Origin: Natronococcus sp. CG52
GTDB taxonomy: Archaea > Halobacteriota > Halobacteria > Halobacteriales > Natrialbaceae
DNA: 64,000 nt
Direction of reading: 5' to 3'
Assembly (NCBI RefSeq): GCF_023913515.1
Contig: NZ_CP099391.1
Coordinates: forward strand, 434,001-498,000
The position numbers were made by a program, and so were the translations under genes. Positions 1-64,000 of this stretch are shown piece after piece (the stretch's first letter is position 1; each line of letters starts with the position of its first letter). The notes beneath the pieces are model-generated. The model ran no database searches. It was not told where the DNA came from and saw only the letters and a list, made by a program, of their open reading frames with translations.

Positions 1-155
1 GTGCCGTTGATCTCGCGGCCGTGCTGGGCGGCCTGCACGTAGAGCGTCGGTCCGTCGCCGTCGCCTCGGTAGGTGTGTACCGTCGTCGTGATCGCGACGC
101 CCGACGGCAATTGCGCGAGCGTCACCGTCTCGGCCGTATGGGTCCCGCCAGTCAT
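1..155 (-). CDS. Succinylglutamate desuccinylase/aspartoacylase family protein (N-terminal part, cut by window edge)
   Basis: Only the first 51 codons are present; the gene runs off the left edge. The translation starts MTGGTHTAETVTLAQ and contains QAAQHGREINGT. This carries the H-x-x-E zinc-ligand signature seen near the N-terminus of AspA/AstE-type metallohydrolases (M14-like fold), which hydrolyse N-acyl amino acids or related amides. ATG at 155 is the only sensible start. The gene is divergent from the cyclophilin gene that begins 155 bases away, so the two probably share a promoter region. The family call rests on one motif and the local spacing around it; the substrate cannot be judged. 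Confidence 0.6.
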   Translation of the reverse strand, partial: MTGGTHTAETVTLAQLPSGVAITTTVHTYRGDGDGPTLYVQAAQHGREING

Positions 156-310
156 GGTCGGCCGTACCACGTCCGCCGGTATGTACCTGCGGCCTGTCGG
201 CGCTCGAGGTGTTCCGTCGCGGCCCTCCCTCGGTCGTCCGATCGGCCCGTCGATCGGGTTTGCCTGCCCGAGACCACTAGGGTTTTCACCCGTCCCGACG
301 ACGCCGACGT

Positions 311-829
311 ATGGGCAACGTTACTGCGACCCTGCACACCACGAAGGGCGATATCGAGGTCGAACTCTACGACGAGCGCGCGCCGCGAACCGTCGACAAC
401 TTCGTCGGGTTGGCTACGGGCGGTAAAACCTGGACCGACCCCGAGACGGGCGAGGAGGTCGAGGGCGAACCGCTGTACGACGACGTTGCATTCCACCGTA
501 TCATCGAGGACTTCATGATCCAGGGCGGCGACCCGACCGAGACCGGTCGCGGCGGCCCCGGCTACCAGTTCGACGACGAGTTCCACGACGAACTGGGCCA
601 CGACGACGCGGGTATCCTGAGCATGGCCAACTCCGGACCCGACACCAACGGCTCGCAGTTCTTCATCACGCTGGACGCACAGCCGCACCTCGACGGCCGC
701 CACTCGGTCTTCGGCGAGGTCACCGACGGGATGGACGTCGTCCGCGAGATCGGGAGCGTCGACACCGGCCCGAACGACGAGCCGAAAGAGGACGTGGTGC
801 TCGAGTCGGTCGACGTCGACTACGAGTAG
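311..829 (+). CDS. Cyclophilin-type peptidyl-prolyl cis-trans isomerase
   Basis: 172 aa, a complete single-domain cyclophilin that isomerises Xaa-Pro bonds in the cytoplasm. The family landmarks appear in order: ERAPRTVDNFVGLA near residue 25, FHRIIEDFMIQGGDP (catalytic Arg/Phe/Gln cluster) around residue 62, the SMANSGPDTNGSQFFIT block near 100, and HLDGRHSVFGEV near 120. The ATG at 311 gives a start (MGNVTATLHTTKGDIEVELY) that lines up with other prokaryotic cyclophilins. No signal peptide is seen. A T-run just after the stop (near 869) may end transcription. The length is normal for an archaeal cyclophilin and all expected active-site residues are visible. Confidence 0.95.
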   Translation: MGNVTATLHTTKGDIEVELYDERAPRTVDNFVGLATGGKTWTDPETGEEVEGEPLYDDVAFHRIIEDFMIQGGDPTETGRGGPGYQFDDEFHDELGHDDAGILSMANSGPDTNGSQFFITLDAQPHLDGRHSVFGEVTDGMDVVREIGSVDTGPNDEPKEDVVLESVDVDYE

Positions 830-1060
830 CGACGTTCACGGACTCCTGCGCGTTTCGACCGGCCCGCTTTTTCGTCGCTTCACTCCCCGATCTGCTCTCG
901 TACTCGAGACGCAGTTCGCGTTTTTATCGCTCGCTCGAGCCAGCGGGCCGAGACGGTTTCCTTCTCGATAACGGCGAATAGCTCATCGTTCTGTCGGGTT
1001 ATAACAGGAACAGTAGGTGCATGAGAAATACTTTCATCGATGATTTTCTACTGTAGACTG

Positions 1061-3118
1061 ATGTCTCCCGACCAGTCAGACTGCGGACGGCGAACGGCCG
1101 TCCGACCGACGCGAGGCGAACCGGCGGCGGACCGAAGTCAGGTGTACGCGATCGACGACGGCGAACTTCGAGCCAGGGATCCGTCGGAGGTCGACCGGGA
1201 CTGCGGCTGCGGACGGACGCACACGCGTCGAACGTTCATGGGTGCGACCGCAGCCGGCGTGGCGGGACTGACACTCGGTTCTCAGGTCCCCAGCGTCGCG
1301 GCCGAGGAACCGGAGGGTGACACCGTCACGATCGTCCACGACCTCCACTCGCACAGCGAGATCGGCGAACCCGGTGAGCCGAACATCGCGCGCTACCAGC
1401 GGGTCGTCCAGGAACAACTCGCGGACCGCGACGACGCGGTCTTCCTCGCGAACGGGGACGAACTCGGCTCGTCGACGATCTCCTTTTTCACCGAGGGGGC
1501 GCACAAGATCGACTTCATGAACGACATGAACCTCACCGCCGCGGGCGTCGGCAACCACGACTTCGACTACGGCGTCGACGTCGCCGAGCGGCGGTTCAGA
1601 GACAGCGAGTTCCCGTGGCTGAACTCGGCGCTGTACACCCCCGACGGCGAGCTGTTCCCGGGCACCGAGCGGTACACGACGCTCGAGATCGGCGACCTCA
1701 CGGTCGGTCTCTTCAACGTCGTCCTCCGGGACTTCCACGGGATCACCGACTACCCCGACGAGTACGAGCAGCGGGATCCGGTCGAGACCGCCCGGGAAAT
1801 GACCGACCTCCTCCGGGAGGAGGAGGGCGCGGACGTCGTCGTCTGCTCGTCGCACACGCCCCACGAGACCCACTTCGAACTCGCCGAGGAGGTCGACGGC
1901 CTCGACGCGATCTTCGGCTCGCACTCCCACTACACGATGGACGCGGCGGAGATCCACGAGGGGACCGTCATCAGCGAGGTCGGCTACGCCTACTTCCACC
2001 TGGGCGTGATGACTCTCGACGCGGACGGCGACCTCGTGAGCTGGGAGCGGATCGACCTGGACGGGGACGTCGAGCCCGATCCGGAGTTCGAGGAACGGAT
2101 CGAGGCCCAGTACGACGAACTCGAGGAGGAACTCGCCGAGCCGGTCGGCGAGACGGCCGTCGAACTCACCTCGTCCGGCGCCGTCAACTACGCCCGCGAG
2201 AGCCGGCTCGGGAACCTCATCACGGACGCGATGCTCGACGTGCACGACGAGGCCGAGGTCTCGTTCCAGAACGCCGGCGGCATCCGGACGAACACCACCT
2301 ACGGGCCGGGCGAACTCACCGCAGGGGACGTCCTGAGCGTTCTCCCGTTCGGGAACGAGGTCGTCGTCTTCGAGGCGACCGGCGAGGAGATTCGGCAGGT
2401 GCTCGAGAACCGGGTCGACGTCCTGCCCGACAACGCCTTCGGCGCCCAGCAGGCTCAGCAGGTCGGCGGCCTCCAGTTCGAGTGGAGCGGTCACGAGACG
2501 GACGAGATCCACGACGTCTACGTCGACGGCGACCCCCTCGAGCCCGACGAGACGTACGTCGTCTCGATGACGGACTACCTGAAGGACGTCGCGGGCGCCT
2601 ACGAGCCGTTCCGCGACGCGGAGCTCATCTGGGACGCCGGGATCGTCCTCGGTCCGGCCGTCATGGAGTACATCGAGGAGCACAGCCCCGTCGAACCGAC
2701 GCTCGAGAACCGCATTTTGCGGGTCGACGAGGACGTCGGGAGCCAGCGAGAGGTTGCCCGCCGACGCGGTCGCACGATGCTCCGGTTCGACGTTCCCGAG
2801 GGCGCGACCGAAATCGCCGACGAGGAGACGTTCTACGGCCTCGTCTGGGACGACGGCTTCGACCCGGATCCGGAGTACGTCGAGGTCGACGGCGACGAGC
2901 TCTGGATCGGCTACGACACCGACGAGTTCCAGCGCTTCCTCGCGGAGACCGACGCCGAGGAGATCCGGATCTTCGGCGGATTCTCCCCCGACGAGGAGCA
3001 CTACGGCTACACTGGCCCCGACGGAAACCTCCTCGAGCTTCCCGTCGCGGTCGCGTACGACCGCTTCAAGCTGAAGGCGACGATCGACGCGACCTCGCCG
3101 TCGCTTCGTTCGGACTGA
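1061..3118 (+). CDS. Tat-exported bifunctional metallophosphatase / 5'-nucleotidase (UshA family)
   Basis: 685 aa from ATG 1061; an upstream in-frame ATG at 1040 is less likely. The calcineurin-like metallophosphatase motifs are all present: VHDLHSHSE (D-x-H), NGDELGSS, GNHDFDYG, SHTPHE and GSHSHYT. The 5'-nucleotidase C-terminal domain follows, with NAGGIRTNTTYGPGEL and LSVLPFGNEVV. The enzyme should dephosphorylate nucleotides outside the cell. A twin-arginine signal (TRRTFMGATAAGVAGLTLG) supports Tat export. The arginines sit at about residues 56-57, giving an unusually long hydrophilic n-region. After the nucleotidase domain there is an extra C-terminal stretch of about 125 residues (from about 2740) that I do not recognise. 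No membrane anchor or lipobox is obvious. Confidence 0.9.
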   Translation: MSPDQSDCGRRTAVRPTRGEPAADRSQVYAIDDGELRARDPSEVDRDCGCGRTHTRRTFMGATAAGVAGLTLGSQVPSVAAEEPEGDTVTIVHDLHSHSEIGEPGEPNIARYQRVVQEQLADRDDAVFLANGDELGSSTISFFTEGAHKIDFMNDMNLTAAGVGNHDFDYGVDVAERRFRDSEFPWLNSALYTPDGELFPGTERYTTLEIGDLTVGLFNVVLRDFHGITDYPDEYEQRDPVETAREMTDLLREEEGADVVVCSSHTPHETHFELAEEVDGLDAIFGSHSHYTMDAAEIHEGTVISEVGYAYFHLGVMTLDADGDLVSWERIDLDGDVEPDPEFEERIEAQYDELEEELAEPVGETAVELTSSGAVNYARESRLGNLITDAMLDVHDEAEVSFQNAGGIRTNTTYGPGELTAGDVLSVLPFGNEVVVFEATGEEIRQVLENRVDVLPDNAFGAQQAQQVGGLQFEWSGHETDEIHDVYVDGDPLEPDETYVVSMTDYLKDVAGAYEPFRDAELIWDAGIVLGPAVMEYIEEHSPVEPTLENRILRVDEDVGSQREVARRRGRTMLRFDVPEGATEIADEETFYGLVWDDGFDPDPEYVEVDGDELWIGYDTDEFQRFLAETDAEEIRIFGGFSPDEEHYGYTGPDGNLLELPVAVAYDRFKLKATIDATSPSLRSD

Positions 3119-3180
3119 GGAGACGACAGGGTGCTGCGAGACCGCGCGGCTCTCCTGCAGATCCCCGCGACGGCGTTTAG

Positions 3181-3465
3181 GACGCCGCAGTTCGCACCTC
3201 GCGTACGGAACGGGCGGCTGCGGACGTTTCCGACCAGCGCGGCCGGAGGATCGTCGTCACGGGCGCGAACAGCGGCATCGGTCTCGAGACGGCCCGCGAA
3301 CTCGCACGCAACGGCGCGACGGTGATCGTAGCCTGCCGCAGCGAGAACCTGCGTCGGGACGCCGGCGGCCGAGCGTCGCGGGTCGTCACCGTCTCGAGCG
3401 AACTCCACGAGCGCAGCGAGATCGACTTCGACGACCTGCCGGCGGCGATCCGCGCCGTCGAGTGA
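3181..3465 (+). pseudogene. Short-chain dehydrogenase (SDR) remnant with internal deletion
   Basis: This open stretch lacks any ATG, GTG or TTG start and follows a stop at 3178-3180. The frame beginning at 3181 reads [20 protein letters not shown], then [20 protein letters not shown]. That is the N-terminal Rossmann part of a haloarchaeal SDR, including the TGxxxGIG cofactor loop. Directly after about 45 residues it continues as [20 protein letters not shown] and stops at 3463-3465. The VVTVSS segment is the strand that carries the catalytic Ser region and normally lies about 90 residues further on. The middle of the gene, including part of the Rossmann fold, and everything after the Ser segment (the YxxxK motif and C-terminus) are missing. 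The remnant cannot encode a working enzyme. Confidence 0.8.
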
Positions 3466-3546
3466 CGCTCGAACGGGACGATCGACGTCCCGGTTCGACG
3501 CGATCCGACCGTAACGCGAAAGGCCGCTCGCGCGAAGCCCTACGTA

Positions 3547-3885
3547 ATGAGCGACGACGGCATTCAGCGTGCGAGCGAGGTCGGCTCGTCGGACGCGCCG
3601 CCGGTCGAGGAGAAGCCGTACAAGATCATCTTCGAGGCCAACAAGTGCTTCGGCGCGGGCAAGTGCGCGGAGGTCAGCGACAACTGGGAGATGTCCATCG
3701 CTTCCGGGATCGCCAAACCGAAAGCGTATTTCTTCGGCGAGGAGGCCCTCGAGCACAACGTCCGCGCCGCGGAGGTCTGCCCGGCGAAGAAGGACGAGGG
3801 CTGTATCCACGTGATCGACCGTCGGACGGACGAGGAGATCGCGCCGGATCCACACGGGGACGGGACGCTGAGCGTCGACTGGTAA
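3547..3885 (+). CDS. Single-cluster ferredoxin-like protein
   Basis: 112 aa, acidic and cytosolic. Cysteines lie in NKCFGAGKCAEV (C-x5-C) and AAEVCPAKKDEGC. This pattern fits the Fer4_15-type ferredoxins, which hold one [3Fe-4S] or [4Fe-4S] cluster between a C-x5-C pair and a later C-P. The CP-A-x3-E-x-C spacing at the end offers a possible extra ligand. ATG at 3547 is the only start that gives a short hydrophilic N-terminus. The gene stands alone between the SDR remnant and tRNA-Leu, so its redox partner cannot be read from context. Cluster type is inferred from cysteine spacing only. Confidence 0.75.
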   Translation: MSDDGIQRASEVGSSDAPPVEEKPYKIIFEANKCFGAGKCAEVSDNWEMSIASGIAKPKAYFFGEEALEHNVRAAEVCPAKKDEGCIHVIDRRTDEEIAPDPHGDGTLSVDW

Positions 3886-3948
3886 CGGGTCGATCGAACA
3901 CCGAAACGCACATCCCAGAATAGCGGCTATCATCGAGTGCCTTTCTGT

Positions 3949-4032
3949 GCGAGGGTAGCCAAGCAGGCCAACGGCGGTGGGCTTAAGACCCGCTCCCGTA
4001 GGGGTCCGAGGGTTCAAATCCCTTCCCTCGCA
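3949..4032 (+). tRNA. tRNA-Leu (anticodon TAA)
   Basis: 84 bases, starting GCGAGGG and ending CCCTCGC plus discriminator A, which pair as a 7-bp acceptor stem. The anticodon stem GTGGG/CCCGC encloses loop CTTAAGA, so the anticodon is TAA. A long variable arm follows (class II tRNA) and then the T-arm GGGTTCAAATCCC. CCA is not encoded. The last 22 bases are repeated exactly twice just downstream (see repeats), which marks this tRNA as an integration or duplication hotspot. Confidence 0.95.
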
Positions 4033-4136
4033 TCGCTGTCGCGAGCAATCCGCGAGCGACAGCGATCGAACGGAAGGATTTGAATCAGGGAGTGGAGCGA
4101 AGCGGAACGACCGTGGTTCAAATCCCTTCCCTCGCA
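4033..4136 (+). repeat. tRNA-Leu tail repeat, unit 1
   Basis: A 104-base unit directly following the tRNA that ends (4115-4136) with an exact copy of the last 22 bases of tRNA-Leu. It opens with a hairpin whose arms are CGCTGTCGC and GCGACAGCG. It also holds AAGGATTTGAAT, which resembles the reverse complement of the T-arm, and AGCGAAGCGG. No coding signal is seen. Confidence 0.85.
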
Positions 4137-4253
4137 TGTCGCCGCGAACAACTCGTGAGCGGCGACTACGTAACGGAGGGATTTGAATGAGACCGAGGTT
4201 CTGCGAGCGAAGCGAGCAGGTTCTCGGACGCGGTTCAAATCCCTTCCCTCGCA
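4137..4253 (+). repeat. tRNA-Leu tail repeat, unit 2
   Basis: A 117-base unit with the same plan as unit 1: hairpin arms GTCGCCGC and GCGGCGAC, then GGAGGGATTTGAATGA, GCGAGCGAAGCGAGC, and a terminal exact copy (4232-4253) of the last 22 bases of tRNA-Leu. It abuts the 3' end of the histidine kinase gene, 76 bases away. Confidence 0.85.
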
Positions 4254-4329
4254 TACCGACTCGAACGAACGCGAGAGTCGCGTACTCGGGGTAACCAACT
4301 GCCCGGTCCGGGAAGATGGTCTCACACGT

Positions 4330-6342
4330 CTACGACTCCTCGACCGCGGGAAGCGTGAACGAGAACGTCGCCCCCTCGCCCGGTTCGGAATCGACCCAGA
4401 TGCGTCCACCGTGGCGTTCGATAATACGCTGACAGAGCGCCAGGCCGATCCCAGTGCCGGAGTGCTCCTCGCGAGTTTGGAGTCGCTGGAACACCTCGAA
4501 GACGCGCTCCTGGTCGGCGGGGTCGATACCGACACCGTCGTCGTGAACCGAGATCTTCCACGCTCTCCGTTGGCAATCGGCTTCGACGTGAACCCGTGGT
4601 TGCTCGTCGCCGCTGTATGCGATCGCGTTACTGAGAAGATTTTGGAAGACCTGTCGCAACTGGCTGTCATCACCTTCTACGCGAGGAAGATCGTCGGTCG
4701 TGATTTCGGCGTTGCTCTCGTTGATCTGCACCTGCAGGTCTTCCCGTACTTCCTCGAAGAGACAATCCAGATCGATCGGCTCGAGCGGGTCTCCCTGCGT
4801 ATCCACTCGCGAATACGCGAGGAGACCGTCGATCATGTCGCGCATTCGATCGGCACCGTCGACGGCGAACGCGAGGAACTCCTCACCGTCCTCGTCGAGG
4901 TCGTCCTCGTACCGACGGTCGAGGAGCTGAAGATAGCTCGAGACCATTCGAAGCGGCTCCTGGAGGTCGTGCGAGGCCGCATACGCGAACTGTTCGAGGC
5001 GCTCGTTGGACTCCTCGAGCTGGCGCTTGCGTTCCTTGAGTTCGGATTCCAGGCGCTTGCGCTCGGTGATATCGGAGATGATTCCCTCGACGTCGATGAC
5101 GCCCTCCCCGTTGTCGACGACGCTGCGGCCGTAATCTCTGACCCACCGCACGTCACCGTCAGCGGTTTTGATGCGGTAGGTTTCGGAGAAGGGCTCTCCT
5201 TTCGCCGCCTGCCGGTGGATCGTCTCCCTCAGTTTTTCGCGGTCCTCCTGAATCATGACGTCCTCGCCCCATCCGATATCGCCGCTCTCGAGGGTGACAG
5301 GGTCGTAACCGGTCAGTTCTTTGCACGCATCGCTGACGAACTCCATGGGCCAGCCGCGCTCGTTCTTACAGCGATAGACCATTCCGGGAACGTTGGCCAC
5401 CAACGTCGAGAGGCGTCGCTCGCGCATCTCGAGCGTTCGTTCGCGCTCCTTGCGCTCGGTAACGTCGCGATCCGAGACGATTATGGACACGATATCACCG
5501 TCGTCGTTCCTGACTGGCCTGAAATAGCCGCTGAGCGTGTATCGCTCTCCGTTCGGTCGAGTAAGGTCGGTCTCGAAATCGACGTACTCGCCGGCCGCTG
5601 CTCGCTTCGTCCATTCTTTCACCTCGGTCTGAACCTCGTCTTCTTCTTCCCACCACGGCGTCTCCCAGAACGGTTCGCCCGTCACGTCGCTGAGGTCGTC
5701 GTCGATGTACTCCATCGCCGTCTGATTGATATCCACTACCGTCCCGTCCGGCTCGAGCAGTCCGACGAGGATGTTCGGATCTTCGAAAATCGCCTCGAAT
5801 CGTCGCTCCGTCTGCGTGTTTTCGATCGCTGACGCGAGAACGTTAGCGACGCTCTGGACGAAGTTGGCGTCGTGTTCCGTAAACTCCCGCCTCTCGGTCG
5901 TATGCGTTCCCAGGACGCCCCACGGCTCTTCGACCGAGCCGATGATGACGCTGATGCCGCTGACGACGTCGTGACTGGTGAGCAGTTCGGGACCGGAAAA
6001 CCGTTCCTCGGTGCGGAGATCGTCGACGACGATCGGTTCCTCGGAGAGCAGCGTGTACCCCGCCTGCGAGTCCACGTCGGTCGGCACCGTCGCGTTCCCG
6101 ACGAGGCCGTCGCGCCAACCGACACCCTGTCGAAGGAAGACTTCGTCGCCGCCGGGGAGCAACTCGAGCACCTTGGCGTACTCGTTGTCGAGCGTTTCCG
6201 CGACCGCGACCGAGGTATCGTGCATCAACTGGTCGAGATCGTCAGTCTCGAGCGCCTGCTGTCCGAGTTCGGCGACGACCTCCTGCTGACGGATGCGGGT
6301 GTGAACCGCCGCGTCCACATCCGTCTGAGGAGAGTTATTCAT
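4330..6342 (-). CDS. GAF-PAS-PAS sensor histidine kinase
   Basis: 670 aa, soluble; no membrane span is seen, so it probably senses a cytoplasmic signal. The order is a GAF-like domain (about 25-175), PAS 1 (about 180-300, ending DRDVTERKERE), PAS 2 (about 305-430, ending ISDITERKR), and a short coiled linker. HisKA follows with FAYAASHDLQEPL (phospho-acceptor His near 458), then HATPase_c with QNLLSNAIAYS, DDGVGI and GTGIGLAL. ATG 6342 is 29 bases from an ATTATA-type box on the same strand, so the transcript is probably leaderless. No response regulator is adjacent, as is common for haloarchaeal kinases. The gene lies between tRNA-Leu tail repeats on both sides, which suggests it arrived as a separate module. 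Confidence 0.93.
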   Translation of the reverse strand: MNNSPQTDVDAAVHTRIRQQEVVAELGQQALETDDLDQLMHDTSVAVAETLDNEYAKVLELLPGGDEVFLRQGVGWRDGLVGNATVPTDVDSQAGYTLLSEEPIVVDDLRTEERFSGPELLTSHDVVSGISVIIGSVEEPWGVLGTHTTERREFTEHDANFVQSVANVLASAIENTQTERRFEAIFEDPNILVGLLEPDGTVVDINQTAMEYIDDDLSDVTGEPFWETPWWEEEDEVQTEVKEWTKRAAAGEYVDFETDLTRPNGERYTLSGYFRPVRNDDGDIVSIIVSDRDVTERKERERTLEMRERRLSTLVANVPGMVYRCKNERGWPMEFVSDACKELTGYDPVTLESGDIGWGEDVMIQEDREKLRETIHRQAAKGEPFSETYRIKTADGDVRWVRDYGRSVVDNGEGVIDVEGIISDITERKRLESELKERKRQLEESNERLEQFAYAASHDLQEPLRMVSSYLQLLDRRYEDDLDEDGEEFLAFAVDGADRMRDMIDGLLAYSRVDTQGDPLEPIDLDCLFEEVREDLQVQINESNAEITTDDLPRVEGDDSQLRQVFQNLLSNAIAYSGDEQPRVHVEADCQRRAWKISVHDDGVGIDPADQERVFEVFQRLQTREEHSGTGIGLALCQRIIERHGGRIWVDSEPGEGATFSFTLPAVEES

Positions 6343-6366
6343 TCAGAACAAATACTATCGGAAGCA

Positions 6367-6375
6367 GTATAATAG
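6367..6375 (-). promoter_or_regulatory. TATA-like box of the histidine kinase gene
   Basis: The minus strand reads CTATTATAC, centred about 29 bases before the kinase ATG at 6342. That is the spacing expected for a leaderless archaeal transcript. Confidence 0.5.
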
Positions 6376-6388
6376 CTTCCCCAGAATT

Positions 6389-6492
6389 ACCGCTGCGAAC
6401 AACTCGCGAGCGTCGGCGATCGAAGAACGGGTCCGAGGCTCTGCGAGCAAACGGAGCAGGGTCTCGGACGTGATCTACTCCCGTTCCTCGCA
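6389..6492 (+). repeat. Degenerate tRNA-tail repeat unit 3
   Basis: This stretch aligns with tail-repeat unit 2 across most of its length. Shared pieces are GCGAACAACTCGCGAGCG (unit 2 GCGAACAACTCGTGAGCG), CCGAGGCTCTGCGAGC, GGAGCAGGGTCTCGGACG, and an eroded end CCCGTTCCTCGCA in place of the exact tRNA tail. It lies on the far side of the histidine kinase from the tRNA, so the kinase is enclosed by related repeats. Confidence 0.75.
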
Positions 6493-6530
6493 CTCACGAC
6501 GACCGGGCTGGAACAGGAGTACCGGAGCGG

Positions 6531-7856
6531 CTACAGCGGGATTGCTCCCAGAAGCAGCGCGACGACGAGGATCACCGACGACGGGATCACCATCAGCGGG
6601 AGGGTGAACTTGATGTGCTCCCCGAGTTCGATTCCCGCCAATCCGATGAGGAGGTAGGTCGCGCCGGTGAACGGCGACACCGGGAAGCCGACGGTCTGTC
6701 CGACCAGCGAGGCGCGAACGACCGCGACCGGATCGTGTCCGTACGCCGCACTCGTCTCGGCGAGGACGGGCAACACGCCGAAGTAGAACGCGTCCGGGCT
6801 AAACAGCAGTCGAGCGGGCAACGACAGAACGGCGACGACGATCGGCAGGCGAGCGCCGAGCACGTCGGGGATGAGCAGGACCATGATGTTCGCCATCTCC
6901 GTTACCATGCCGCTCTCCTCGAGAACCCCGATGAGTACGCCCGCGGCGAAGAGAATGCCGACGTAGGTCATCACGTCCGGCGCGTAAGACTCGAGGACGT
7001 CCTTTTGTCTCTCGTAGTCGGGCACGTTGACGATCAGCGCGATGACGACGCCGAGCATGAACGAAACCTCCGGTGACGTGACTCCAGCGATGAGCGCGCC
7101 GAGCACCGCGATCGTCAGGAGGAGGTTGAACGCCCACTTCCGGTCCGTCTCGATGTCGCGTCCGTCGGTCGCCTCCTCGACGAGTGACTCCTCGTCGACC
7201 CCGTCGAAGGCGGTTACCGTGTCCAGATCCTGACGAATCTGTCTGCCGTAGTAGCCGCTGATCGCGAACACGGACAGCATCCCGGCGGCCTGCGCGGGGA
7301 TCATCGGGTTGAACACGTTCGAGATCGTCGCGGGATCGATCGCGGCGACGCCGCGGACGACCTGTCCGCCCCACGGGACCATGTTCATCGTTCCGGCGGT
7401 GAGCGCGACGAGCGCTGCGAGGATCTTTCGGTCGACGTCGAGGGCGTCGTACAGCGGGAGCAACGCCGGGATCGTGATCAGCATCGTCGTCGCGCCGGCT
7501 CCGTCCAGGTGCGTCACCATCGCGAGTCCGACGGTTCCGACCGTGAGCAGCGCCGGTTTACTGATGATATTGTCGACGATTCGGACGATGAACGGATCAA
7601 ACATCCCGCTGTCGCGCATGATGCTGAAGTACCAGACCGCGAACGCGAACATCGCCGTGATTCCGACGATTCCCTGCAGTCCCTCTTCGGCGAACGACGC
7701 GATCTGTTCCGGAGAAAACCCCGCGACCAGCGCGGCGACGATCGGAACGATGATCAGCGTCGGGACGACGTACAGTCGTTTTCCGATGACCAGAAACAGG
7801 ATGAGGAAGATCGCTCCGTACCCGATCAGTCCGAGTGATAAGCCAGATCCTAGCAC
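6531..7856 (-). CDS. CitMHS-type citrate/carboxylate transporter
   Basis: 441 aa from a GTG at 7856. A polytopic membrane protein with about 11-12 hydrophobic segments. It begins LGSGLSLGLIGYGAIFLILF and carries family features of the CitMHS/ion-transporter superfamily: MVTHLDGAGATTMLITIPALLP, NMVPWGGQVVRG near the middle, and LFSPDAFYFGVLPVL with GFPVSPFTGATYLL near the C-terminus. CitMHS members import citrate as a metal or proton complex. A CTTAAAAA stretch on the opposite strand (a TTTTTAAG box on the coding strand) is centred 27 bases before this GTG. That favours a leaderless start here over the longer in-frame extension to 7985, which has a hydrophilic, poorly conserved look. Metal or substrate preference is unknown. 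Confidence 0.87.
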   Translation of the reverse strand: MLGSGLSLGLIGYGAIFLILFLVIGKRLYVVPTLIIVPIVAALVAGFSPEQIASFAEEGLQGIVGITAMFAFAVWYFSIMRDSGMFDPFIVRIVDNIISKPALLTVGTVGLAMVTHLDGAGATTMLITIPALLPLYDALDVDRKILAALVALTAGTMNMVPWGGQVVRGVAAIDPATISNVFNPMIPAQAAGMLSVFAISGYYGRQIRQDLDTVTAFDGVDEESLVEEATDGRDIETDRKWAFNLLLTIAVLGALIAGVTSPEVSFMLGVVIALIVNVPDYERQKDVLESYAPDVMTYVGILFAAGVLIGVLEESGMVTEMANIMVLLIPDVLGARLPIVVAVLSLPARLLFSPDAFYFGVLPVLAETSAAYGHDPVAVVRASLVGQTVGFPVSPFTGATYLLIGLAGIELGEHIKFTLPLMVIPSSVILVVALLLGAIPL

Positions 7857-7878
7857 GAATCGATGATTTCCGACCTGC

Positions 7879-7886
7879 CTTAAAAA
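7879..7886 (-). promoter_or_regulatory. TATA-like box for the CitMHS transporter
   Basis: TTTTTAAG on the coding strand, about 27 bases before the GTG at 7856. The spacing decides the start codon and implies a leaderless mRNA. Confidence 0.55.
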
Positions 7887-8055
7887 TCGTAATGTCCGGT
7901 CTGCTATATACGGTGTTCGGTTCGGGTAATTTTGGACCGAAGTCACGATTCTCGAGCGGTCGTCGGGTTCGCTGCGGTGCGCCACCGGATCGGGCGCGCC
8001 CTGCCGGAGGGTGCAGGTACAACCGTTTCACGCATCCGCTTCCTGTATCGAACCA

Positions 8056-8298
8056 ATGGAAGATCTGGAGAGCGACGGGTCGCGAATCGCCAACAACCGG
8101 CTGGCGGTCGCCGTCGTCGTCGGCTCGCTCTGTCTCGTCGTCGGGGCCTGGTTACTGATACAGGCGGGGCTACTGGACGACCTCATCCCCGCGCACGGCC
8201 CCGCGGCCGACGCGGTGCCGCTGTATCTGCTGGTCGGACTCGTTCTCGTCGGACTCGTCGTCTGGAGCTGGCAGCGGTTCCTCTCGCTTTTCGAGTAA
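8056..8298 (+). CDS. Small two-TM membrane protein, function unknown
   Basis: 80 aa from ATG 8056 (MEDLESDGSRIANNRLAVA). Two hydrophobic segments are clear: AVAVVVGSLCLVVGAWLLI near residues 20-38 and VPLYLLVGLVLVGLVVWSW near 55-73. Both termini are hydrophilic. An in-frame ATG at 8011 would add 15 residues without support. The gene lies between two genes on the other strand and is convergent with the aldehyde dehydrogenase gene. I do not recognise a family; codon use is typical of the genome, so it is probably a real gene. Confidence 0.65.
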   Translation: MEDLESDGSRIANNRLAVAVVVGSLCLVVGAWLLIQAGLLDDLIPAHGPAADAVPLYLLVGLVLVGLVVWSWQRFLSLFE

Positions 8299-8327
8299 GG
8301 ACGAGAACGCCACTCCGTCAGAACACG

Positions 8328-9803
8328 TCAGAACGGGTAATCCCGCGGCTCGCGCTGGACCGAGATCCACTTCGTCGTCGTCAGTTCGTCGAGGATCGAC
8401 TCGCCGTTGTACCGACCCAGCCCGGACTGTTTCATCCCGCCGAAGGGGACGTGCGGTTCGTCGTTGATCGGCTGATCGTTGATGTGGATCATGCCCGTCT
8501 CGATCCCGTCGGCGATCGTCCGGGCCTGCTCTATATCCTCGCTGTGGACCGATCCCGACAGCCCGTGGATCGTGTCGTTGGCCAGCTCGATCGCCTCCTC
8601 GTCGCTCGAGTACGGGATCACGGGGGCGATCGGACCAAAGTGCTCGTTACAGGCGGCGGCCATGTCGTTGTCGGCGTCGGAGATCACCGTCGGCTCGACG
8701 ACGAGGCCGTCCGCCTCGCCGCCGGTCTCGAGCGTCGCGCCCGCGTCGAGGGTGTCCTCGACGAACTCGAGCATCGTATCGCGCTGGGTCTCGTCGATGA
8801 CCGGCCCGATGACCGTGTCGCCGTCCTTCGGATCGCCGATCGGCAGGTTCGCCGCTCGCTCGGTCAGCGTCCCGACGTAGTCGTCGTACAGCGACTCGTG
8901 GACCAGGTGGCGGTTGATCGAGATGCAGGCCTGCCCCTGGTGAAGAAAGGAGCCGAAGACGCCGCCGTCGACGGCTCGCTCGAGGTCCGCGTTCTCGGTG
9001 ACGACGTGAACGTTGTTGCCGCCGAGTTCGAGGGCGGGCAGCGCGCAGTTGCCGGCGGCCTGCTTCGCGACCCGCTGGCCGATCTCGGTCGAACCGGTGA
9101 AGGCGAGCACCCGCGGAATCTCGTGGTCGGCCATCGAGTCGCCGATCTCGGAGCCGCGACCGGGAACGACGCCGAGTAGTCCCTCGGGAACGCCGGCCTC
9201 TTCGAAGATGCGCGCGAGCAGTAGCCCGCCGGTGAGCGGCGTGTTCGAGGCGGGTTTGAGCACGACCCCGTTTCCGGCCGCGAGGGCGGGTGCGACGGCT
9301 CGCATCGACAGGTGGAACGGGAAGTTCCACGGCGAAATGACGCCGACGACGCCCGCCGGGACGCGCTCGACGACGTTCTCCTTGCCGGGGACGATCGACT
9401 CCGCGTGCTGGCCCTTCATCCGGAAGGGGTAGCTCGCGGCCTCCTGCATCATCCCGCGAGCGGTCTGGATCTCGGCGTCGCTCTTGACTTCCGTGCTGCC
9501 GGACTCGAGGGCGAGCAACTCGACGATCTCCTCGCGGTGCCCGCGGACGAACTCGAGGGCGGCCGTGACGAGTCCGGCCCGTCGCTGCGGCGGCTGTCGT
9601 GCCCACGACTCCTGGGCCTCGCGGGCCGCCTCGTACGCTTTGTCGACGTCGTCTGGCGTCCCCGCGGGGACGGTCGCGATCTCCTCGCGGGTGTAGGGGT
9701 TCTCCACTGCGATCGACTCCCGGTCGCCGGGGCCGGTCCACTCGCCGCCGAGATACAGGGCGTTCCAGCCCGAGTCGGGCGTCAGCGGAAGCTCGTCGGT
9801 CAT
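8328..9803 (-). CDS. NAD(P)-dependent aldehyde dehydrogenase
   Basis: 491 aa from ATG 9803 (MTDELPLTPDSGWNALYLGG), the normal length for the ALDH superfamily. It oxidises an aldehyde to the acid with NAD(P)+. Landmarks are SPWNFPFHLSMRA (catalytic Asn near 160), the cofactor motif AFTGSTEIGQ near 235, the general base in LELGGNN (Glu near 259), and the nucleophile in HQGQACISINRH (Cys near 293). PFGGMKQSGLGR marks the C-terminal end. The profile is closest to the benzaldehyde/vanillin or succinate-semialdehyde type of haloarchaeal ALDHs, but the substrate is not determined by the sequence. A frame upstream to 9854 adds only non-conserved residues. Confidence 0.93.
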   Translation of the reverse strand: MTDELPLTPDSGWNALYLGGEWTGPGDRESIAVENPYTREEIATVPAGTPDDVDKAYEAAREAQESWARQPPQRRAGLVTAALEFVRGHREEIVELLALESGSTEVKSDAEIQTARGMMQEAASYPFRMKGQHAESIVPGKENVVERVPAGVVGVISPWNFPFHLSMRAVAPALAAGNGVVLKPASNTPLTGGLLLARIFEEAGVPEGLLGVVPGRGSEIGDSMADHEIPRVLAFTGSTEIGQRVAKQAAGNCALPALELGGNNVHVVTENADLERAVDGGVFGSFLHQGQACISINRHLVHESLYDDYVGTLTERAANLPIGDPKDGDTVIGPVIDETQRDTMLEFVEDTLDAGATLETGGEADGLVVEPTVISDADNDMAAACNEHFGPIAPVIPYSSDEEAIELANDTIHGLSGSVHSEDIEQARTIADGIETGMIHINDQPINDEPHVPFGGMKQSGLGRYNGESILDELTTTKWISVQREPRDYPF

Positions 9804-9908
9804 ACGGAGACGGTACTCCGGTGGCGCGAATAAGAAACACACGTGCACTTGCAACGACCCTCGCGGATTGGGAGTGCGCTGCTCTTTCGAGCGGTTCGCG
9901 GCCGGTCT

Positions 9909-10598
9909 TCAGTCGTCGGTCACCGACGCGTCCGGCTTCGCCTCGACGATGTACTCGGGCGGCACGCGATCGGTCGTGTACGTCTTGGTCCCCCGCTTCG
10001 CGATCCGATCGCCGTCCGCGAGCATTCCGGCCGCGTCGATGATGAGAATAATCGGGTTGCTCGTGTGCCGGTTCGCGACGCGGCGCGCCTCCTCGCGGCT
10101 CTCCGAGAGGTGGACGTGCTGGCGGGACATCGGCTGCAGACCGTCCTCGAGGATCGACGCCACGTTCTCCGGCGCGGTTCCGTGATACAACTCGCCCGGG
10201 ACCGGCGTATCCGTCGGCTCGAGCGAAACGTCGACGGAGTGACCGTAGGCGGCCCGGACGAGCTCGTCCGACTCGTCGGCCGACGCGTTCCCGGCGGTCC
10301 GCTCGAACCGCCCCTTCGGATCGGTCGCGATCACCGCCGCGACGTGCTCGGCGGTCGCCCACTCGTACGTCCGTTCGACCGCTTCGACGAGTGCGCCGTA
10401 GCCCGTCCAGCCCCGGTCGTCGAGCGCGAGACCGGCGTCGCCGGGGAAGTGTCGGAGCGCGCCGCTCGCGAACTTCGAGAGTCGGCGCCGTCGATCGCCC
10501 GAGAGGAGCACCGTCCCGCGTGCGTCACAGAAGGGACACACCCCGCTGTCGGTCGCGAATACGCCGTGGTCGTCGCATATGCGAATTGGCTCCGTCAC
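9909..10598 (-). CDS. kptA: RNA 2'-phosphotransferase (Tpt1/KptA) with N-terminal zinc-ribbon-like extension
   Basis: 229 aa from a GTG at 10598; the nearby ATG is out of frame. The KptA core shows LSKFASGALRHFPGDAGL, DRGWTGYGALVEAV, TDPKGRFE, the YGHS motif, LYHGTAPENVASILEDGL and MSRQHVHLSES. These are the blocks carrying the Arg-His-Arg-Arg catalytic residues that transfer a 2'-phosphate from RNA to NAD+. The first 30 residues hold CDDHGVF and CPFCDARG, a Cys/His cluster that probably binds zinc, in front of the standard domain. In eukaryotes the enzyme removes the 2'-phosphate left by tRNA splicing; the archaeal role is unclear. It lies next to the nad operon, on the same strand, with a 69-base gap. 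Confidence 0.9.
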   Translation of the reverse strand: MTEPIRICDDHGVFATDSGVCPFCDARGTVLLSGDRRRRLSKFASGALRHFPGDAGLALDDRGWTGYGALVEAVERTYEWATAEHVAAVIATDPKGRFERTAGNASADESDELVRAAYGHSVDVSLEPTDTPVPGELYHGTAPENVASILEDGLQPMSRQHVHLSESREEARRVANRHTSNPIILIIDAAGMLADGDRIAKRGTKTYTTDRVPPEYIVEAKPDASVTDD

Positions 10599-10667
10599 GG
10601 CAGTCAGTGATCGCTCGAGGAAGAAAAGTTCGAACGGTGACTGCGCAGCCCGGATCCGCGCGGTTTG

Positions 10668-11483
10668 TTACCCGCCGGTCCGGAACGACAGATCGAGCGA
10701 CGGGGCCGAGTGCGTCAGCGATCCCATCGAGATTACGTCGACGCCGGTCGCGGCGTAGTCGGCGACGGTCTCGAGCGCGATCCCGCCGCTCGCTTCCGCC
10801 AGCACGTTCTCGTAGTCGGCGAGCAGGTCGACGGCGGCCGCCGTCTCTTCGGGTGTCATGTTGTCGAGCAAGACGATATCCGCGCCGGCGTCGGCCGCCC
10901 GCGGGGCGTCCTCGACCGCCTCCACCTCCACGTCGAGTTTCGTCGCGAACGAGGTCCGCTCGCGGAACTGCGAAACAGCGCCCTCGAGCCCCAGTTCGGC
11001 CACGTGGTTGTCCTTCACCATCACCATGTGCGAGAGGTCGAGCCGGTGGGTGTCGCCCCCGCCGGCGACGACGGCGCGTTTCTCGAGGCCGCGCAGGCCG
11101 GGCGTGGTCTTCCTGGTCGCGGCGATCCGCACGTAATCCGATTCCGCTCTGGCTGCATCAACTGCCGCTCGCGTCCGGGTCGCGATCCCCGACGCGTGCC
11201 CGACCAGATTCACGGCGACGCGTTCGCCCCGGAGCACCTCGCGTGCCGGTCCCTCGACGCGGAGGACCTCGTCTCCGGGGTCGACGGCGGTTCCGGCCTC
11301 GAGCGTCTCGAGGACGTCCGCGCCGAGATAGTCGAAGACGGCGCTCGCGGCCTCGAGTCCGGCGGCGACGCCGGACTCCTTCGCAACGAGTCGACCGGCC
11401 GTCTCGCCGGGAACCTGGTTCGTGACGTCGTGGTGGCCGACGTCCTCCCGAAGCCAGCGTTCGATCTGTGAGTTCGTGATCAT
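10668..11483 (-). CDS. nadC: Nicotinate-nucleotide pyrophosphorylase (carboxylating), quinolinate phosphoribosyltransferase
   Basis: 271 aa. NadC converts quinolinate and PRPP to nicotinate mononucleotide with loss of CO2. Visible landmarks are LREDVGHHDVTNQ at the N-terminus, NLVGHASGIATRTR, RIAATRKTTPGLRGLEK, and GGGDTHRLDLSHMVMVKDNH carrying substrate-binding His/Lys residues. VEVEAVEDAPRAADAGADIV and LEASGGI-like AEASGGIALETV follow near the C-terminus. The ATG at 11483 lies 6 bases after the nadB stop, so it is the last gene of a nadA-nadB-nadC operon. Length and motifs are standard. Confidence 0.96.
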   Translation of the reverse strand: MITNSQIERWLREDVGHHDVTNQVPGETAGRLVAKESGVAAGLEAASAVFDYLGADVLETLEAGTAVDPGDEVLRVEGPAREVLRGERVAVNLVGHASGIATRTRAAVDAARAESDYVRIAATRKTTPGLRGLEKRAVVAGGGDTHRLDLSHMVMVKDNHVAELGLEGAVSQFRERTSFATKLDVEVEAVEDAPRAADAGADIVLLDNMTPEETAAAVDLLADYENVLAEASGGIALETVADYAATGVDVISMGSLTHSAPSLDLSFRTGG

Positions 11484-11489
11484 GGCTGC

Positions 11490-13004
11490 TCAGTCGTCCA
11501 CCGCGGATTCGATCGTCGTCTCGTCCGTCACGAGGTGGTGACAGCCCCGCGACTCGGCGTTCTCGCTCGCCGCCCGCGCGATCAACAGCGCGGTGACGCT
11601 GGCGTTTCGAAGTTCGTAGAGGTCGCGAGCCGTCCGCGTCCGGGTGTAGGCGTCGACCTCGCCCTTGAGTCGGCGAAGGACGGCGCTCGCGCGGGCGATT
11701 TCGTCCGGGTCGCGCTCGAGGCCCAGGTACTCGTCCATCGTCCGCCGGAGGCGAGTGAACTTCTCGGCGGCGAAGCGCTCGGGCAGATCGGGGTCGCTGT
11801 CGCGGAGTTCGGGTGCGTCGACGACCTCGGGTTCCGCTCCGACGGCATCCTCGCCGGCGCGCAGCCCCCAGACGAGGCCCTCGAGCAGGCTCGTACTGGC
11901 GAGTCGGTTCGCGCCGTGGACGCCCGTCCGGGCGCACTCGCCGACGGCGTAGAGTCGGTCGAGCGAGGTGCGCCCGTTCTCGTCGACGTCAATCCCGCCG
12001 CACAGGAAGTGCTCGCAGGGGGCGACCGGGATCTCGTCGGTCTCGATGCCCCGATCACGGCACTTCTCGGCGATGGCGGGGTACTCGTCGTCGAACTCGA
12101 GCGGACTGACGTCCAGGACGACTTCGCCGGTCGCCTCGCGTTCGGCGCCAACGGCGCGGGCGACGACGTCCCGCGGGGCGAGGTCGCCCTGCGGGTGGTA
12201 CTCCTCCATGAACCGTTCACCGTTGCCGTTGCGGAGCACTGCGCCCTCTCCGCGCAGCGCTTCCGAGAGCAGGAACGGATCGTCGCCTGCATAGGCCGTC
12301 GGGTGAAACTGAACGTACTCCACGTCCGCCACGTTCGCTCCCGCGAGCGCGGCCATGGCGATCCCGTCGCCGGTCGCGTCGTCGGGGTTGGTCGAGCGCG
12401 TGTAGAGCGCGCCGATCCCACCGGTCGCGAGGATCGTCGTACCGGCGAAGACGGGATGCCCACTCGTTTCCTCGTCACTGACGATACCGTGGACGCGTCC
12501 CTCGTGCGTAACGAGGTCGAGCGCGGCGGTACCCTGTCTCACCTCGATGCGTTCGTGGTCGTCGACGTAGTTCAGGAACGGCCGCAGGATGTGGGTGCCC
12601 GTTGCGGCGTCGACGTGGAGGATGCGGAACTCGGAGTGGGCCGCCTCCCGCGTGTAGTCGAACTCGCCGTCGACAGTCTCGTCGAACTCGATCCCGAGCG
12701 CGTCGAGCAGGACGTCCTCGACCGCGTCGTCGGCGTTTTCGACGAGCACGTCGACTGCCTCGGGGTCTGCAGTGCCGTCGCTGGCCTCGAGGACGTCCCG
12801 TTTGAGACTCGCCGGATCGTCGCGAGTCGTCGAAATCCCGCCCTGTGCCCAGTCGGTGCTGGCGTCGCCGGGTTTCGTGGCTTTCGTCAGCAAGAGCACG
12901 TCGGCTCCCTCGCGCGCCGCTGCGAGAGCGGCCGCACAGCCCGCGATGCCGCTGCCGACGACGAGGACGTCCGCCGTTTCCGGAGTAGTGGCTGTTTCGG
13001 TCAT
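11490..13004 (-). CDS. nadB: L-aspartate oxidase
   Basis: 504 aa flavoprotein that oxidises L-aspartate to iminoaspartate, the substrate of NadA. The N-terminal FAD Rossmann motif is DVLVVGSGIAGCAAALAA, followed by TDWAQGGI, RILHVDAATGTHI, ILATGGIGALYTRSTNP, EYVQFHPTAY, GEGAVLRNGNGERFM and CEHFLCGGIDVDENGRTS near residue 340. All are typical of the succinate dehydrogenase/NadB flavoprotein group. The C-terminal helical domain is complete. The start lies 9 bases after nadA ends; nadC follows within 6 bases, so expression is coupled. Confidence 0.96.
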   Translation of the reverse strand: MTETATTPETADVLVVGSGIAGCAAALAAAREGADVLLLTKATKPGDASTDWAQGGISTTRDDPASLKRDVLEASDGTADPEAVDVLVENADDAVEDVLLDALGIEFDETVDGEFDYTREAAHSEFRILHVDAATGTHILRPFLNYVDDHERIEVRQGTAALDLVTHEGRVHGIVSDEETSGHPVFAGTTILATGGIGALYTRSTNPDDATGDGIAMAALAGANVADVEYVQFHPTAYAGDDPFLLSEALRGEGAVLRNGNGERFMEEYHPQGDLAPRDVVARAVGAEREATGEVVLDVSPLEFDDEYPAIAEKCRDRGIETDEIPVAPCEHFLCGGIDVDENGRTSLDRLYAVGECARTGVHGANRLASTSLLEGLVWGLRAGEDAVGAEPEVVDAPELRDSDPDLPERFAAEKFTRLRRTMDEYLGLERDPDEIARASAVLRRLKGEVDAYTRTRTARDLYELRNASVTALLIARAASENAESRGCHHLVTDETTIESAVDD

Positions 13005-13013
13005 ACTTCTCGA

Positions 13014-14147
13014 TTATATCTCGAGCATGCGGTCGAGGGCGACGCCCGCGAGTTCCTTCTCCTCGGGTGCGACCTCGATCACGTTGCGTTCGCGACCCGC
13101 GACGAGTTCCTCGAGCACCCAGGTGAGGTAGTTGGGGTCGATCTGGCGCATGGCGTTGCAGTCCATGCAGGCGTCGCCACAGAGCGGGAGGACGTTCACC
13201 TCGGGGTGCCAGCGCTGGAGGTGGTTCGTGAGGTGGATCTCGGTCCCGACGGCCCACGTGTCGCCGGGATCGGCGTTCTCGACTGTCTCACAGATCGCCG
13301 CGGTACTCCCCGCTCTGTCGGCGGCCTCGACGACCTCGCGGCGGCACTCGGGGTGGACGATAACGTTCGCGCCCTCGTGGTCGGCCCGAACCCGGTCGAT
13401 GTGATCCACGCGGAACCGCTCGTGGACCTGGCAGTAGCCGTCCCAGAGGATGATGTCGCTCTCGGCGACCTCGTCGGCGTCTTTTCCGTCGGGATCCCAC
13501 GGATCCCACTCGGCGATCCGGTCTTCCATACCCAGCCGGTGAGACGTATTCTCCCCGAGGTGCTTGTCCGGCAAGAAGAGGACCTTGTCGCCCCGTTCGA
13601 AGGCGTACTCGAAGGCTCTGTGGGCGTTCGACGACGTGCAGACGAGTCCGCCCTGGCTCGCACAGAAGGCCTTCAGGTCCGCGTAGGAGTTCATGTAGGT
13701 GATCGGGATGATCTCGGCGCCGGGAGCGACCGCGGTGATCTCCGCCCACGCGCTGTCGACCTGGAGCGCCTCGGCCATCCCCGCCATCGGGCAGGAGGCC
13801 TCCATACTCGGGAGGATGACGGTCTGGTCGTCGTCGGTGATGATGTCCGCGCTCTCGGCCATGAACGTGACGCCGCCGAAGATCACGTACTCGGCATCCG
13901 CGCTGGCGGCTTCCTTCGAAAGCTGGTAGGAGTCACCGACGAAGTCGGCGTGCTCGACGATCTCTCGCCGCTGGTAGTTGTGCCCGAGGATGACGACGTC
14001 GTCGCCGAGGGTCTCGAGCGCGGCCTCGATTCGCTCCGTTCGCTCCGATTCTTCGAGCGTGCGGTATTCGGATGGGAGTTGCTCAAGATTATCGTACTTG
14101 AACAGGCTTAGATCGGTTTCAAGTTCTGTGGTTTGCATCTTCACCAT
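13014..14147 (-). CDS. nadA: Quinolinate synthase
   Basis: 377 aa from ATG 14147. NadA is an oxygen-sensitive [4Fe-4S] enzyme that condenses iminoaspartate with dihydroxyacetone phosphate to quinolinate. Landmarks are ILGHNYQRREIVEHADFVGDS, FGGVTFMAESADII, MEASCPMAGMAEA, YMNSYADLKAFC, VCTSSNA, HPECRREVVEAAD and CGDACMDCNAMRQI. The cysteines in these blocks supply the cluster. A GGTGA stretch five bases before ATG 14147 favours this start. A GTG at 14156 and an ATG at 14138 are also in frame. It is the first gene of the nadABC operon, transcribed away from the Gfo6-like gene. Confidence 0.95.
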   Translation of the reverse strand: MVKMQTTELETDLSLFKYDNLEQLPSEYRTLEESERTERIEAALETLGDDVVILGHNYQRREIVEHADFVGDSYQLSKEAASADAEYVIFGGVTFMAESADIITDDDQTVILPSMEASCPMAGMAEALQVDSAWAEITAVAPGAEIIPITYMNSYADLKAFCASQGGLVCTSSNAHRAFEYAFERGDKVLFLPDKHLGENTSHRLGMEDRIAEWDPWDPDGKDADEVAESDIILWDGYCQVHERFRVDHIDRVRADHEGANVIVHPECRREVVEAADRAGSTAAICETVENADPGDTWAVGTEIHLTNHLQRWHPEVNVLPLCGDACMDCNAMRQIDPNYLTWVLEELVAGRERNVIEVAPEEKELAGVALDRMLEI

Positions 14148-14350
14148 TCGACTCACCCGTGGTTAATAGCATACCATAGCGCACTCTTGAATAACTTTTT
14201 CCTTCGATAGCCGAAGCTGAGTACGCACCACCGGCTGATACAACGGCAGAAAACAACTCGACAGTTGTTCGGCAGCACCGGCAGATCGCGTCGGCGGGAG
14301 TTTGGCGATCGTGGAGTACGCCCTTCTTTCTCTGGAGCGTATCCGTACGT

Positions 14351-15418
14351 ATGCGACTCGAGGACACGTTCGCGGACTTCGCGCGCCGCGACTGGGAACG
14401 CGAATCGGTCGACGGGACGGTTCGGATCGCCGTCGTCGGTACCGGCGGCTTCGCACGCAATCGCGCCCTGCCGGCGATCGCGGACGGGAACTACTGCGAG
14501 ACGACGGTTCTGGTCACGAGCGCACCCGATCGCGCGCGGTCGCTCGCCGAGGTGTTCGGCGCGTCTCACGTGATCGACTACGACGCGTTCGTTGCGGGCG
14601 ACCGCGCCGACGCCTACGACGCAGTTTACGTCGCGACGCCGAACGCCACCCACGGCGAGTACGCGGTCGCCGCGGCCGAGCACGGCAAACACGTCCTCTG
14701 CGAGAAACCGCTCGAGACGACGGTCGAGCGCACCCGCGAGATCATCGACGCCTGTGCGGAGGCCGACGTGACGCTGATGACGGCCTATCGGCTCCGGACC
14801 GAACCGACGGTTCGTCGAACCCGCGAACTCGTCCGGAACGGTGTCATCGGCGAGGTCGTGCAGGTTCACGGCGGGTTCTCGCACCCGCTGCTCGAGCACT
14901 CGGGACCCGACACGTGGCGACTCGACCCCGCTCTCGCCGGCGGCGGCGCGCTGGTCGATCTCGGGGTCTATCCGCTGAACACGATCCGGTATCTGCTCGA
15001 CTGCGACCCGGTGAGCGTCTACGCGACGACGCACTCGAACGGCGAGCCGTTCGAGGCGGTGGACGAACACGTCGCGTTCCAGCTCGAGTTCCCGACGGGC
15101 GCGACGGCCTCGTGTACGGCGAGCTTCGACGCCCACGGGAACAGTCGCCTCGAACTGATCGGCACCGACGGGATGATCTCGATCGCGTCGCCGTTCGGCG
15201 GAGTCGTCCCGCAGGAGATCGTCGTCGAGAGCGGCGACGTCCGCGCGGAGTACACCGGCCCGCCGGTCGACGAGGTCCGCGAGGAGTTCGACTACTTCGG
15301 CTACTGCGTACTCACGGGGACGACGCCCGGACCCGACGGGGAGGACGGACTCACGGACCTGCGCGCCATCGAGGCGGCCTACGAGTCCGCCGAGACGAGA
15401 CGGCGGGTGTCGCTGTAG
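14351..15418 (+). CDS. Gfo/Idh/MocA oxidoreductase, Gfo6 / D-xylose 1-dehydrogenase-like
   Basis: 355 aa. The N-terminal Rossmann domain has VRIAVVGTGGFARN (about residues 22-40). It is followed by VATPNATHGEYAVAAAEHGKHVLCEKPLE, the family signature with the catalytic Lys-Pro. The C-terminal domain starts with MTAYRLRTEPTVRRTREL and holds GGGALVDLGVYPLNTIRYLL. The early RRDWE and CETTVLVTS features resemble haloarchaeal Gfo6, which oxidises D-xylose to xylonolactone with NADP+. That match is from memory, so the xylose assignment is a likely guess. No other xylose-pathway gene is nearby. It converges end-to-end (no gap) with the next gene. Confidence 0.8.
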   Translation: MRLEDTFADFARRDWERESVDGTVRIAVVGTGGFARNRALPAIADGNYCETTVLVTSAPDRARSLAEVFGASHVIDYDAFVAGDRADAYDAVYVATPNATHGEYAVAAAEHGKHVLCEKPLETTVERTREIIDACAEADVTLMTAYRLRTEPTVRRTRELVRNGVIGEVVQVHGGFSHPLLEHSGPDTWRLDPALAGGGALVDLGVYPLNTIRYLLDCDPVSVYATTHSNGEPFEAVDEHVAFQLEFPTGATASCTASFDAHGNSRLELIGTDGMISIASPFGGVVPQEIVVESGDVRAEYTGPPVDEVREEFDYFGYCVLTGTTPGPDGEDGLTDLRAIEAAYESAETRRRVSL

Positions 15419-16396
15419 CTACGCCGTGGGAGCGAGGGCTTCGATCGTCCGCTCCGCAACCTCGTCTGCGGCCGGATCCGGAACCACGACGATCGGGTGA
15501 TCGATCCCCGCCACCCTGACGAGTCGCTCGAGTTGCTCGCGCGCCTCGTCGGGCGTTCCCGCCACGCCCAGGTCGTCGACCATCTCGTCGGTGACTGCGC
15601 TCGCCGCCGCCCCTCGGTCGCCGTCTCGCCACGCTTCGGCGATCCGGCTAGCTTCGTCGGGAAAACGCGTGCCGACCGCCCGGCGGTATCCCTCGCCGCT
15701 GCCGACGTAGTAAGCGAGGTGGCGACGAAGGACGTCGCGGGCCTCCTCGGGGTCCTCGCTGACGGCCGACGGGACGTACGGCGCGACGGTGATCTCGTCC
15801 GGGTCGCGGTCCCGCTCTCGCGCCGCCTCGGCGACGACCTCGAAGGCCTCTTCGAGCCGGGAGAACGGAATATTGTGGGGGATCCAGCCGTCGCAGAGCC
15901 GCCCGACGACCCGGCGGTTTGCCCGCCCGAGCCCTGCGTTGTAGATCGGCGTCGGCGCGTCGAGCGACGGGAAGTCGGCCACCTCGAGCAGTTCGCCATC
16001 GTACGCGACGGGGCCGTCGCCGGCGGTGAACGCCCTGACGAGTTCGATCGTCTCGTGAGCGCGCCGCACGGGCCGGTCGAACGCCATCCCGTGGAGGTCT
16101 TCGATCGCCTTCGGCGTGCTCGTCCCGAGACCGAGCGTGAACCGGCCGTCCGAGACGCGCCGGAGCGAGGCCGCCGTCGACGCGAGCACGGCCGGCGATC
16201 TCGAGTAGACGTTCAGGATCGCCGTCCCGATCCCGATCTCGTCCGTTCTGGCGGCGATCTCGGTCGCCCGGACGACGCCGCTTTCGCCCCAGAGTTCGCC
16301 GAGCCAGACCGCGTCGTAGCCCAGTTCTTCCGCGCGCACGGCGACGTCCGCCTGATCGTCGTCGCCGAATCCCGGTGCGATGAGTCCGACGTTCAT
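15419..16396 (-). CDS. Luciferase-like F420-dependent oxidoreductase (LLM family)
   Basis: 325 aa from ATG 16396 (MNVGLIAPGFGDDDQ). A TIM-barrel luciferase-like fold is indicated by AVRAEELGYDAVWLGELWG, ARTDEIGIGTAILNVYSRSP, LRRVSDGRFTLGLGTSTPKAIE and APTPIYNAGLGRANRRVVGRLCDGW. Members of this group in haloarchaea use reduced F420 or FMN. The archaeal members resemble methylenetetrahydromethanopterin reductase. The substrate is unknown. The stop codon directly abuts the stop of the convergent Gfo6-like gene. An in-frame upstream extension to 16444 lacks family similarity. Confidence 0.85.
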   Translation of the reverse strand: MNVGLIAPGFGDDDQADVAVRAEELGYDAVWLGELWGESGVVRATEIAARTDEIGIGTAILNVYSRSPAVLASTAASLRRVSDGRFTLGLGTSTPKAIEDLHGMAFDRPVRRAHETIELVRAFTAGDGPVAYDGELLEVADFPSLDAPTPIYNAGLGRANRRVVGRLCDGWIPHNIPFSRLEEAFEVVAEAARERDRDPDEITVAPYVPSAVSEDPEEARDVLRRHLAYYVGSGEGYRRAVGTRFPDEASRIAEAWRDGDRGAAASAVTDEMVDDLGVAGTPDEAREQLERLVRVAGIDHPIVVVPDPAADEVAERTIEALAPTA

Positions 16397-16511
16397 GGTT
16401 CTGAATGGTCGGGGGACGACAAAAATTCCGGTGGCGTCTTTCACGAGCCGTCTCGAGCACTCGGCCGGCGGTGCTCACGTCCCGAATCGTCTCTCGAGCG
16501 GCGCGACGGAG

Positions 16512-18101
16512 CTACTCGTCCCGGCGCAGAGCCTCGCAGCCCTCGAAGACGACCTCGCCGTCGACCAGCGTCATCGATACGTCGATCTCGTCGATCCGTT
16601 CGGGGCGGTCCCACGGTGACTCCTCGAGCACCACCAGATCCGCTCGCTTTCCGACCTCGAGGGTTCCCAGCCGATCCTCGTCGAAGCCGGCGTAGGCCGC
16701 TCCGTGCGTGTAGGCGCGGATCGCCTCCGTGACCGACAGCCGCTGCGCGTCGGTCGGCGCGTTGACCGCGTGGTGGATCCCCAGCAGCGGGTCGAGCGGC
16801 ATGCAGTCCGAGCCGAACGCGAGGGGGATATCGTGCTCGAGCACCCGTCGGAAGCGGTTCGTCCGGTTCCGGCGTTCGGTGCCGAGTCGCTGATCGTAGA
16901 GCCCGCCCTCGCCGGCCCACTGGTGGAAGTTCGGTTGCATCGAGGCGACGATGCCGGCCTCGGCCATCCGCTCGAGTTGGCCGTCGGTCGCGAGTTCGAC
17001 GTGTTCGATCCGGTGGCGCGAGCCGGCGGGATCGTCCGTGGTCTCGAGGGCCGACAGCGCCTCCTCGATCGCCTCGTCGCCGATGGCGTGAGCCGTCACC
17101 TGAAATCCGGCGCCGTCGGCCTGTTCGACGATCCCCTCGAGTTCCTCGGGAGTAATAACCCACTCTCCGTCGTCCCCGGAATCGGGAACCGACGCCTCGC
17201 CGTCGCTCTCGTAGGGCTCGAACAGTTTCGCCGTCCGCGCCCCGATGCTGCCGTCGGTGTACGTCTTGATCGCGCCCGTTCGAACGCGGTCGCTCCCCGA
17301 GTTCGTCGTGAGGCCGACCTCGATCACGCTGTCGGCGTGGTCGGCCCAGTAGTTGATCCGCACCCGGGTCGGGAGTTCGCCCGCCGCCTCGAGGTCGCGG
17401 TAGACCTGCGGCGAGCGCGAGTGACGGACCATGTCGTGGACGGCCGTCACGCCCTTCGCGGCGGCGTGCTCGAGACCGGCGGTGACGAGTTCCCGGGTCT
17501 CGTCGTAGCCGGGTGCGATCCGAGAGCGGACGATTTCGGCCGCGTCCTCGACGACGACGCCGGTCGGCTCGCCGGCGGGCGATCGGCGGACGTCGCCCTC
17601 GGGGAGGTCGTCGGCGAGGCGCTCGAGCGCGACGGAGTTCAGCGACGCGGCGTGCATGTCGATCCGCAGGGCGACGACGGGTCGCTCGTCGCTCACCCGA
17701 TCGAGGCGGTCACGTGTGAGGTATGCGCGGTCGTCGCCCGTCCACTCGCTCTCGTCGTAGCCGAAGCCCTGGACCCACTCACTGTCGCTCTCCTCGGCCC
17801 TCGCCGAGAGGCGCTCGATACACTCCCCGGAGCCGGACGCGCCGGTGAGGTCCGCGTGGACCAGGAACCGACCCGTGTTCTCGACGTGGGTGTGTGCGTC
17901 GACGAATCCGGGCAGGACGACCCGTCCCTCGCAGTCGATCGCGTCGGTCTCGACGCCCTCGAGGAACTCGATCTCGTAGGCTTTCCCCACCCGGACGATC
18001 TCGCCGTCCCGGACGGCGAGCGCTTCCTTCGGGTCGTCGTCTCCCTCGGCGAGCGAGTGGACCCACGCGTTCGTCAGCACCAGATCGGCGGCCTCGGTCA
18101 T
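16512..18101 (-). CDS. YtcJ-like metal-dependent amidohydrolase
   Basis: 529 aa from ATG 18101 (MTEAADLVLTNAWVHSL). Amidohydrolase fold with the first metal motif VVLPGFVDAHTHVENTG near residue 67, RIDMHAASLNSVAL, a KTYTDGSIGARTA segment (carbamylated Lys region), TAHAIGDEAIEEAL and RIEHVELATDGQL, and FGSDCMPLDPLLGIHHAVN with the final Asp. The arrangement matches the YtcJ/N-substituted formamide deformylase-like branch, whose true substrates are mostly unknown. It stands alone; the start region to 18164 is not conserved. Confidence 0.88.
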   Translation of the reverse strand: MTEAADLVLTNAWVHSLAEGDDDPKEALAVRDGEIVRVGKAYEIEFLEGVETDAIDCEGRVVLPGFVDAHTHVENTGRFLVHADLTGASGSGECIERLSARAEESDSEWVQGFGYDESEWTGDDRAYLTRDRLDRVSDERPVVALRIDMHAASLNSVALERLADDLPEGDVRRSPAGEPTGVVVEDAAEIVRSRIAPGYDETRELVTAGLEHAAAKGVTAVHDMVRHSRSPQVYRDLEAAGELPTRVRINYWADHADSVIEVGLTTNSGSDRVRTGAIKTYTDGSIGARTAKLFEPYESDGEASVPDSGDDGEWVITPEELEGIVEQADGAGFQVTAHAIGDEAIEEALSALETTDDPAGSRHRIEHVELATDGQLERMAEAGIVASMQPNFHQWAGEGGLYDQRLGTERRNRTNRFRRVLEHDIPLAFGSDCMPLDPLLGIHHAVNAPTDAQRLSVTEAIRAYTHGAAYAGFDEDRLGTLEVGKRADLVVLEESPWDRPERIDEIDVSMTLVDGEVVFEGCEALRRDE

Positions 18102-18217
18102 AGGTGAGACCCCACGCGCGAGGTGCAAAATCGTAGCGGTCGTCGCTTTGCCGTCCCGGGGCACCCCATTACTATCAGATCAGAAACTATTAGCGCGCCG
18201 CGATCGAAGGATCTCCC

Positions 18218-18592
18218 ATGCTGAGCCGTGAGAACCGGGCGATCCTCGCCTCGTTCGGAATATTCGTGCTCGCCCTCGCCGGAGTCGCGCTCCTCGAGGG
18301 GACGCTGGGCGTTCCGGCGGGCGACGGGCCGATCGCCGCGCTGGCCTTCGCCGTCGCGATCGTCCTCCCGCAGGTGTATCTCGCGCAGACCGACGACGAG
18401 ATCGCACCCCGGACCAGACTGGGGGTCGCCGCCGTCCTCGCGGGACTGTTCGCGCTCGGGTTCGTCGCGGCACCGACCGGAACGCTGTCACTGCTCCTGT
18501 TCGGGGTTGCGGGGATCGCGCTGCTGGCCGCCTGCTGGTCCGAGATCCGCGCAGCCTACCGGGAGTCGATCGCGAACGGCGACCCCACCTGA
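18218..18592 (+). CDS. Small integral membrane protein, function unknown
   Basis: 124 aa with about four hydrophobic segments: ILASFGIFVLALAGVALLEG, PIAALAFAVAIVLPQVYLAQ, VAAVLAGLFALGFVAA and LSLLLFGVAGIALLAACW. No family is recognised. It lies 40 bases before hmgA on the same strand and may be cotranscribed with it, but a link to isoprenoid synthesis is not implied by the sequence. Confidence 0.7.
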   Translation: MLSRENRAILASFGIFVLALAGVALLEGTLGVPAGDGPIAALAFAVAIVLPQVYLAQTDDEIAPRTRLGVAAVLAGLFALGFVAAPTGTLSLLLFGVAGIALLAACWSEIRAAYRESIANGDPT

Positions 18593-18632
18593 ATCAGCAA
18601 TCCTTAGGGCGAGCCCGCGTCTTGGCTGACTC

Positions 18633-19859
18633 ATGACAGACCCCGCGTCCCTCGCAGACCGCGTCCAGGAGGGGGAGCTTCGCATCCACGAACTCGAGGC
18701 CGAGGCCGACTTCGACACCGCAGCCGAGGCGCGTCGGCTGCTGATCGAGCGCGAAACTGACACGGATCTCGAGATGATCGGCGACTACGCCTTCCCCGCC
18801 GAGCGGGCGGAGCCCAATATCGAGAACATGATCGGCGCGGCCCAGGTGCCGCTGGGTGTCGTCGGCCCCGTCGCCGTAGAAGGGGGTGCCGCCGACGGCG
18901 AGCACTACCTCCCGCTCGCGACGACCGAAGGTGCGCTGCTCGCGTCCGTGAATCGCGGCCTCTCGGTGATCCGCTCCGCGGGCGGCGCCGACGCCCGCGT
19001 TACGAAGAACGGGATGACCCGCGCCCCCGTGTTTCGGGTCCAGGGCGTCGCCGAAGCCGCCGAGACGGTCGACTGGGTCGAAGACAACCTCGAGTCGCTG
19101 CGGGAGGCCGCCGAATCCACGACGGGCCACGGCGAACTGCTGGGGGTCGAGCCCTACGTCGTCGGCGACTCCGTCTACCTGCGCTTCGCCTACGACACGA
19201 AGGACGCGATGGGGATGAACATGGCCACGATCGCGACCGAGGCCGCTTGCGAGGTCGTCGAGAGCGAGACGCCCGCCTCGCTCGTCGCGCTCTCCGGAAA
19301 CCTCTGTTCGGACAAGAAGCCCGCCGCCATCAACGCCGTCGAGGGCCGCGGGCGTTCGGTCACTGCGGACGTCGTGATCCCCGGCGAACTCGTCGAGGAG
19401 CGTCTCCACACGACCGCCGAGGCGATCGTCGAGGCCAACACGAGAAAGAACCTGGTCGGCAGCGCCAAGGCGGGCAGTCTGGGATTCAACGCCCACGCGG
19501 CCAACGTCGTCGGTGCGGCCTTCCTCGCGACCGGGCAGGACGAGGCCCAGGTCGTCGAGGGCGCGAACGCGATCACGACGATGGACGCTCGAGCGGGCGA
19601 GGACGGATCCACCGACCTCTACGCCTCCGTCTCGCTGGCCTCGCTCGAGGTCGGCACCGTCGGCGGCGGGACGAAACTGCCGACCCAGGCCGAGGCGCTC
19701 GAGATCCTCGGACTCCGCGGCGGCGGCGATCCGGCGGGTTCGAACGCGAACGCACTCGCCGAAATTATCGCCGTCGGTGCGCTCGCCGGCGAACTCTCCC
19801 TGCTCGCGGCGCTGGCTTCGAACCACCTCGCGAGCGCCCACGAGGACCTCGGCCGGTAA
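18633..19859 (+). CDS. hmgA: 3-hydroxy-3-methylglutaryl-CoA reductase (class I)
   Basis: 408 aa. It reduces HMG-CoA to mevalonate with NADPH, the committed step to archaeal isoprenoid lipids. Key blocks are ENMIGAAQVPLGVVGP (catalytic Glu region), TEGALLASVNRG, TKNGMTRAPVF, DAMGMNMATIATEA, SGNLCSDKKPAAINAVEGRG (catalytic Lys), and VGSAKAGSLGFNAHAANVV. GGGTKLPTQAEALEILG with LSLLAALASNHLASAHEDL follow near the end and hold the His base. The enzyme is of the short archaeal class I form, without a membrane domain. ATG 18633 gives the usual N-terminus. Confidence 0.97.
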   Translation: MTDPASLADRVQEGELRIHELEAEADFDTAAEARRLLIERETDTDLEMIGDYAFPAERAEPNIENMIGAAQVPLGVVGPVAVEGGAADGEHYLPLATTEGALLASVNRGLSVIRSAGGADARVTKNGMTRAPVFRVQGVAEAAETVDWVEDNLESLREAAESTTGHGELLGVEPYVVGDSVYLRFAYDTKDAMGMNMATIATEAACEVVESETPASLVALSGNLCSDKKPAAINAVEGRGRSVTADVVIPGELVEERLHTTAEAIVEANTRKNLVGSAKAGSLGFNAHAANVVGAAFLATGQDEAQVVEGANAITTMDARAGEDGSTDLYASVSLASLEVGTVGGGTKLPTQAEALEILGLRGGGDPAGSNANALAEIIAVGALAGELSLLAALASNHLASAHEDLGR

Positions 19860-19873
19860 CGTCGCTCGCCGGG

Positions 19874-20230
19874 TTACTGAGGAACCTCTCGCGCCTCTCG
19901 GCGAACGCGGACCGTCACGACGGAGACGTACGAACCGCCGGCGACGAGCAGAAGCAATCCGGCCGCGACCTGGAGGCCGCCGGCGGCGAACACCACGAGC
20001 GCGAGTCCCGCCGCGGCGGTCGCGTGCGCGACGGCGAGATCTCGCCGCCCGTACGCGCCGTGAAGCGCCGCGATGGCGAGAAACGTCGCGGCGAAGACGC
20101 CGGTCGCCAGCGAGGAGGCGTCGATGCCGAGGATCGATTCGCTGACGAGCGTTCCGTACGCGAGAAGCGCGACCGCGACCACCGTTCCGACGCCGATCGT
20201 CACCGCCTGCACGTCGATCGTCTCGTCCAT
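19874..20230 (-). CDS. Small membrane protein with four TM segments, function unknown
   Basis: 118 aa from ATG 20230 (MDETIDVQAVTIGVG). Hydrophobic segments: AVTIGVGTVVAVALLAYGTLV, LATGVFAATFLAIAALHGAYG, VAHATAAAGLALVVFAAGG and QVAAGLLLLVAGGSYVSVV, with a basic C-terminus VRVRREAREVPQ. It converges with hmgA, 14 bases from its stop. I do not recognise a named family; gene reality is supported by membrane-type composition and high GC at third positions. Confidence 0.65.
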   Translation of the reverse strand: MDETIDVQAVTIGVGTVVAVALLAYGTLVSESILGIDASSLATGVFAATFLAIAALHGAYGRRDLAVAHATAAAGLALVVFAAGGLQVAAGLLLLVAGGSYVSVVTVRVRREAREVPQ

Positions 20231-20426
20231 TTGCACCTCGTTTCGCCGCCGTCCGCAAAGCCCTGACGCTCGTCGCTCGAGGGATCGTGCCGAAGCGAGT
20301 TGTCGTCCGATCTGTTCTGTATCGAAGCAAGCATCGCGATAGGTCGTCTGGCCGTTCAACGCACTCCGTAAGCGGCGTTCGCCGTTCCTTACGCCTCGGG
20401 GAGACGACACGAACGATTCGGCGGAT

Positions 20427-20819
20427 TCAGCCGTCGGAGGCGTCCGCTGCTGGCTCGAATAATTCGACGAGATTGCCGGCGGGATCTTCGAGCAGGATTT
20501 GTTTTCCGCCCTCGCCAGTTACGATCTCGTTTCGGAACGACGCTCCCCGGTCCGCCAGTCGTTCGACAGTGGCGGAGAGATCGTCGACCGTGAGCTGGAT
20601 GCGGTTCCACCCACCGGGTTCAGGACGCGTTCCGTCGGGCAGGGCTCGCCCTGCACCGCCCGCTCCCGGCGCGTTCAGTAGCAGCGTGCAGCCGTCGCGT
20701 TCGAGCGCTGCGAATCCCGGAGCCGGATGCATCCGGACCTCGAACTCCAGTTGATCGACGTAGCACTCGATTGCCGAATCGACGTCGTCGACGATGTATC
20801 GAACAGTGATCATACTCAT
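20427..20819 (-). CDS. VOC (glyoxalase/bleomycin-resistance) family protein
   Basis: 130 aa with the two beta-alpha-beta-beta-beta modules of the vicinal oxygen chelate fold: ITVRYIVDDVDSAIECYVDQLEF at the N-terminus and NRIQLTVDDLSATVERLADRGASF in the middle. It ends ILLEDPAGNLVELFEPA, the metal-ligand Glu region. Such proteins bind a metal and act as dioxygenases, glyoxalases or drug binders. The substrate here is unknown. Starts at 20819 and 20813 are both possible. Confidence 0.85.
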   Translation of the reverse strand: MSMITVRYIVDDVDSAIECYVDQLEFEVRMHPAPGFAALERDGCTLLLNAPGAGGAGRALPDGTRPEPGGWNRIQLTVDDLSATVERLADRGASFRNEIVTGEGGKQILLEDPAGNLVELFEPAADASDG

Positions 20820-20988
20820 GGTCCCTACTTCGTTACTGACTGCCGGAACGAATGAGTCGTTCCCTCCTCGTGACGGGCCTTTATTCCCGTCGAGCAGCCA
20901 ATCGAGGTGTGCGGATCGAACCTCAGTGACTCGCGACGAGCGACGTCCCGACGACTTCCGGCGATTGCGGTCGAGCTGAACCGGTGTT

Positions 20989-21687
20989 TCAGCTCTGCTT
21001 CGGCGTTCGCGACGTGAGCCGTTCGTTCGTCATTGCGGTTTCAACGAGCCGCTGTTCGGCGCGGCGGAGTCGCTCGGAGAGGGACCGCCGAGAAATCTCG
21101 AGCCGATTTCCGAGCTCGAGAGGGGTCGTCTTCCGCGGGATGTCGTAGTACCCGTTTTCGTACGCCAACGTCAGCGCCTCGCGCTGTTTCGGGGTCAAAC
21201 TCGCGAGCGTTAGCGTCGCCTCCCCACGAAGCGGTTCGGGTTCGTACAGTCGCTCGAGCGCGAACCCGATCCCGCGATCGGTACACGAATCGCGATACGC
21301 CCGAAGAGTCTGGCGGTCGGGAAACCGCGCCCGCATAAGCCACCCATCGGCGGTGATCGACGCGCGAACTGGCGTCGTGCCCCGGTCGATGAACGTCGCG
21401 CCGATCGCGACCGTGACGTCGGTCGGTGCCAGCCGGAGGCGATACAGCCGAGCGGATTTCGTGGCCTCGAACAGCGACCACGCCTCGATAGCCGGATCGT
21501 CCTCGAGTGTCGCCTCGGCGGTGCCGTACGAGTCGGCGTCGATCCAGCAGAGCAGCACCGGCCGGGTCGATTCCGGACGGAGTAGCTCCTGCAGTTCGAA
21601 CCGCGCGTCGGGTATCGCCGCCGCGAGGTCGACCAGCGGGAGCGACGAGGACGACAGGCGGAACTCGGCGTGTAGGTCCGTGTCCAT
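20989..21687 (-). CDS. Bat-type helix-turn-helix transcription regulator (HTH_10)
   Basis: 232 aa from ATG 21687 (MDTDLHAEFRLSSSS). The C-terminal HTH_10 domain is clear: LTPKQREALTLAYENGYYDIPRKTTPLELGNRL followed by EISRRSLSERLRRAEQRLVE. That is the standard DNA-binding end of haloarchaeal bat-like regulators. The N-terminal about 150 residues form the usual bat-coupled GAF/PAS-like module (RLYRLRLAPTDVTV, IGATFIDRGTTPVRA). The target is unknown. The upstream 318 bases hold no clear gene. Confidence 0.9.
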   Translation of the reverse strand: MDTDLHAEFRLSSSSLPLVDLAAAIPDARFELQELLRPESTRPVLLCWIDADSYGTAEATLEDDPAIEAWSLFEATKSARLYRLRLAPTDVTVAIGATFIDRGTTPVRASITADGWLMRARFPDRQTLRAYRDSCTDRGIGFALERLYEPEPLRGEATLTLASLTPKQREALTLAYENGYYDIPRKTTPLELGNRLEISRRSLSERLRRAEQRLVETAMTNERLTSRTPKQS

Positions 21688-22005
21688 ACCGTCCGTACGC
21701 CCGGTTCGAGTATTGACTTTCGTGCCGTACGCGGCGAGATCCGTCCCACACCGCCCTCGAGATTCACGTCTCGGAGAATTCCCGGATCGATTAGACGGTT
21801 CGACGCTGGGCCCGGTGAGAGGACGCGCGTCTCGAGCCACCGCCGCTCAACGCCGACCTCGAGCCGGTCGAGCGCGCGTTCGCTGTGCGCTTGGAGGAAT
21901 CGTTTGCCCTCGCGAGACCGGTGTATTGACGTCGTGCTCGTCGGCTACGGGATCGGCGAAGGAACGGAAGCAGCTTCGCCGGTCGACGGGCAGCGGCGTC
22001 CGATC
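21688..22005. other. Intergenic region with no clear gene
   Basis: About 320 bases upstream of the bat-type regulator. One minus-strand frame around 21780-21930 has coding-like third positions (it reads GKRFLQAHSERALDRLEVGV) but no start codon and a stop just upstream. It could be a gene remnant. No RNA gene or repeat was seen. Confidence 0.3.
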
Positions 22006-22530
22006 TCAGAGCCGCCGGTACCGGCCGCGACTCTCGCTCACCTCGCCGCGTCTCGCGAGTTTCTCGAGTGCATTCCCAACGTACTCGGCCGACACCCCGT
22101 GCTCGCCGGCGTAGTCGGCGACCTCGTCCTCGGTCGGTCGGTCGAGTTCCTCGAGCGCACGCTCGACGATCTCCTTCTTGCTGCCGCTTCGAGTCGATCC
22201 GCGCGGGTCGCGGTCGCCGGCCGCCTCGACCTCGTCGACGTCCAGTCCGGACCCCTCGAGGTACTCCTCGTCGCTGACGACGCCGTCCGCGACGTCGTCC
22301 TCGAGGTCGCCGAACGAGTCGAGTTTCGCGAAGGCGTCGCCCTCTCCCTGCCGGTTCGCGAGCATCGACGCCCGAACGTCGCGGGCGTGGTCGGCGTCGT
22401 CGGTCTCGACGAACTTCTTGCGCTTCTCGTAGGCCTTCCGGGAGCCACAGCGGGGACACTGCGTAGTCTCCGAGCGGCCCTCGATGATCCAGAGGTTCGA
22501 ACACTCGCTGCAGCCGACGACGGCGTACAT
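22006..22530 (-). CDS. Zinc-ribbon / winged-helix protein (DUF5817-like)
   Basis: 174 aa from ATG 22530. The N-terminal zinc ribbon is formed by VVGCSECSNLWIIEGRSE and TTQCPRCGSRKAYEKRKKF (two C-x2-C pairs, residues 7-30). A charged helical part follows (ADHARDVRASMLANRQGEGD). The C-terminus KKEIVERALEELDRPTEDEV to YVGNALEKLARRGEVSESRG looks like a small winged helix. This arrangement matches a haloarchaeal family I know as DUF5817, thought to be nucleic-acid associated. The function is not established. Confidence 0.75.
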   Translation of the reverse strand: MYAVVGCSECSNLWIIEGRSETTQCPRCGSRKAYEKRKKFVETDDADHARDVRASMLANRQGEGDAFAKLDSFGDLEDDVADGVVSDEEYLEGSGLDVDEVEAAGDRDPRGSTRSGSKKEIVERALEELDRPTEDEVADYAGEHGVSAEYVGNALEKLARRGEVSESRGRYRRL

Positions 22531-22619
22531 GTCTCGTCTCGAGGTGGGGTCGCCCGGTAGTTCAAGGTTCGGCAACCGGAGCGGAAGTGGTCTCTGCGGG
22601 CCGTTTCTGGCTCGCGAGT

Positions 22620-23066
22620 TTACCGTTCCGGTTCGGTCGCCGGCCCCTCCTCGTACAGTCGGGCCATTCGACGGAAAAACAGAAGCATGAGGAGCAGCGA
22701 GAGGACCGTCCCGCCGGCCGTCCCGAGCGGCCGGCGCTGGACGGCCGCCCGGAGCGTGTAGAGATACACTGGTGCGCTGGCGGCGACGAACAGGGCGTTC
22801 GCCGAGAAGAACGATCCCTGCTCGAGCCACGCTCGTTCGCCGAGGACGACGCGGGTCGCCCAGGCCTCGTCGTCCGCCGGCGGGGCGAACAGGAGCGGGT
22901 TCACAGCTACGAATCCGAGCGTCCCGAGCAGGAGCCTCCGGTCACGACGATAGATCGCCAGCACCAGCGTCGGATACGCGAGGACGAAGGTCCAGACGCT
23001 GCCCGGATTGGCGTGTCGGGACCAGAAGTATCGTTCCGAGAGGGATTTCGCGAAACGGTCGGGCAT
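22620..23066 (-). CDS. Membrane protein (DUF6653-like)
   Basis: 148 aa with an N-terminal FWSRHANPGSVWTFVLAYPTLVLAIYRRD motif, then LLLGTLGFVAVNPLLFAPPADD, FSANALFVAASAPVYLYTLRAA and TVLSLLLMLLFFRRMARLYEE, giving four hydrophobic segments. The RHxNPxSxWT start with YRRD/R is typical of a family of haloarchaeal small membrane proteins of unknown function, probably DUF6653. The upstream spacer is AT-rich, as expected for a promoter. Confidence 0.65.
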   Translation of the reverse strand: MPDRFAKSLSERYFWSRHANPGSVWTFVLAYPTLVLAIYRRDRRLLLGTLGFVAVNPLLFAPPADDEAWATRVVLGERAWLEQGSFFSANALFVAASAPVYLYTLRAAVQRRPLGTAGGTVLSLLLMLLFFRRMARLYEEGPATEPER

Positions 23067-23175
23067 GTACCTACTGTAACGGAGACAAATACATAAATTG
23101 GCTGAACTGGATCGGACACCACGAGCCGTCGGGGCCCCGTGGAACTATTACCCACGCCGTCCCTTCTCAGGGCGT

Positions 23176-23514
23176 ATGGAACACGTTTCCCTCTCCGACC
23201 TCGAGACGTCGGAGGCCGCCGAGGGCGTCCACCTCGCGCTGATGGCCGGCGCCGAATCGATGAACGTTCAGCACTTCGAGATCGAACCCGGTGCGACGGT
23301 CGAAGAGCACAGCCACCCGCACGAGCAGACGGGCTTCATCTACGAGGGCGAACTGACGTTTCTCACCGACGGCGAGGAGATCGTCTGCGGACCGGGTGAC
23401 TCCTACGCGCTGCCGGGCGATCAGCCCCACTCCGCGGAAAACCGCGGCGACGAGACGGTCCGCGGCGTCGACATCTTCAGTCCGCCGCGGGAGAACCCGA
23501 GCTGGCAGTCGTAG
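23176..23514 (+). CDS. Small single-domain cupin protein
   Basis: 112 aa from ATG 23176 (MEHVSLSDLETSEA). The cupin motifs are FEIEPGATVEEHSHPHEQTGFIYEGEL (metal-binding H-x-H and E) and CGPGDSYALPGDQPHSAENRG with the last His. It is a small beta-barrel metalloprotein whose substrate cannot be read. A T-run (ctttttcc, near 23532) just after the gene may terminate transcription. Confidence 0.85.
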   Translation: MEHVSLSDLETSEAAEGVHLALMAGAESMNVQHFEIEPGATVEEHSHPHEQTGFIYEGELTFLTDGEEIVCGPGDSYALPGDQPHSAENRGDETVRGVDIFSPPRENPSWQS

Positions 23515-23599
23515 CGAAGCGTCTCGACGGGACTTTTTCCGGTGACGGTCGACGATACCCGGTAGCGGCGCGTGGCGACTCGAGGAGCCACTTCCCACG

Positions 23600-23785
23600 G
23601 TGGCCGTGGCGCTGCCGGTCGACTGGCGAACCCGTCTCGCCGAGACCGTCGCCGTCGGTTACCCGCTCGCCCCGATCGCACTCGTCTTCCTCGGATTCGT
23701 CGCGCTCGCGTTCGCGGTGGGCGTCCAGTCGCATCGGGATTCGAGCAGCGCGCGGTCGCTCGAGTCCGATGCGGCCGATGATTAA
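23600..23785 (+). CDS. Possible small single-TM protein upstream of the Nramp-fold gene
   Basis: 61 aa from a GTG at 23600 (MAVALPVDWRTRLAETV). It has one strong hydrophobic segment, YPLAPIALVFLGFVALAFAVGV (about residues 21-42), flanked by charged ends, SHRDSSSARSLESDAADD at the C-terminus. The gene ends 68 bases before the Nramp-fold transporter gene on the same strand. Short length and a non-ATG start keep confidence modest. Confidence 0.45.
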   Translation: MAVALPVDWRTRLAETVAVGYPLAPIALVFLGFVALAFAVGVQSHRDSSSARSLESDAADD

Positions 23786-23852
23786 CCGGACGGGGCGACG
23801 CTGAACCGAGAGATACCACGGAGTTATATGGGCCAGATCGTAAGAGCGACCG

Positions 23853-25229
23853 ATGGCAACCGAAACTCACTCGCGGGAGTTCGGACGAGTGGAGTCGTTC
23901 GTGCGGCGACTGGGACCGACGTGGCTCGCCGGCGCGATCGCCGCCGGGCCGGCGACGATGGTCAGCCTGCTCGTCGCGGGCGCGAGTTTCGGCTACGCGC
24001 TGCTGTGGGTCGTCGTGCTCTCGGCGATCCTCGGGACCGTCGGTCAGTACCTCTCGATGCGGCTCGGACTGCTCACCGAGGCGGGGATCGTCGCGGTCGT
24101 CGAGGAGCACCTCGGCTCGTTCTGGGCCTGGATGCTCGTGATCGACGCCGTGCTCGCCGCGGGGCTCGCCCAGCTCGTGATCATGAAGACGCTGGCCGAC
24201 GTCAGCGCGACGATCGTCGGGAGCGCCGGACTCGGTATCGCCGCCCTGGCGGATTCCCGCCTCTGGGGAATCACCTGGGCGGTCGTCCTCGTACTGGGGC
24301 TGGCCGGCGGCGGCTACAGACTCGCGGAGGCCGGCGCGAAAGTTCTCGTCTCGCTGGTCGTCCTCGCGTTCGTCGCCGCCGCGTTCACCGTTCCGATCGA
24401 TCCCGCCGCGGCGGCGACCGGTCTCACGCCGGAACTGCCGGCCGGCGCCGACAGTGCGCTCGTCGCCGCGGGCGTCCTCGGCGGCGCGGTCCACATCACG
24501 CTGCTGACGATGCAGAGCTACACGATGCGCGCCCGCGGATGGACCGTGCGGGATCGAGATATCGCGACGTTCGACGTCGTGAGCTCGATGCTGGTCGCCT
24601 TCGGAATCTTTAGTCTCGCGGTCTTTCTCGTCGCGGCGAGCGTCCTCCCCGAGGCGGGCGTCGATCCCGGGACGCTCGACGAGATCCAGGCCGCCCGGGC
24701 GCTCGGCCCGATCGCAGGCGAGTACGCGACGTGGCTGTTCCTGCTCGGACTCTGGGGCGCCGCGGTCTCGACGCTCGGCGGGAACACGATCGTTCCGCCC
24801 TACCTGCTCGCGGACAAACTCGACTGGGAGCAGTCGGTCGAGGACTCGCGGTACCGGCTCGCACTGATTGCGGTCGCGCTCGTCTCCTCGGTCGGCGCGT
24901 TCCTCGAGGGCGCGTTCTTCCAGCTCCTGGTCCTCGTGCTCGCGTTCGGACTCGTCGGGACGCCGTTCGCGCTCGCGGTGATCCTCTACCTGCTGAACGA
25001 CCCCGACGTCGTCCCGGAGACGAACTCGCACCTGGAGAACGCCGGTGGCCTCGTCCTGTTCGCGATCGCGGCCGTCCTCGCGAGCGAGTTCGTCCTCGGG
25101 GAACTCGAGACCGTCACCGAACCGCTCTCGGCGTTCGTCGTCGCGTTCGCCGCGGCGATGGTCCTGGCGGTCGTCGGACTCGCTGCGACCTACGTGCGGG
25201 ATCGACTCCGCGCTCGCTCGAGCGGCTAA
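23853..25229 (+). CDS. Nramp-fold (MntH-like) membrane transporter with non-canonical site
   Basis: 458 aa with about 11 membrane segments. It begins RRLGPTWLAGAIAAGPATMVSLLVAGASFGYALLW, the position of Nramp TM1. The Nramp-type end of TM6 and following helices are recognisable (GVLGGAVHITLLTMQSYTMR, LFLLGLWGAAVSTLGGNTIVPPYLLADK). Classical Nramp proteins bind Mn2+/Fe2+ through a DPGN motif in TM1 and an MPH motif in TM6. Here the TM1 position reads AGPAT and the TM6 site lacks MPH. The fold is supported, but divalent-metal transport is not. Related archaeal and plant proteins show that such loss can change the substrate or abolish transport. Confidence 0.8.
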   Translation: MATETHSREFGRVESFVRRLGPTWLAGAIAAGPATMVSLLVAGASFGYALLWVVVLSAILGTVGQYLSMRLGLLTEAGIVAVVEEHLGSFWAWMLVIDAVLAAGLAQLVIMKTLADVSATIVGSAGLGIAALADSRLWGITWAVVLVLGLAGGGYRLAEAGAKVLVSLVVLAFVAAAFTVPIDPAAAATGLTPELPAGADSALVAAGVLGGAVHITLLTMQSYTMRARGWTVRDRDIATFDVVSSMLVAFGIFSLAVFLVAASVLPEAGVDPGTLDEIQAARALGPIAGEYATWLFLLGLWGAAVSTLGGNTIVPPYLLADKLDWEQSVEDSRYRLALIAVALVSSVGAFLEGAFFQLLVLVLAFGLVGTPFALAVILYLLNDPDVVPETNSHLENAGGLVLFAIAAVLASEFVLGELETVTEPLSAFVVAFAAAMVLAVVGLAATYVRDRLRARSSG

Positions 25230-25305
25230 CTGTACTCCTCGAGGGCGTCCCACCCCGGGCCATCATGTTCGCGGACTCGATGACAGCCTCGGCGTCGGGA
25301 TCGAG

Positions 25306-25542
25306 GTGGGGTCCGTCCTCGAGGCGCTATTCGACGCCGAAACGGCCGATCACCACTGCGAGCGGGTCGTGTTCGTCCACGAGTCCGGCGTCCGCAGCGC
25401 GATGATCGCCGCGGTCCGCGATCGGTGGGAGGCGCGGATCTACTCGTACGACGATCGCGAGGAACTCGAGCGCCAGCTCCGGCTGTTCGTTCGCGATCTC
25501 ATCCGCAAGGAGCGGACCGGTGACTTGCCGGCGCTCGACTGA
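25306..25542 (+). CDS. Hypothetical small protein
   Basis: 78 aa from a GTG at 25306. The translation VGSVLEALFDAETADHHCERVVFVHESGVRSAMIAAVRDRW to the C-terminal LRKRE-type helix reads as a compact acidic protein with coding-like third positions. The upstream part of the same frame has no convincing start, so the real N-terminus may be elsewhere or lost. I do not recognise a family. It lies just after the Nramp-fold gene, on the same strand. Confidence 0.4.
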   Translation: MGSVLEALFDAETADHHCERVVFVHESGVRSAMIAAVRDRWEARIYSYDDREELERQLRLFVRDLIRKERTGDLPALD

Positions 25543-25841
25543 GTACCGGACGGTGCCAGTACGAGTTCCGCATCCGGGAAGACCCGTGGTCTATTTGTCG
25601 CGCGCGGATGCGAACATACCGCGAACAGCTCTCGTATCGAGTTCGCGCTCGGTATGGAGCGCTGTTTGCTCGCAATCCTATATTTCCACTAAAATGACCG
25701 ATTATAATACAAGTATTATGGGTGTAGCCGGCATAGTTTTCGTATGCTGTCAACTATACCTTTCAAAGCTCGACAAACGACTGTGGTCTACCTGCCGGTT
25801 CGACAGTACTCGCCACGACGTTCGGTAGGAGATCCCACAGG

Positions 25842-26828
25842 ATGGTAGAGGTACTGTACGCTATCGAGCGGCCGTTCATGCGGAAGACGTTCGAAGCGAT
25901 CGACCGTCACGTGGATGTCGAGTCGGCGTTTATCCCGGTTCGAGCCGATGCGATCGGCTGTAGCGACCGCATCGACGAAGTCAAGGTGGATGATCCTGGC
26001 GCGGTCGACGACAACGTGCGAGCGATCGATCCCGCCGTAGTCGTCTACAACCACCGGTTCGGTATAGAGCGGTTCACGTTTTACGACGAGTACCCGCTCG
26101 TTCACGTGCGACACGGTGCGTCGATCGGCCGCGACGAGATCGCAGTCACGACGGACACGATTCTCGGTATCGTCGCTGCCGCACTCGCGCCCGGCGAGCG
26201 GTGGGCAGCGGCGTATCGGGCCGCTGCACCGCCGAACGTGACGATTGCCGTTGTCGGCATCCCGGAGGCCGACGCGCTCGTCGGAGCACCGCCACCCCGT
26301 GAACGCCGGGTGCTGTACGCGCCGACCAACTACCTGGTCGGCCGAGGAGCGTACGCGAACACCGCCCGCTCGGTCGTCGAGTGCTTCGCCGACACGGAGT
26401 ACGAACTACTCTTTCGCCCCCACCCGACCGATAGACGCGAGGGTCCGGGGCTGGCCGTCACTCGCGAATGCAGGGAACGGATCGCCGAGTTGCCGAACGT
26501 CGTCTTCGATACGGCCGTGACGCCCACCGAGAGCATGCGCCGATCGGACGTTCTCATCTCGGACTACTCGGGGTCGATCGCAGAGTGGCTCCACACGGGT
26601 CGACCACTCGTCCAACTGATGAATATCGATGCACCGAACCGCGACGTACCTCGAATCGGCGTCACGTCGGATGCGATCGACATCGCGCTCGTCGACGAAC
26701 TGTACCAGAACGGCGAGCCCGACTCCGCGAAAGATCGACGGGCCTCGTGGCTCGAGCGTCTCGGCATCCCGATGGACGGACGAGCCGGCGAGCGCGCCGC
26801 CAGGGAGGTACTCCGATGCAGGGCGTAA
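25842..26828 (+). CDS. CDP-glycerol glycerophosphotransferase-like (TagB/TagF) polyol-phosphate transferase
   Basis: 328 aa, cytoplasmic or membrane-associated, no clear TM. It shows the C-terminal nucleotide-sugar fold of the TagB/TagF family: PLVHVRHGASIGRDE, RRVLYAPTNYLVGRGAYANT, ELLFRPHPTDRREGPG (RPHP motif) and SDVLISDYSGSIAEWLHTGRPLVQL. These enzymes transfer glycerol phosphate or a similar polyol phosphate from a CDP-linked donor to a growing polymer. The ATG at 25842 is preceded by GGAGAT. The upstream spacer is strikingly AT-rich. The stop overlaps the next start by 13 bases. The real donor and acceptor are unknown. Confidence 0.85.
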   Translation: MVEVLYAIERPFMRKTFEAIDRHVDVESAFIPVRADAIGCSDRIDEVKVDDPGAVDDNVRAIDPAVVVYNHRFGIERFTFYDEYPLVHVRHGASIGRDEIAVTTDTILGIVAAALAPGERWAAAYRAAAPPNVTIAVVGIPEADALVGAPPPRERRVLYAPTNYLVGRGAYANTARSVVECFADTEYELLFRPHPTDRREGPGLAVTRECRERIAELPNVVFDTAVTPTESMRRSDVLISDYSGSIAEWLHTGRPLVQLMNIDAPNRDVPRIGVTSDAIDIALVDELYQNGEPDSAKDRRASWLERLGIPMDGRAGERAAREVLRCRA

Positions 26829-27496
26829 TCCTGGCCGCGGGTCGAGGCCGACGAATGGGTCACCACACCGACGACGTCCCGAAGGCCTTCCTCGAGTTCG
26901 ACGGCCGGACGCTGTACGATCGACAGCGCGCCTTGCTCGGACCGCACGTCGGCAAAACGAGCGTCGTGCTGGGATACCGCCACGAGACGGTTCTCGACAG
27001 GTACGATCCCGAAGAACCGCTCGTTCTAAAAGAGTGGGATCGATACGAGAACGCCGCGTCATTGCTTCTCGCGCTCAGACACGTCGACGACGATCTGCTG
27101 GTCCTCAACGGCGACGTGCTCATCGACGAGCGCGAACTCGGTCGAATGACCTCCCGATTCGATGCTTTCGGGGGTCACCTCAATCTCGTCGGCTCTATTC
27201 CGGGAATTCAGGACTCGGAGACGGCGATTCGGTGGGACGAATCCGGACGGGTGACAGCGTACGGCCTCATCGAAGGCCACAGACACGCGGGGGTCGGAAT
27301 CGTGAGCCGCGACCATCGAGACGCGGCGATCCGGGTCCTGCAAGAGCGACTGGACGACTGGTACCCCTGCGTGTATCCCCGAACGCCGTCCCGGCCGCTA
27401 CTGCTGCCGGCCGGTCGACACATCGAGATCAATCGACCGGCTGACCTCGATCGGGCACGAAAGTGGATCAGATCCGAGCGGATCCGCTGTGCGTGA
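26816..27496 (+). CDS. NTP-transferase family (LicC/choline-phosphate cytidylyltransferase-like) protein
   Basis: 226 aa. The N-terminal nucleotide loop is MQGVILAAGRGRRMGHHTDD followed by VPKAFLEFDG, then VVLGYRHETVLDRYDP, YENAASLLLALRHVDDDLLVLNGDVLIDE, and GHRHAGVGIVSRD. The WDRYENAASLLLAL stretch is close to the corresponding block in LicC-like enzymes, which make CDP-choline from phosphocholine. A CDP-polyol product would fit the upstream transferase. It overlaps the TagB-like gene by 13 bases, with GGGAGGT ideally placed before ATG 26816, so translation is coupled. Confidence 0.82.
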   Translation: MQGVILAAGRGRRMGHHTDDVPKAFLEFDGRTLYDRQRALLGPHVGKTSVVLGYRHETVLDRYDPEEPLVLKEWDRYENAASLLLALRHVDDDLLVLNGDVLIDERELGRMTSRFDAFGGHLNLVGSIPGIQDSETAIRWDESGRVTAYGLIEGHRHAGVGIVSRDHRDAAIRVLQERLDDWYPCVYPRTPSRPLLLPAGRHIEINRPADLDRARKWIRSERIRCA

Positions 27497-27676
27497 TCGA
27501 CGACCGACGGGTGGTGGAACCTGCAGCTATCGCGAACCCGTGAGATCTCCGGTGGAGATCCGGCGATACTCGTCCGCGAACACGATACTCAGCCTTCGAT
27601 TATATTCTGAACAATTGACCGCATACGGCGTGAGAAACACAATATTGATATCCGTTCGCTGTTGGATGCCCGGTAG

Positions 27677-28366
27677 ATGGAGATTATCGGCCACCGTGGC
27701 TGTGCAGATCAGTTCCCGGAGAATACCCTCCTCGCTATCCGCGAAACCGCCCGTCGACTGCCTGCAGTCGAACTCGACGTGCGACGGTGCGGGTCGGGTG
27801 AACTGGTAGTGTTTCACGACGCTACTCTCGAGCGCGTGACCGGCGCTGACGGACGGATCGCGGAGACGCCGTGGTCGGATCTCCGCGAGCTAACCGTGTT
27901 CGAGTCGGACGAATCGATTCCCCGCCTCGAGACGGCGCTGCGAGCCGTGCCGAACGACGTAACCGTTCAGATCGAGCTGAAAGAAACTGGGATCGCTTCG
28001 GATACGCTGCAGTTGGCGATGGCGGCAGGGGCCGACGTCCGCCTCTCGTCGTTTCTCCCCGAGGCGCTCGCGGAAGTCCAGTCGAGCTGTCTCGAGGTGC
28101 CGAGCGGGCTCCTTTTCGAAGAGGGAGCCGACGCGAACCTCTCGCGAGCGCTCGATCTGGGGGCTACACACGTGTTCCCCCACTACCGTCTCTGCATCGA
28201 AACCGATGTCGTATCCGTCGCTCGCGAGCACGGACTCGACGTTATCGCCTGGAAGGCGGCGCGGACGCTCGACGACGTTCGCGCCCTGCGCGAGGCCGGC
28301 GTCGATGGGGTTACCGCGGATCGGTACGATATCGCTCCGGCCTCACCCACCGTAGATAGCATCTGA
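27677..28366 (+). CDS. Glycerophosphodiester phosphodiesterase (GDPD family)
   Basis: 229 aa. The N-terminus MEIIGHRGCADQFPENTLLA with ELDVRRCGSGELVVFHDATLERVTG has the catalytic His, Glu-Asp and His positions of GDPD enzymes. ELKETG, FPHYRLCIE and WKAARTLDDVRALREAGVDG complete the TIM-barrel. It hydrolyses glycerophosphodiesters to glycerol-3-phosphate and an alcohol. No signal peptide, so it acts inside the cell. It is the third gene of the polyol-phosphate group, after a 180-base AT-rich spacer with a TATA-like ATATTGATAT; it may supply or recycle glycerol phosphate. Confidence 0.88.
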   Translation: MEIIGHRGCADQFPENTLLAIRETARRLPAVELDVRRCGSGELVVFHDATLERVTGADGRIAETPWSDLRELTVFESDESIPRLETALRAVPNDVTVQIELKETGIASDTLQLAMAAGADVRLSSFLPEALAEVQSSCLEVPSGLLFEEGADANLSRALDLGATHVFPHYRLCIETDVVSVAREHGLDVIAWKAARTLDDVRALREAGVDGVTADRYDIAPASPTVDSI

Positions 28367-28435
28367 ATCGGTCGTAACCTGTGATCTGCGGAACGAGTCC
28401 GGCGCGGAGGGACCCCTTCGCCTATCGGACGGGTA

Positions 28436-28891
28436 TCACTCTCGCGACGCACCGTCCGACTCGTTCAGTCGCTTTCGCATCTTCACGTGGGGAATCCCGG
28501 CCTCCTCGAACTCCCCGCCGCGCTGCTCGTACCCGAGGTCGCGATAGAAGCCGGCCGCGTGGCTCTGTGAGTGCAGCTTGAGTTCCTCGAGCCCTAGCTC
28601 TCGAGCCTGCTTCTCGACGGCGGCCATCAGGTCCCGGCCGATCCCTTCTCCACGACGCGACTCGAGGACGGCGACGCGCTCGACCTTGGCGATCCCGTCC
28701 TCGAGCTCCCTGAGCCGGGCGGCACCGACCGATTCGTCGCCGTCGTACGCGGCGAAGTGAACGGCGTCGGGGTCGTGCTCGTCGTACTCGAGTTCCTCGT
28801 CGACGCCCTGTTCCTCGACGAACACCTCGTGGCGAACGGTGAACGCATCCTCGCGCTCGTCCTCGGATTCGGCGACGCGTACCTCGACCAT
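28436..28891 (-). CDS. GNAT-family N-acetyltransferase
   Basis: 151 aa from ATG 28891 (MVEVRVAESEDEREDAFTVR). The GNAT core is visible: VRHEVFVEEQGVDEELEYDE, AARLRELEDGIAKVERVAVLESRRGEGIGRDLMAAVE (acetyl-CoA loop RRGEGIG) and LKLHSQSHAAGFYRDLGYEQRG. The pattern resembles the ElaA/YjcF-type family. The acetylated substrate is unknown. The region between this gene and icd holds no clear gene. Confidence 0.9.
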   Translation of the reverse strand: MVEVRVAESEDEREDAFTVRHEVFVEEQGVDEELEYDEHDPDAVHFAAYDGDESVGAARLRELEDGIAKVERVAVLESRRGEGIGRDLMAAVEKQARELGLEELKLHSQSHAAGFYRDLGYEQRGGEFEEAGIPHVKMRKRLNESDGASRE

Positions 28892-29087
28892 TTGCGAGCG
28901 GCTACGGACGCACGCGTCGAGAGCGTTACGACATTCGCCGGTCTCGTTTCGAGAAAACCGCACAAAAGAATCGAGAGCGGTCGGCAGATCGGTTCTCGCG
29001 GCGTCGCCGCGAGAGGACGAGAAACTCCCTGCGAGATTTCTCGGTGCCATCAGACGCCCATCGGCGCCTGACTGCTCGAAAAACGGT

Positions 29088-30350
29088 CTACGACAGTTTT
29101 TCGATATTCTGAACGACTTCGTCGGCGTACTCGCTGGTGGCGAGCTTCTCAGCGTCGTCAAGCTGGCGCTCGAGGTCGTAAGTGACCTTGCCCGAGGAGA
29201 TGGTCTCCTCGACGGCGTCGCGGACGAGATCCGCGGCGTCGTTCCAGCCGAGGTACTCGAGCATCATGCGGCCCGAGAGGATCATCGCGGTCGGGTTGAC
29301 CTTGTCCTGGCCCTCGTACTTGGGTGCGGAGCCGTGGACGGGCTCGGCGAGCAGGCGGCCGTCGCCGAAGTTGGACCCGGGAGCGATGCCGAGACCGCCG
29401 ATCTGGGCGCCGGCAGCGTCGGACATGTAGTCCCCGTTCAGGTTCATCGTCGCGATGACGTCGTACTGGTCGGTCCGCGTGAGAAGCTGCTGGAGCATGT
29501 TGTCCGCGATGCGGTCGTTGACGACGAGGACGTCGTCGTCGACCTCGCCGTCCTGTTCCTCCCAGAGGGTGTCCTCGGTGATGACCTCGTCACCGTACTC
29601 CTCTTCGGCGACCTCGTAGCCCCAGTCGCGGAACTGGCCCTCGGTGAACTTCATGATGTTGCCCTTGTGGACGAGCGTGACCGAGTCGCGGTCGTGCTCG
29701 AGGGCGTAGTCGATGGCGCGGCGGACGAGTCGCTTCGTTCCGAACTCCGTGATCGGTTTGACGCCGATGCCGACGGGGCCGTCGTGGATGACGTTGTCGG
29801 CGCCCATCTCGCCTTCGACGAACTCCTTGACTTCCTCGACCTCGTCGGTGCCGGCTTCCCACTCGATGCCGGCGTAGACGTCTTCCGTGTTCTCACGGAA
29901 GGTGATCATGTCCATCTGCTCGGGTTCCTTGACGGGCGACGGGACGCCGTCGAGGTGGTAGGTCGGTCGGACGTTCGCGTAGAGATCGAGCAGCTTGCGG
30001 AGACCGACGTTTAGCGAGCGGAAGCCGGCGCCGACGGGCGTCGTCAGCGGGCCCTTGATCGCGACGCGGTGTTCCTTGATGGCTTCGACGGTCTCGTCCG
30101 GCAGGTTCTCGTCGTACTTCTCGCGAGCGGACTCGCCGGCGTAGACGCGCATCCAGTTGATCTCGCGACCGGTCGCCTCGGCGGCGGCCTCGAGAACCTT
30201 CTGTGCGGCGGGACCGACGTCGCTCCCGACACCGTCACCGTAGATGATCGGAATAATCGGGTTGTCGGGGACCTCGAGCTCGCCGTCGATGCCCTCTTTC
30301 AGCGTGATCTTCTCCCCCTCCTCGGGGACCTCGATCTTGTCGTAGCTCAT
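29088..30350 (-). CDS. icd: Isocitrate dehydrogenase (NADP+)
   Basis: 420 aa from ATG 30350 (MSYDKIEVPEEGEKITLKEG). Decarboxylates isocitrate to 2-oxoglutarate in the citric acid cycle. Visible features: IPIIYGDGVGSDVGPAAQKVL, PLTTPVGAGFRSLNVGLRKLLDLYANVRP (phosphate-site Ser/Asn/Arg), TFRENTEDVYAGIEW, VHKGNIMKFTEGQFRDWGYE and NLNGDYMSDAAGAQIGGLGIAPGSN. VHGSAPKYEGQDKVNP follows and contributes to NADP+ specificity. The length and motifs match haloarchaeal NADP-Icd. Confidence 0.97.
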   Translation of the reverse strand: MSYDKIEVPEEGEKITLKEGIDGELEVPDNPIIPIIYGDGVGSDVGPAAQKVLEAAAEATGREINWMRVYAGESAREKYDENLPDETVEAIKEHRVAIKGPLTTPVGAGFRSLNVGLRKLLDLYANVRPTYHLDGVPSPVKEPEQMDMITFRENTEDVYAGIEWEAGTDEVEEVKEFVEGEMGADNVIHDGPVGIGVKPITEFGTKRLVRRAIDYALEHDRDSVTLVHKGNIMKFTEGQFRDWGYEVAEEEYGDEVITEDTLWEEQDGEVDDDVLVVNDRIADNMLQQLLTRTDQYDVIATMNLNGDYMSDAAGAQIGGLGIAPGSNFGDGRLLAEPVHGSAPKYEGQDKVNPTAMILSGRMMLEYLGWNDAADLVRDAVEETISSGKVTYDLERQLDDAEKLATSEYADEVVQNIEKLS

Positions 30351-30557
30351 CTCGTCTATACGGTGCCTCGATGGGGGTAAAAGGTCTCTCATTTCCGCCG
30401 ATGTTGCGTCTCATTGTTCTCGACCAGTCGGCCGCTCTCCGCCGATCGTGTAAAAATCAACCCGTAGAATCACTCAGACCGCCAAAACACCGTTTCGATC
30501 GTTACAGACCAGTTCGTCAGACGTCGAATTCAACCGCGACGAACCGCGACACGGCCG

Positions 30558-30890
30558 TTACGCGCGATCGCCGCCGCCGTCGGCCTCGTTATCATCACCC
30601 TGACGTGTCGGCGATCTCTCGGCATCGGTCGCGGTCTCCCAGTGTCGATTGATTACGACCGCGCCGGTCCCGACGGCGGCGAGACCAGCGATCGACAGGA
30701 GGATTCGTCCCGGCAGCGATAGCCACGCCTCCTCGAGCGCGATCCACAGCGCCGACAGGAGCGTGATTCCGAGAACGACCAGTGCCGTCCCGACGTCGAT
30801 CGGACTCCGTTCGTCGTCGACGGCCAGGCGGCCGATCGCGATCACGGTCATCGTGGCGCAGAACCCGACGACCAGGACGGACGGCGTCAT
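30558..30890 (-). CDS. Membrane protein with three or four TM segments, function unknown
   Basis: 110 aa from ATG 30890. Hydrophobic segments: SVLVVGFCATMTVIAIGRLAV, TALVVLGITLLSALWIALEEAW and RILLSIAGLAAVGTGAVVIN, with an acidic, Gly/Asp-rich tail. I recognise no family. The composition and placement between two expressed genes support it. A stretch of about 200 bases to icd is AT-richer and carries that gene's promoter. Confidence 0.6.
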   Translation of the reverse strand: MTPSVLVVGFCATMTVIAIGRLAVDDERSPIDVGTALVVLGITLLSALWIALEEAWLSLPGRILLSIAGLAAVGTGAVVINRHWETATDAERSPTRQGDDNEADGGGDRA

Positions 30891-30989
30891 CGTCGCCGAT
30901 ACTCAGGCTGCGCTCGTAAGTGTAGGGGTTTTCCGCCGACAGCAACTCGTCGCGAAAGCGTTACTGTGGTCGCCTTAACAGGAGAGCGT

Positions 30990-31907
30990 ATGCAGGTACT
31001 CGTACACGGCGGTGCCGGCAGCACGCCGGAGGAACCGGAACCGCGCCAGGCGGTGCTCGTCGAGGCTGCGGAAACCGGTGCAGAGCAAGCGAACCCGGTC
31101 GACGCGGTCGAGGACGCGATCGCAGTCCTCGAGTCCTCGCCGCGGTTCAACGCGGGCGTCGGCAGCGCGGTCCAGAGCGACGGCCAGATCCGGACCGACG
31201 CGGGCATCATGACCGACGACCGGGCGGTCGGTGCGGCCTGTTCGATGCCGGATGTCGAACACGCGGTCAGCGTCGCTCGAATCGTTATGGAGGAGACGCC
31301 ACACGGCTTCGTTTCGGGGGAGCACGCGGTCTCGCTGGCCGAGGCCTACGGCGTCGAAACGGACGTCGACCTCTGGTCGGGGCGAACGCGCGAGAAGTGG
31401 GCCGACCTCGAGCCGCCGAGCGGCGGTCCGCAGAGCGAACTCGAGTGGATCGGCGAGCGGTACGGACAAACGGATCCCGACGGTCGCGACGAGGAAGGGA
31501 GTCGGGACGCGGACGCTGCCGATCTGGATCACGACACCGTCGGCGCGGTCGCCTTCGACGGCGAGCGCCTCGCCGCCGCGACGTCGACGGGCGGGCGCTG
31601 GCTCGCACTCGCCGGCCGCGTCGGGGACGTCCCGCAGGTGGGCTCCGGCTTCTACGCCTGTCCGTCCGCCGCGGTGAGCGCGACCGGCGCCGGCGAGGAC
31701 ATCGCCCGCGTCACGCTCTCGCGACGAGTTGCCGGGCACGTCGAGCGCGGACTCGACGCCGACGCGGCGACGGAACTCGCGATCGAGGAGTTCGCCGAAC
31801 TCACCGGCTCGACGGCCGGCGTCATCGCGATCGACGCACGCGGGACGCTCGGCTCGGCGTACAACAGTGACGGAATGCAGACCGCGGGAGCGACGGATCG
31901 ATCGTGA
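30990..31907 (+). CDS. Isoaspartyl peptidase / L-asparaginase (Ntn-hydrolase, T2 family)
   Basis: 305 aa from ATG 30990 (MQVLVHGGAGSTPEEPE), with GGAGAG shortly upstream. These enzymes are autocatalytically cleaved. The likely cleavage site and nucleophile is the Thr in DLDHDTVGAVAFDGERLAAATSTGG near residue 180. VHGGAG, FNAGVGSAVQSDGQIRTDAGIM and GDVPQVGSGFYACPSAAVSATGAGE are further landmarks. It hydrolyses beta-aspartyl peptides or asparagine. A TTGTG stretch upstream and the short spacer from 30890 suggest a divergent promoter. Confidence 0.9.
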   Translation: MQVLVHGGAGSTPEEPEPRQAVLVEAAETGAEQANPVDAVEDAIAVLESSPRFNAGVGSAVQSDGQIRTDAGIMTDDRAVGAACSMPDVEHAVSVARIVMEETPHGFVSGEHAVSLAEAYGVETDVDLWSGRTREKWADLEPPSGGPQSELEWIGERYGQTDPDGRDEEGSRDADAADLDHDTVGAVAFDGERLAAATSTGGRWLALAGRVGDVPQVGSGFYACPSAAVSATGAGEDIARVTLSRRVAGHVERGLDADAATELAIEEFAELTGSTAGVIAIDARGTLGSAYNSDGMQTAGATDRS

Positions 31908-32208
31908 ACGCCTCGAGGCCGACCGCTCTCCCGCCGGGTACGCTCGTCGGTCGTCGGCCTCGAGGGATCACGTCCGCGTCGTTCGTCCGGCGTTCGTGTG
32001 AATCGCTCGAACGTGGCGTCTCTCACGCCGGGTGAACGGAGGCGTTCGATCGCCAAAACCCCGATGACCGTTTCAGCCGTTTGCCGCACGTTTCGTCGAT
32101 AAACGATCGGTCACCGTCCGATCGTCGGGCGCGTTCGACGATCAGCGGGCGGTGTTCGACGATTGTCGTGGGCCAGTTTTATTATCGTCGTGACTCTCCC
32201 TACGGACA
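31908..32208. other. Intergenic region with no clear gene
   Basis: About 300 bases after the asparaginase-family gene. It contains a direct repeat GTTCGACGAT (about 32125-32165) and the AT-rich promoter of the zinc-finger gene at its right end. No coding frame was found. Confidence 0.4.
32175..32184 (+). promoter_or_regulatory. TATA-like box of the small zinc-finger gene
   Basis: AGTTTTATTA lies about 29 bases before the ATG at 32209, matching leaderless archaeal promoters and supporting the small gene. Confidence 0.5.
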
Positions 32209-32334
32209 ATGCTTCAATCACCGCACCACGGTTCACGACGCTGCCCGCGCTGTGAGGCGAGGCTCTCGAACGTACAGGGCGTCGAAACCTGCCCAGTCTG
32301 TCGCTGGGTCGCAGCGTCGGCACCTGCGCCGTGA
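32209..32334 (+). CDS. Very small double C-x2-C zinc-finger protein
   Basis: 41 aa, too short for most gene finders: [20 protein letters not shown] then [21 protein letters not shown]. Two C-P-x-C pairs (residues 12-15 and 28-31) form a single zinc-binding site, as in the many CPxCG-type micro-proteins of haloarchaea. A TATA-like box at about -29 fits a leaderless transcript. It lies 65 bases before the methionine aminopeptidase gene, on the same strand. Function is unknown; similar small zinc proteins in haloarchaea affect motility and biofilm traits. Confidence 0.6.
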
Positions 32335-32399
32335 CCGAACACGTCTCTCACTCGCCCTGAGACGGAACCTCTTTTTGTCGACCGATCTAACTCCGGTGC

Positions 32400-33296
32400 A
32401 TGGCTGAGTCCGAGGTGGATCTGGAGTCCGAGAAGTACGAGAAACACCGCGAAGCGGGCGAGATTCTCTCGCAGGTTCGCGCGGAGACGGTCGAGCGCGT
32501 CGAGGTCGGCGCGAGCCACTTCGAGCTCGCCGAGTACGCCGAGGACCGAATCCGGGAACTCGGCGGGAAACCGGCGTTTCCGGTCAATATCTCGATCGAC
32601 GAGGAGGCGGCCCACGCGACGCCGTCGATCGACGACGAGTCGACCTTCGGCGAGGAGATGATCAATCTGGACATCGGGGTCCACGTCGACGGCTGGCTCG
32701 CCGACACCGCGATCACCGTCGACCTCTCCGGCAACCCCGAACTCGCCGAGGCGCCGGAACAGGCGCTCGAGGCGGCACTCGAGATGATCGAGCCGGGCGT
32801 CGAGACCGGCGATATCGGCGCGGAGATCGAGGACGTCATCGACGGCTACGGCTTCAACCCGGTCGTCAACCTCACCGGCCACGGGCTGGGCCACTGGGAA
32901 CAACACACCAGTCCGACCATCCCGAACCGCGCGGTCTCGCAGGGAACGACGCTCGAGGTCGGCGACGTCGTCGCGATCGAACCGTTCGCGACCGACGGCG
33001 GCGGCAAGGTCACCGAGGGAGCGAGCGAGGAGATCTTCGCGCTCGAGCGCGAGGGAACGGTCCGGAACCGACAGGCCCGCGAGGCCCTGGAACAGATCAC
33101 CGAGGAGTTTCGCACCCTCCCGTTCGCGACCCGCTGGCTCGAGACGGATCGCGCGGAGATGGCGCTGCGCCGACTCAAACGAAACGACATCGTTCACGGC
33201 TACCCGGTGCTCAAGGAGGACGACGGCTATCTCGTCAGTCAGAAGGAGCACACGATCATCGTCACCGAAGACGGCTGCGAAGTGACGACGGCGTAA
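32400..33296 (+). CDS. map: Methionine aminopeptidase (type II)
   Basis: 298 aa. It removes the N-terminal Met of new proteins using two metal ions. Landmarks: FPVNISIDEEAAHATPSIDD (substrate His), NLDIGVHVDGWLADTAITVD (two metal Asp), LTGHGLGHWEQH (metal His), VVAIEPFATDG (metal Glu) and ILVTEDG-like IIVTEDGCEV at the end (final Glu). The 60-residue insertion typical of type II is present. ATG 32400 is well placed. Confidence 0.96.
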   Translation: MAESEVDLESEKYEKHREAGEILSQVRAETVERVEVGASHFELAEYAEDRIRELGGKPAFPVNISIDEEAAHATPSIDDESTFGEEMINLDIGVHVDGWLADTAITVDLSGNPELAEAPEQALEAALEMIEPGVETGDIGAEIEDVIDGYGFNPVVNLTGHGLGHWEQHTSPTIPNRAVSQGTTLEVGDVVAIEPFATDGGGKVTEGASEEIFALEREGTVRNRQAREALEQITEEFRTLPFATRWLETDRAEMALRRLKRNDIVHGYPVLKEDDGYLVSQKEHTIIVTEDGCEVTTA

Positions 33297-33311
33297 CCCG
33301 ATCGGAATCGC

Positions 33312-33512
33312 TCACGCGTTGTTCATTCGCTGGCTGGTACGATTCCCGCAGCGCTGGCATTCGGCCACGCGGTAGGGTTCGCGGGAGAACTGCGCGTTCT
33401 CCTCCTTGCCGCTCTCGGTCCGGATCTGAACCGACACTTCGTGCAGCGTTTCGAGATTGCAGTCGTCGCAGTGTTCGGTCAGTCCATTGAATGAGTCGTC
33501 CGTCGTTGCCAT
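33312..33512 (-). CDS. Small zinc-ribbon protein with two C-x2-C pairs
   Basis: 66 aa: LTEHCDDCNLETLHEVSVQI and RVAECQRCGNRTSQRMNNA each carry a C-x2-C pair, separated by about 35 residues. The pattern matches a haloarchaeal family of small zinc-binding proteins of unknown role. It converges with map, 15 bases from its stop. The upstream region has an AT-rich TTATTACTTC stretch. Confidence 0.7.
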   Translation of the reverse strand: MATTDDSFNGLTEHCDDCNLETLHEVSVQIRTESGKEENAQFSREPYRVAECQRCGNRTSQRMNNA

Positions 33513-33756
33513 TATTACTTCTTTGTCATAGCAACATCTTAAACCTCTCCATCACCCCGAACAGTGAGACACTCGATCCCAAGGACCTATTACTGATCCG
33601 TCGGGAGGCGTCGAGATCCGCCGAGACTGTTCATAGACGCGGCAAAACGCGCCTCTTCGGAGGGAACCACTCTCGGTAGTGGGACGGCGAGGGGGCCGAT
33701 TGGTGTCGACGCGCGCAGATTGAAACGCTTTAGGCGTCGCTCGAGTGGGCAGGGGT

Positions 33757-34296
33757 ATGGACCAGGTGTTTGCACCGTGGCGGATCGAGTGGATCAGACG
33801 CGACAAGGAGAACGCGGAGATCGACTCGTGCGCGTTCTGTGAACTCCCCGAACGGGAGTCGGATCGGGAGAACCTGCTCGTCGCGCGCAGCGAACACGCG
33901 TTCGTCCTGCTGAATAACTACCCGTACAATCCCGGCCACGTGATGGTTGTCCCGCACGCTCACACCGGCAAGTACGGCGACCTTACCGACGAGCAACTGC
34001 TCGATCACGCCCGGCTGAAACAGCGAACCTTCGACGCGATCGAGGTCGGCCTCGAACCGGACGGCTTCAACGCCGGCCTGAACCTCGGCGACGGCGCCGG
34101 CGGGTCGATCGACGATCACCTCCACACGCACATCGTCCCCCGCTGGCAGGGCGACACCAACTTCATGCCCGTCATCAGCGACACGTCGGTGATCGTCGAG
34201 GCGCTCGAGGACACGTACGAGCACCTCCACGAGGCGTTCGCCGACCAGGAGGGTGCGACGGTGCCCGACGAGGACGGTGCGGTCGTCGTCGACTGA
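33757..34296 (+). CDS. HIT-family nucleotide hydrolase/phosphorylase
   Basis: 179 aa from ATG 33757. The histidine triad is DDHLHTHIVPRW, with His at about 121, 123 and 125. NNYPYNPGHVMVVPHAHTG and FNAGLNLGDGAGG are usual HIT landmarks. CAFCELP near residues 25-28 is the zinc site seen in the Ap4A phosphorylase/GalT-like HIT subgroup. The enzyme probably hydrolyses or phosphorylyses AMP-linked compounds such as Ap4A. It precedes the mechanosensitive channel gene by 89 bases on the same strand. Confidence 0.93.
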   Translation: MDQVFAPWRIEWIRRDKENAEIDSCAFCELPERESDRENLLVARSEHAFVLLNNYPYNPGHVMVVPHAHTGKYGDLTDEQLLDHARLKQRTFDAIEVGLEPDGFNAGLNLGDGAGGSIDDHLHTHIVPRWQGDTNFMPVISDTSVIVEALEDTYEHLHEAFADQEGATVPDEDGAVVVD

Positions 34297-34385
34297 CGGA
34301 CCGCCGCGTCTCGAAGTCCGACACCGCGCCGTCGCCGCGAGTGCCGGCCGAACCCTTGTGCGGATCGCGGTCGAATCGGGACGCT

Positions 34386-35264
34386 GTGTCCGTGCTGACC
34401 TCGTTCGAGGAACTGATCGGCGCGTACCTCTCGCTGCTCGACAACGTCGCGACCTTCCTGCTGACGTTCGCGCTGGTGTACGCGGTCGGACGGTTCGTCG
34501 CCCTTCCGCTTCTCGGCCTCCTGCTGGACTACCGGGGTCCCGAACGCACCCTCCGGGAGGGACTCGAGAGCGTCGCCTCGTTCGGCGTGATTGCGGGCGC
34601 GGTCGTGATCGGCCTCTCGCTGGCCGGCCTCGACTTCATCCTCGAGCGCGCCGCGATCCTCGTCGCCGGCTTTACCGTCGCACTCGGCTTCGCCGCCCAG
34701 AACGTGGTCGGCAACTTGGTCAGCGGCGCCTTCATCGTCACCGATCCGACGTTCAACATCGGCGATTGGATCCGCTGGAACGAACAGGAGGGCGTCATCG
34801 AGGACATCCGGTTCCGATCGACGCGGGTCAGAACCTTCGACAACGAGGTCATCTCGGTTCCGAACTCCGAACTGACCGCGAACGCGGTCACCAACGCCGT
34901 GCTCAACGAACGGCTCCGCCTGACGGTGCCGGTGCAGGTTAACTACGACGACGACCTCGATACCGTCGTGCGGATCCTCGCGGACGCGGCGGCCGAGCAT
35001 CCGGACGTCCTCGAGCGGCCGGAGCCGGTCGTGCGCGTCACGGAACTCGGCGAAACCGTCGAAGTCGTCGCCTCGCTGTGGATCGCCGATCCGGATCGTA
35101 TCACCTACGGTCGCGTCCGCTCGGGGTACGCCCGCGAGATCGTCGACCGCCTCGAGGAGGCGGGAATCGATCTCGGACAGGCGAACCCGCAGGCTCTCGA
35201 GGGCGAAATCGGCGTCGTTCCGAAGTCGGCCGCGGACGACGGCGGGAGCGGGTTCGATCCGTGA
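34386..35264 (+). CDS. Small-conductance mechanosensitive channel (MscS family)
   Basis: 292 aa from a GTG at 34386. Three hydrophobic segments (LLDNVATFLLTFALVYAVGR, GVIAGAVVIGLSLAGLDF and AAILVAGFTVALGFAAQNVVGNLVSGAF) end in the pore-lining helix with the AQNVVGNLVSG signature. A beta-domain with PFNIGDWI-like TFNIGDWIRW and VRTFDNEVISVPNSEL follows. It opens on membrane tension to release solutes during hypo-osmotic shock. A start at 34341 is also in frame but weaker. Confidence 0.93.
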   Translation: MSVLTSFEELIGAYLSLLDNVATFLLTFALVYAVGRFVALPLLGLLLDYRGPERTLREGLESVASFGVIAGAVVIGLSLAGLDFILERAAILVAGFTVALGFAAQNVVGNLVSGAFIVTDPTFNIGDWIRWNEQEGVIEDIRFRSTRVRTFDNEVISVPNSELTANAVTNAVLNERLRLTVPVQVNYDDDLDTVVRILADAAAEHPDVLERPEPVVRVTELGETVEVVASLWIADPDRITYGRVRSGYAREIVDRLEEAGIDLGQANPQALEGEIGVVPKSAADDGGSGFDP

Positions 35265-35379
35265 CCGGCCTCCCGACCGCGCGACGCGACCGGGCCGAAC
35301 CGCCCCCGTTCGTGAGAACCAGCAAACGGGACCGGTCGACCGGTCACTTTTGGTCCTCGTCGCCGTGCGATAATCTGGC

Positions 35380-35790
35380 ATGGAATACGAGGTGGTTCAC
35401 ACCGACGAAGTTCCGCTGACGGATCTCTCGGAGATCGACGAGGTACCCCCGGACCTGCAGATTCGGGCCATCGACGACTTCCTCCCGTCCGAGCACATCC
35501 AGCTCAAGCTCTGGTACTTCGAGCCGGGCGAGGAGATCAAGTACCACGCCCACGCCGAACAGGAGGAGCTGTACTTCGTTCTCGAGGGCGAGTTCTCGCT
35601 GAAACTCGGCCGCTCCGGCGAGGAGGAGTACGTCGAGGCAAAACCGGGAACGTTCTGGATGGCCCGACCGGAGGTCGGCCACGGCCACCGCAACGTCGGC
35701 GACGAGGAGGGGGTCATCCTCGCGATCGGTGCGCCGTCCGTCGACGACCCCGGACTCGACCCGCACGCGATCGACGGCGAAGCCGAGTGA
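35380..35790 (+). CDS. Single-domain cupin protein
   Basis: 136 aa. The cupin metal-binding pattern is EIKYHAHAEQEELYFVLEGEF followed by FWMARPEVGHGHRNVGDE. Small single-cupin proteins of this type have unknown substrates. Context gives no direct hint. The start ATG 35380 follows a TATA-like TAATCTGG stretch. Confidence 0.85.
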   Translation: MEYEVVHTDEVPLTDLSEIDEVPPDLQIRAIDDFLPSEHIQLKLWYFEPGEEIKYHAHAEQEELYFVLEGEFSLKLGRSGEEEYVEAKPGTFWMARPEVGHGHRNVGDEEGVILAIGAPSVDDPGLDPHAIDGEAE

Positions 35791-35811
35791 GCGCTCGCTG
35801 ACGGACGGGAA

Positions 35812-36048
35812 TCAGGCGTACGTCGACTCGAGGTAGTCGAGGATTCGTTCCGACTCGGGCATCGTCACGCCGTACTCGTCGTCGACGACGACGGGAACGC
35901 CTCGCTGTCCCGAGACGCGCTTTACTTCGTCGCGTTTCGAGTGGAGCCCTTCGACCCAGATACTCTCGTACTCGACGTCGAGTTCTTCGAGACGATCGAC
36001 GACGACTTCGCAGTACGGACAGCCCTCGAGGCGGTACAGCGTAACCAT
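35812..36048 (-). CDS. Glutaredoxin family protein
   Basis: 78 aa from ATG 36048: MVTLYRLEGCPYCEVVVDRL contains the C-P-Y-C redox motif of glutaredoxins at residues 10-13. GVPVVVDDEYGVTMPESERILDYLE contains the cis-Pro region. It reduces disulfides or glutathionylated proteins; haloarchaea use gamma-glutamylcysteine in place of glutathione. It ends 22 bases after the convergent cupin gene. Confidence 0.92.
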   Translation of the reverse strand: MVTLYRLEGCPYCEVVVDRLEELDVEYESIWVEGLHSKRDEVKRVSGQRGVPVVVDDEYGVTMPESERILDYLESTYA

Positions 36049-36155
36049 GCACGGGCGTTTATCTTCCCGCAGTAAAAGCCTACGCGTCCCCTCACTCGTC
36101 GGCCGTCCAACCCCGACGTGCGGAGATTTTTGGTGATCGCCCGAGAGTCCCGGAT

Positions 36156-36635
36156 ATGCCACCGACCGTGGGCGAAACCCTGCCCGACTTCGAGGCACCG
36201 CTGTGTGACGGCGAGACGTTTCGATCGGCCCGGCTCTCCGACGCGCTCGGCGCTCGAGGCGGCGTGGTCGTCTGTACCGGCCTCGCGTTCGGCGCGATTG
36301 CACAGAACTGGTGGAAACGGTTCGTCCGCGCCGGCTGGGGGGAGCTCGAGGAGGTCCCCGTACTCGGCGTGAGTCGGGACGGCCCCTACGCTCAGAACGA
36401 GTTTCTCCGATGGCTGGATCGCCCCGATTTCCGATTCTTCGCGGACGTAAACGGCGAGGTGAGCGAATCGCTCGACCTGCTGGAGGAGCGATCGCAGATG
36501 GCGAACGTTTCGACGCCCTGGCGATCCGCGTTCGTCCTCGATCCCGACCGCGTGGTGCAGTACGCTTTCGTCGCCGACGACTGGATCTCGCCGTTACCTC
36601 GCGAGGAGATCGAGGCGGCCGTCGCGGATCTCTGA
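36156..36635 (+). CDS. AhpC/TSA-like redoxin with atypical active site
   Basis: 159 aa. The N-terminus VGETLPDFEAPLCDGETFRS, the RGGVVVCTGLAFGAIAQNWW block and FRFFADVNGEVSESLDLL followed by TPWRSAFVLDPDRVVQYAFVADDW match the thioredoxin-fold AhpC/TSA family. In peroxiredoxins the active-site block normally has a P-x3-(T/S)-x2-C arrangement. Here the Cys falls earlier (VVCTGL) and the later part is FGAIAQNWW without Cys. Thiol peroxidase activity is therefore uncertain. Confidence 0.75.
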   Translation: MPPTVGETLPDFEAPLCDGETFRSARLSDALGARGGVVVCTGLAFGAIAQNWWKRFVRAGWGELEEVPVLGVSRDGPYAQNEFLRWLDRPDFRFFADVNGEVSESLDLLEERSQMANVSTPWRSAFVLDPDRVVQYAFVADDWISPLPREEIEAAVADL

Positions 36636-36656
36636 TCGCCGCGCGAACGACGTGCG

Positions 36657-37910
36657 CTACACCGGTTCGCCGAACGCGTACATCGTCTCGTGAGCCGTCA
36701 CCTCGAGATCGACGAAGTCGCCGGGCTCTATGCCGTGATCGCTGGCGTTCCGGACGATGAGCTGGCGGTAGGCCGAATCGCGGCACTTCACGGAGTCGGC
36801 GGTGCCCTGCTCGACGACGAGGACGTTTTCACGCGTCTCTCCGACCATCGACTCGTACGCGTCGCCGACGATCTCGCGTTTGACCGCGCTCATCTCCTTC
36901 GAGCGCTCCTTCTTGATCGTCCCGCCGAGACCCTTCATCTCGGCGGCGTCGGTGCCCGGCCGCTTCGAGAATCGCGTGACGTTGATCTTCTCCGGGCGAG
37001 TCTCCCGGAGCAGCGCCATCGACTGCGCGTGATCGTGGTCGGTCTCGGTCGGGAAGCCGACGATGAAGTCCGTCGAGAGCGTCCAGTAGTCGAGCGCCTC
37101 GTCGAACGCGTCGATTACCTCGAGATACTCCTCGACCTGGTGCTGGCGGCGCATGTCGCCGAGGACGTCGTCGCTCCCGGACTGGACGGGTGCGTGCAGG
37201 AAGTCGTACAGTTCGTCGTTTGCGGCGAACACGTCCGCTAGTTCTTCGCGGATACCGTGGACGCCCTTCGGGTTGGCCATCCCCACGCGGACGCGAAAGT
37301 CGCCGTCGATCTCGCAGATTTGCTCGAGCAGCCGGTGAAGCTTGCGCTCGCCCTCGTCCCAGCCGTAGACGCCGGTGTCCTGGCCGGTGATGCGGATCTC
37401 CTTCGCGCCGGCGTGGATCAGCGCGCGGGCCTTCTCCACGTTCTCCTCGATCGACGGCGAGTCGATCTTGCCCGTCGCCTGTTTGGTGATACAGTACGAG
37501 CAGTCGGACATACAGCCCCGTGCGATGGGGAGAATGCCGACGACGCCGTCGAGGATCGGTTCGGCGTCGGGGGTCGTCGTCGGACACTCGCCGTTGGTGA
37601 CGGCCTCGGGAACCTCGTCCCAGTGGAGCACCTGGCCGTCGACCTCGGCGTCGGCGAACTCCTCGCCCTGCGCGAGGGCCATACAGCCCGTGATGAACAG
37701 GTCGGCGGTCTCCTCGGCCAGTTCCTCGGCCCGCCGGAGCATGTTGCGCTCGGTCTTCTCGACGACGGTGCAGGTGTTGAGGATGGCGACGTCGGCCTCG
37801 TCGGCGCCGTCGACCCGGTAGTGGCCCGCATCGCGGAGCCGTCGCTCGATCTCGCGACTCTCCCCGCGATTGGACGTGCAGCCGTACGTTTCGATGTGAT
37901 ACCGGGCCAT
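36657..37910 (-). CDS. tRNA N6-threonylcarbamoyladenosine methylthiotransferase (MiaB/MtaB, CDKAL1-type)
   Basis: 417 aa from ATG 37910. The UPF0004 domain has IETYGCTSNRGESREIERRL, LNTCTVVEKTERNML and FITGCMALAQ, three cluster cysteines. The radical-SAM motif is GCMSDCSYCITKQATG (C-x3-C-x2-C), with HVGMANPKG-like VRVGMANPKGVHG and PVQSGSDDVLGDMRRQH. A TRAM-like domain closes with DLEVTAHETMYAFGEPV. The eukaryotic-type archaeal enzyme adds a methylthio group to t6A37 in tRNA. The 446 bases on the promoter side hold no clear gene. Confidence 0.93.
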   Translation of the reverse strand: MARYHIETYGCTSNRGESREIERRLRDAGHYRVDGADEADVAILNTCTVVEKTERNMLRRAEELAEETADLFITGCMALAQGEEFADAEVDGQVLHWDEVPEAVTNGECPTTTPDAEPILDGVVGILPIARGCMSDCSYCITKQATGKIDSPSIEENVEKARALIHAGAKEIRITGQDTGVYGWDEGERKLHRLLEQICEIDGDFRVRVGMANPKGVHGIREELADVFAANDELYDFLHAPVQSGSDDVLGDMRRQHQVEEYLEVIDAFDEALDYWTLSTDFIVGFPTETDHDHAQSMALLRETRPEKINVTRFSKRPGTDAAEMKGLGGTIKKERSKEMSAVKREIVGDAYESMVGETRENVLVVEQGTADSVKCRDSAYRQLIVRNASDHGIEPGDFVDLEVTAHETMYAFGEPV

Positions 37911-38356
37911 CGTCGTTGCTTCACTCTCGGGCCCCGCCGGCCAAAAGCCCGACGGATCAGGGCGGCCTCCGCAGCGGCGCGTGGCTCGTTCGCACGCGTC
38001 TCCGTCCGGCGGCTCGACGCTCACGCATCGACAGACCGATCTCGTCGGCACTCACGCGGCGAGTACGCTGGCGAGGAGATCCGTGGCTTCGTCACACGGG
38101 TACGGATAGCCGTCTCACTCACGATCTCGACAAAACGGTCGGGAGTAGTTGGCTAACAGGAGGTGATCCCGTTTGTGACTGTCAATGGAACCCGACCGAT
38201 TCGAACGACGAGTGCCGCCCGGAAGTATTCTCTCACCAACACACGTTCCACGACGTGAAAAACGAACCGCGGTCCTCGTCGAACGACAGCGGGAATGACT
38301 ATCACTACGCACAATACTTTTGGGAGTGCGCTGGCGATTTTGAACTAACGCCCTCC
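37911..38356. other. Long intergenic region with SD-like 12-mer, no clear gene
   Basis: 446 bases between the methylthiotransferase and the M48 protease. It holds AGGAGGTGATCC at 38158-38169, an exact complement of the 16S rRNA 3' end, five bases before a GTG at 38175 that opens a 27-codon frame ending at 38258. I do not claim a gene. The rest is unremarkable, with an AT-rich stretch close to the protease start. Confidence 0.4.
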
Positions 38357-39445
38357 ATGAGTCTTCGGCTTCGGATCTGTGCCGTCCTCGCCGTGTTCGC
38401 CGCGGTGAACGCCCTGTTCGTCCTCGCGCTGCTGTGGGCCTACGGCGTCTTGCTCCCGGCGGTCGTCGGCGGCAGCATCGTCTACTTCCGCCACGGGAGT
38501 GTCGGGTTCGACCTCTTGCAGCTCCCCGTCACCCGGTCGACGTTTCTGGTGCTGGTCGCCGGATTCCTCGCCGCGCAGGTCTGCTACGGCTACCGGCGCG
38601 TCCTCTCGAGAACGGGACGGACCGCCGGCGACGAGAAACGCGCGGTGGCGCGGACGGTCCGTCGACTGGCGATGGCCGTCGACGTGCCGGAACCGAACGT
38701 CCGCGTCGTCGACGACGAGACCGCGAGCTGTTACACCGTCGGCCGGTTCACCGACGCGACGATCGTCGTCACGACGGGGCTGATCGACGCGCTCGACGCC
38801 GACGAACTCGAGGCCGTCCTCGCCCACGAGGTCGCCCACGTCGCCAACCGCGACGTGACGCTGATGACGATCACGACGCTGTTTCTCGAGATCGCGGACC
38901 GGGCGTACTACGCCTCGAAGCTCGCCCGTCGGGCGGTTCGACGGCCGACCGAACTGTCGGGACGGGGGCGTGCGGCGCTCACCTGGTTCCTGCCGCTCGT
39001 CGCCCTGACCTCCGTCCTCGTCGCACCCGTGCTGTGGCTCTTTCCTCGAGTGGCCGACCGGACGACGCGGACCCTCTCGCACACTCGAGAGTTCACGGCC
39101 GACGCCGCGGCCGCCCGGATCACGGGGAAGCCCCTGGCGCTCGCGACTGCGCTCGTGACGCTCGCGGAAACCGTCGAGAGGCCGGCGACGGACCTCCGGG
39201 TGGCGAAAACGCGCGCGCTGTGTATCGTTCCGACGGAACCGATCGCCGGACGCGAGGCCGCGTCGCTCCCCTCGATTCGGCGACCGATCGACGAGAGCTG
39301 CCGTCGCGAGCGCGTTTCGTCGTGGCTCGAAGGAACGACTCCGTCGATTCCCGCCGACGGAACCGCCTCCGGGACCCACCCGCCCGCCGACGATCGCGTT
39401 CGACGACTCGCCGAGATCGCCGCCGAACTGGAGGGACGCTCGTGA
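38357..39445 (+). CDS. M48 family membrane metalloprotease
   Basis: 362 aa. Two N-terminal membrane segments (AVLAVFAAVNALFVLALLW, AVVGGSIVYFRHG, then LVLVAGFLAAQVC) precede a soluble catalytic domain with HEVAHVANRD (zinc HExxH, residues 157-161) and TREFTADAAAARITGKPLALA (third ligand Glu). A further hydrophobic segment, LPLVALTSVLVAPVLWLF, follows. The family includes HtpX and the Ste24-type proteases that clear misfolded membrane proteins. It is the first gene of a five-gene operon; its stop overlaps the next start (GTGA). Confidence 0.9.
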   Translation: MSLRLRICAVLAVFAAVNALFVLALLWAYGVLLPAVVGGSIVYFRHGSVGFDLLQLPVTRSTFLVLVAGFLAAQVCYGYRRVLSRTGRTAGDEKRAVARTVRRLAMAVDVPEPNVRVVDDETASCYTVGRFTDATIVVTTGLIDALDADELEAVLAHEVAHVANRDVTLMTITTLFLEIADRAYYASKLARRAVRRPTELSGRGRAALTWFLPLVALTSVLVAPVLWLFPRVADRTTRTLSHTREFTADAAAARITGKPLALATALVTLAETVERPATDLRVAKTRALCIVPTEPIAGREAASLPSIRRPIDESCRRERVSSWLEGTTPSIPADGTASGTHPPADDRVRRLAEIAAELEGRS

Positions 39446-41049
39446 CCGAGACGAGACGGCTCCTGTTCGTTCTGGCCTGCGTCGTCTGTCTGCTCACCGT
39501 CGTGAGTGCGCTGCCGGCGGCCGATCCGCGCCTCGAGACGCCGGGCGGAGCCGACGGCGAGTCGGCGGCCGGCGGCTGGGAGACGATCGCGGACGAGTCG
39601 GATCCGGCCGAGCGGGCGACCGAGACCGAACGCGACGAGAGCGACACCGACGAGTCGACCGGGGACGACTCCCGCGAGATCGAGATCGACGGCGAACTCG
39701 AGCCCGGTAACGAAGTCGGGGTGGTGATCGACGACTCCCCGCATTTCGAAGAGCGGACGATCGAGGTAAACGGCGAGGCGGTCGCAGAGCCGAGGATCTC
39801 CGGTCGGGCCAACGTCGAGGTCCCGTACGCCGAGGAGATGACCGTCACGGTTCCCGAGATCGACGAGTCGAAAACGGTGACGGTCGAGACGAACGCGACC
39901 CTCGAGACGGGCGACGGCGCTGCCCCGAACCGCGACCTCGAGGTGGCGGCTGCGGTCGGTTCGACGCCGGTGGAAAACGGGACGATCTTCCTCGACGGCG
40001 AGGTCGTCGCGACCACCGACGACGACGGGACCGCGACCGTGACGCTTCCGGAGTCGGCCGGGCCGGCGGAGCTGCGGGTCGAACGCGGCCCGGTCGCCGG
40101 CGAACGGACGGTCGACGTCGCCGAACCGGACGTCGAGTTCGTGACCTCGCTGCTGTTCCCGGGCTCTCCCGCTCCCGTTCAAGTGTCGGCCGACGGCGTC
40201 GCCGTTCCGAACGCGACGGTCTCGCTCGAGTCGGGCGAGGAGGTGCGGACCGGCGAGGACGGCCTGGCGCGGCTGTGGCTGCCGGTCGACGACGAGGCGA
40301 CCGTCACGGCCGAGGTCGGCGCGGAGACGGCGACGGCGACCGTCGAGAACCTCTACCTCCGACTGACGGCGCTCGCCGTGCTCGTTCCCGGACTCCTCCT
40401 CGGAGCGGCGATAACGTATCTGCGCTTCGCCGCGGCCTACGAACGACGCCGCGGAGAACGCCTTCCCGGACTGTTCGTCGGGATCGCGGGGGCGTTCGCC
40501 GTCTCGCTCGACGGGGCGCGGTGGCCGTCGAGACCGCGACTGAATCGGTCGGTCTCGCTCCCGCGGGTCGGCGTCGGACTCCCGTCGTTCGACCTCTCGC
40601 TGCCGTCGGTCGGTCGACTGTTCGGCACGCTTCCGTCGCTCGGCTCGATTACGGGTCCGTCGGAGCACAGCGTTCGGTCGGCGTTCGGCCGGGGCGATGA
40701 CGCCGGGAGCGAGGAAACGACCGCCGCTCGAGCGACCGACGACGTCGACGTCCCCGTCCTGGCGCCCGAACGACTCGAGCCCCGGGGCCCGCGAGCGGAG
40801 GTTCGAGCGGCGTGGCACGTCTTCCTCGATCGGCTCGACCTCGAGGACCGCGAGACGCGGACGCCGGGAGAGGCCGCCCGTCGCGCGCTCGCCGCCGGAT
40901 TTCCCGCAGCGAGCGTTCGGCGGCTCGTGGGGATCGTCCGGGACCTCGAGTACGGCGACCGCGAGCCGTCGTCGGACCGCGTCGCAACCGCGCGGGAGGC
41001 GACCGACGAACTGCTCGCTCACGAACCCGACGAGGAGGGCGAAGAATGA
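39442..41049 (+). CDS. Large exported/membrane protein with C-terminal DUF4129-like domain
   Basis: 535 aa from GTG 39442, overlapping the preceding stop. A signal peptide (LLFVLACVVCLLTVVSALPAAD) precedes an acidic linker and a long beta-rich extracellular part with repeated Ig-like sequence (GTIFLDGEVVATTDDDGTATV, DGVAVPNATVSLESGEEV). One TM helix (LTALAVLVPGLLLGAAITYL) follows. The C-terminal segment ETRTPGEAARRALAAGFPAASVRRLVGIVRDLEYG is the DUF4129/transglutaminase-C domain found next to DUF58 and MoxR genes. Its role is unknown. Confidence 0.8.
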   Translation: MTETRRLLFVLACVVCLLTVVSALPAADPRLETPGGADGESAAGGWETIADESDPAERATETERDESDTDESTGDDSREIEIDGELEPGNEVGVVIDDSPHFEERTIEVNGEAVAEPRISGRANVEVPYAEEMTVTVPEIDESKTVTVETNATLETGDGAAPNRDLEVAAAVGSTPVENGTIFLDGEVVATTDDDGTATVTLPESAGPAELRVERGPVAGERTVDVAEPDVEFVTSLLFPGSPAPVQVSADGVAVPNATVSLESGEEVRTGEDGLARLWLPVDDEATVTAEVGAETATATVENLYLRLTALAVLVPGLLLGAAITYLRFAAAYERRRGERLPGLFVGIAGAFAVSLDGARWPSRPRLNRSVSLPRVGVGLPSFDLSLPSVGRLFGTLPSLGSITGPSEHSVRSAFGRGDDAGSEETTAARATDDVDVPVLAPERLEPRGPRAEVRAAWHVFLDRLDLEDRETRTPGEAARRALAAGFPAASVRRLVGIVRDLEYGDREPSSDRVATAREATDELLAHEPDEEGEE

Positions 41050-41735
41050 GCGGCTCGAAATCGTGGCGCGGGGCGACCGGTCGGCTGGCCGCGCTCGACC
41101 CGGAGCGGACCGCAGCCGCGGTCGTCGGTCTCGGCACCGTCCTGACGGTCGGCGCGGTGCTGTTCGGCGGCTACGTGCCGGCGATCGGAGCCCTCCTCGC
41201 GACGACGCTGTATCCGCTCGCGGTGCTGTTCCCGGTGCTCGGGCTGGCGGTCGTGGCGAGCGCCGTCTGGTGGCTGTGGACCGCCACTCGACCCGACGTA
41301 CCGTCGATTGATCGGGGAGCGCCGCCCGAGACGGGCGCGACGCACGCGGCGGCGCCCGTAACTCGCGAAACGGAACGGATGCTCGAGATCGCCGCGAACG
41401 GCCGGTACAGCTGCCGGGAGACCCAATCGGGACGGGACGCTCGCGCGCGGCTCCGAGAGGGCGCGGTCCGTGTCATCCGGACGAGACGCGGCCTCGCGGC
41501 CGAGACGGCCCGCGAGCGCGTTCGCTCGGGCGAGTGGACGGACGATCCCGTCGCCGCGGCGTTCCTCGCCGAGGACCGGCTACACCCCCTTCCCGAGCGA
41601 CTCCGCGGCGCGGTTGATCCAGGGACCGCCTACTATCGTCGCGTTCGCCGGACGCTCGATGCCATCGAGCGCATCGAGGAGATCGGCGGAGCGACCGCAA
41701 GAAGGCGCCTCGAGCACCGCGAGGTGGACCGATGA
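41046..41735 (+). CDS. Two-TM membrane protein with cytoplasmic tail (DUF7269-like)
   Basis: 229 aa with ATGA overlap at both ends, so cotranslated. Two TM segments lie at AAAVVGLGTVLTVGAVLFGGYV and LLATTLYPLAVLFPVLGLAVVASAVW. The long cytoplasmic tail (RETERMLEIAANGRYSCRET, RARLREGAVRVIRTRRGLAAETAR, YYRRVRRTLDAIERIEEIGG) is basic and helical. I recognise it as the small protein usually seen between the DUF4129 and DUF58 genes in haloarchaea (probably DUF7269). The function is unknown. Confidence 0.75.
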   Translation: MSGSKSWRGATGRLAALDPERTAAAVVGLGTVLTVGAVLFGGYVPAIGALLATTLYPLAVLFPVLGLAVVASAVWWLWTATRPDVPSIDRGAPPETGATHAAAPVTRETERMLEIAANGRYSCRETQSGRDARARLREGAVRVIRTRRGLAAETARERVRSGEWTDDPVAAAFLAEDRLHPLPERLRGAVDPGTAYYRRVRRTLDAIERIEEIGGATARRRLEHREVDR

Positions 41736-43075
41736 CCGACCGCGACGTCCGTCGCCTCGACCGGGGCGAGTGGGCGCTCGTCGGCGCGCTCGCGCTCGCC
41801 GGCCTCGGTCTCGCCACCGGGAGCCGGGTGCTCGTCGCCGCCGCGACGCTCCCGCTATGGTACGTCGCCGCGGCCGTCTTCGGTACTCGGCCGGCACCCT
41901 CGATCCGCGTTCGGCGGCAACTCGTCGTCGGCGACGCGTTCGAGCCGCCGGTGACCGACGAGGCCGGGACTGCGGGCCGTGAATCGGACGCTATCGCCGG
42001 CGATCCCGGCGACACCGTCACGGTTCGAACGACGGTCGAGAACGTCGGCCCGGAGCCGCTCGTCGACCTGCGGATCGTCGACGGGGTGCCCGACGCGCTC
42101 CCGGTCAGTTCCGGTTCGCCTCGACGCTGTGTGACCCTCGATCCGGGCGCGGAGACGACCCTCGAGTACGCGGTCGAACTCAGGCGCGGCGAGCACGCGT
42201 TCGAGGACGCGACCGTCCGGATGCGCGACCTCACGGGGACGATTGCAGAGACCGGGACCGAACTCGTGACCGGCGACGACGCGCTCCGCTGCTCGTCGGC
42301 CGTCGAACGGGTGCCGCTCGGGGGCGGCACCAACGACTACGCGGGGGAGGTGCCGACCGACGAGGGCGGCGGCGGCACCGAGTTCTACGCCGTCCGCGAG
42401 TACGCGTCGGGCGATCCTGTTCGGTCGATCGACTGGCGCCGGTACGCGAGCACGCGGGAGCTGGCGACCGTCGAGTACCGTGCCGAGCGGGCGACGCGGA
42501 TCGTTTGCGTCGTCGACGCCAGATCCAGTCAGCACCGCGCGGCGACGGCACAGCTTCCCGCAGCGGAGCTGTCGGCCAGTGCCGCCGAACGGACCCTCGA
42601 TACGCTGCACGGGGCGGGCCACCCGACGGGCGTCGTTACCCTGCACAACCGGTTCCTGAGGGCCGTCTCGACGGGTACCGATCCGGAGACGCGCCGACGG
42701 GCGACTGATCTGTTACAGGCAGTGCGGAAGTCGGAATCTGCCGACGGAGTCCGCGCCCGCACGCTGACGAGCGATCCGATCGCGACGCTTCCCCGGACGC
42801 TCCCCGGCGAGGCGCAGGTGTACCTGTTCTCCTCGTTCGTGGACGACGAGCCGCTCGAACTGGTCGAACGGCTCCGGACGCTCGGCTACGCCGTCCGCGT
42901 CGTGGCTCCCGACGTCGCCGACGCCGACGACGTCGCGACGCGACTCGAGTCGCTCGACCGCGATACTCGACTCGCCCGCGCTCGAGCGCTCGGCGCCCGC
43001 GTCGTCGACTGGCCCCTCGATCGACGGCTCGGGATCGTATTACACGACGCTATCGGGGAGGTGGGCGGGCGATGA
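41732..43075 (+). CDS. DUF58 domain protein (vWA-like, MoxR partner)
   Basis: 447 aa. N-terminal TM segments (ALVGALALAGLGLATGSRVLVAAATLPLWYVAAAVFG) precede a region with VRTTVENVGPEPLVDLRIVDGV, resembling a conserved beta-domain. The DUF58 core is GTEFYAVREYASGDPVRSIDWRRYASTRELATVEYRAERAT, a vWA-like fold ending in VRVVAPDVADADDVATRL. MoxR ATPases pair with vWA proteins as chaperones for insertion of metal or cofactor. The start overlaps the previous stop (ATGA); the same is true at its end. Confidence 0.9.
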   Translation: MTDRDVRRLDRGEWALVGALALAGLGLATGSRVLVAAATLPLWYVAAAVFGTRPAPSIRVRRQLVVGDAFEPPVTDEAGTAGRESDAIAGDPGDTVTVRTTVENVGPEPLVDLRIVDGVPDALPVSSGSPRRCVTLDPGAETTLEYAVELRRGEHAFEDATVRMRDLTGTIAETGTELVTGDDALRCSSAVERVPLGGGTNDYAGEVPTDEGGGGTEFYAVREYASGDPVRSIDWRRYASTRELATVEYRAERATRIVCVVDARSSQHRAATAQLPAAELSASAAERTLDTLHGAGHPTGVVTLHNRFLRAVSTGTDPETRRRATDLLQAVRKSESADGVRARTLTSDPIATLPRTLPGEAQVYLFSSFVDDEPLELVERLRTLGYAVRVVAPDVADADDVATRLESLDRDTRLARARALGARVVDWPLDRRLGIVLHDAIGEVGGR

Positions 43076-44463
43076 GCGACACTGACTCTCGGCTGCCACG
43101 GACGACGGTTCGAGCGGTCGTCGTCGCTGCGGTCGTCGGCACGATCGCACTCTCGGCTCACGAACCGACGGTCGCTGCCGCCGTACTCGGGGGAACGGCC
43201 CTCGCAGCGACGGCCGCCGAGTTCGACGGATCGCTCCGGCGCGTGGCGCTCGCGTCGGCGCTGCTGCCAACCGTCGTCCTGGGGACGCTCGCCGGCGTCG
43301 GTCAGCCGGCCGGACCGAGCGCCGCCGTGCTGGCGTTCGTCGGCGTGACGCTCGGCTTCGGCATTGGCGCCACCGCCGTCGGCTCGCCGTCGTCGGCCGC
43401 GCTCCGACGGGCGGGAATCGCTGCGGGAGCCGCGACGGCCGTCGTCGTCGCCGTCGGGCTGTTCGCAGTCGGCCTCGAAACGTCGCCCCAGTCGCAGTCG
43501 CCCGTCGACGCAGCGATCTGGTTCACCGGAGACGGACTCTCCGGACTGTTCTTCGGGATCGTCGTCGCTGCGCTCGCGGTCGCGGGCGGACTGCTCGCCG
43601 TACCGCCGGCGGCGTTCGCGACGCCGACCAGCCGCGGGCCGCGGGTCGCGACGAGAGACGCACTGGTGCGGACGGTCGTGCTCGGCGGCATCGTCCTCGC
43701 CGTCGGTCTCGCGGCCGTGGAAGCCGTCGGCTGGATCCTCCCGCCCCTCGAGCGGCTCGTTGCGGCCGTCGTCGAAAGCGCGCTCGTTCGCGGACTGCTC
43801 GCGCTCGTGACGGTCTCGGGCCTCGGATTCGCCGCGCTCGGCGCCGTCGCTCGCCGCTCGTGGCCCCGATCGAGCCGGGAGAACGCCGTCCTCTCGATCG
43901 TCGTCGGCGCGGTCTGCGGAATCGCGATCTCACTCGTTCTCGCCTTCGCCCTCATCGTCGGCGCTCTCGGGGAATCGACCGATACCGCCGCGGCGCTGTC
44001 CGGCGGAGCTGTCGTGGCGCTCGGTGCGGGCGGAGCACTGGCGTGGTACGTCGGAACCTTCGGCAAAGACGGATTCCCGGAACCGGTCGGCGTGATCGCC
44101 GGCGCGCTCGCCGCCGGCGCCGTCGTCGTCGGTGCGCTCGCGGACGGCAGCGCGACCGGACTCGAGGCCGTCCGAACGGGCACAACACCGTTCGTCGCGC
44201 TCGCGGCGAGCCTCCTCGTGTACGATCTCGGTCGGTACGGACGGGGTCTCGCACGCGAGATCGGCCCGGAGGGAGCCACACTGCGACCGCAGCTCGTCCG
44301 GGTCGCCTGGAGCGCTACCGTTGCCGTCGTCGGCGTCGTCGTCGCCGCGTTCGGGCTCTGGGGCGCGACGCTGCTCGAGCCGACGCTGTCCGTGCCGGCC
44401 ACGGCGGGCGTGCTCGCCGGCGTCGTCGCGGTCGTTATCGGGGTGCGGTTCCTGTTACGGTGA
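43072..44463 (+). CDS. Polytopic membrane protein (DUF7519-like)
   Basis: 463 aa with about 11-12 hydrophobic segments, many short Ala/Gly/Val-rich loops (VRAVVVAAVVGTIALSA, RVALASALLPTVVLGTLAGVG, LVTVSGLGFAALGAVARR) and a final pair at VAWSATVAVVGVVVAAFG and AGVLAGVVAVVIGVRFLL. The last gene of the operon, it overlaps the DUF58 stop by four bases. Its own 3' end overlaps the convergent MoxR gene by 9 bases. I place it in the haloarchaeal protein family usually found here (probably DUF7519). Confidence 0.72.
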   Translation: MSDTDSRLPRTTVRAVVVAAVVGTIALSAHEPTVAAAVLGGTALAATAAEFDGSLRRVALASALLPTVVLGTLAGVGQPAGPSAAVLAFVGVTLGFGIGATAVGSPSSAALRRAGIAAGAATAVVVAVGLFAVGLETSPQSQSPVDAAIWFTGDGLSGLFFGIVVAALAVAGGLLAVPPAAFATPTSRGPRVATRDALVRTVVLGGIVLAVGLAAVEAVGWILPPLERLVAAVVESALVRGLLALVTVSGLGFAALGAVARRSWPRSSRENAVLSIVVGAVCGIAISLVLAFALIVGALGESTDTAAALSGGAVVALGAGGALAWYVGTFGKDGFPEPVGVIAGALAAGAVVVGALADGSATGLEAVRTGTTPFVALAASLLVYDLGRYGRGLAREIGPEGATLRPQLVRVAWSATVAVVGVVVAAFGLWGATLLEPTLSVPATAGVLAGVVAVVIGVRFLLR

Positions 44464-45417
44464 GGGAGATTCCATCGCCGGCACGTCGACGGCGTCGAGA
44501 ACCGAGTCGACGACTGCACGACGGGTCGCCCCCTGGATGCTCGCCTCCGGATCCAGAACGAGACGGTGGGCGAGCGCGGGTCCGGCGATACGCTTGACGT
44601 CGTCCGGAACGACGTAGTCGCGGCCGTCGAGGACCGCCCGCGCGCGACTCACTTCGAACAGCCGCTGGACGCCCCGCGGCGAGACGCCGACGTCGACGCG
44701 GCCGTCCGTGCGCGTCCTGCGGCAGATCTCGCCGATGTAGTCTCGCACCGGCCCCTCGACGGCGACGGACTCGGGCACCCGCTGGAGGTCGAGCACCGCC
44801 TCGCGGTCGACGGCAGGTTCGACGGTCGGCTCCGGACGATCGCGGTCGGCCCGACGGTCGATCAGCTCCCGCGTGCCGTCGGCGTCGGGATAGCCGAGCG
44901 AGGTTTTGATCATGAACCGATCTCGCTGGGCCTCCGGGAGTTCGAACGTCCCCTCCTGTTCGACGGGGTTCTGCGTCGCGATGACGACGAACGGATCCGG
45001 AAGCTCGTGGGTCTCGCCGTCGACCGTGACCTGTCCCTCCTCCATCGCCTCGAGCAGCGCGGACTGGGTCTTCGGCGGCGCGCGGTTGATCTCGTCGGCC
45101 AGCACGACGTTCGCGAACACCGGACCGGGAGTGAAGCGAAACTCGCCGGTCTCCTCCTCGAAGACGTACGAGCCGGTGACGTCGGCCGGCATGAGGTCGG
45201 GCGTGAACTGGATCCGGGAAAATGCGAGACCGAGCGCGGTGGCGAACGACCGCGCGGTCAGCGTCTTGCCCGTTCCGGGCACGTCCTCGAGGAGGACGTG
45301 TCCGCGGGCGAGCACTCCGGCGGTGACGTCTTCCAGGACGGTCCGATCGGCGACCACTGCGGAGAGGATCTCGTCGACGACGGCGTCGGCCGTCGTCGCG
45401 GCGTCGGGGACTGACAT
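44455..45417 (-). CDS. MoxR-type AAA+ ATPase
   Basis: 320 aa. Walker A is LLEDVPGTGKTLTARSFA (about 45-60), followed by IQFTPDLMPADVTGSYVFEEETGEFRFTPGPVFANVVLADEINRAPPKTQSALLEAMEEGQVTVDG with Walker B, then FVVIATQNPVEQEGTFELPEAQRDRFM and the second region GVSPRGVQRLFEVSRARAVLDGRDYVVPDDV (sensor 2). MoxR ATPases act as chaperones with vWA proteins, usually the neighbouring DUF58 gene. Here the gene faces the operon, and the two 3' ends overlap by 9 bases, which may couple their transcription. Confidence 0.94.
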   Translation of the reverse strand: MSVPDAATTADAVVDEILSAVVADRTVLEDVTAGVLARGHVLLEDVPGTGKTLTARSFATALGLAFSRIQFTPDLMPADVTGSYVFEEETGEFRFTPGPVFANVVLADEINRAPPKTQSALLEAMEEGQVTVDGETHELPDPFVVIATQNPVEQEGTFELPEAQRDRFMIKTSLGYPDADGTRELIDRRADRDRPEPTVEPAVDREAVLDLQRVPESVAVEGPVRDYIGEICRRTRTDGRVDVGVSPRGVQRLFEVSRARAVLDGRDYVVPDDVKRIAGPALAHRLVLDPEASIQGATRRAVVDSVLDAVDVPAMESPSP

Positions 45418-45556
45418 ATCCAGTACCCGTCGCTTCGTTGACTTATAGTTCCCGCAACCGACCGCTGACGGTCGCCTCGGGGACGGTACCGGCCGCTCGG
45501 AAGCGGTGCACGCGCATACAGGCGCCGAGCGCAAGACCGTCGTTCCCGTCACGATA

Positions 45557-45671
45557 CTATAGTAGCCACTGACAGTCAGTGCACACCCGATCGCACGACA
45601 GGAGCGAGCGAAGCAAGCGAGAACCGCGCACAGTGCGATCGGTGTGGAAATCGTTTCAGTTGTTACTATAG
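45557..45671 (+). repeat. Palindromic repeat family, copy A
   Basis: A 115-base inverted repeat, left arm CTATAGTAG...CACTGACAGTCAGTGCAC then CCCGATCGCACGACAGGAGCG; the right arm, read back, is CTATAGTAACAACTGAAACG followed by CACACCGATCGCAC. A possible CGAT direct duplication lies near each end. It lies between moxR and the second SDR pseudogene. Copies B and C share the same ends. Confidence 0.82.
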
Positions 45672-45673
45672 CG

Positions 45674-46003
45674 ATGAACGTTCGACGACTCACCGGTATT
45701 CGAGGCGGCGGACAGGGACTCGCGGAGCAGGTGATCGTGATCACCGGCGCCTCGTCGGGCATCGGGCTGACGACCGCGCGGATGGCGGCGGACCGCGGTG
45801 CGCGCGTCGTCCTCGCGGCGCGGAGCCAGGACGCCCTGCGGGAGGCGACCGAGGGGATCGAGGACGAGGGCCACGTCGCCGAGTCGAGTCTCTACACCCG
45901 GCTCCGAAAGCGCGGGCGGACGCCGAGCGGGGCGGTCCTCGGTCTCGGCGTCGCCGGGATTCTCTACGCAAGGTACGGGGCGCTTCGCAGCGAGGATCGG
46001 TAG
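45674..46003 (+). pseudogene. SDR family oxidoreductase remnant with internal deletion (second copy)
   Basis: The ATG at 45674 follows directly after the palindromic repeat. The translation has a normal SDR start: EQVIVITGASSGIGLTTARM, AADRGARVVLAARSQDALREATEGIEDEG. At about residue 65 it jumps to HVAESSLYTRLRKRGRTPSGAVLGLGVAGILYAR, which looks like the C-terminal membrane tail of haloarchaeal SDR proteins. The central part with the catalytic Ser-Tyr-Lys is gone. At 109 aa the product cannot be an enzyme. It parallels the remnant at 3181-3465 in losing the middle of the gene. Confidence 0.72.
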
Positions 46004-46077
46004 TCGATCGCGGCCGGTTGAAACCGCCGGCCGATCGTTGGACGCCGTCTCGAACCGCGTGACGGACGCGTTCCTCC

Positions 46078-47097
46078 TTACGTCGTCCCGGACTCGCCCT
46101 CGAGTCGGTCGTAGTTACCGTCGACGACCTCGAGGACCGCGATCAGGGCGCCGACGATAACGGGACCGAAAAACAGGCCCATGACGCCGAACGCGTAGAT
46201 CCCCCCGAGCACGCCCACGATGATCACGGCGGGACTGATCTCGGCGTAGCGGTCGACGACGATCGGGCGAAGGTAGTCGTCGGAGACGCCGACGATGATC
46301 GTGCTGTAGACGGTGAGCGCCACGGCGAGCGCCGGCTGACCGGTCAGGAAGAGGTAGATCGCGGCGGGGCCCCACACCAGCGGCGCACCGATGAGCGGCA
46401 CGAGCGCGAGGATGACCATGACGAACGTCCAGAACGCGGCGTTCGGGATACCGACTGCGAACAGCCCCAGACCGGCGATGACGCCCTGGATGATCGCGAT
46501 CAGGACGTGACCGGCCATGACGGCCCACATGACCTCGTCGAGTTCACCGTAGAGGTCGTCCTGAACGTCGCTCGGCAGCGGCGTGATACTGCGGATCCAG
46601 CCCATCAGCTCTTCTCCCTCCTTGAGCAGATAGTAGAGCAGGAACAGCGCCAGCCCGAAGCCGATCACTGCGTGAGTGACCGCGCTGAACCAGGCCGTCG
46701 CCTGTTCGAGCACGATCGTGCCGACCTGCTGGGTCGAGTCGGCGGCGGTGCCGACCAGGTCGACGCTCATCCCGGTCCGGTCCTGGATTATCCGCTCGAG
46801 TTCGTCCAGTTGAACCGTATCGGAGTCGAGACGCTGGACGATGTTCGCGGCGTCTTCGGCGATCACCGCGGCGACGAGCACGAACGGGACGATGAACCCG
46901 ACGACCGCGAGGCCGACGAGCGAGAACGCGGCGATCGCCGGCGAGACGTGCCCCTCGAGGCGCTTCTGAAGCGGAAAGAGCACGAACCCGAGCAGGACCG
47001 CCAGGAGAACGTACTGGAGAAAGGGAACGACGAGTTGCCAGGTGAGATACGCGAAGATCGTGACGAGGGCGAGAAGATATCCCTTGCTGAGATTCAC
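46078..47097 (-). CDS. AI-2E family (UPF0118) membrane transporter/permease
   Basis: 339 aa from a GTG at 47097 (MNLSKGYLLALVTIFAYLTW), with a T-rich ATTTTATC-like box about 26 bases upstream. About eight hydrophobic segments, with the family landmarks VLLGFVLFPLQKRLEGHVSPAIAAF, FGLALFLLYYLLKEGEEL, FAVGIPNAAFWTFVMVILALVPLIGAPLVWGPAAIYLF and DDYLRPIVVDRYAEISPAVIIVGVLGG. AI-2E proteins were linked to autoinducer-2 export and, in some cases, to Na+/H+ exchange; the substrate is uncertain. Confidence 0.9.
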   Translation of the reverse strand: MNLSKGYLLALVTIFAYLTWQLVVPFLQYVLLAVLLGFVLFPLQKRLEGHVSPAIAAFSLVGLAVVGFIVPFVLVAAVIAEDAANIVQRLDSDTVQLDELERIIQDRTGMSVDLVGTAADSTQQVGTIVLEQATAWFSAVTHAVIGFGLALFLLYYLLKEGEELMGWIRSITPLPSDVQDDLYGELDEVMWAVMAGHVLIAIIQGVIAGLGLFAVGIPNAAFWTFVMVILALVPLIGAPLVWGPAAIYLFLTGQPALAVALTVYSTIIVGVSDDYLRPIVVDRYAEISPAVIIVGVLGGIYAFGVMGLFFGPVIVGALIAVLEVVDGNYDRLEGESGTT

Positions 47098-47212
47098 GGA
47101 TTAGCCATCGGCGGTCACGAAGATAAAACCGAACCCGACATATTCCAACAGAAGAGTGTCGTAGACAGCCGCAACACGGCTTCAAGGGTCTGGTTGGCCA
47201 AGTACGGCACGG

Positions 47213-47938
47213 ATGTCTACCCAGCTCGATCCCCTCTCTCTATCGGCGGATCTTCTGTACACGGTCAAGACCGAGGGGACTCACGACTGGTTGCGAACGC
47301 ACCTGGCGACGCTCGATCGATCCCGGCTGGAACGGGCCCTCTCCAGTCGCGAGCAGCGGCTCTCGTTCTGGCTCAACTGCTACAACGCCTACGCTCAACT
47401 ACTGCTCGAGGAGACCCCGGAACTGCTCGAGGGCGGCATCGTCGACCGCTGGAAGTTCTTCGTTCGGGATCGGATCCCCGTCGCCGGCGTCTGGCTGAGC
47501 CTCAACGACGTTCTGCACGGGATGCTTCGACGTTCGAAACACCCCTGGGGGTTCGGGTACGTACCGCGCCCGTTCCCCTCACCGTTCGAACGGCGGTTTC
47601 GTCTCGAGATGTGCGAGCCGCGGGTCCACTTTGCGGTCAGCCGCGGTAGTGAGCACTGTCCGCCGGTCGCGGTCTACTCCGCGGACGACGTCGACGAGGA
47701 ACTGGACATCGCGATCCGGTGGTACTTAGAGGAGACCGTCAGCTACGACGCCGACGACGATACGGCGACGATCCCGCGGCTCTTCCGGCGGTACCGCGGC
47801 GACTTCGGCGGCAAACGCGGGATTCGCGAGTTCCTCCGCGAGTACGACGCGATCCCCTCGGACGCGACGCCGTCGCTCGAGTACGAACGACTCGATCGAC
47901 GCGACGGCTTCGACCTCGACGAGTTCGCCGACCGGTGA
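47213..47938 (+). CDS. DUF547 domain protein
   Basis: 241 aa. The DUF547 core is SREQRLSFWLNCYNAYAQLLLEE near residue 45, VWLSLNDVLHGMLRRSKHPWGFGY near 100, EPRVHFAVSRGSEHCPPVAVYSADDVDEELD and FRRYRGDFGGKRGIREFLREY. The Cys-His-bearing RVHFAVSRGSEHCPP block suggests a papain-like hydrolase fold, but function is unknown. No signal peptide is seen. Confidence 0.87.
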   Translation: MSTQLDPLSLSADLLYTVKTEGTHDWLRTHLATLDRSRLERALSSREQRLSFWLNCYNAYAQLLLEETPELLEGGIVDRWKFFVRDRIPVAGVWLSLNDVLHGMLRRSKHPWGFGYVPRPFPSPFERRFRLEMCEPRVHFAVSRGSEHCPPVAVYSADDVDEELDIAIRWYLEETVSYDADDDTATIPRLFRRYRGDFGGKRGIREFLREYDAIPSDATPSLEYERLDRRDGFDLDEFADR

Positions 47939-47965
47939 GTCCGGCGTTTCCCGGTCGATGAGCCG

Positions 47966-48472
47966 TTACGACGCGTCGCGGCGTTCGATACGCGCGGTCG
48001 GCGCGTTTCGCATGACGCCGCGCGCCGCTCGCTCGGCGTTCGACCGCGAGGTGTACCCCTCGCCGCTGTCGGCGATGATGTTCCCGTTCCAGTGGACCAG
48101 CCGCCAGCGCCACTCGTCGGCGCGGTCCCGGTACACCTCGAAGCGACTCCGTCGGCCGTCCTCCTGACTGATCTCGACTCGCTCGCTCTCGCTCGCGCCG
48201 TCCGACTCGTCACCCTCCGGGTCCGCAACGCGAACGCTGGTTCCGTCGGGATCGTCCCACTCGAGTTCGAACTCGAGTTCGGTTATCTCCTCCTCGTGCT
48301 CGGCCTCGATCTCGGCGACGACCCTGGCGGGGACGTCGACGCTGAGGCGAGTCTCCGCCGTGTGCAGTTCGACGGTGGTCCCGTCCTCGAGCGCGTCCGC
48401 GAACTCGCGGAAGATCTCGGCCAAGTCGGCTCGGTCGTAGGCGTGCTCGAGTTCGAACAGCGTGTCTGCCAT
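47966..48472 (-). CDS. Amphi-Trp domain plus DUF1508-like (YegP) protein
   Basis: 168 aa from ATG 48472 (MADTLFELEHAYDRADLAEI). The N-terminal part FREFADALEDGTTVELHTAE to EFELEWDD is the amphi-Trp domain. The C-terminal RSRFEVYRDRADEWRWRLVHWNGNIIADSGEGYTSRSNAERA is the DUF1508/YegP-like strand repeat. Both are small stand-alone folds found together in haloarchaea with no known function. It converges with the DUF547 gene. Confidence 0.8.
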   Translation of the reverse strand: MADTLFELEHAYDRADLAEIFREFADALEDGTTVELHTAETRLSVDVPARVVAEIEAEHEEEITELEFELEWDDPDGTSVRVADPEGDESDGASESERVEISQEDGRRSRFEVYRDRADEWRWRLVHWNGNIIADSGEGYTSRSNAERAARGVMRNAPTARIERRDAS

Positions 48473-48636
48473 ACCCACCCCTAGGAGACGCGTCCGGTTA
48501 GCGCTTTCACCGGCGTCCTCGACGCGGTGCTCGACGGAGCCGCTTCGTCTCGAGACCGCTGCGTCGAAAGCGACCGTCAACTACCGGTGGAAATGGCGGA
48601 AAGCGTATCGCTGGGTGTGGAGATCGATCAGCCCTG

Positions 48637-48898
48637 GTGGAAACCGCGTCCACGACGCCACACGGGTTTGGCCGCGTGCAGTTTGCGTCCACCTGCTACG
48701 TCGGTCTCGGCGTCGCCAGTACGCTGGCGGTGATCGCGCACGGTCTTGCCGCCCGAACTCGCGTTCGTCGCGTTCCTCGCCGCGTGCGCCGCCCCCCTCG
48801 TTCCGTTCCGACCTCCGTTTCGACGGCTTCACCCACCAGCTCCGACGACTGACTCGGTGAGAAACCGATATCGGCGAGGCTGGCGGCGTCAACGGTGA
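48637..48898 (+). pseudogene. Possible frameshifted small membrane protein
   Basis: In one frame FASTCYVGLGVASTLAVIAHGL is a TM-like segment (from 48637); after about 48745 the coding look moves to another frame as LPPELAFVAFLAACAAPLVPF, a second TM-like segment ending at TGA 48896-48898. Together they read as a two-TM protein broken by a frameshift. Short and unconfirmed. Confidence 0.25.
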
Positions 48899-48925
48899 TC
48901 TCGACGAAAACCTTGGTTCGGCCGG

Positions 48926-49654
48926 TTACAGCTCCGTCGTGGCCTCGAGCGCGATGTCGATCGCGCGGCCGACGTTGTTCTTCGCCTTCTCGGGGAGTTC
49001 GTCGTCCTCGGTATCGGTCCCCTTCTGGGTTCCCTCGACGAGGTTGCCGTCGACGGTACAGATCGCGCCCGCGCGGAGTCCGCGCCGACGCGCCAGCGTG
49101 AAGACCGCGGCGGCCTCCATCTCGACCGAGAGCATCCCTCCGGCTTCCCAGTTCTCGACGTACTCCTCGGTCTCGGCGTAGTAGGCGTCGTCGGAGGCGA
49201 TCGGTCCGACGTGGACGTCTTCGTTATTGGCTTCGGCGGAGTCGACGAGCGACGAGAGAACCCCGTAATCGGGGACCGCCGGGTACTCGACGTCCTCGTA
49301 CCGCTTCGAGGTCCCCTCGTTCTTTGCCGCGCCGGTCGCGACGATCATGTCGCCGATCTCGATGTCGGACTGGAGCGCGCCGGTCGTCCCGACGCGGATG
49401 AACGTCTCGACGCCGACGTTCGCCATCTCCTCGAGCGCGATGGCCGCGGAGGGACAGCCGATCCCGGTCGAGCAGATCGTCAGCTCCCGATCGCCGTACG
49501 TCGCGTTGACGACCTTGTACTCGCGGTTCTGGGCGACGGTCTCCGCCTCGTCACAGTGGTCGGCGATGCGGTCGACGCGGCCCGGATCGCCCGGGATGAG
49601 CGCGATATCGGAAAGCTCTCCGTCGTCGACCAGCAGGTGTGGCTGCGTTGCCAT
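48926..49654 (-). CDS. udp: Nucleoside phosphorylase (uridine phosphorylase-like)
   Basis: 242 aa. PNP/UDP family: VDDGELSDIALIPGDPGRVDRIADHCDE, then TGIGCPSAAIALEEMANVGVETFIRVGTTGALQSDIEIGDMIVATGAAK, and GGMLSVEMEAAAVFTLARRRGLRAGAICTVDGNLVEGTQ with the phosphate and ribose-binding residues. It cleaves nucleosides to a base and (deoxy)ribose-1-phosphate. With the PfkB kinase, R15P isomerase and DeoC downstream it fits a nucleoside-degradation pathway. Exact nucleoside preference (uridine, guanosine) is not decided by the sequence. Confidence 0.88.
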   Translation of the reverse strand: MATQPHLLVDDGELSDIALIPGDPGRVDRIADHCDEAETVAQNREYKVVNATYGDRELTICSTGIGCPSAAIALEEMANVGVETFIRVGTTGALQSDIEIGDMIVATGAAKNEGTSKRYEDVEYPAVPDYGVLSSLVDSAEANNEDVHVGPIASDDAYYAETEEYVENWEAGGMLSVEMEAAAVFTLARRRGLRAGAICTVDGNLVEGTQKGTDTEDDELPEKAKNNVGRAIDIALEATTEL

Positions 49655-49776
49655 ACGCCCGCGTTCCGCGGGCGTCGAGAAAAAAGATTCGAGGACGAGT
49701 CCCGACCGTCCACCGGTCGGCGATCCTCGACGCCATCCCTGGCCCCCACCAAGGGTCGATCGAATCGAACGGCAAG

Positions 49777-50079
49777 TTACCTGGACGGATACACCTCGAC
49801 CTTGTCGGATCTGACAGCGACCGTGAGCTCGTCGACCTCGAACACGACTTTGCCGATCGACCGGTCGTGTCCGCTGTGAGTGGTCCCGAAGAGCGAATCG
49901 AGCGCTTCGGGATCGACGTAGTCGTACAGCCGGACGCTAGATGCGGTAACGTCCTCGCCGTGGTATGCTGCCAGGGCCGTTGCAACGGCGATACTTGGCG
50001 GTTCGTTCTCGTTTCGATCGTACTGGACGCGCTGACCGAATTCGCATCCAGGGGACTCTCCTCTCGTTCGTTCCTTCAT
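49777..50079 (-). CDS. HalOD1 output-domain protein
   Basis: 100 aa: PPSIAVATALAAYHGEDVTASSVRLYDYVDPEALDSLF and IGKVVFEVDELTVAVRSDKVEVYPS make the HalOD1 domain, an archaeal module with no known biochemical activity. HalOD1 proteins are widespread in haloarchaea and often lie in signal-transduction contexts. The first 20 residues are hydrophilic. It is a stand-alone gene. Confidence 0.82.
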   Translation of the reverse strand: MKERTRGESPGCEFGQRVQYDRNENEPPSIAVATALAAYHGEDVTASSVRLYDYVDPEALDSLFGTTHSGHDRSIGKVVFEVDELTVAVRSDKVEVYPSR

Positions 50080-50264
50080 GTCTCTCAGTCACGTCTCCGT
50101 GACTACCCGTGCGAGTGGCCAACGCCACTTGACAAATAGGTACCGCTACCTAACACCGATTGAGAATCGTCGGACGCGTGCCGTTCGTCCGTCACTCGAC
50201 CGTCATTCGTGTGTCTGACACGTGCACTTCTCCTGTCATACGGAAGTGTATAAAGAACTACCGC

Positions 50265-51167
50265 TCAGTGGCGGTCCGCGAGAAACGACTCGACCTCCGC
50301 TGCGGACGGAACGTTGCGTGCCCCCTCTCGGATCGCCGTGAGCGCACCGCAGGCGTTCGCGTACTCGAGCGCTCGTTCGACGTCGAACTCGTCGCCGTCC
50401 AGGGGCACGCCCGCTATCGTCGTTGCGATAAATCCGGCGGCGAAGGCGTCGCCAGCTCCGGCCGTATCGACCGACTCGATCTCGAATCCGGGATGGACGA
50501 AGGTTCCGTCCGGCGTGTGCACCTCCGCGCCGTCGGCACCGTGTTTGACGACGACCATCTGGTCGACGAAATCTGACCCGATGTACTCGTCCTCGAGCAT
50601 CGTTTCGGCCTCCCGATCGTTCACGAAGATGATGTCGGCCAGCGAGAGCGCCTCGCCGTAGTCGCGGTCGTCGAGACGGCGGCCGGGATCGAAACTGACG
50701 ACGAGATCGGCCTCGCTCGCGATCGACGCGATTTCCGCCGCGGTATCCGGCCGCTGGCTCGTCAGGTGAACGTGGTTCGCCGCCCGGATGCGTTCCGGAT
50801 CGAGATCCGCCGGCGTCACGGCTTCGTTGACGCCGTCGTTGCCGAGGACCGCGACCTCGCCGCTGTCTTCCACCAGCAGGTACTTGACCGCCGTGTTCGC
50901 CCCGTCGACGATCCGTACGCCGTCCATCGAGACCCCGGCCTCCTCGAGTTCGTGGCGAGCGAGCAGTCCGTTGTCGTCGTCGCCGACGCTTCCGATGAGT
51001 CCGGCGTCGATCTCGAGTCCGGCGAGGGTCGCGGCGACGTTCGCGGCGCTCCCGCCGCCGGACTGGTGCTGTGAGCGGATCGACGCTTCGCCGTCGGCGG
51101 CGGGGAGTCGATCGATACGTAGCGTCACGTCCCAGTTGACGTGACCGGCAGTGAGGACCGTAACCAT
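50265..51167 (-). CDS. PfkB-family carbohydrate kinase
   Basis: 300 aa. PfkB features: AGHVNWDVTLRIDRLPAADGEAS, QSGGGSAANVAATLAGLEIDAGLIGSVGDDDNGLL, IFVNDREAETML and the ATP/Mg signature SVDTAGAGDAFAAGFIATTI near residue 250 (catalytic Asp in GAGDAF). It phosphorylates a sugar or sugar phosphate with ATP. In haloarchaea a PfkB protein acts as ribose-1-phosphate kinase in the pentose bisphosphate route, which suits its neighbours (nucleoside phosphorylase, R15P isomerase). The substrate remains to be tested. Confidence 0.92.
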   Translation of the reverse strand: MVTVLTAGHVNWDVTLRIDRLPAADGEASIRSQHQSGGGSAANVAATLAGLEIDAGLIGSVGDDDNGLLARHELEEAGVSMDGVRIVDGANTAVKYLLVEDSGEVAVLGNDGVNEAVTPADLDPERIRAANHVHLTSQRPDTAAEIASIASEADLVVSFDPGRRLDDRDYGEALSLADIIFVNDREAETMLEDEYIGSDFVDQMVVVKHGADGAEVHTPDGTFVHPGFEIESVDTAGAGDAFAAGFIATTIAGVPLDGDEFDVERALEYANACGALTAIREGARNVPSAAEVESFLADRH

Positions 51168-51211
51168 AGTAGATCGGGGATATCGGGCAGACGATTTCAG
51201 CGCCTAAAAGT

Positions 51212-52033
51212 CTAGGTGACGAGGAACAGCAACACGTTGTGAATTCCGGGGCCGAGTCCGACCGCGGCGACCAGCGCGAGGAGCGCTCGCGCCTGCCGCG
51301 GCGCGTCCTCGACGTAGTCCTTGAACAGGCCGACGATCGCCAGCGCCAGCGCGACCTTTACGACGATGAACAGCCAGCCGCCGCCGATGTAGTCGGCGGT
51401 CGGAAGGGAGCTGCCGGCCTCGAGGAGTATCTGCGAGACGGGAACCTCCTCGCCGGCGCCGAGGACGTCGTAGCCGATGGCCGTCGAGACGCCGTCCAGC
51501 GCGTGACCGAAGACCACCAGCGCGCCCGTCGTTCCCGTGACGGCGGCGACGTCGGTAAACCAGAGGCTGAGCGCGATCCAGGCCAGCGCCGTCACGATTC
51601 CGGTGACGACGACGGCGATGACGGGCCAGAACGGCTCGAAAAGCCCCTCTTCCCAGCGAACCGTGATGGTAATCGTCGCGAACGTGACGAAGAAGCCGGT
51701 GCCGACGACGCCGACGACTCGCTCGATGGTCGACAGGAGTCCGCCCGCGTGGAGAAAGATCCCGATCAGCCAGACGACGCCGGCGACGAGAGCCGTCACC
51801 GCGTAGACGCTCGGCGTACTGAACAGCACGGCGATGCTGTCGGGGTACGCCTCGAGCCGGTAGAGCACGTGTAACGTCGAGCCGAACATCATCCACGGTG
51901 CGAACGCGAGCACCGTCCGATCGGTCACCGGCGGACCGATCGCCCACAGCAATGCGACGACACCCACCAGCACCACGACGAGCGGGACGAGTAGCTGCCA
52001 CGGTGGAACCGTAAACCCCTCTGGAAGCACCAT
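51212..52033 (-). CDS. Polytopic membrane protein (DUF63 family)
   Basis: 273 aa from ATG 52033 (MVLPEGFTVPPWQLLVPLVV). About eight hydrophobic segments, with APWMMFGSTLHVLYRLEAYP, VVFGHALDGVSTAIGYDVLG and GIHNVLLFLV carrying conserved His and Asp residues. This is the DUF63 pattern of archaeal membrane proteins of unknown function. His and Asp in TM regions hint at metal or proton binding, but this is untested. It lies 44 bases before the PfkB start, on the same strand. Confidence 0.87.
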   Translation of the reverse strand: MVLPEGFTVPPWQLLVPLVVVLVGVVALLWAIGPPVTDRTVLAFAPWMMFGSTLHVLYRLEAYPDSIAVLFSTPSVYAVTALVAGVVWLIGIFLHAGGLLSTIERVVGVVGTGFFVTFATITITVRWEEGLFEPFWPVIAVVVTGIVTALAWIALSLWFTDVAAVTGTTGALVVFGHALDGVSTAIGYDVLGAGEEVPVSQILLEAGSSLPTADYIGGGWLFIVVKVALALAIVGLFKDYVEDAPRQARALLALVAAVGLGPGIHNVLLFLVT

Positions 52034-52129
52034 ACGTGCACACTGGCACACAGCAGTGACTAACAGTTTCCGATTAGGTATCGGACGCGAAGACGGTCGT
52101 CCCCTCGAGCGCCGTCGACGCCGAGGGCG

Positions 52130-52858
52130 CTACGTCGGCCCGTCGACGTTCACGACCCACGGCTCCCCGCCGCAGAGCCAGATGATTCCGGCGTGGGTCT
52201 CGTCGGTCGGATTCGTATCGCGGTGGATCAGCCCCCGCGGAACGTGGAAACACTCGCCGATCTCGATCCGCGCGACCCGCTCGCCCGCCGGGCCGTACTC
52301 GGTTTCGCTCGGCCCGTCGACGGCGTAGCCGAAGTACGCGTTGTCCCCGTGGTGGTGCCAGCCGGCGGCGGCACCGCCCGCCGCCCGGACGCGCATCGGA
52401 AGGACGTCACCGCCGGGGAACGGCGTCTCCCGGACCAGATCCGGACTCTCGACCGTCGGAACGAGGTCCTCCGGTCCGACGACGTCCACCGCCGCGCTCT
52501 CGTCGCCGGTGACCGGCGGATCGACCGCCGTCGCAGCCGCGTCACCGTCGACGACGGCGAGCGCCTCGAGCGATTCGCTCCCGGCGGCGTACTGACGGGC
52601 CGCGCCGGCGGGAACGCGGAAGAAATCGTCCGCTGACACCGCCGTCGGTCGCTCGTCTCCGGCGCCCGCGACGGTTCCGCGGCCGGCACAAACCCAGCCG
52701 TAGACCGCCCCTTTGCGGCGGAACCACGACGATTCGTCGATACGGAGCGCGACAAGCCGTCGGTCGTCGACTCGAAAGGCGGTCCGTTCGACGAGACCCG
52801 CGACCGGTTCTTCCGGTTCGGCAGCCGTCGGATCGACGACTCGAATCTCATCGCTCAT
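52130..52858 (-). CDS. Bicupin protein
   Basis: 242 aa. Two cupin-like halves: RRLVALRIDESSWFRRKGAVYGWVCAGRGTV and GGDVLPMRVRAAGGAAAGWHHHGDNAYFGYAVDGPSETEYG. Metal ligands WHHHGDN and ECFHVPRGLIHRDTNP are in the C-terminal half; the N-terminal half lacks a clear His triad. It resembles cupins used for sugar or dioxygenase chemistry, but no specific family was recognised. It sits between DUF63 and the isomerase, on the same strand. Confidence 0.75.
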   Translation of the reverse strand: MSDEIRVVDPTAAEPEEPVAGLVERTAFRVDDRRLVALRIDESSWFRRKGAVYGWVCAGRGTVAGAGDERPTAVSADDFFRVPAGAARQYAAGSESLEALAVVDGDAAATAVDPPVTGDESAAVDVVGPEDLVPTVESPDLVRETPFPGGDVLPMRVRAAGGAAAGWHHHGDNAYFGYAVDGPSETEYGPAGERVARIEIGECFHVPRGLIHRDTNPTDETHAGIIWLCGGEPWVVNVDGPT

Positions 52859-52925
52859 GGTGTGCGGTAGCGTCGGTCCCGCATTACTACTGTCGGAGAA
52901 TCGAACCCGACGGCCGTCCGGTGGT

Positions 52926-53906
52926 CTACGCCTCCCAGGGCTCGCCCGTCGTGTCTCCGAACAGCTCTCGCATGAGCGTGACGACGCTCTCGGGCGGGAA
53001 CTGACCGCGCTCGGTGACGATGGCGTCGACGTACCGGGGCGGGGTGACGTCGAAGCCGGGGTTCTCGACGACCAGGCCCTCGTCGGCCGGGTCGCCGCCG
53101 GTGATGTCGGCGCGCTCGGCTTCGGAGAGCACCTCGGTCTCGTCGCGCATCTCGATCGCGACGGTGTGGCCGGTCATCGTGTCGGGGTGGAGCTTGATCG
53201 TCTGGGCGGCGACCATCACCGGCACGCCGCGCTCGCGGGCGTTCACGGCGAGGCCGCTGGTCCCGATCTTGTTGATGACGCTGCCGTCGGCGGCGATGCT
53301 GTCCGCGCCGACCAGGACGTGGTCCGCGTCGTCCAGGTAGCGCCGGGCCGCGTTGTCGACGACCAGCGTCACTGGCACGTCCCACTCCCGGAGCTGGCGC
53401 GCCGTGATGTGGCCCTGTTTGCGCGGCCGCGTCTCCTTGACGATCGCCTCCACGTGCTTGCCGGCGTCGATCGCCGCCTCGACGCAGGAGAGGGCGTCCG
53501 TCGAGTGACAGTGGGTCATCACCACGTCGCCGTCGCGCAGGCGGTTCGCCCCGACCTCGCCGAGGCGCTCCTGGGCCTGCTCGAGTTCGTCCTGGAACTC
53601 CTCGGCCCGGTCGATCGTCGACTTCCGGAGTTCGGCGACGGTCTCGCCGTCCATCCCCTGGAGCACGTACCGGAGCGCGTTCGGCAGGCTCACGGCGGTC
53701 GGCCGGGTCTCGTAGAGTCGTCTGGCGGCGGCGCGCAACTGCGCACGAAACGCCGCGGGCGTCGCGGCGTCGGAACGGTCGGCCTGAACGGCGAGCGCCT
53801 CGGCTGCCGCGTCAGCGATCGTCGCGGCCCCCCGAATTTCCATCTCCGCGATGTCCTCGGCGGTGGTTTCGACAACCGTCTCGACGCCGGGATGTTCGTC
53901 AGCCAT
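52926..53906 (-). CDS. Ribose 1,5-bisphosphate isomerase (eIF2B-related)
   Basis: 326 aa, of the eIF-2B alpha/beta/delta superfamily. Landmarks: VVMTHCHSTDALSCVEAAID, AIVKETRPRKQGHITARQLREWDVPVTLVVDNAA, LVGADSIAADGSVINKIGTSGLAVNARERGVPVMVAAQTIKL and ENPGFDVTPPRYVDAIVTERGQFPPE. It converts ribose 1,5-bisphosphate to ribulose 1,5-bisphosphate in archaeal nucleoside breakdown. The neighbouring PfkB kinase would supply ribose-1,5-bisphosphate. No RuBisCO is seen here. Translation-factor function is a possible but unlikely alternative. Confidence 0.9.
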   Translation of the reverse strand: MADEHPGVETVVETTAEDIAEMEIRGAATIADAAAEALAVQADRSDAATPAAFRAQLRAAARRLYETRPTAVSLPNALRYVLQGMDGETVAELRKSTIDRAEEFQDELEQAQERLGEVGANRLRDGDVVMTHCHSTDALSCVEAAIDAGKHVEAIVKETRPRKQGHITARQLREWDVPVTLVVDNAARRYLDDADHVLVGADSIAADGSVINKIGTSGLAVNARERGVPVMVAAQTIKLHPDTMTGHTVAIEMRDETEVLSEAERADITGGDPADEGLVVENPGFDVTPPRYVDAIVTERGQFPPESVVTLMRELFGDTTGEPWEA

Positions 53907-53976
53907 ACCTGACGTAGCAGGTCAGGGCCAATAAGGGATCGGGCGGATTTTTGATGATTCGCGGCGTCGGTCCGCT

Positions 53977-54621
53977 ATGGATCGCACCGATCTTGCGCCG
54001 CTGATCGACCACACCGTCCTCGGTCCCGAGACGACGCTGGCCGACGTCGAGGGAGTACTCGATGCGGCCTCCGAGCGCGGGATGAACGCCTGTATCCCGC
54101 CGTACGCGCTCGAGCACGCCGCCGAGTACGCGCCCGACGTGACGCTCGCGACCGTCGTCGGGTTCCCCCACGGCCAGAACGCGCCCCAGGTGAAACGCCG
54201 CGAGGGCGTCCTCGCCTGGAAGGCCGGCGCGGACGAACTCGACGTCGTGATCAACGTCGCCCGCCTGCAGGCGGGCGACCTCGAGGCGGTCGAAGCCGAA
54301 CTCGCGGAACTCGTCGCCGCCGTTCCGATCCCGGTCAAGGTGATCATCGAGACCGCACTGCTGACCGACGAGGAGAAACGCCGGGCCTGCGAGGCGGCCC
54401 GCGAGGCGGACGCCGCGATGGTGAAGACCTCGACCGGCTTCGCAGATGGCGGTGCCGTCATCGAGGACGTCGAACTGATGAGCGAGTACCTCCCCGTGAA
54501 AGCCAGCGGCGGCGTCGGCAGCTACGACGAGGCGATGGCGATGATCGAGGCCGGTGCCGAACGGATCGGCGCCTCGAGCGGCGTGGACATTCTCGAGGGC
54601 GCGCCCGACTCGTCTGCATAG
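53977..54621 (+). CDS. deoC: Deoxyribose-phosphate aldolase
   Basis: 214 aa TIM barrel that cleaves 2-deoxyribose-5-phosphate to acetaldehyde and glyceraldehyde-3-phosphate. Features: [56 protein letters not shown] (with the Asp of the proton relay), [41 protein letters not shown] (Schiff-base Lys in VKTSTGF) and [29 protein letters not shown]. It lies divergent from the isomerase gene, so the two share a promoter region. Confidence 0.96.
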
Positions 54622-54724
54622 TCGCGATCGGTGGGTGGATTGCACTACTCAACGCCGTGACTGAAGCCGATTTGACCGATGTATTATCGACAGAGTGTGC
54701 GTCTACCGTTCTCGGCAGTGACCT

Positions 54725-54879
54725 CTAGTAGTCACTGAACGTCAGTGCACACCCGATCGGCGTCACCTCGAGGCCGACGCCACCGACCTCGCCCACGACG
54801 GGAGCGCGGTTCGGAGTCCGACGGGCGAGAACCGCGGGCTGTGCGATCGGTGTGGAACCCGTTTCAGTTGGTACTATAG
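54725..54879 (+). repeat. Palindromic repeat family, copy B
   Basis: A 155-base copy of the element, with left arm CTAGTAGTCACTGAACGTCAGTGCAC and CCCGATCGG, and right arm GTGCGATCGGTGTGGAAC...TTTCAGTTGGTACTATAG. It has about 40 extra bases in the middle compared with copy A. Its right arm provides the last codons and the stop of the winged-helix gene (54864-55460, minus). Confidence 0.82.
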
Positions 54880-55460
54880 CGCGTGTCAGCGGCGTTCGCC
54901 AGGAGGAACGCGGTAATGATGAGTCCGCCAAGGGCCACGCCGGGCAACGAGACCAGTTCCAGTGCCCCGACAATCAGCAAGAGACCGCTCAGTCCGGCCG
55001 CCGCAATGTACCAATCGGCGCCACCGCCTTCATCGGAGTCCGCGGAGTCAGGGGTCGGTCGAGCACTGCTGTCGTCCTCAGTTATCGACTCGAGATACGG
55101 GCGGAAGATCTCCAGACGATCGGTCGGCCGGACGAGTCCGCGGGACTTCTCGTACTCGATGACACCGCACTCGTCGAGTTTGGGGAGGTGCGATTGATAC
55201 AGTGGAATATAGACTCGTTGATATTGATTGCGGGGTATCTCCGTAGTGGCAGTCTCACACTCGGCCGCTGCGACGTACTCGACGAGCTCGGTCATTCGAA
55301 CGGGGCCCTCCGTCCGCAGCAGATATCGGATCGTCTCGCGTCGGCGGCGCGTCTGCAGGAGGTGAAAACGTTCGCTCTCCGAGAGGGCCTGCGTCTCGGA
55401 TTGGGAATCGGAAGGGGCAGTGTTCGAACCCTGGGACCGACGTTCCGTTGTGAGTACCAT
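54864..55460 (-). CDS. Winged-helix (DUF7344-like) membrane-anchored regulator
   Basis: 198 aa. An N-terminal disordered part precedes a winged-helix domain: LSESERFHLLQTRRRRETIRYLLRTEGPVRMTELVEYVA and YIPLYQSHLPKLDECGVIEYEKSRGLVRPTDR, with two C-terminal TM segments (WYIAAAGLSGLLLIVGALEL and LPGVALGGLIITAFLLANAA). Haloarchaeal DUF7344-type proteins look like this. The final residues ADTRYSTN and the stop come from the palindromic repeat (copy B), so the original C-terminus was altered. No target is known. Confidence 0.82.
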   Translation of the reverse strand: MVLTTERRSQGSNTAPSDSQSETQALSESERFHLLQTRRRRETIRYLLRTEGPVRMTELVEYVAAAECETATTEIPRNQYQRVYIPLYQSHLPKLDECGVIEYEKSRGLVRPTDRLEIFRPYLESITEDDSSARPTPDSADSDEGGGADWYIAAAGLSGLLLIVGALELVSLPGVALGGLIITAFLLANAADTRYSTN

Positions 55461-55606
55461 TGGTGAGTAGCGGCAGGTTCCTCTGGTCTACCAGTCCCGA
55501 TACTATGAGATAACTTCTGTTATAAATTTAGAGTAACAACACTACAGATTAGCACCACCTACTGGAGGGGGACGGGGCCGATTTCTACAGGCGGAGCAGG
55601 CCGAGT

Positions 55607-55740
55607 GCCTCGGGGTCGTTCGGAAGACCTTCGGTCTTCCGTGAGTGAGCAAACGCTTCGCGTTTGCGATCTATGCAAGACCTCTGGTCTTGCAGTATGA
55701 CGAGAGAGCGACGCTCTCTCGAACCACTTGACCCCGAGGC
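55607..55740 (+). ncRNA. Nested four-hairpin structured element (putative RNA or palindromic DNA element)
   Basis: A long stem (GCCTCGGGGTC at 55607-55617 with GACCCCGAGGC at 55730-55740) encloses four consecutive perfect hairpins. Each has an 8-9 bp stem and a 3-base loop: 55621-55641 (arms CGGAAGACC/GGTCTTCCG), 55649-55667 (GCAAACGC/GCGTTTGC), 55674-55694 (TGCAAGACC/GGTCTTGCA) and 55701-55721 (CGAGAGAGC/GCTCTCTCG). No coding frame is likely. It could be a structured RNA or a transposable palindromic element; I cannot tell which. It stands between the winged-helix gene and the potassium channel gene. Confidence 0.6.
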
Positions 55741-55860
55741 GGTTCACGTAACGGGTGTTCCAGGAGTAGTCCCGAAACGGGAAATCCGCACTCCAAACGC
55801 CGCTGGTAGTAGCACGACACAACTCCCGTTCGATGCCCGCAGTTGCTCGAGCGCGACCGT

Positions 55861-57039
55861 CTACTCCGTCTCGAGCAGTTTAGAGACCAGCGGCGACTCG
55901 TCCTCGCCGAGCGCCGAGCGGACGAGCAGGTGAGCGCCGAGTTCGGCGAGGCTGACGACGTCGTCCGCGCCGGCGCGCTTGAGTTTGCGGGTGTTCTCGC
56001 GATCGGTCGCGGCGGTGACGATGCGGACGTCGGGTCGGAGTTCGCGGGCGGTCAGCACCGCCATCGCGTCCTGGGCGTCGTCGTTCGTCGCGACGAGGAC
56101 GGCGCGAGCGTCGGCGATTTTCGCCCGCTTGAGCGGCTCCTCGTCGCTCGGATTGGCGGTCAACACCCGGATATCGCGATCCGACAGTTCGCTTGCAGCC
56201 GCCTGATCCTGGGTTACGACCAGGAACCGCTGGTCAGCCTCGTGGAGTTCGTTGACGATCGGTTCGGTCAGGTCCCCGTAACCGAGGACGATGATGTGGT
56301 TGTCGAGGAGTTCGAGTTCTGAGTCGGTCATCTTTCCGAGTGTTTTCGAGATACGGGCCTGAATCGCGGGTCCGACGAGCGCCCCGATGGCGATACCGAA
56401 GCTGGCGACGCCGAGGACGACGACGGACATCGTAAACAGCATCGCTTCCTCGGTTTCGGGGGCGATGTCGCCGTAGCCGACCGTGCTCGAGGTGATCAGC
56501 GTGAAGTAGAACGCGTCGAGCAGGTGTCCGATGCCGTCGAAGTCCTCGCGCAGGGCGTACGCGCCGAACGTGCCGTACGCCTGGACGCCGACCAGCGCTC
56601 CGCCGGCGGCGAGCTGGGTCGTCGTCAGCGAGAGCGAGCGGTCGAAGCGCTTTCGCGTGATCAGGAGAACCGGTATCGTGACGACCGAGAGGACGACCAG
56701 CGGAAACGAGTACGGACTCGCCTGGAGCAGCCCCTGCCCCGCGGTCAGCGGCAGGAGCAGTAGCGTCGCCCACCAGCCGGCCCGGAGTCCTCGGCGCAGC
56801 GCGAGGGCGCTCCCGACCATCAGAAAGCCGGTGAGCGCACCGGTGAAGCCGGCCGCATCCTGAACCGGTTCCGGAACGTGAATCGCGAGCGGACCGGAGA
56901 CGTAGTCGCTGTCGATGTGGATGATTCCGGTTGCGACCGAGAGTAACGCAACGAGAAGGGCGAGGCCGACGGCTGCTCGCGTCGTCACGATCCAGCGCCA
57001 GTTGTCCGGCAATCGACTCACGACGCGCTCGCCGACCAT
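55861..57039 (-). CDS. Two-TM potassium channel with TrkA-N (RCK) domain
   Basis: 392 aa from ATG 57039 (MVGERVVSRLPDNWRWIVT). N-terminal hydrophobic segments are followed by the pore region FYFTLITSSTVGYGDIAPETEEA (selectivity filter TVGYGD near residue 190) and another TM, MSVVVLGVASFGIAIGALVG. The C-terminal RCK domain is NHIIVLGYGDLTEPIVNELHEADQRFLVVTQD with DIRVLTANPSDEEPLKRAKIADARAVLVATNDD. It is a ligand-gated K+ channel or a related ion channel. Two TrkA-C membrane proteins lie downstream. Confidence 0.92.
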   Translation of the reverse strand: MVGERVVSRLPDNWRWIVTTRAAVGLALLVALLSVATGIIHIDSDYVSGPLAIHVPEPVQDAAGFTGALTGFLMVGSALALRRGLRAGWWATLLLLPLTAGQGLLQASPYSFPLVVLSVVTIPVLLITRKRFDRSLSLTTTQLAAGGALVGVQAYGTFGAYALREDFDGIGHLLDAFYFTLITSSTVGYGDIAPETEEAMLFTMSVVVLGVASFGIAIGALVGPAIQARISKTLGKMTDSELELLDNHIIVLGYGDLTEPIVNELHEADQRFLVVTQDQAAASELSDRDIRVLTANPSDEEPLKRAKIADARAVLVATNDDAQDAMAVLTARELRPDVRIVTAATDRENTRKLKRAGADDVVSLAELGAHLLVRSALGEDESPLVSKLLETE

Positions 57040-57261
57040 ACACACCGGTCCAGTCCGGTCGCAGTTATACTGTTCGCTGTCCTCGCCACTACGGTACGGG
57101 GTTTCGTGACGTAGGGCCGGACGTCGCCCCCTCTTTGAGGACCGTTCTCCACTCGAACCGACCGCGGAGAAAACGGCTGGCCGTCCCGTCGGGGCATAAG
57201 CTTTCTCGGTTTCGTTCGGTATACAACAATTCTACGAGTACAAACAGTCGTCTACCCCTTG

Positions 57262-57273
57262 GATAATAATATA
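57262..57273 (+). promoter_or_regulatory. TATA-like box of the PQQ-repeat surface protein gene
   Basis: GATAATAATATA lies about 29 bases before ATG 57296, a typical leaderless promoter. Confidence 0.5.
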
Positions 57274-57295
57274 GCCCATTTCGTCAAGCAAAGGT

Positions 57296-59110
57296 ATGCC
57301 TACGTTTCGACGACGGTCTATACTGGCAGCCTGTGCAGCACTTTCGACGACCGGAGCGCTCGCCTCGGCCGGTTCGACGGCGGCCGAGGAGACGGTCTCT
57401 GATTCGTTCGCTGCCGGCCACCCGAACGGCTGGTCCTCGGCTCTCGGCAACCCCGCGAACTCTCAATACCTCCCGCTCGAGGAGGGCTTCCCGGAACCGG
57501 ATACCGTCGCCTGGCGGTACGAGGAAGCCGGAAGCGTCGCCGCCGTCGACGGCCGACTCTACGTCCGGACGGAGTCCGAACTGCAGGCGGTCGACGCCGC
57601 GAGCGGCGAACTCCAGTGGCGGGCCGAGGTCCCCGAAGGGAGCTATCCCGCGGCGGTGTTCGAGGACGGCATCTTCGTCGGCGGAGAGAACCGCGTGACG
57701 GCGCTCGAGACCGCGGACGGATCCGTCCGATGGGAACGAGAGTTCGACACCGAGGAGCCGGTTTCGACGCTGACGGTCGCCTTCGAGACCGTCTACGTCG
57801 TCGCCGACGAAACGCTCCACGCGCTCGACGTGGCCGACGGCTCGTCGCGGTGGGATCGCGAGACCGTTTACGCGTACCCGGAGGACGACCGAGACGGCAA
57901 CCCGATGCCGGTTTCGTTCCGTCCGGAGACGGTCGCCGTCGCGAACGGAACCGTCTACGCCGCGCTGAAGGGCGGGACGTACACCGACGGCCGCGAACTC
58001 GAGTGCGCGTTCGGCGCGATCGATGCGACGGCCGGCGAGGACCTGTGGGGGATCGCGTTCGACTCCTCCGGCGCTTGCCCCGTAGAGAGCCCGATCATCG
58101 CGACGGGCCACGCCGTCTACGCGAACCATCCGGGACAGGGCGGCTTCTCGTTCGATCTGGAGACCGGCGAGGTCGACGCCCTCGACCGCGTGATGTGGGC
58201 CGGAACGGCGGACGCTCGCCTCGATATGGGTGTCGACATGCGCCAGCACATCAACATGCATAACTGGGAGACCGACGAGGCCTGGACCGCGACGACCCAG
58301 ATCGACGCGTGGCACGAGTTCGTCGTCGCTGGCGACACGGTGATCGCCCGTCACAGCCCCTACGACGGGGAGGAGGCCGACTACCCGGACAATTCGATCG
58401 TCGGCTTCGACCTCGAGGACGGAACGGTGCGGTGGGCGCTCGAGTTCGACGGCAACATGCCTCCTGCTATCGCCGCCGTCGACGAGAACACGCTCTACCT
58501 CGAGGACGACGGGGAACTCGTCGCGTTCCGGCCGTCCGAAGCGGTGCCGGACGACGAAGACGGATCAGACGAGGGTGAGGAGGAGCAGGACGAGACGGAC
58601 GACTCCGACGATACGGAGGGGTCCGACGACGGAGGCGAGGAAGAAACGGAGCCGGATGCCGGTGACGAGGACGACGATTCGGCCGAGTCCGACGGAGGTA
58701 CCGACGACGAGGTCGAAACGGACGACGGAGACGAGTACGGTCCGGGCGAAGACGAGTCGGACGACGAGACCGACTCGTCCGACGACGGCGACGACACCGG
58801 CGAGAGCGAAGACGGAGACGGCGACGAGGGCGACGATGAGGGCGAAACCGACGATGGTAACGACGGGCTCGGCGGAACCGGTGACGAGGACGACGACGCG
58901 GAGTCGGACGGTCAGGACGATACCGACGACGCCGGCGACGCCGACGATGCCGAGTCGGACGACGACAGCATGCCCGGTTTCACCACCGGTGCGGGCATCC
59001 TCGGCGGCGCAGCGACCCTCGAGTGGCTGCGCCGGAAAGCTGGAACGGCAGCGCCGGCCGAACCGGGTGAACCAGCCGAGTCGACCGAAGCGGACGAACC
59101 GGCCGAGTAA
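57296..59110 (+). CDS. Exported PQQ-repeat beta-propeller with acidic linker and PGF-CTERM-like end
   Basis: 604 aa. A Tat-type signal (FRRRSILAACAALSTTGALA) leads into a propeller of PQQ-like repeats: DGRLYVRTESELQAVDAASGELQWRAEV, DGIFVGGENRVTALETADGSVRWE and FETVYVVADETLHALDVADGSSRWD. From about residue 418 to 558 the sequence is almost only Asp, Glu, Ser and Gly. It ends DDSMPGFTTGAGILGGAATLEWLRRK plus 23 residues, which resembles the PGF-CTERM motif for archaeosortase processing (PGF, then a hydrophobic helix and Arg-Arg). That points to a surface protein, but the extra tail after the basic pair is unusual. Confidence 0.85.
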   Translation: MPTFRRRSILAACAALSTTGALASAGSTAAEETVSDSFAAGHPNGWSSALGNPANSQYLPLEEGFPEPDTVAWRYEEAGSVAAVDGRLYVRTESELQAVDAASGELQWRAEVPEGSYPAAVFEDGIFVGGENRVTALETADGSVRWEREFDTEEPVSTLTVAFETVYVVADETLHALDVADGSSRWDRETVYAYPEDDRDGNPMPVSFRPETVAVANGTVYAALKGGTYTDGRELECAFGAIDATAGEDLWGIAFDSSGACPVESPIIATGHAVYANHPGQGGFSFDLETGEVDALDRVMWAGTADARLDMGVDMRQHINMHNWETDEAWTATTQIDAWHEFVVAGDTVIARHSPYDGEEADYPDNSIVGFDLEDGTVRWALEFDGNMPPAIAAVDENTLYLEDDGELVAFRPSEAVPDDEDGSDEGEEEQDETDDSDDTEGSDDGGEEETEPDAGDEDDDSAESDGGTDDEVETDDGDEYGPGEDESDDETDSSDDGDDTGESEDGDGDEGDDEGETDDGNDGLGGTGDEDDDAESDGQDDTDDAGDADDAESDDDSMPGFTTGAGILGGAATLEWLRRKAGTAAPAEPGEPAESTEADEPAE

Positions 59111-59241
59111 CTGACGACGCCGGTTCGCGATGGTCCCTTCGCAGAACGATATCTCCTGCCGGCAGCACGGATAGTGCGCCCGAGGCTGCAACTGAGGACC
59201 AGCCGGTACCGGTTTAACGATTCCGGCCCACCGATCGAGCA

Positions 59242-60492
59242 ATGACGCTCCCGGTCGAAGTACTGCTCGGACTCTATCTCGGCCTCCTGACCGGAATCGT
59301 GCCCGCGTTCGTCTCCGGCGCGCTGGGATTTCTCGTTCGGTACGTTACCGGCGTTACCCTGCCCGGCTTCGGTGTGGTCGTCTTGGCGCTCTCGATCGCC
59401 AGCGTTCAGGGTGGACTGCTCGGCCTCGTCGAACCCGACATCGCCCAGTCGCCCCGGCTGCTGGTCGCCGTACTGGTCGTCCTGATGCTCGCACTGTACG
59501 CTCACAACCAGGGCGACAAGCTCGGTGCCGAACTCCCCCGACGACTCTCGCTCTCCCAGCTGCGCCAGCGGACCCTCTCGGCCGACGTCATCGAGTTCGT
59601 CGGAACCGTCGGGCAGGCCGCGATTCGAACCACCGGCGAGATCCGCGATATGGAGGGGTATCCGCCGCTGTCGTCCGACCTCCGCAGGACGCTCCGAACC
59701 GGTTCCTGGCGGCTCCCGGCGGACCTTCCGATTTCCGAACTCGAGGTGCGTCTCGAGGAACGGCTGCGAACCGAACACGACCTCGCGGACGTCGTCGTCT
59801 CGATCGACGAACGGGGCCGCGCATCGATCGCCGCGGCACCGCCCACCAGCGGACTCTCGCGGCGCGTGCCGGACGGGAAGCGCGCGGTTTCGGTCGCGAC
59901 GCTGGTACCGACCGGGCTGGCTCGCGGGGACGAGGTGACCGTTCGAAGCGGCGATCGATCGATCGCCGGGACGGTTCTGAGCGTCAGGACCGAACTCGAC
60001 GACGGACGGGAGCTGCCGGCGGAGGATCCCGATTCGAACCGGACCGATCCGGCAGTATCGGACGGCGGCGAGGCGGAGCCGACGACCCCGTCGCCGGGAG
60101 GATCGGGCCTCGCGAGCGCTGGCGGTGTCGGTCGCGTCACCGTCGCCGTCGACCGAAAGAAGGTGAAACCGCTGCTCGAGGCCGAGACGCCGCGTCTGGT
60201 CGTTCAATCGCGCGGGACGAATCGCGATTTCGAGGCGTTCGCGCTGGTCAAACGCGCCGGGTACGCGATCCGTCGGGTGACCGTCGGTTCGGCTGCCGCG
60301 TCCGACGAAGCCGATTCGGCCGCCGACCTGACGGTGCTCGCGGTTCGCAGACAGGGCGGCGAGACCGACGGCTTTCGCCCGGGGTGGCAGTTCGTCCCCG
60401 GACCCGAGCGCCGACTCGAGGCCGGTGAAGAGGCGTTCGTCGCCGGTCCCGAACGGACGATAGATGCGTTCACAGAGGCGGTCGGGAGATGA
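59242..60492 (+). CDS. Membrane protein with TrkA-C (RCK_C) domain
   Basis: 416 aa. Three N-terminal hydrophobic segments (VEVLLGLYLGLLTGIVPAFVSGALGFLVRY, GFGVVVLALSIASVQGGLLGLV and SPRLLVAVLVVLMLALYAHN) precede a long cytoplasmic part, LRQRTLSADVIEFVGTVGQAA, with one or two TrkA-C-like regions ending ESSVAGPERTIDAFTEAVGR. The TrkA-C domain usually binds a ligand and gates K+ channels. The next gene starts 44 bases later and is related. Their position near the K+ channel gene suggests an auxiliary role. Confidence 0.75.
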   Translation: MTLPVEVLLGLYLGLLTGIVPAFVSGALGFLVRYVTGVTLPGFGVVVLALSIASVQGGLLGLVEPDIAQSPRLLVAVLVVLMLALYAHNQGDKLGAELPRRLSLSQLRQRTLSADVIEFVGTVGQAAIRTTGEIRDMEGYPPLSSDLRRTLRTGSWRLPADLPISELEVRLEERLRTEHDLADVVVSIDERGRASIAAAPPTSGLSRRVPDGKRAVSVATLVPTGLARGDEVTVRSGDRSIAGTVLSVRTELDDGRELPAEDPDSNRTDPAVSDGGEAEPTTPSPGGSGLASAGGVGRVTVAVDRKKVKPLLEAETPRLVVQSRGTNRDFEAFALVKRAGYAIRRVTVGSAAASDEADSAADLTVLAVRRQGGETDGFRPGWQFVPGPERRLEAGEEAFVAGPERTIDAFTEAVGR

Positions 60493-60535
60493 GTCGATCG
60501 TCCGCGTTCGACGGTTCGAGTCGGGGTGATCGCGC

Positions 60536-61678
60536 GTGATCGACCCGCTCCTCACGCAGGCCGTTCAGGCGGACCCGGCCCTCGACGCGCTGTTCGACGC
60601 GCTCGTCAGAATTCTCGGCTTCGGCGTCCTCGCAGCCGGAACGGCGGCGGCCGCGGCCGTAACCTTTCGGTGGTACAGCGCCGACGAACTGCCGGAGGGC
60701 GTCGGGGTTCTCGTCGGTATCACGGCGGTCGCGATCTGGTTGAACACGAAGACGGCCCTGCAGGACGCGATCATCGGAACGACGCCGCTGCTCGAGACCG
60801 AAACCGCCGTCTACACGGTCGTCGTGTTCGTCGCGAGTGCGATCGCCGCCGACGGCGGTCGTCGGCTCGGCGATCACTTCGGCCGGGACGTGTTCGCGTT
60901 CGCCGCGCCGCGGACGATCGACGACGTGGGCCAACTCGTCCGATCGGCCGGCCGCGTGATCACGGTCGAACTGCCGGCGACGATCGAGGACGTAGACGGC
61001 TACGATCCCGTCGAAGCGGGGACGAAAGCGGACCTCGCGGGTGAGACGTTTCACTTCCCGCGACGCCTGACCGTCGGGAAGTTGCGCGAACGGCTGACCG
61101 CGCGCCTCGAGCGCGACTACGGGATCGGTCACGTCGACGTCGAACTTACGGCCGACGGCGAGATCGAGTACCTCGCGCTGGGGAGTCGGCCGGCGGGAAT
61201 CGGGCCGACCCTGGCTCCCGGGACCGTTGCTGTCTCTATCCGCGGTGATCCCGCAGCCGACGCCAGTCCGGGCGATGCCGTCCAGATCTGGACCCGCGGC
61301 GACGAGGGGAACCGGTGTCTCGCCGTCGGCGAACTGCGAGGAACCGCCGCCGACGTGGCGACCGTCGCGGTCGACGCCGACGACGTTCGTGCGTTCGACT
61401 CCGAACTCCCGCACCGACTCGTCACGCTCCCGGGGACGCCCGACGCGGAGCGGGAACTGGTCTCCGCGCTCCGGGCGGCCGACGAGACTGTCACCACGCT
61501 GACCGTCGATCCCGGTGGGTCACTCGAGGGAACGACGATCGACTCGGTACCGGCCCTGGTGCTCGCGATCGACCGGGGTGACGACGCCGTCGCGCTGCCG
61601 TCCGGGGACCGTCGTTTCGCCGCCGGCGACGTCGCGTACGTGCTCGGTCGCCCGGAGGCCCTTCGCCGGACCCTGTAG
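60536..61678 (+). CDS. Membrane protein with TrkA-C domains (paralogue-like neighbour)
   Basis: 380 aa from a GTG at 60536. Hydrophobic segments LVRILGFGVLAAGTAAAAAV, GVGVLVGITAVAIWLN and VYTVVVFVASAIAA precede a cytoplasmic region with RLTVGKLRERLTARLERDYGIGHVDVELTADG and GDVAYVLGRPEALRR, matching the plan of the preceding gene. It resembles a TrkA-C-linked membrane protein. The stop codon lies inside the left end of palindromic repeat copy C, so the C-terminus may have been shortened or altered by the element. Confidence 0.72.
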   Translation: MIDPLLTQAVQADPALDALFDALVRILGFGVLAAGTAAAAAVTFRWYSADELPEGVGVLVGITAVAIWLNTKTALQDAIIGTTPLLETETAVYTVVVFVASAIAADGGRRLGDHFGRDVFAFAAPRTIDDVGQLVRSAGRVITVELPATIEDVDGYDPVEAGTKADLAGETFHFPRRLTVGKLRERLTARLERDYGIGHVDVELTADGEIEYLALGSRPAGIGPTLAPGTVAVSIRGDPAADASPGDAVQIWTRGDEGNRCLAVGELRGTAADVATVAVDADDVRAFDSELPHRLVTLPGTPDAERELVSALRAADETVTTLTVDPGGSLEGTTIDSVPALVLAIDRGDDAVALPSGDRRFAAGDVAYVLGRPEALRRTL

Positions 61679-61795
61679 TAGTCACCGAACGTCAGTGCAC
61701 ACCCGATCGCACGACAGGAGCGCGGTTCGGAGCGAGCGACGCAAGCGAGAACCGCGGACAGTACGATCGGCGTGGAAACCGTTTCAGTTGTCACC
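61673..61795 (+). repeat. Palindromic repeat family, copy C
   Basis: A 123-base copy with left arm CTGTAGTAGTCACCGAACG...CACCCGATCGCACGACAGGAGCG and right arm ACAGTACGATCGGCGTGGAA...GTTTCAGTTGTCACCGG, so the right end is decayed compared with copies A and B. The left end provides the TAG stop (61676-61678) of the TrkA-C gene. Confidence 0.8.
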
Positions 61796-61838
61796 GGAGA
61801 GCGGTAGCTACTTGCCGTCGGCACGGATAGCGCCACCT

Positions 61839-62123
61839 ATGCCCACGGAGTGGAAACTGTTCGCCGACCTCGCCGAACGCGCGGGCGACAAACACGTCAC
61901 GGTCGACGCCGCGGCCGGCGACACCGTCGGCGACGCGCTCGAGGACCTCCTCGCGGACCGATCCGACCTGGAGGCCCGCGTCCTCGACGACGACGGCGAA
62001 CTGCGCTCGCAGATCAACGTGCTTCGTAACGGAACGAACGTCCTCGTCGAGGAGGAGGGGCTCGAGACGGAACTCGAGGAGGGCGACGAACTGGCGCTGT
62101 TTCCGCCGGTCAGCGGCGGCTGA
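61839..62123 (+). CDS. Ubiquitin-like SAMP / MoaD-like small archaeal modifier protein
   Basis: 94 aa from ATG 61839 (MPTEWKLFADLAERAGDKHV). Beta-grasp fold pattern (TVDAAAGDTVGDALEDLLAD, NVLRNGTNVLVEEEGLETELEEGDELALFPPVSGG) ends in the Gly-Gly tail that is adenylated by a UbaA-type E1 enzyme. Such proteins act in protein conjugation (samplyation) or sulfur transfer to molybdopterin or tRNA. The C-terminal PPVSGG supports SAMP1/MoaD. Confidence 0.93.
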   Translation: MPTEWKLFADLAERAGDKHVTVDAAAGDTVGDALEDLLADRSDLEARVLDDDGELRSQINVLRNGTNVLVEEEGLETELEEGDELALFPPVSGG

Positions 62124-62290
62124 TTCCGTTCGGTTCTCGGTCTGGAGTCGCCCTGGGACGATCGCCGGACAGTCACCGCTCGAGCGAGTAGTGTCTTCGA
62201 TCCATTCGCCCGTGTCGTTCGGTCCGCTGCCGATCGACTGGACGAACGAGAACGATTCACTCGAAAAATGACAGCTACCGGTTTGCGCGA

Positions 62291-62759
62291 TCAGGCGGCG
62301 ACGTCGTCCATCGCCGGGACGACCCCGACCTGCTGAAGGAGGCCGAGGAAATCGGCTTGGATCCACGACTCGGCGATCTTTCCGTCCTCGATTCGGTGGA
62401 CGTCGATCCCGCGGACCTCGGCCTCGACGTCAGTCGGGGGGGATACCCATGAAGTCACCGTCGTGAGTCCCTCGATACGTGTACGACGTGCAGACGTACT
62501 CGCCGTCGTCGTCGCTGAAGGCGAGCCGTTCGACGCCCTCCAGGTCGGAAAACGCGGCGTGGAACATCCGCATCGTCTCGACGAATTCCTCGATACCGCG
62601 AAGTTCCGTGTCCGCCGTGGTCCCGTGCTGGACGTAGTCTTCGGCTTGCAGGTCGGCGACGCGATCGTACTCGCGGCCGTTGAATACCTCGTCGTTGAAC
62701 CGTCGAACGAGGTCGATACTCCGTGTGCTGGCTGCAGTAGCTGCCAGAGTATATGTCAA
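62291..62759 (-). pseudogene. SnoaL-like polyketide cyclase-type protein, frameshifted
   Basis: Starting near TTG 62757-62759 the frame reads STRSIDLVRRFNDEVFNGRE, YDRVADLQAEDYVQHGTTAD, ELRGIEEFVETMRMFHAAFSDLEGVERLAF and GDFMGIPPD then a stop. Around 62436-62442 there is a run of seven G (seven C on the coding strand). With one base less the frame would continue TDVEAEVRGIDVHRIEDGKIAESWIQADFLGLLQQVGVVP to a stop at 62291. The joined product looks like a SnoaL/ester-cyclase protein, common in NTF2-like folds. Sequencing error in the homopolymer is a real alternative to a true pseudogene. Confidence 0.75.
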
Positions 62760-62884
62760 TAATTCTAGGGGCGACGCTTGCGGAGATAAAGACCGTCTAC
62801 GCCGGCTGTGACACTCTTGATAGCAGTCAACAACCTGTTGAACAGCCGATACAGAATCGGCAGCCGAGTCGAAAAATAGCCCGT

Positions 62885-63742
62885 CTAGCCCGATCGCTCG
62901 ATCCCGCGCCGGAGCACCGCGGATCCTCCCATTCGCGAGTACTCCGCGACCGCGACGAACGCGATCGCCCAGAGGATGGCTGCAGCTCCCCACATCACGC
63001 CCGTCGAGCCCGTTTGCGTGGTGAACGAGATCGACAGGAGTCCGTAGTAGGCCATCGGGAGGGCGGCGAGCCACGAGGCGAGTCGCCAGCCGTCGAACCC
63101 GAGTGCGGCGACGATGCCGTACGCGAGCGGCGCGATCGCGAGCCCGGCCATCATCACGTAGTGGCCGTCGAGGGCGTGGGGATCGATCGTGCTCGAGGAC
63201 AGGCTCAGCTGCGTCGCGACGAACGCGAGGAGCGGAACCGCAGCCACGGCGACCAGCGCCAGGAGCGCCGGGCTGTAGGAGTCACCTCGTCGTAGCAGTG
63301 TTCGACCTGCTGGGTGTGCAACGAGTGCGAGCCCCGTGACCACGAAGAACGGGACAACCTCCTCCGGCCGTCCGACACCGTATCCGACGGTGCCGGCGGT
63401 GACGGCGAGGATGACGAGGAACGCACCCCACACGGACGCGACGCGCTTTTTCGGCTGGTACGCCTGTGCGAACAGGCCGAGCAGGAACACCGTCACGACG
63501 GTGGCGATGCCCATCACGTGGAGTCGGTGGATGCCGAGTTCCGCCGCGCCGTCGGCGGTCCAGCCCGTCACGAGTGTGGCGAGCAGATCCGGGAGAAACA
63601 GCACGGACATCACGCCGGCCAGCAAGAGCGGGAGATAGAAGGCCCCCAGCCGGGCCGTCGCGAGCGTAGAACGGCGTTCGCCCGCGTCTTCACGTTCGAG
63701 TTCCGCGTCAGTGTAGGTTGCATCGTCGATAGTCGTTCCCAT
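62885..63742 (-). CDS. Polytopic membrane protein, function unknown
   Basis: 285 aa with about eight hydrophobic segments (LGAFYLPLLLAGVMSVLFLP, MGIATVVTVFLLGLFAQAYQ, VVPFFVVTGLALVAHPAG). Several His sit in or near membrane segments (IHRLHVMGIA, LVAHPAGR, DPHALDGHYVMMAG), suggesting a heme or metal site, but I do not recognise the family. The region upstream is AT-rich with ATATATTTATC about 36 bases before the ATG, which could be its promoter. No nearby gene gives a functional hint. Confidence 0.75.
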   Translation of the reverse strand: MGTTIDDATYTDAELEREDAGERRSTLATARLGAFYLPLLLAGVMSVLFLPDLLATLVTGWTADGAAELGIHRLHVMGIATVVTVFLLGLFAQAYQPKKRVASVWGAFLVILAVTAGTVGYGVGRPEEVVPFFVVTGLALVAHPAGRTLLRRGDSYSPALLALVAVAAVPLLAFVATQLSLSSSTIDPHALDGHYVMMAGLAIAPLAYGIVAALGFDGWRLASWLAALPMAYYGLLSISFTTQTGSTGVMWGAAAILWAIAFVAVAEYSRMGGSAVLRRGIERSG

Positions 63743-64000
63743 GATACGGTAGTAAGCACGTCACAGAAGGAGATAAATATATCACAACGGATATGAAAAC
63801 CGGAAACTCTAATAACCTGTATTGAAAGTCTGTGAAGAGGAGAGGTAAAGAGAGCGCCTCACTTGTAACGCTGTGTAACAGCGTCAGTTCGTCTATACTC
63901 CGATTCATCGACTGTTCGATATAGTTATCTTCTCTTACATTTCGTAGCAACAGTCTAGAAGACACGATTTCCGTCGTGGGAGGTCATCGCGTGTCTTTCA
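63743..64000. other. AT-rich region with no clear gene
   Basis: The last 258 bases are much richer in A/T than the rest of the window and hold the likely promoter of the 62885-63742 gene. A minus-strand frame at 63708-63965 lacks coding character. The AT-rich start resembles the flank of a mobile or recently acquired segment beyond the window edge. Confidence 0.35.

Follow-up and report, generated by a model that had tools for sequence, protein, structure and literature searches.

The locus described here belongs to Natronococcus sp. CG52 and lies in a window of 64,000 nucleotides, that is, the whole stretch of DNA analysed, by which all coordinates below are numbered. Downstream of tRNA-Leu(TAA) there are two complete repeat units (about 104-117 nt), the onset of a third and, past a histidine kinase gene, a degraded unit. 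Unit 1 abuts the tRNA with zero gap and unit 2 follows unit 1. The features are as follows, with scores from the covariance model R1.

3949..4032, plus strand: tRNA-Leu(TAA); its tail, G53-A73, is 4012-4032
4033..4136, plus strand: unit 1, complete (R1, 93 bits, E = 3e-19)
4034..4064, plus strand: first hairpin (H1) of unit 1, CGCTGTCGC / GCGACAGCG, with a tandem GA.GA within
4072..4085, plus strand: antisense T-arm of unit 1, GGAAGGATTTGAAT
4086..4115, plus strand: inner hairpin of unit 1, whose 30 nt match exactly the tRNA-Arg(CCT) inner hairpin of the sister genome G001
4116..4136, plus strand: tail copy 1, 21 nt, exact
4137..4253, plus strand: unit 2, complete (R1, 110 bits, E = 3.7e-23)
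4138..4166, plus strand: H1 of unit 2, GTCGCCGC / GCGGCGAC
4175..4188, plus strand: antisense T-arm of unit 2, GGAGGGATTTGAAT
4189..4232, plus strand: inner hairpin of unit 2, of the widespread GAGGTTCTGCGAGCGAAGCGAGCAGGTTCTCGG type
4233..4253, plus strand: tail copy 2, 21 nt, exact
about 4254..4290, plus strand: H1 of a third, truncated unit, TACCGACTCGAACGAACGCGAGAGTCGCGTACTCGGGG, recognised partly by eye
4330..6342, minus strand: histidine kinase (GAF, PAS, PAS, HisKA, HATPase_c), a neighbour outside the units
6387..6492, plus strand: degraded unit past the kinase, with a tail-like end at 6472-6492 (R1, 37.6 bits, E = 2.7e-6)

The terminal 22 nt of the tRNA (4011-4032, GGTTCAAATCCCTTCCCTCGCA) are repeated exactly at 4115-4136 and 4232-4253, which confirms the original prediction, and the hairpin arms that it gave for both units are correct. 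All complete units share one order of parts: a GC-rich hairpin H1, an antisense T-loop and T-stem of the same tRNA, then the inner hairpin and, last, an exact tail of 21-22 nt. The segment GGATTTGAAT, first described as reversed and T-arm-like, is real and turns out to be the T-loop and T-stem of tRNA-Leu(TAA) itself, copied in antisense. The related unit noted past the kinase is also genuine, as its R1 match shows, and the H1 type of the truncated third unit also starts Leu(TAA) units of other genomes.

The original prediction went further, proposing as one of two alternatives that repeated tail insertions had delivered the kinase, and suggesting a test of whether the gene is absent where only one tail is present. 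Such a delivery is not borne out by the relatives. A kinase of this kind stands beside tRNA-Leu(TAA) with no tail in G008, G012, G032 and G007, with one tail in G005, G003, G006, G002 and G014, and with two tails in our genome and G026. There is no kinase in G004, G023 and G042, which have two to three tails, and the kinase-less Leu(TAA) loci among the 40 relatives span 0 to 3 tails; overall, the presence of the kinase among relatives shows no association with tail number (Mann-Whitney p = 0.57). In several genera the tRNA is followed by 0-1 unit and then by an aldehyde dehydrogenase gene, with no kinase. That successive tail insertions carried the kinase in between two units is suggested by the degraded unit on its far side. 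This is opposed, however, by the independence of kinase and tail number, by the lack of any unit past the kinase at the Leu(TAA) loci of the 40 relatives, an arrangement specific to our genome, and by the H1 that the far unit has of its own, so that it is not the second half of a split unit. We give this explanation hardly any credence; the kinase is a neighbour like any other, present at some loci and missing at others.

We then present an overall view of such copies in the 4.74 Mb genome, where 47 listed tRNAs and an intron-bearing tRNA-Trp make up 48 tRNA loci, the surroundings of which were the sequence used. Counting a copy of a tRNA's own tail when it has at most 5 mismatches in 21 positions and lies within 700 nt downstream, 25 of the 48 tRNAs, about half, possess one. 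On the upstream side the number is 2 of 48, both being tandem tRNA genes; the tails of other tRNAs give 123 matches in 2242, and shuffled sequence 0 in 240. The three controls exclude chance or low-complexity repeats. The copies are specific to their tRNA, His units finishing with GTTCGATTCTCGCACCCGGAC and Pro(GGG) units with GTTCAATTCTCGGCGGTCCCA, and in this genome both tail and antisense segment are always those of the local tRNA. Scored against their own tRNAs, the antisense segments sum to 284 versus 230 ± 6.8 for permuted tRNAs, the best of 5000 permutations reaching 254. The units form arrays of one to three downstream of tRNAs, in a single orientation. Across three genomes, 62 of 67 R1 matches begin within 400 nt past the 3' end of a same-strand tRNA, and a 63rd also does so, behind a tRNA absent from the initial tRNA listing. 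The other four are the kinase-side unit in the window, two units at tRNA fragments that integrated elements left behind (L124 and L127), and one in L126 that lies 2.4 kb past tRNA-Leu(TAG) and that tRNA's unit. An ORF beside the L126 unit looks integrase-like by eye yet has no Pfam match, and we claim no integrase there. That units distant from a tRNA are independent copies is rejected, since most are behind fragments of this kind or an overlooked tRNA; elsewhere, such units are mostly displaced because a separately integrated element was pushed between. For example, about 38.6 kb of an integrated element separate tRNA-Lys(CTT) from its unit in our genome, while in G001 the same unit is directly behind the tRNA. 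On the whole, nearly all units sit behind a tRNA or behind what integrated elements have left of one.

Such neighbourhoods raise the explanation that the units are attachment-site scars or decoys of the tRNA-targeting integrases of proviruses and integrative plasmids. Integrated elements do adjoin units, and the 20-21 nt block from T-loop to 3' end has the size of an integrase identity block. Partial tRNA copies (attR) at integrated elements are direct 3'-end copies from the T-loop that leave the tRNA intact (PMC9897764, PMC8371274). The units too carry a direct 3'-end copy starting in the T-loop of an intact tRNA, and the identity block is duplicated across inserted DNA. Unlike attR copies, however, they put about 100 bp between the copies, contain an antisense copy, have no element genes, and share a common fold at dozens of tRNAs, where one structure is unlike the traces of unrelated elements. 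In such cases the element entered the tRNA and displaced a pre-existing unit, as the arrangement in G001 indicates for tRNA-Lys(CTT). A blastn search of 50,697 phage records, halovirus records included, finds no member of the family, a single exact pattern found nothing in viral contigs, and the one plasmid match is a trivial one, to the tRNA locus of a chromid; by these phages, viral contigs and plasmids, the intervening sequence does not come from an integrative element. On these phage, viral-contig and plasmid searches we reject the units as virus or plasmid attachment sites, and their origin as scars or decoys is very improbable.

The search for tRNA genes followed by such units in related haloarchaea, which the original prediction had suggested, finds them linked to tRNAs across the whole class. 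At a match threshold of E <= 1e-4, R1 has matches in 143 of 146 sampled genomes and 57 of 58 genera of the haloarchaeal class, with per-genome unit counts that are lower bounds (at least 25 where 25 are listed). In a sample of the phylum, 22 of 148 genomes have matches and all 22 are haloarchaea; the only haloarchaea shown to have none are G069 and G072, and the 124 non-haloarchaeal genomes give 0 matches. These 124 have tRNAs nonetheless, hence R1 is no generic tRNA detector. In addition, a 29-nt inner module was scanned in 84,980 named species genomes. It occurs 19 times, always in Natrialbaceae-type haloarchaea (Natronococcus amylolyticus being one), 18 times behind one of 7 different tRNAs and once at a tRNA-Phe fragment. 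The Rfam search at its cut-offs returns the tRNA itself and no family for the units. No description of repeats or structures behind tRNAs was found in the open-access literature searched, and 'undescribed' is meant here as not found in that literature.

Both hairpins are structurally constrained. When 33 units, drawn from many different tRNAs and species, are aligned, RNAalifold predicts 25 pairs, of which 19 show two-sided change, and 90.7% of the pairing cells are paired, versus 77% after column shuffling and 29-40% when the partners are slid. Between relatives, compensatory change is seen at Leu(TAA) (GCTATCGC/GCGATAGC versus GCTACCGC/GCGGTAGC) and at Ala(CGC) (GCGTCGC/GCGACGC versus GCGCCGC/GCGGCGC). 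A tandem G.A mismatch (GA.GA) within H1 is preserved in 31 of 33 rows; palindrome correction alone would remove it. Inverted T-loop repeats flank the inner hairpin in every unit, and of 67 inner hairpins 54 have triloops (30 of these GNA) and 54 have a C-G closing pair. Mini-hairpins of d(GCGNAGC) are extraordinarily stable in DNA. They form a class of mini-hairpin DNA (PMC4686876). The GNA triloops are of this type and hint at folding at the DNA level, which is not proof.

The main rival explanation, and a serious one, takes the units as a functional RNA, namely a structured trailer at the 3' end of the pre-tRNA, serving termination, 3'-end maturation or tRNA quality control. It would account for the strong covariation of the helices and for the near-universal presence in the class, and by eye units seem to be missing where a tRNA is read through into a following gene or rRNA operon (Ala(TGC) in rRNA operons, Ser(GCT), Leu(CAG)). 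On the other hand, about half of the tRNAs have no unit, the loops are for the most part triloops of the GNA type and not the tetraloops of RNA, and no Rfam family matches. We consider an RNA trailer unlikely on the present evidence, and likewise its more specific form, in which the antisense segment would lock the tail copy and so prevent it from competing with the real 3' strand.

Comparison with the sister genome separates the history of the two hairpins. At the same tRNA, H1 is shared between our genome and G001 with identity up to 0.98, while between tRNAs with different tails the identity of H1 is always below 0.88. The inner hairpins reach at least 88% identity at different tRNAs in 28 of 1343 unit pairs (our genome and G001), and several are identical. 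At tRNA-Arg(CCT) the H1 of the two genomes are 97% alike and the inner hairpins differ, that of G001 being the inner hairpin of Leu(TAA) unit 1 in our genome; the inner hairpin has thus been swapped while the tRNA-specific frame stays. H1 is passed down vertically with its tRNA, and inner hairpins are exchanged among tRNAs. The retention of H1 at the same tRNA across genera again agrees with an RNA trailer, and such inheritance is as compatible with a functional element as with a mobile one, whereas inner hairpins of differing shape that substitute for each other, and sister species that differ at the same tRNA, are unfavourable to an RNA trailer.

Whole units are also present or absent between close relatives. 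At tRNA-Ala(CGC), a 143-nt unit is found in G001 and our genome goes straight to the same flank (TCAGRATTTTGTAACG). At tRNA-Leu(CAA), the unit is in our genome; G001, G002 and G008 run directly into CTGGCAA.CAGTGCGG, and G003, G004, G006 and G007 have no unit and a slight variant of that flank. The empty sites have exact boundaries, continuous flanks and an intact tRNA. A first reading of them as fresh insertions was withdrawn: these units are also carried by further species of the genus and by other genera, and for this reason the best reading of the empty sites is that a unit was lost exactly between 21-nt repeats. Loss between tail repeats is at least as likely an explanation as insertion. 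At Leu(TAA), where our genome has H1a-inner a followed by H1b-inner b, the single H1a-inner b unit of G001 is a deletion joint. The arrays are polar as well. In 32 arrays of at least two units, the tRNA-proximal tail copy has on average 0.22 mismatches versus 1.63 for the distal copy, with the sign in this direction in 18 arrays and reversed in 3 (p = 2e-4), or 9 versus 1 by tRNA species (10 informative, p = 0.005), these p-values being optimistic because the loci overlap in ancestry. In older tail copies decay is stronger over the unpaired acceptor end (0.12) than over the T-arm part that pairs (0.035), and fresh units copy the unpaired end exactly, a further point against an RNA trailer. The polarity could instead arise if the first copy were the main target of selection or gene conversion.

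These exchanges and copies might also arise as a mutational by-product, in which template switching and gene conversion at tRNA genes copy the tail both ways and perfect palindromes close by, with no mobility and no selection. The succession of tail, antisense and tail is the expected trace of a double template switch, and the exchange of inner hairpins across T-loop repeats of 9-10 nt resembles microhomology-driven switching. But H1 and the inner hairpins are not derived from local DNA, one module recurring at many tRNAs and species; the GA.GA mismatch is retained uncorrected; and limitation to one archaeal class would require a special cause. Such a by-product is improbable.

No known kind of element covers all features of the units: each of the four compared (integron sites, attachment scars, REP/MITE repeats and casposons) either fails on a defining feature that was tested or has just part of its anatomy in common with them. 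Like integron attC sites, the units fall within about 60-140 bp and are imperfect palindromes in which shape is conserved and sequence is variable (the two-sided change in 19 of 25 pairs is of this kind), with inverted conserved boxes at both ends (GGATTTGAA / GTTCAAATCC) and arrays that seem younger at one end. Unlike attC sites, they have no gene cassettes and no integrase adjoining the array; the GTTRRRY core beside the crossover is absent, the conserved end box GTTCAAATCC/GTTCGAATCC being the tRNA T-loop, and the boxes are tRNA T-arm sequence that differs for each tRNA. REP/BIME and MITE repeats resemble the units in being short, non-coding, palindromic, numerous in a genome and without a protein. 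The units, however, are strictly behind tRNAs (63 of 67 directly so, with no general intergenic dispersal), in one orientation, matched to the tRNA, and with a tail duplication of 20-21 nt. No terminal inverted repeats were seen in them. Empty and filled sites, as expected of transposons, do exist at Ala(CGC) and Leu(CAA), although repeat-mediated deletion looks the same. Casposons and CRISPR arrays resemble the units in growing from one end and in taking their repeat from the target, and Methanosarcina casposons use the 3' end of tRNA-Leu; the units differ by lacking such terminal inverted repeats, by having no Cas1 seen nearby, and by 'spacers' that form a single structured family. We know of no repeat family that is tailored to individual tRNAs on both the sense and the antisense side.

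The explanation that fits best, to which we give close to an even chance, is that the units are a structured, non-autonomous DNA element at tRNA 3' ends, added beside the tRNA with duplication of the tail. Under this proviso we describe the family as haloarchaeal tRNA-anchored two-hairpin elements of about 100-130 bp, or 'tail units', whose tail copy covers G53-N73 of the local tRNA. The other half of the original prediction, a non-autonomous tRNA-targeting element, comes close to this, the units being tRNA-linked throughout the class. What favours a DNA element is chiefly that the tail is copied exactly, unpaired acceptor end and all, that the arrays are polar, that hairpins can replace one another, and that sister species differ by whole units; doubt comes mainly from the structure being constrained class-wide. 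We infer that the unit would be recognised in its folded form, probably as single-stranded DNA, and added at the tRNA-proximal end by a recombinase. The 20-21 nt tail would be duplicated in this step, so that the tRNA would never be broken. The unit would be lost through recombination between tail repeats, and its inner hairpin would be traded across the inverted T-loop repeats framing it. By analogy, the most natural candidate for the enzyme may be a tyrosine recombinase, of the host or of an element, that reads tRNA T-arm sites. Neither a recombinase, a circular form nor a new insertion was seen, which counts against a DNA element, and the absence from phage records and, for the exact pattern, from viral contigs, with the single chromid match among plasmids, counts against mobility. 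More speculative, and rather doubtful, is a class-wide system like an integron with gene-free cassettes, in which a recombinase would read the folded single-strand unit and the tRNA T-arm, add the unit at the tRNA end, restore the tRNA and exchange hairpin cores among loci.

The discovery is thus the units and not the neighbouring kinase: they are found behind many tRNA genes in nearly all sampled haloarchaea, yet have no Rfam family. In practice, reading them in antisense gives spurious proteins in annotation, such as the ORF at 3007-4254 on the minus strand, and searches of haloarchaea for integrated elements by tRNA-tail repeats will pick them up. If the units are mobile, they represent a new mode of DNA residence at tRNA ends that leaves the gene unharmed; if they are a functional RNA, tRNA biology would gain a new layer in Haloferax, a halophile amenable to genetics.

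Units, the two-hairpin elements behind haloarchaeal tRNAs, appear by eye to be missing where rRNA or apparent ribosomal-protein genes lie close downstream of the tRNA, at tRNA-Ala(TGC) (loci L013, L014 and L010), tRNA-Ser(GCT) (L039) and tRNA-Leu(CAG) (L051), as if their retention were limited to sites where transcription can end. Another, shorter type of about 60-90 nt has its antisense and copy restricted to the acceptor end, for example TGGACTCGC ... hairpin ... CAGCGAGTCC. Such short units are present 3' of tRNA-Ala(CGC) in the relatives' genomes G008, G014, G017, G039 and G041 (L210, L191, L203, L205, L208), behind tRNA-Arg(GCG) in L050, and in L133. The T-loop copies of units frequently carry one additional base at a fixed position (GTTCAANATCC, GTTCACAATCC), which would form a one-base bulge and whose identity varies between species; it is found for tRNA-Ala(CGC) (L147, L200, L197, L198, L195) and in several tRNA-Phe and tRNA-Arg(CCG) units.

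In the same genome as the window, tRNA-Lys(CTT) and its unit are separated by an insert of ~38.6 kb (C1:1372000-1410819; L127, L022), probably an integrated element, with a partial tRNA-Lys tail at its far end. At L129 (genome G123), tRNA-Gly(TCC) and its unit are followed after 2.1 kb by a tRNA 3' half and a near-identical unit, the duplicated block containing the whole unit.

Two long spurious ORFs run antisense to the tRNA and units in the window:
3007-4254, minus strand, long spurious ORF
4014-4673, minus strand, long spurious ORF

The translation of such ORFs reads MRGKGFEPR..., and antisense ORFs across tRNA and units are likely to give rise to hypothetical proteins that are wrongly annotated in haloarchaeal genomes.

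Follow-up and report, generated by a model that had tools for sequence, protein, structure and literature searches.

A hairpin-built, SMR-A-like repeat probably nested within a PATE-type remnant of an IS605-type element in Natronococcus sp. CG52

The closest described counterparts of the locus reported here are SMR-A, the small mobile repeats of Haloquadratum walsbyi (HqIRS42, 43, and 55), which, according to PMC3119063, are approximately 110 bp long, have prominent terminal inverted repeats, produce no target duplication, and insert in the near-terminal palindromes of IS605-type transposons and of PATEs (palindrome-associated transposable elements). PATEs, in turn, include terminal-only forms of 52 bp (PMC3119063). 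It has been proposed that the SMR-A repeats serve to inactivate IS605-type elements; how they themselves are mobilised was called enigmatic in 2011 (Dyall-Smith et al., PMC3119063). Other short hairpin elements include REPINs, i.e., hairpin doublets that are proposed to be moved by RAYTs (PMC3116915), and GTAG REP families, many of which have stems of 5–13 bp and loops of 2–3 nt (PMC3733652 on GTAG and CGTC REPs, in the accessible text of which the string 'halo' was not found).

The window, i.e., the whole stretch of DNA that was analysed, comprises 64,000 nucleotides of contig NZ_CP099391.1 of Natronococcus sp. CG52 (positions 434,001 to 498,000), and coordinates below refer to it. The element is flanked by the 3' end of a TrkA-N ion channel gene on one side and by the 5' end of a DUF7344 gene on the other; the two genes are encoded on the minus strand. 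We consider it probable that a hairpin-built, SMR-A-like mobile DNA element (55616–55726) occupies the palindrome tip of a PATE (55589–55747) that derives from an IS605-type element and carries neither tnpA nor tnpB. The features are as follows:

55584–55588, plus strand: TCTAC pentanucleotide directly left of the outer element, a presumed target or TAM-like site
55589–55747, plus strand: outer element, a PATE-like, IS605-type terminal-only remnant that ends in GGTTCAC
55607–55617 and 55730–55740: outer stem of 11 bp (GCCTCGGGGTC/GACCCCGAGGC), which encloses four hairpins
55607–55615, plus strand: left arm of the host palindrome, GCCTCGGGG, pairing with 55732–55740
55616–55726, plus strand: inner mobile element (SMR-A-like), 111 bp, TCGTT...AACCA, inserted at G^C
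55621–55641, plus strand: hairpin 1, 9 bp, perfect, CGGAAGACC-TTC-GGTCTTCCG, part of the basic two-hairpin form
55649–55667, plus strand: hairpin 2, 8 bp, perfect, GCAAACGC-TTC-GCGTTTGC, core module
55674–55694, plus strand: hairpin 3, 9 bp, perfect, TGCAAGACC-TCT-GGTCTTGCA, core module
55701–55721, plus strand: hairpin 4, 9 bp, perfect, CGAGAGAGC-GAC-GCTCTCTCG
55732–55740, plus strand: right arm of the host palindrome, CCCCGAGGC, pairing with 55607–55615

A preliminary description of this DNA had reported an 11-bp outer stem around four perfect hairpins of 8–9 bp with 3-nt loops, had judged the fold unlikely by chance, and had seen no convincing coding frame. Coordinates and pairing bear out the first point, and the second holds for either strand with RNA or DNA parameters (z about -10 to -11): the RNA minimum free energy is -80.8 kcal/mol on the plus strand and -82.0 kcal/mol on the minus strand (z of approximately -10; 0 of 200 shuffles as low), and DNA parameters give -49.7 and -48.9 (z of -11.1 and -10.3). 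As to the third, the element is overlapped by two ORFs (87 and 89 aa), which are not taken as genes because the element is a dispersed repeat. In the innermost two of the 11 outer-stem pairs, the TC with which the inner element begins pairs with loop bases of the host (GA), and the host palindrome proper (GCCTCGGGG/CCCCGAGGC) comprises 9 bp.

Without its insert, the outer element measures 48 bp (55589–55615 plus 55727–55747). TCTAC is conserved at the left edge of PATE copies from unrelated loci, and several matches consist of the two outer ends directly joined (TCTAC-AGGCGGAGCAGGCCGAGTGCCTCGGGG-CTTGACCCCGAGGCGGTTCAC); PATE copies with no hairpin insert include L037, L039, L046, and others. 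In L032, these outer ends delimit a complete IS605-type element (tnpA, PF01797 Y1_Tnp, 4.7e-39; tnpB, PF07282, 1.9e-17), and the outer part is therefore interpreted as a terminal-only, PATE-type remnant; the ends also surround tnpA and tnpB in L031. In its fused IS605-type ends, single near-terminal palindrome, and length (48 bp plus TCTAC, too small for a coding sequence), the outer element resembles the PATEs of PMC3119063, whereas it differs from them in being interrupted by the inner element and in its host genus. The outer stems of 24 composites comprise 216 cells, of which 179 hold Watson-Crick pairs and 15 G-T. In L035 (reverse complement, approximately 2133), a 48-bp PATE follows TCTAC and lies in frame within a PQQ-type gene (DGVY-RRSRPSASGLDPEGVH-AVAFGG), with no duplication in the filled site, as read from the filled copy alone. 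The heptanucleotide GTAACGG just right of the PATE end (55748–55754) is common to the window copy and its 95% copy L002, the other flanks of which differ; this may be chance or an effect of a TnpB guide or of excision.

Empty and filled palindromes, when compared, show that the inner unit is TCGTT...AACCA and that it is placed between a G and a C at the tip of the outer element's palindrome. PATE copies occur both with and without the insert, and the block 55615–55727 (GTCGTT...AACCAC) also occurs without PATE ends (L004, L007, L013, L014, L016, and L024), i.e., the inner element is found independently in several hosts. Its ends are inverted repeats (GTCGTTCG... / ...CGAACCAC) with one mismatch, and the two end hairpins share their arm sequences. 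When the context of L097 is joined without the insert, it matches L231, L232, L234, and L238 across the junction with neither duplication nor loss; no such empty site was found for the window copy, the left flank of which has no relative in the eight other Natronococcus genomes. After strands and overlaps were merged, 258 rows yielded 135 parsed elements, among which most four-hairpin blocks span 102–122 bp. All 89 clean copies have G|C flanks, which holds by construction, and most have CG at positions -5/-4 (C in 69/89, G in 76/89). In 25 of the 135 parsed elements, the insert directly follows a ..CTCGGG-type arm, and the remaining 110 lie in other contexts; for example, a two-hairpin copy in L127 lies within tnpB and keeps the frame (CHSCG-RSKDRERSFVMTRDASRLSNH-YQVNADYNAS).

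Some recurrent hosts are themselves structured. The context of L097, L059, L238, and L241, CTTTTACGCTG^C[GTGCGGTCGC-TTC-GCGACCGCAC]TCGG, is a hairpin repeat, and the loop between GTGCGGTCGC and GCGACCGCAC is TTC in L097 and GAA in L238. Another host (L083, L074, L096, and L122) looks like a long hairpin that receives inserts near its tip (arms in L083, GAAAGGGGCTGG... / ...CCAGGGGCTTTC).

The inner element thus fits the description of SMR-A, to which it is likened by that description and not by sequence: the unit is of 111 bp vs. approximately 110 bp, terminal inverted repeats are present (one mismatch), there is no target duplication (as seen from the relative's empty sites, L231, L232, L234, and L238), and insertion occurs in near-terminal palindromes of PATE/IS605 elements (25/135 parsed). 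Plasmid PL47 gave no match to R1, the covariance model of the inner element. Unlike SMR-A as published, the inner element follows a hairpin-array plan, with inversion of loops and core and with forms of two, three, or six hairpins; the word 'hairpin' was not found in the accessible text of PMC3119063 on SMR-A.

Among the 135 parsed elements, the number of hairpins is mostly four, the others having two, three, or six. The two-hairpin form is hairpin 1-TGATGA-hairpin 4, and the core (hairpins 2 and 3) goes between the two TGA. The core is found in both orientations in relatives: with loose pattern sets, the 87 four-hairpin elements comprise 12 of the form CTGA-hp-GAGGTCC-hp-TTGA, 15 of its reverse complement TCAA-hp-GGACCTC-hp-TCAG, 7 of the window type, 18 and 9 of two further types, and 26 others. 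In L086 and L094 (and, decayed, in L116), a further hairpin or pair of hairpins is lodged within the loop of hairpin 2, and nesting is thus recursive. L054 (1759–1925) contains an element with six hairpins, and L105 (1501–1704) two elements in tandem.

The preliminary description had proposed a covariation search, which does reveal covarying homologues. For 19 blocks, the covariation score is 0.410 vs. 0.180 in shuffled controls (0 of 500 shuffles as high), and slid versions of the structure score at most 0.178; 93.3% of 645 cells pair (vs. 79.2% shuffled), and changes on both sides of a pair that conserve the structure occupy 101 cells (vs. 34.7). Further pair types are not above the control in these blocks (33 vs. 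35.9). In 4029 pairs read on the element's strand, there are 27 G-T, 16 A-C, and 26 other mismatches, rates that are biased low since the element finder demands good end hairpins; the excess of G-T over A-C points weakly in the direction expected of RNA.

The loops are equally characteristic. A C-G pair closes 407 of 413 three-base loops, and 137 of these 407 are GNA and 144 TNC; in the rest of the window (the element's own four left out), 16 C-G-closed triloop stems of at least 6 bp include one GNA and no TNC. The C-GNA-G triloop (the GNA rule) belongs to the 'extraordinarily stable' DNA mini-hairpins exemplified by d(GCGAAGC). Such mini-hairpins are described in PMC10527192. Approximately two thirds of the hairpins can therefore form C-GNA-G on one strand or the other; the GNA and TNC loops are balanced, and no strand is preferred. 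Loops also invert. For example, copy L003 has AGA in hairpin 3 and GTC in hairpin 4, where the window has TCT and GAC. Among the 65 loops compared in 20 disjoint nearest pairs, 32 are unchanged, 10 are replaced by their exact reverse complement, and 11, 4, and 8 differ by one, two, and three bases, respectively, whereas 157 of 162 linker triplets are the same with no inversion among the 5 changed, and 36 of 1777 non-loop positions differ. Redrawing loops from the pool gives an inversion rate of 0.13, i.e., approximately 5 of the 33 changed loops vs. the 10 observed; these comparisons come from subsets of the 135 parsed elements, the loops counted are partly dependent on one another, and inversion by chance is made more frequent by the common TTC/GAA loops.

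Template switching in replication is known to leave inverted loops between perfect arms, and a single such event can also change both sides of a stem (PMC8794818). Covariation alone is therefore no proof of RNA (PMC8794818), and finding that a DNA process can explain covariation resembling that of an RNA family is a warning. Taken together, the covarying arms, loop flips, invertible cores, nesting, and strand-balanced loops speak for maintenance as folded DNA rather than for selection on a single RNA. Both elements may pass through single-stranded, folded DNA, and template switching at the hairpins, in replication or mobilisation, might keep the arms perfect while flipping the loops.

Copies are widely dispersed. 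A similarity search gave 16 matches in the CG52 genome, and all 9 of the 9 genomes of Natronococcus had matches; R1 gave 47 rows on both strands of the CG52 genome, equivalent to approximately 20 distinct places among the matches listed. At E<=1e-5, R1 matched 120 of 146 sampled genomes of the order and 50 of 57 genera, in a scan that scored at most 25 candidates per genome and in which copy numbers saturate. In a phylum sample at E<=1e-7, 31 of 196 genomes matched, all within the order except G284 (L224 and L225), which has an array of short-loop triloop hairpins of different sequence; the same may hold for part of the R1 matches in the order, which could be arrays of another kind. The element or its ends matched 34 plasmid records, and the phage records gave no match to the element. 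Five genome-contig stretches carried the exact pattern; one of them, in a Deinococcota MAG (L049), was rejected as a chance match devoid of the hairpin array.

Three copies in the CG52 genome combine PATE and block and are surrounded by unrelated sequence (95.4% over 174 bp and 89% over 164 bp). It therefore seems that the composite is moved or converted in one piece; on the strength of these copies, PATE and insert would be able to move together, and gene conversion could be responsible instead. The repeated composite and the open tnpB frame beside a filled palindrome in L103 speak against the idea that the inner repeats inactivate IS605-type elements. PF01797 (Y1_Tnp) found no match in this genome (5 of 14 control genomes match), and neither element thus has a known mover there. 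Among the examined sites of TCTCGAACCAC, of which the genome has 24, there was no longer element with the same right end and hence no autonomous partner; of the 14 sites that are not obviously known copies, 2 (L212 and L214) are two-hairpin elements and 12 have no such hairpin. Haloquadratum, in which nearly all tnpA copies are disrupted, presents a similar puzzle (Dyall-Smith et al., PMC3119063).

It is conceivable, though we regard it as speculative, that the inner elements form a distinct mobile class built of DNA triloop hairpins only, which would enter the single-stranded tips or linkers of folded elements, their own kind included, by means of a non-Y1 enzyme, with loops flipped in the process. 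We think it unlikely that they are REPIN-like and mobilised by a Y1 transposase of the RAYT type that works on pairs of hairpins. The basic form, two hairpins with conserved tails and no target duplication, is indeed a short mobile hairpin doublet such as those that RAYTs are proposed to move (PMC3116915); however, its tags are different, the genome gave no Y1_Tnp match despite approximately 20 distinct copies among the matches listed, and no transposase with the inner element's ends was seen.

Slightly less likely still is a structured non-coding RNA, in which copies 3' of tnpB would be the terminal part of the omega RNA, whereas solo copies such as that in the window would supply TnpB with guide or decoy RNAs in trans. 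The omega RNA of TnpB has a 3' hairpin. In L249, from the CG52 genome, a 407-aa tnpB frame is followed by the same host palindrome, empty, and in L103, a closely similar tnpB locus from elsewhere with a 467-aa open frame, the palindrome is filled with a four-hairpin block. The likeness to the omega RNA hairpin is one of position, just 3' of tnpB. The strong covariation, the nine TnpB domains over the Pfam cut-off in this genome, and the 27:16 ratio of G-T to A-C mismatches are further points in favour of RNA. However, the window copy has no adjoining tnpB, the inner block also occurs in other hosts and within a coding frame, and the loops flip and are strand-balanced. At the gathering threshold, Rfam found only a tRNA in the window and nothing at the element, and at a relaxed threshold only a sub-threshold SAM match beside it. 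An RNA role is possible for copies 3' of tnpB (L103 and L031), where the hairpin lies where the omega RNA would end. Two nested mobile DNA repeats are thus more likely than an RNA gene; of the alternatives in the preliminary description, 'multi-way junction RNA or compound palindromic DNA', the DNA part is supported, given the many copies, two nested mobile repeats, and empty sites, and the RNA part is not supported for the window copy, given the absence of an Rfam match, the strand-balanced loops, and the loop inversions. That these are immobile intergenic palindromes (terminator or supercoiling sites) which have spread through duplication is very improbable, since the empty sites are precise, the hosts are several and unrelated, and some insertions lie in coding frames, even though some pairs do lie within longer duplications (L017/L023, 92.7% over 1720 bp; L154/L155, 94% over 719 bp).

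The nested mobile repeats favoured here are therefore of a known kind (SMR-A and PATE). As far as the literature was searched, no description was found of a hairpin-array anatomy with flipping loops and cores, which appears to be new, as do the covarying arms, recursive nesting, and GNA/TNC loops balanced between strands. Because the exact unit, the G^C target, order-wide copies, and loop inversions are now in hand, SMR-A-type movement has become testable. Finally, a second dispersed repeat (around GTCAGTGCACACCCGATCG) is present in the window at 54726–54759 and 54794–54880, and it also adjoins the PATE copy in L002 (1713–1838).
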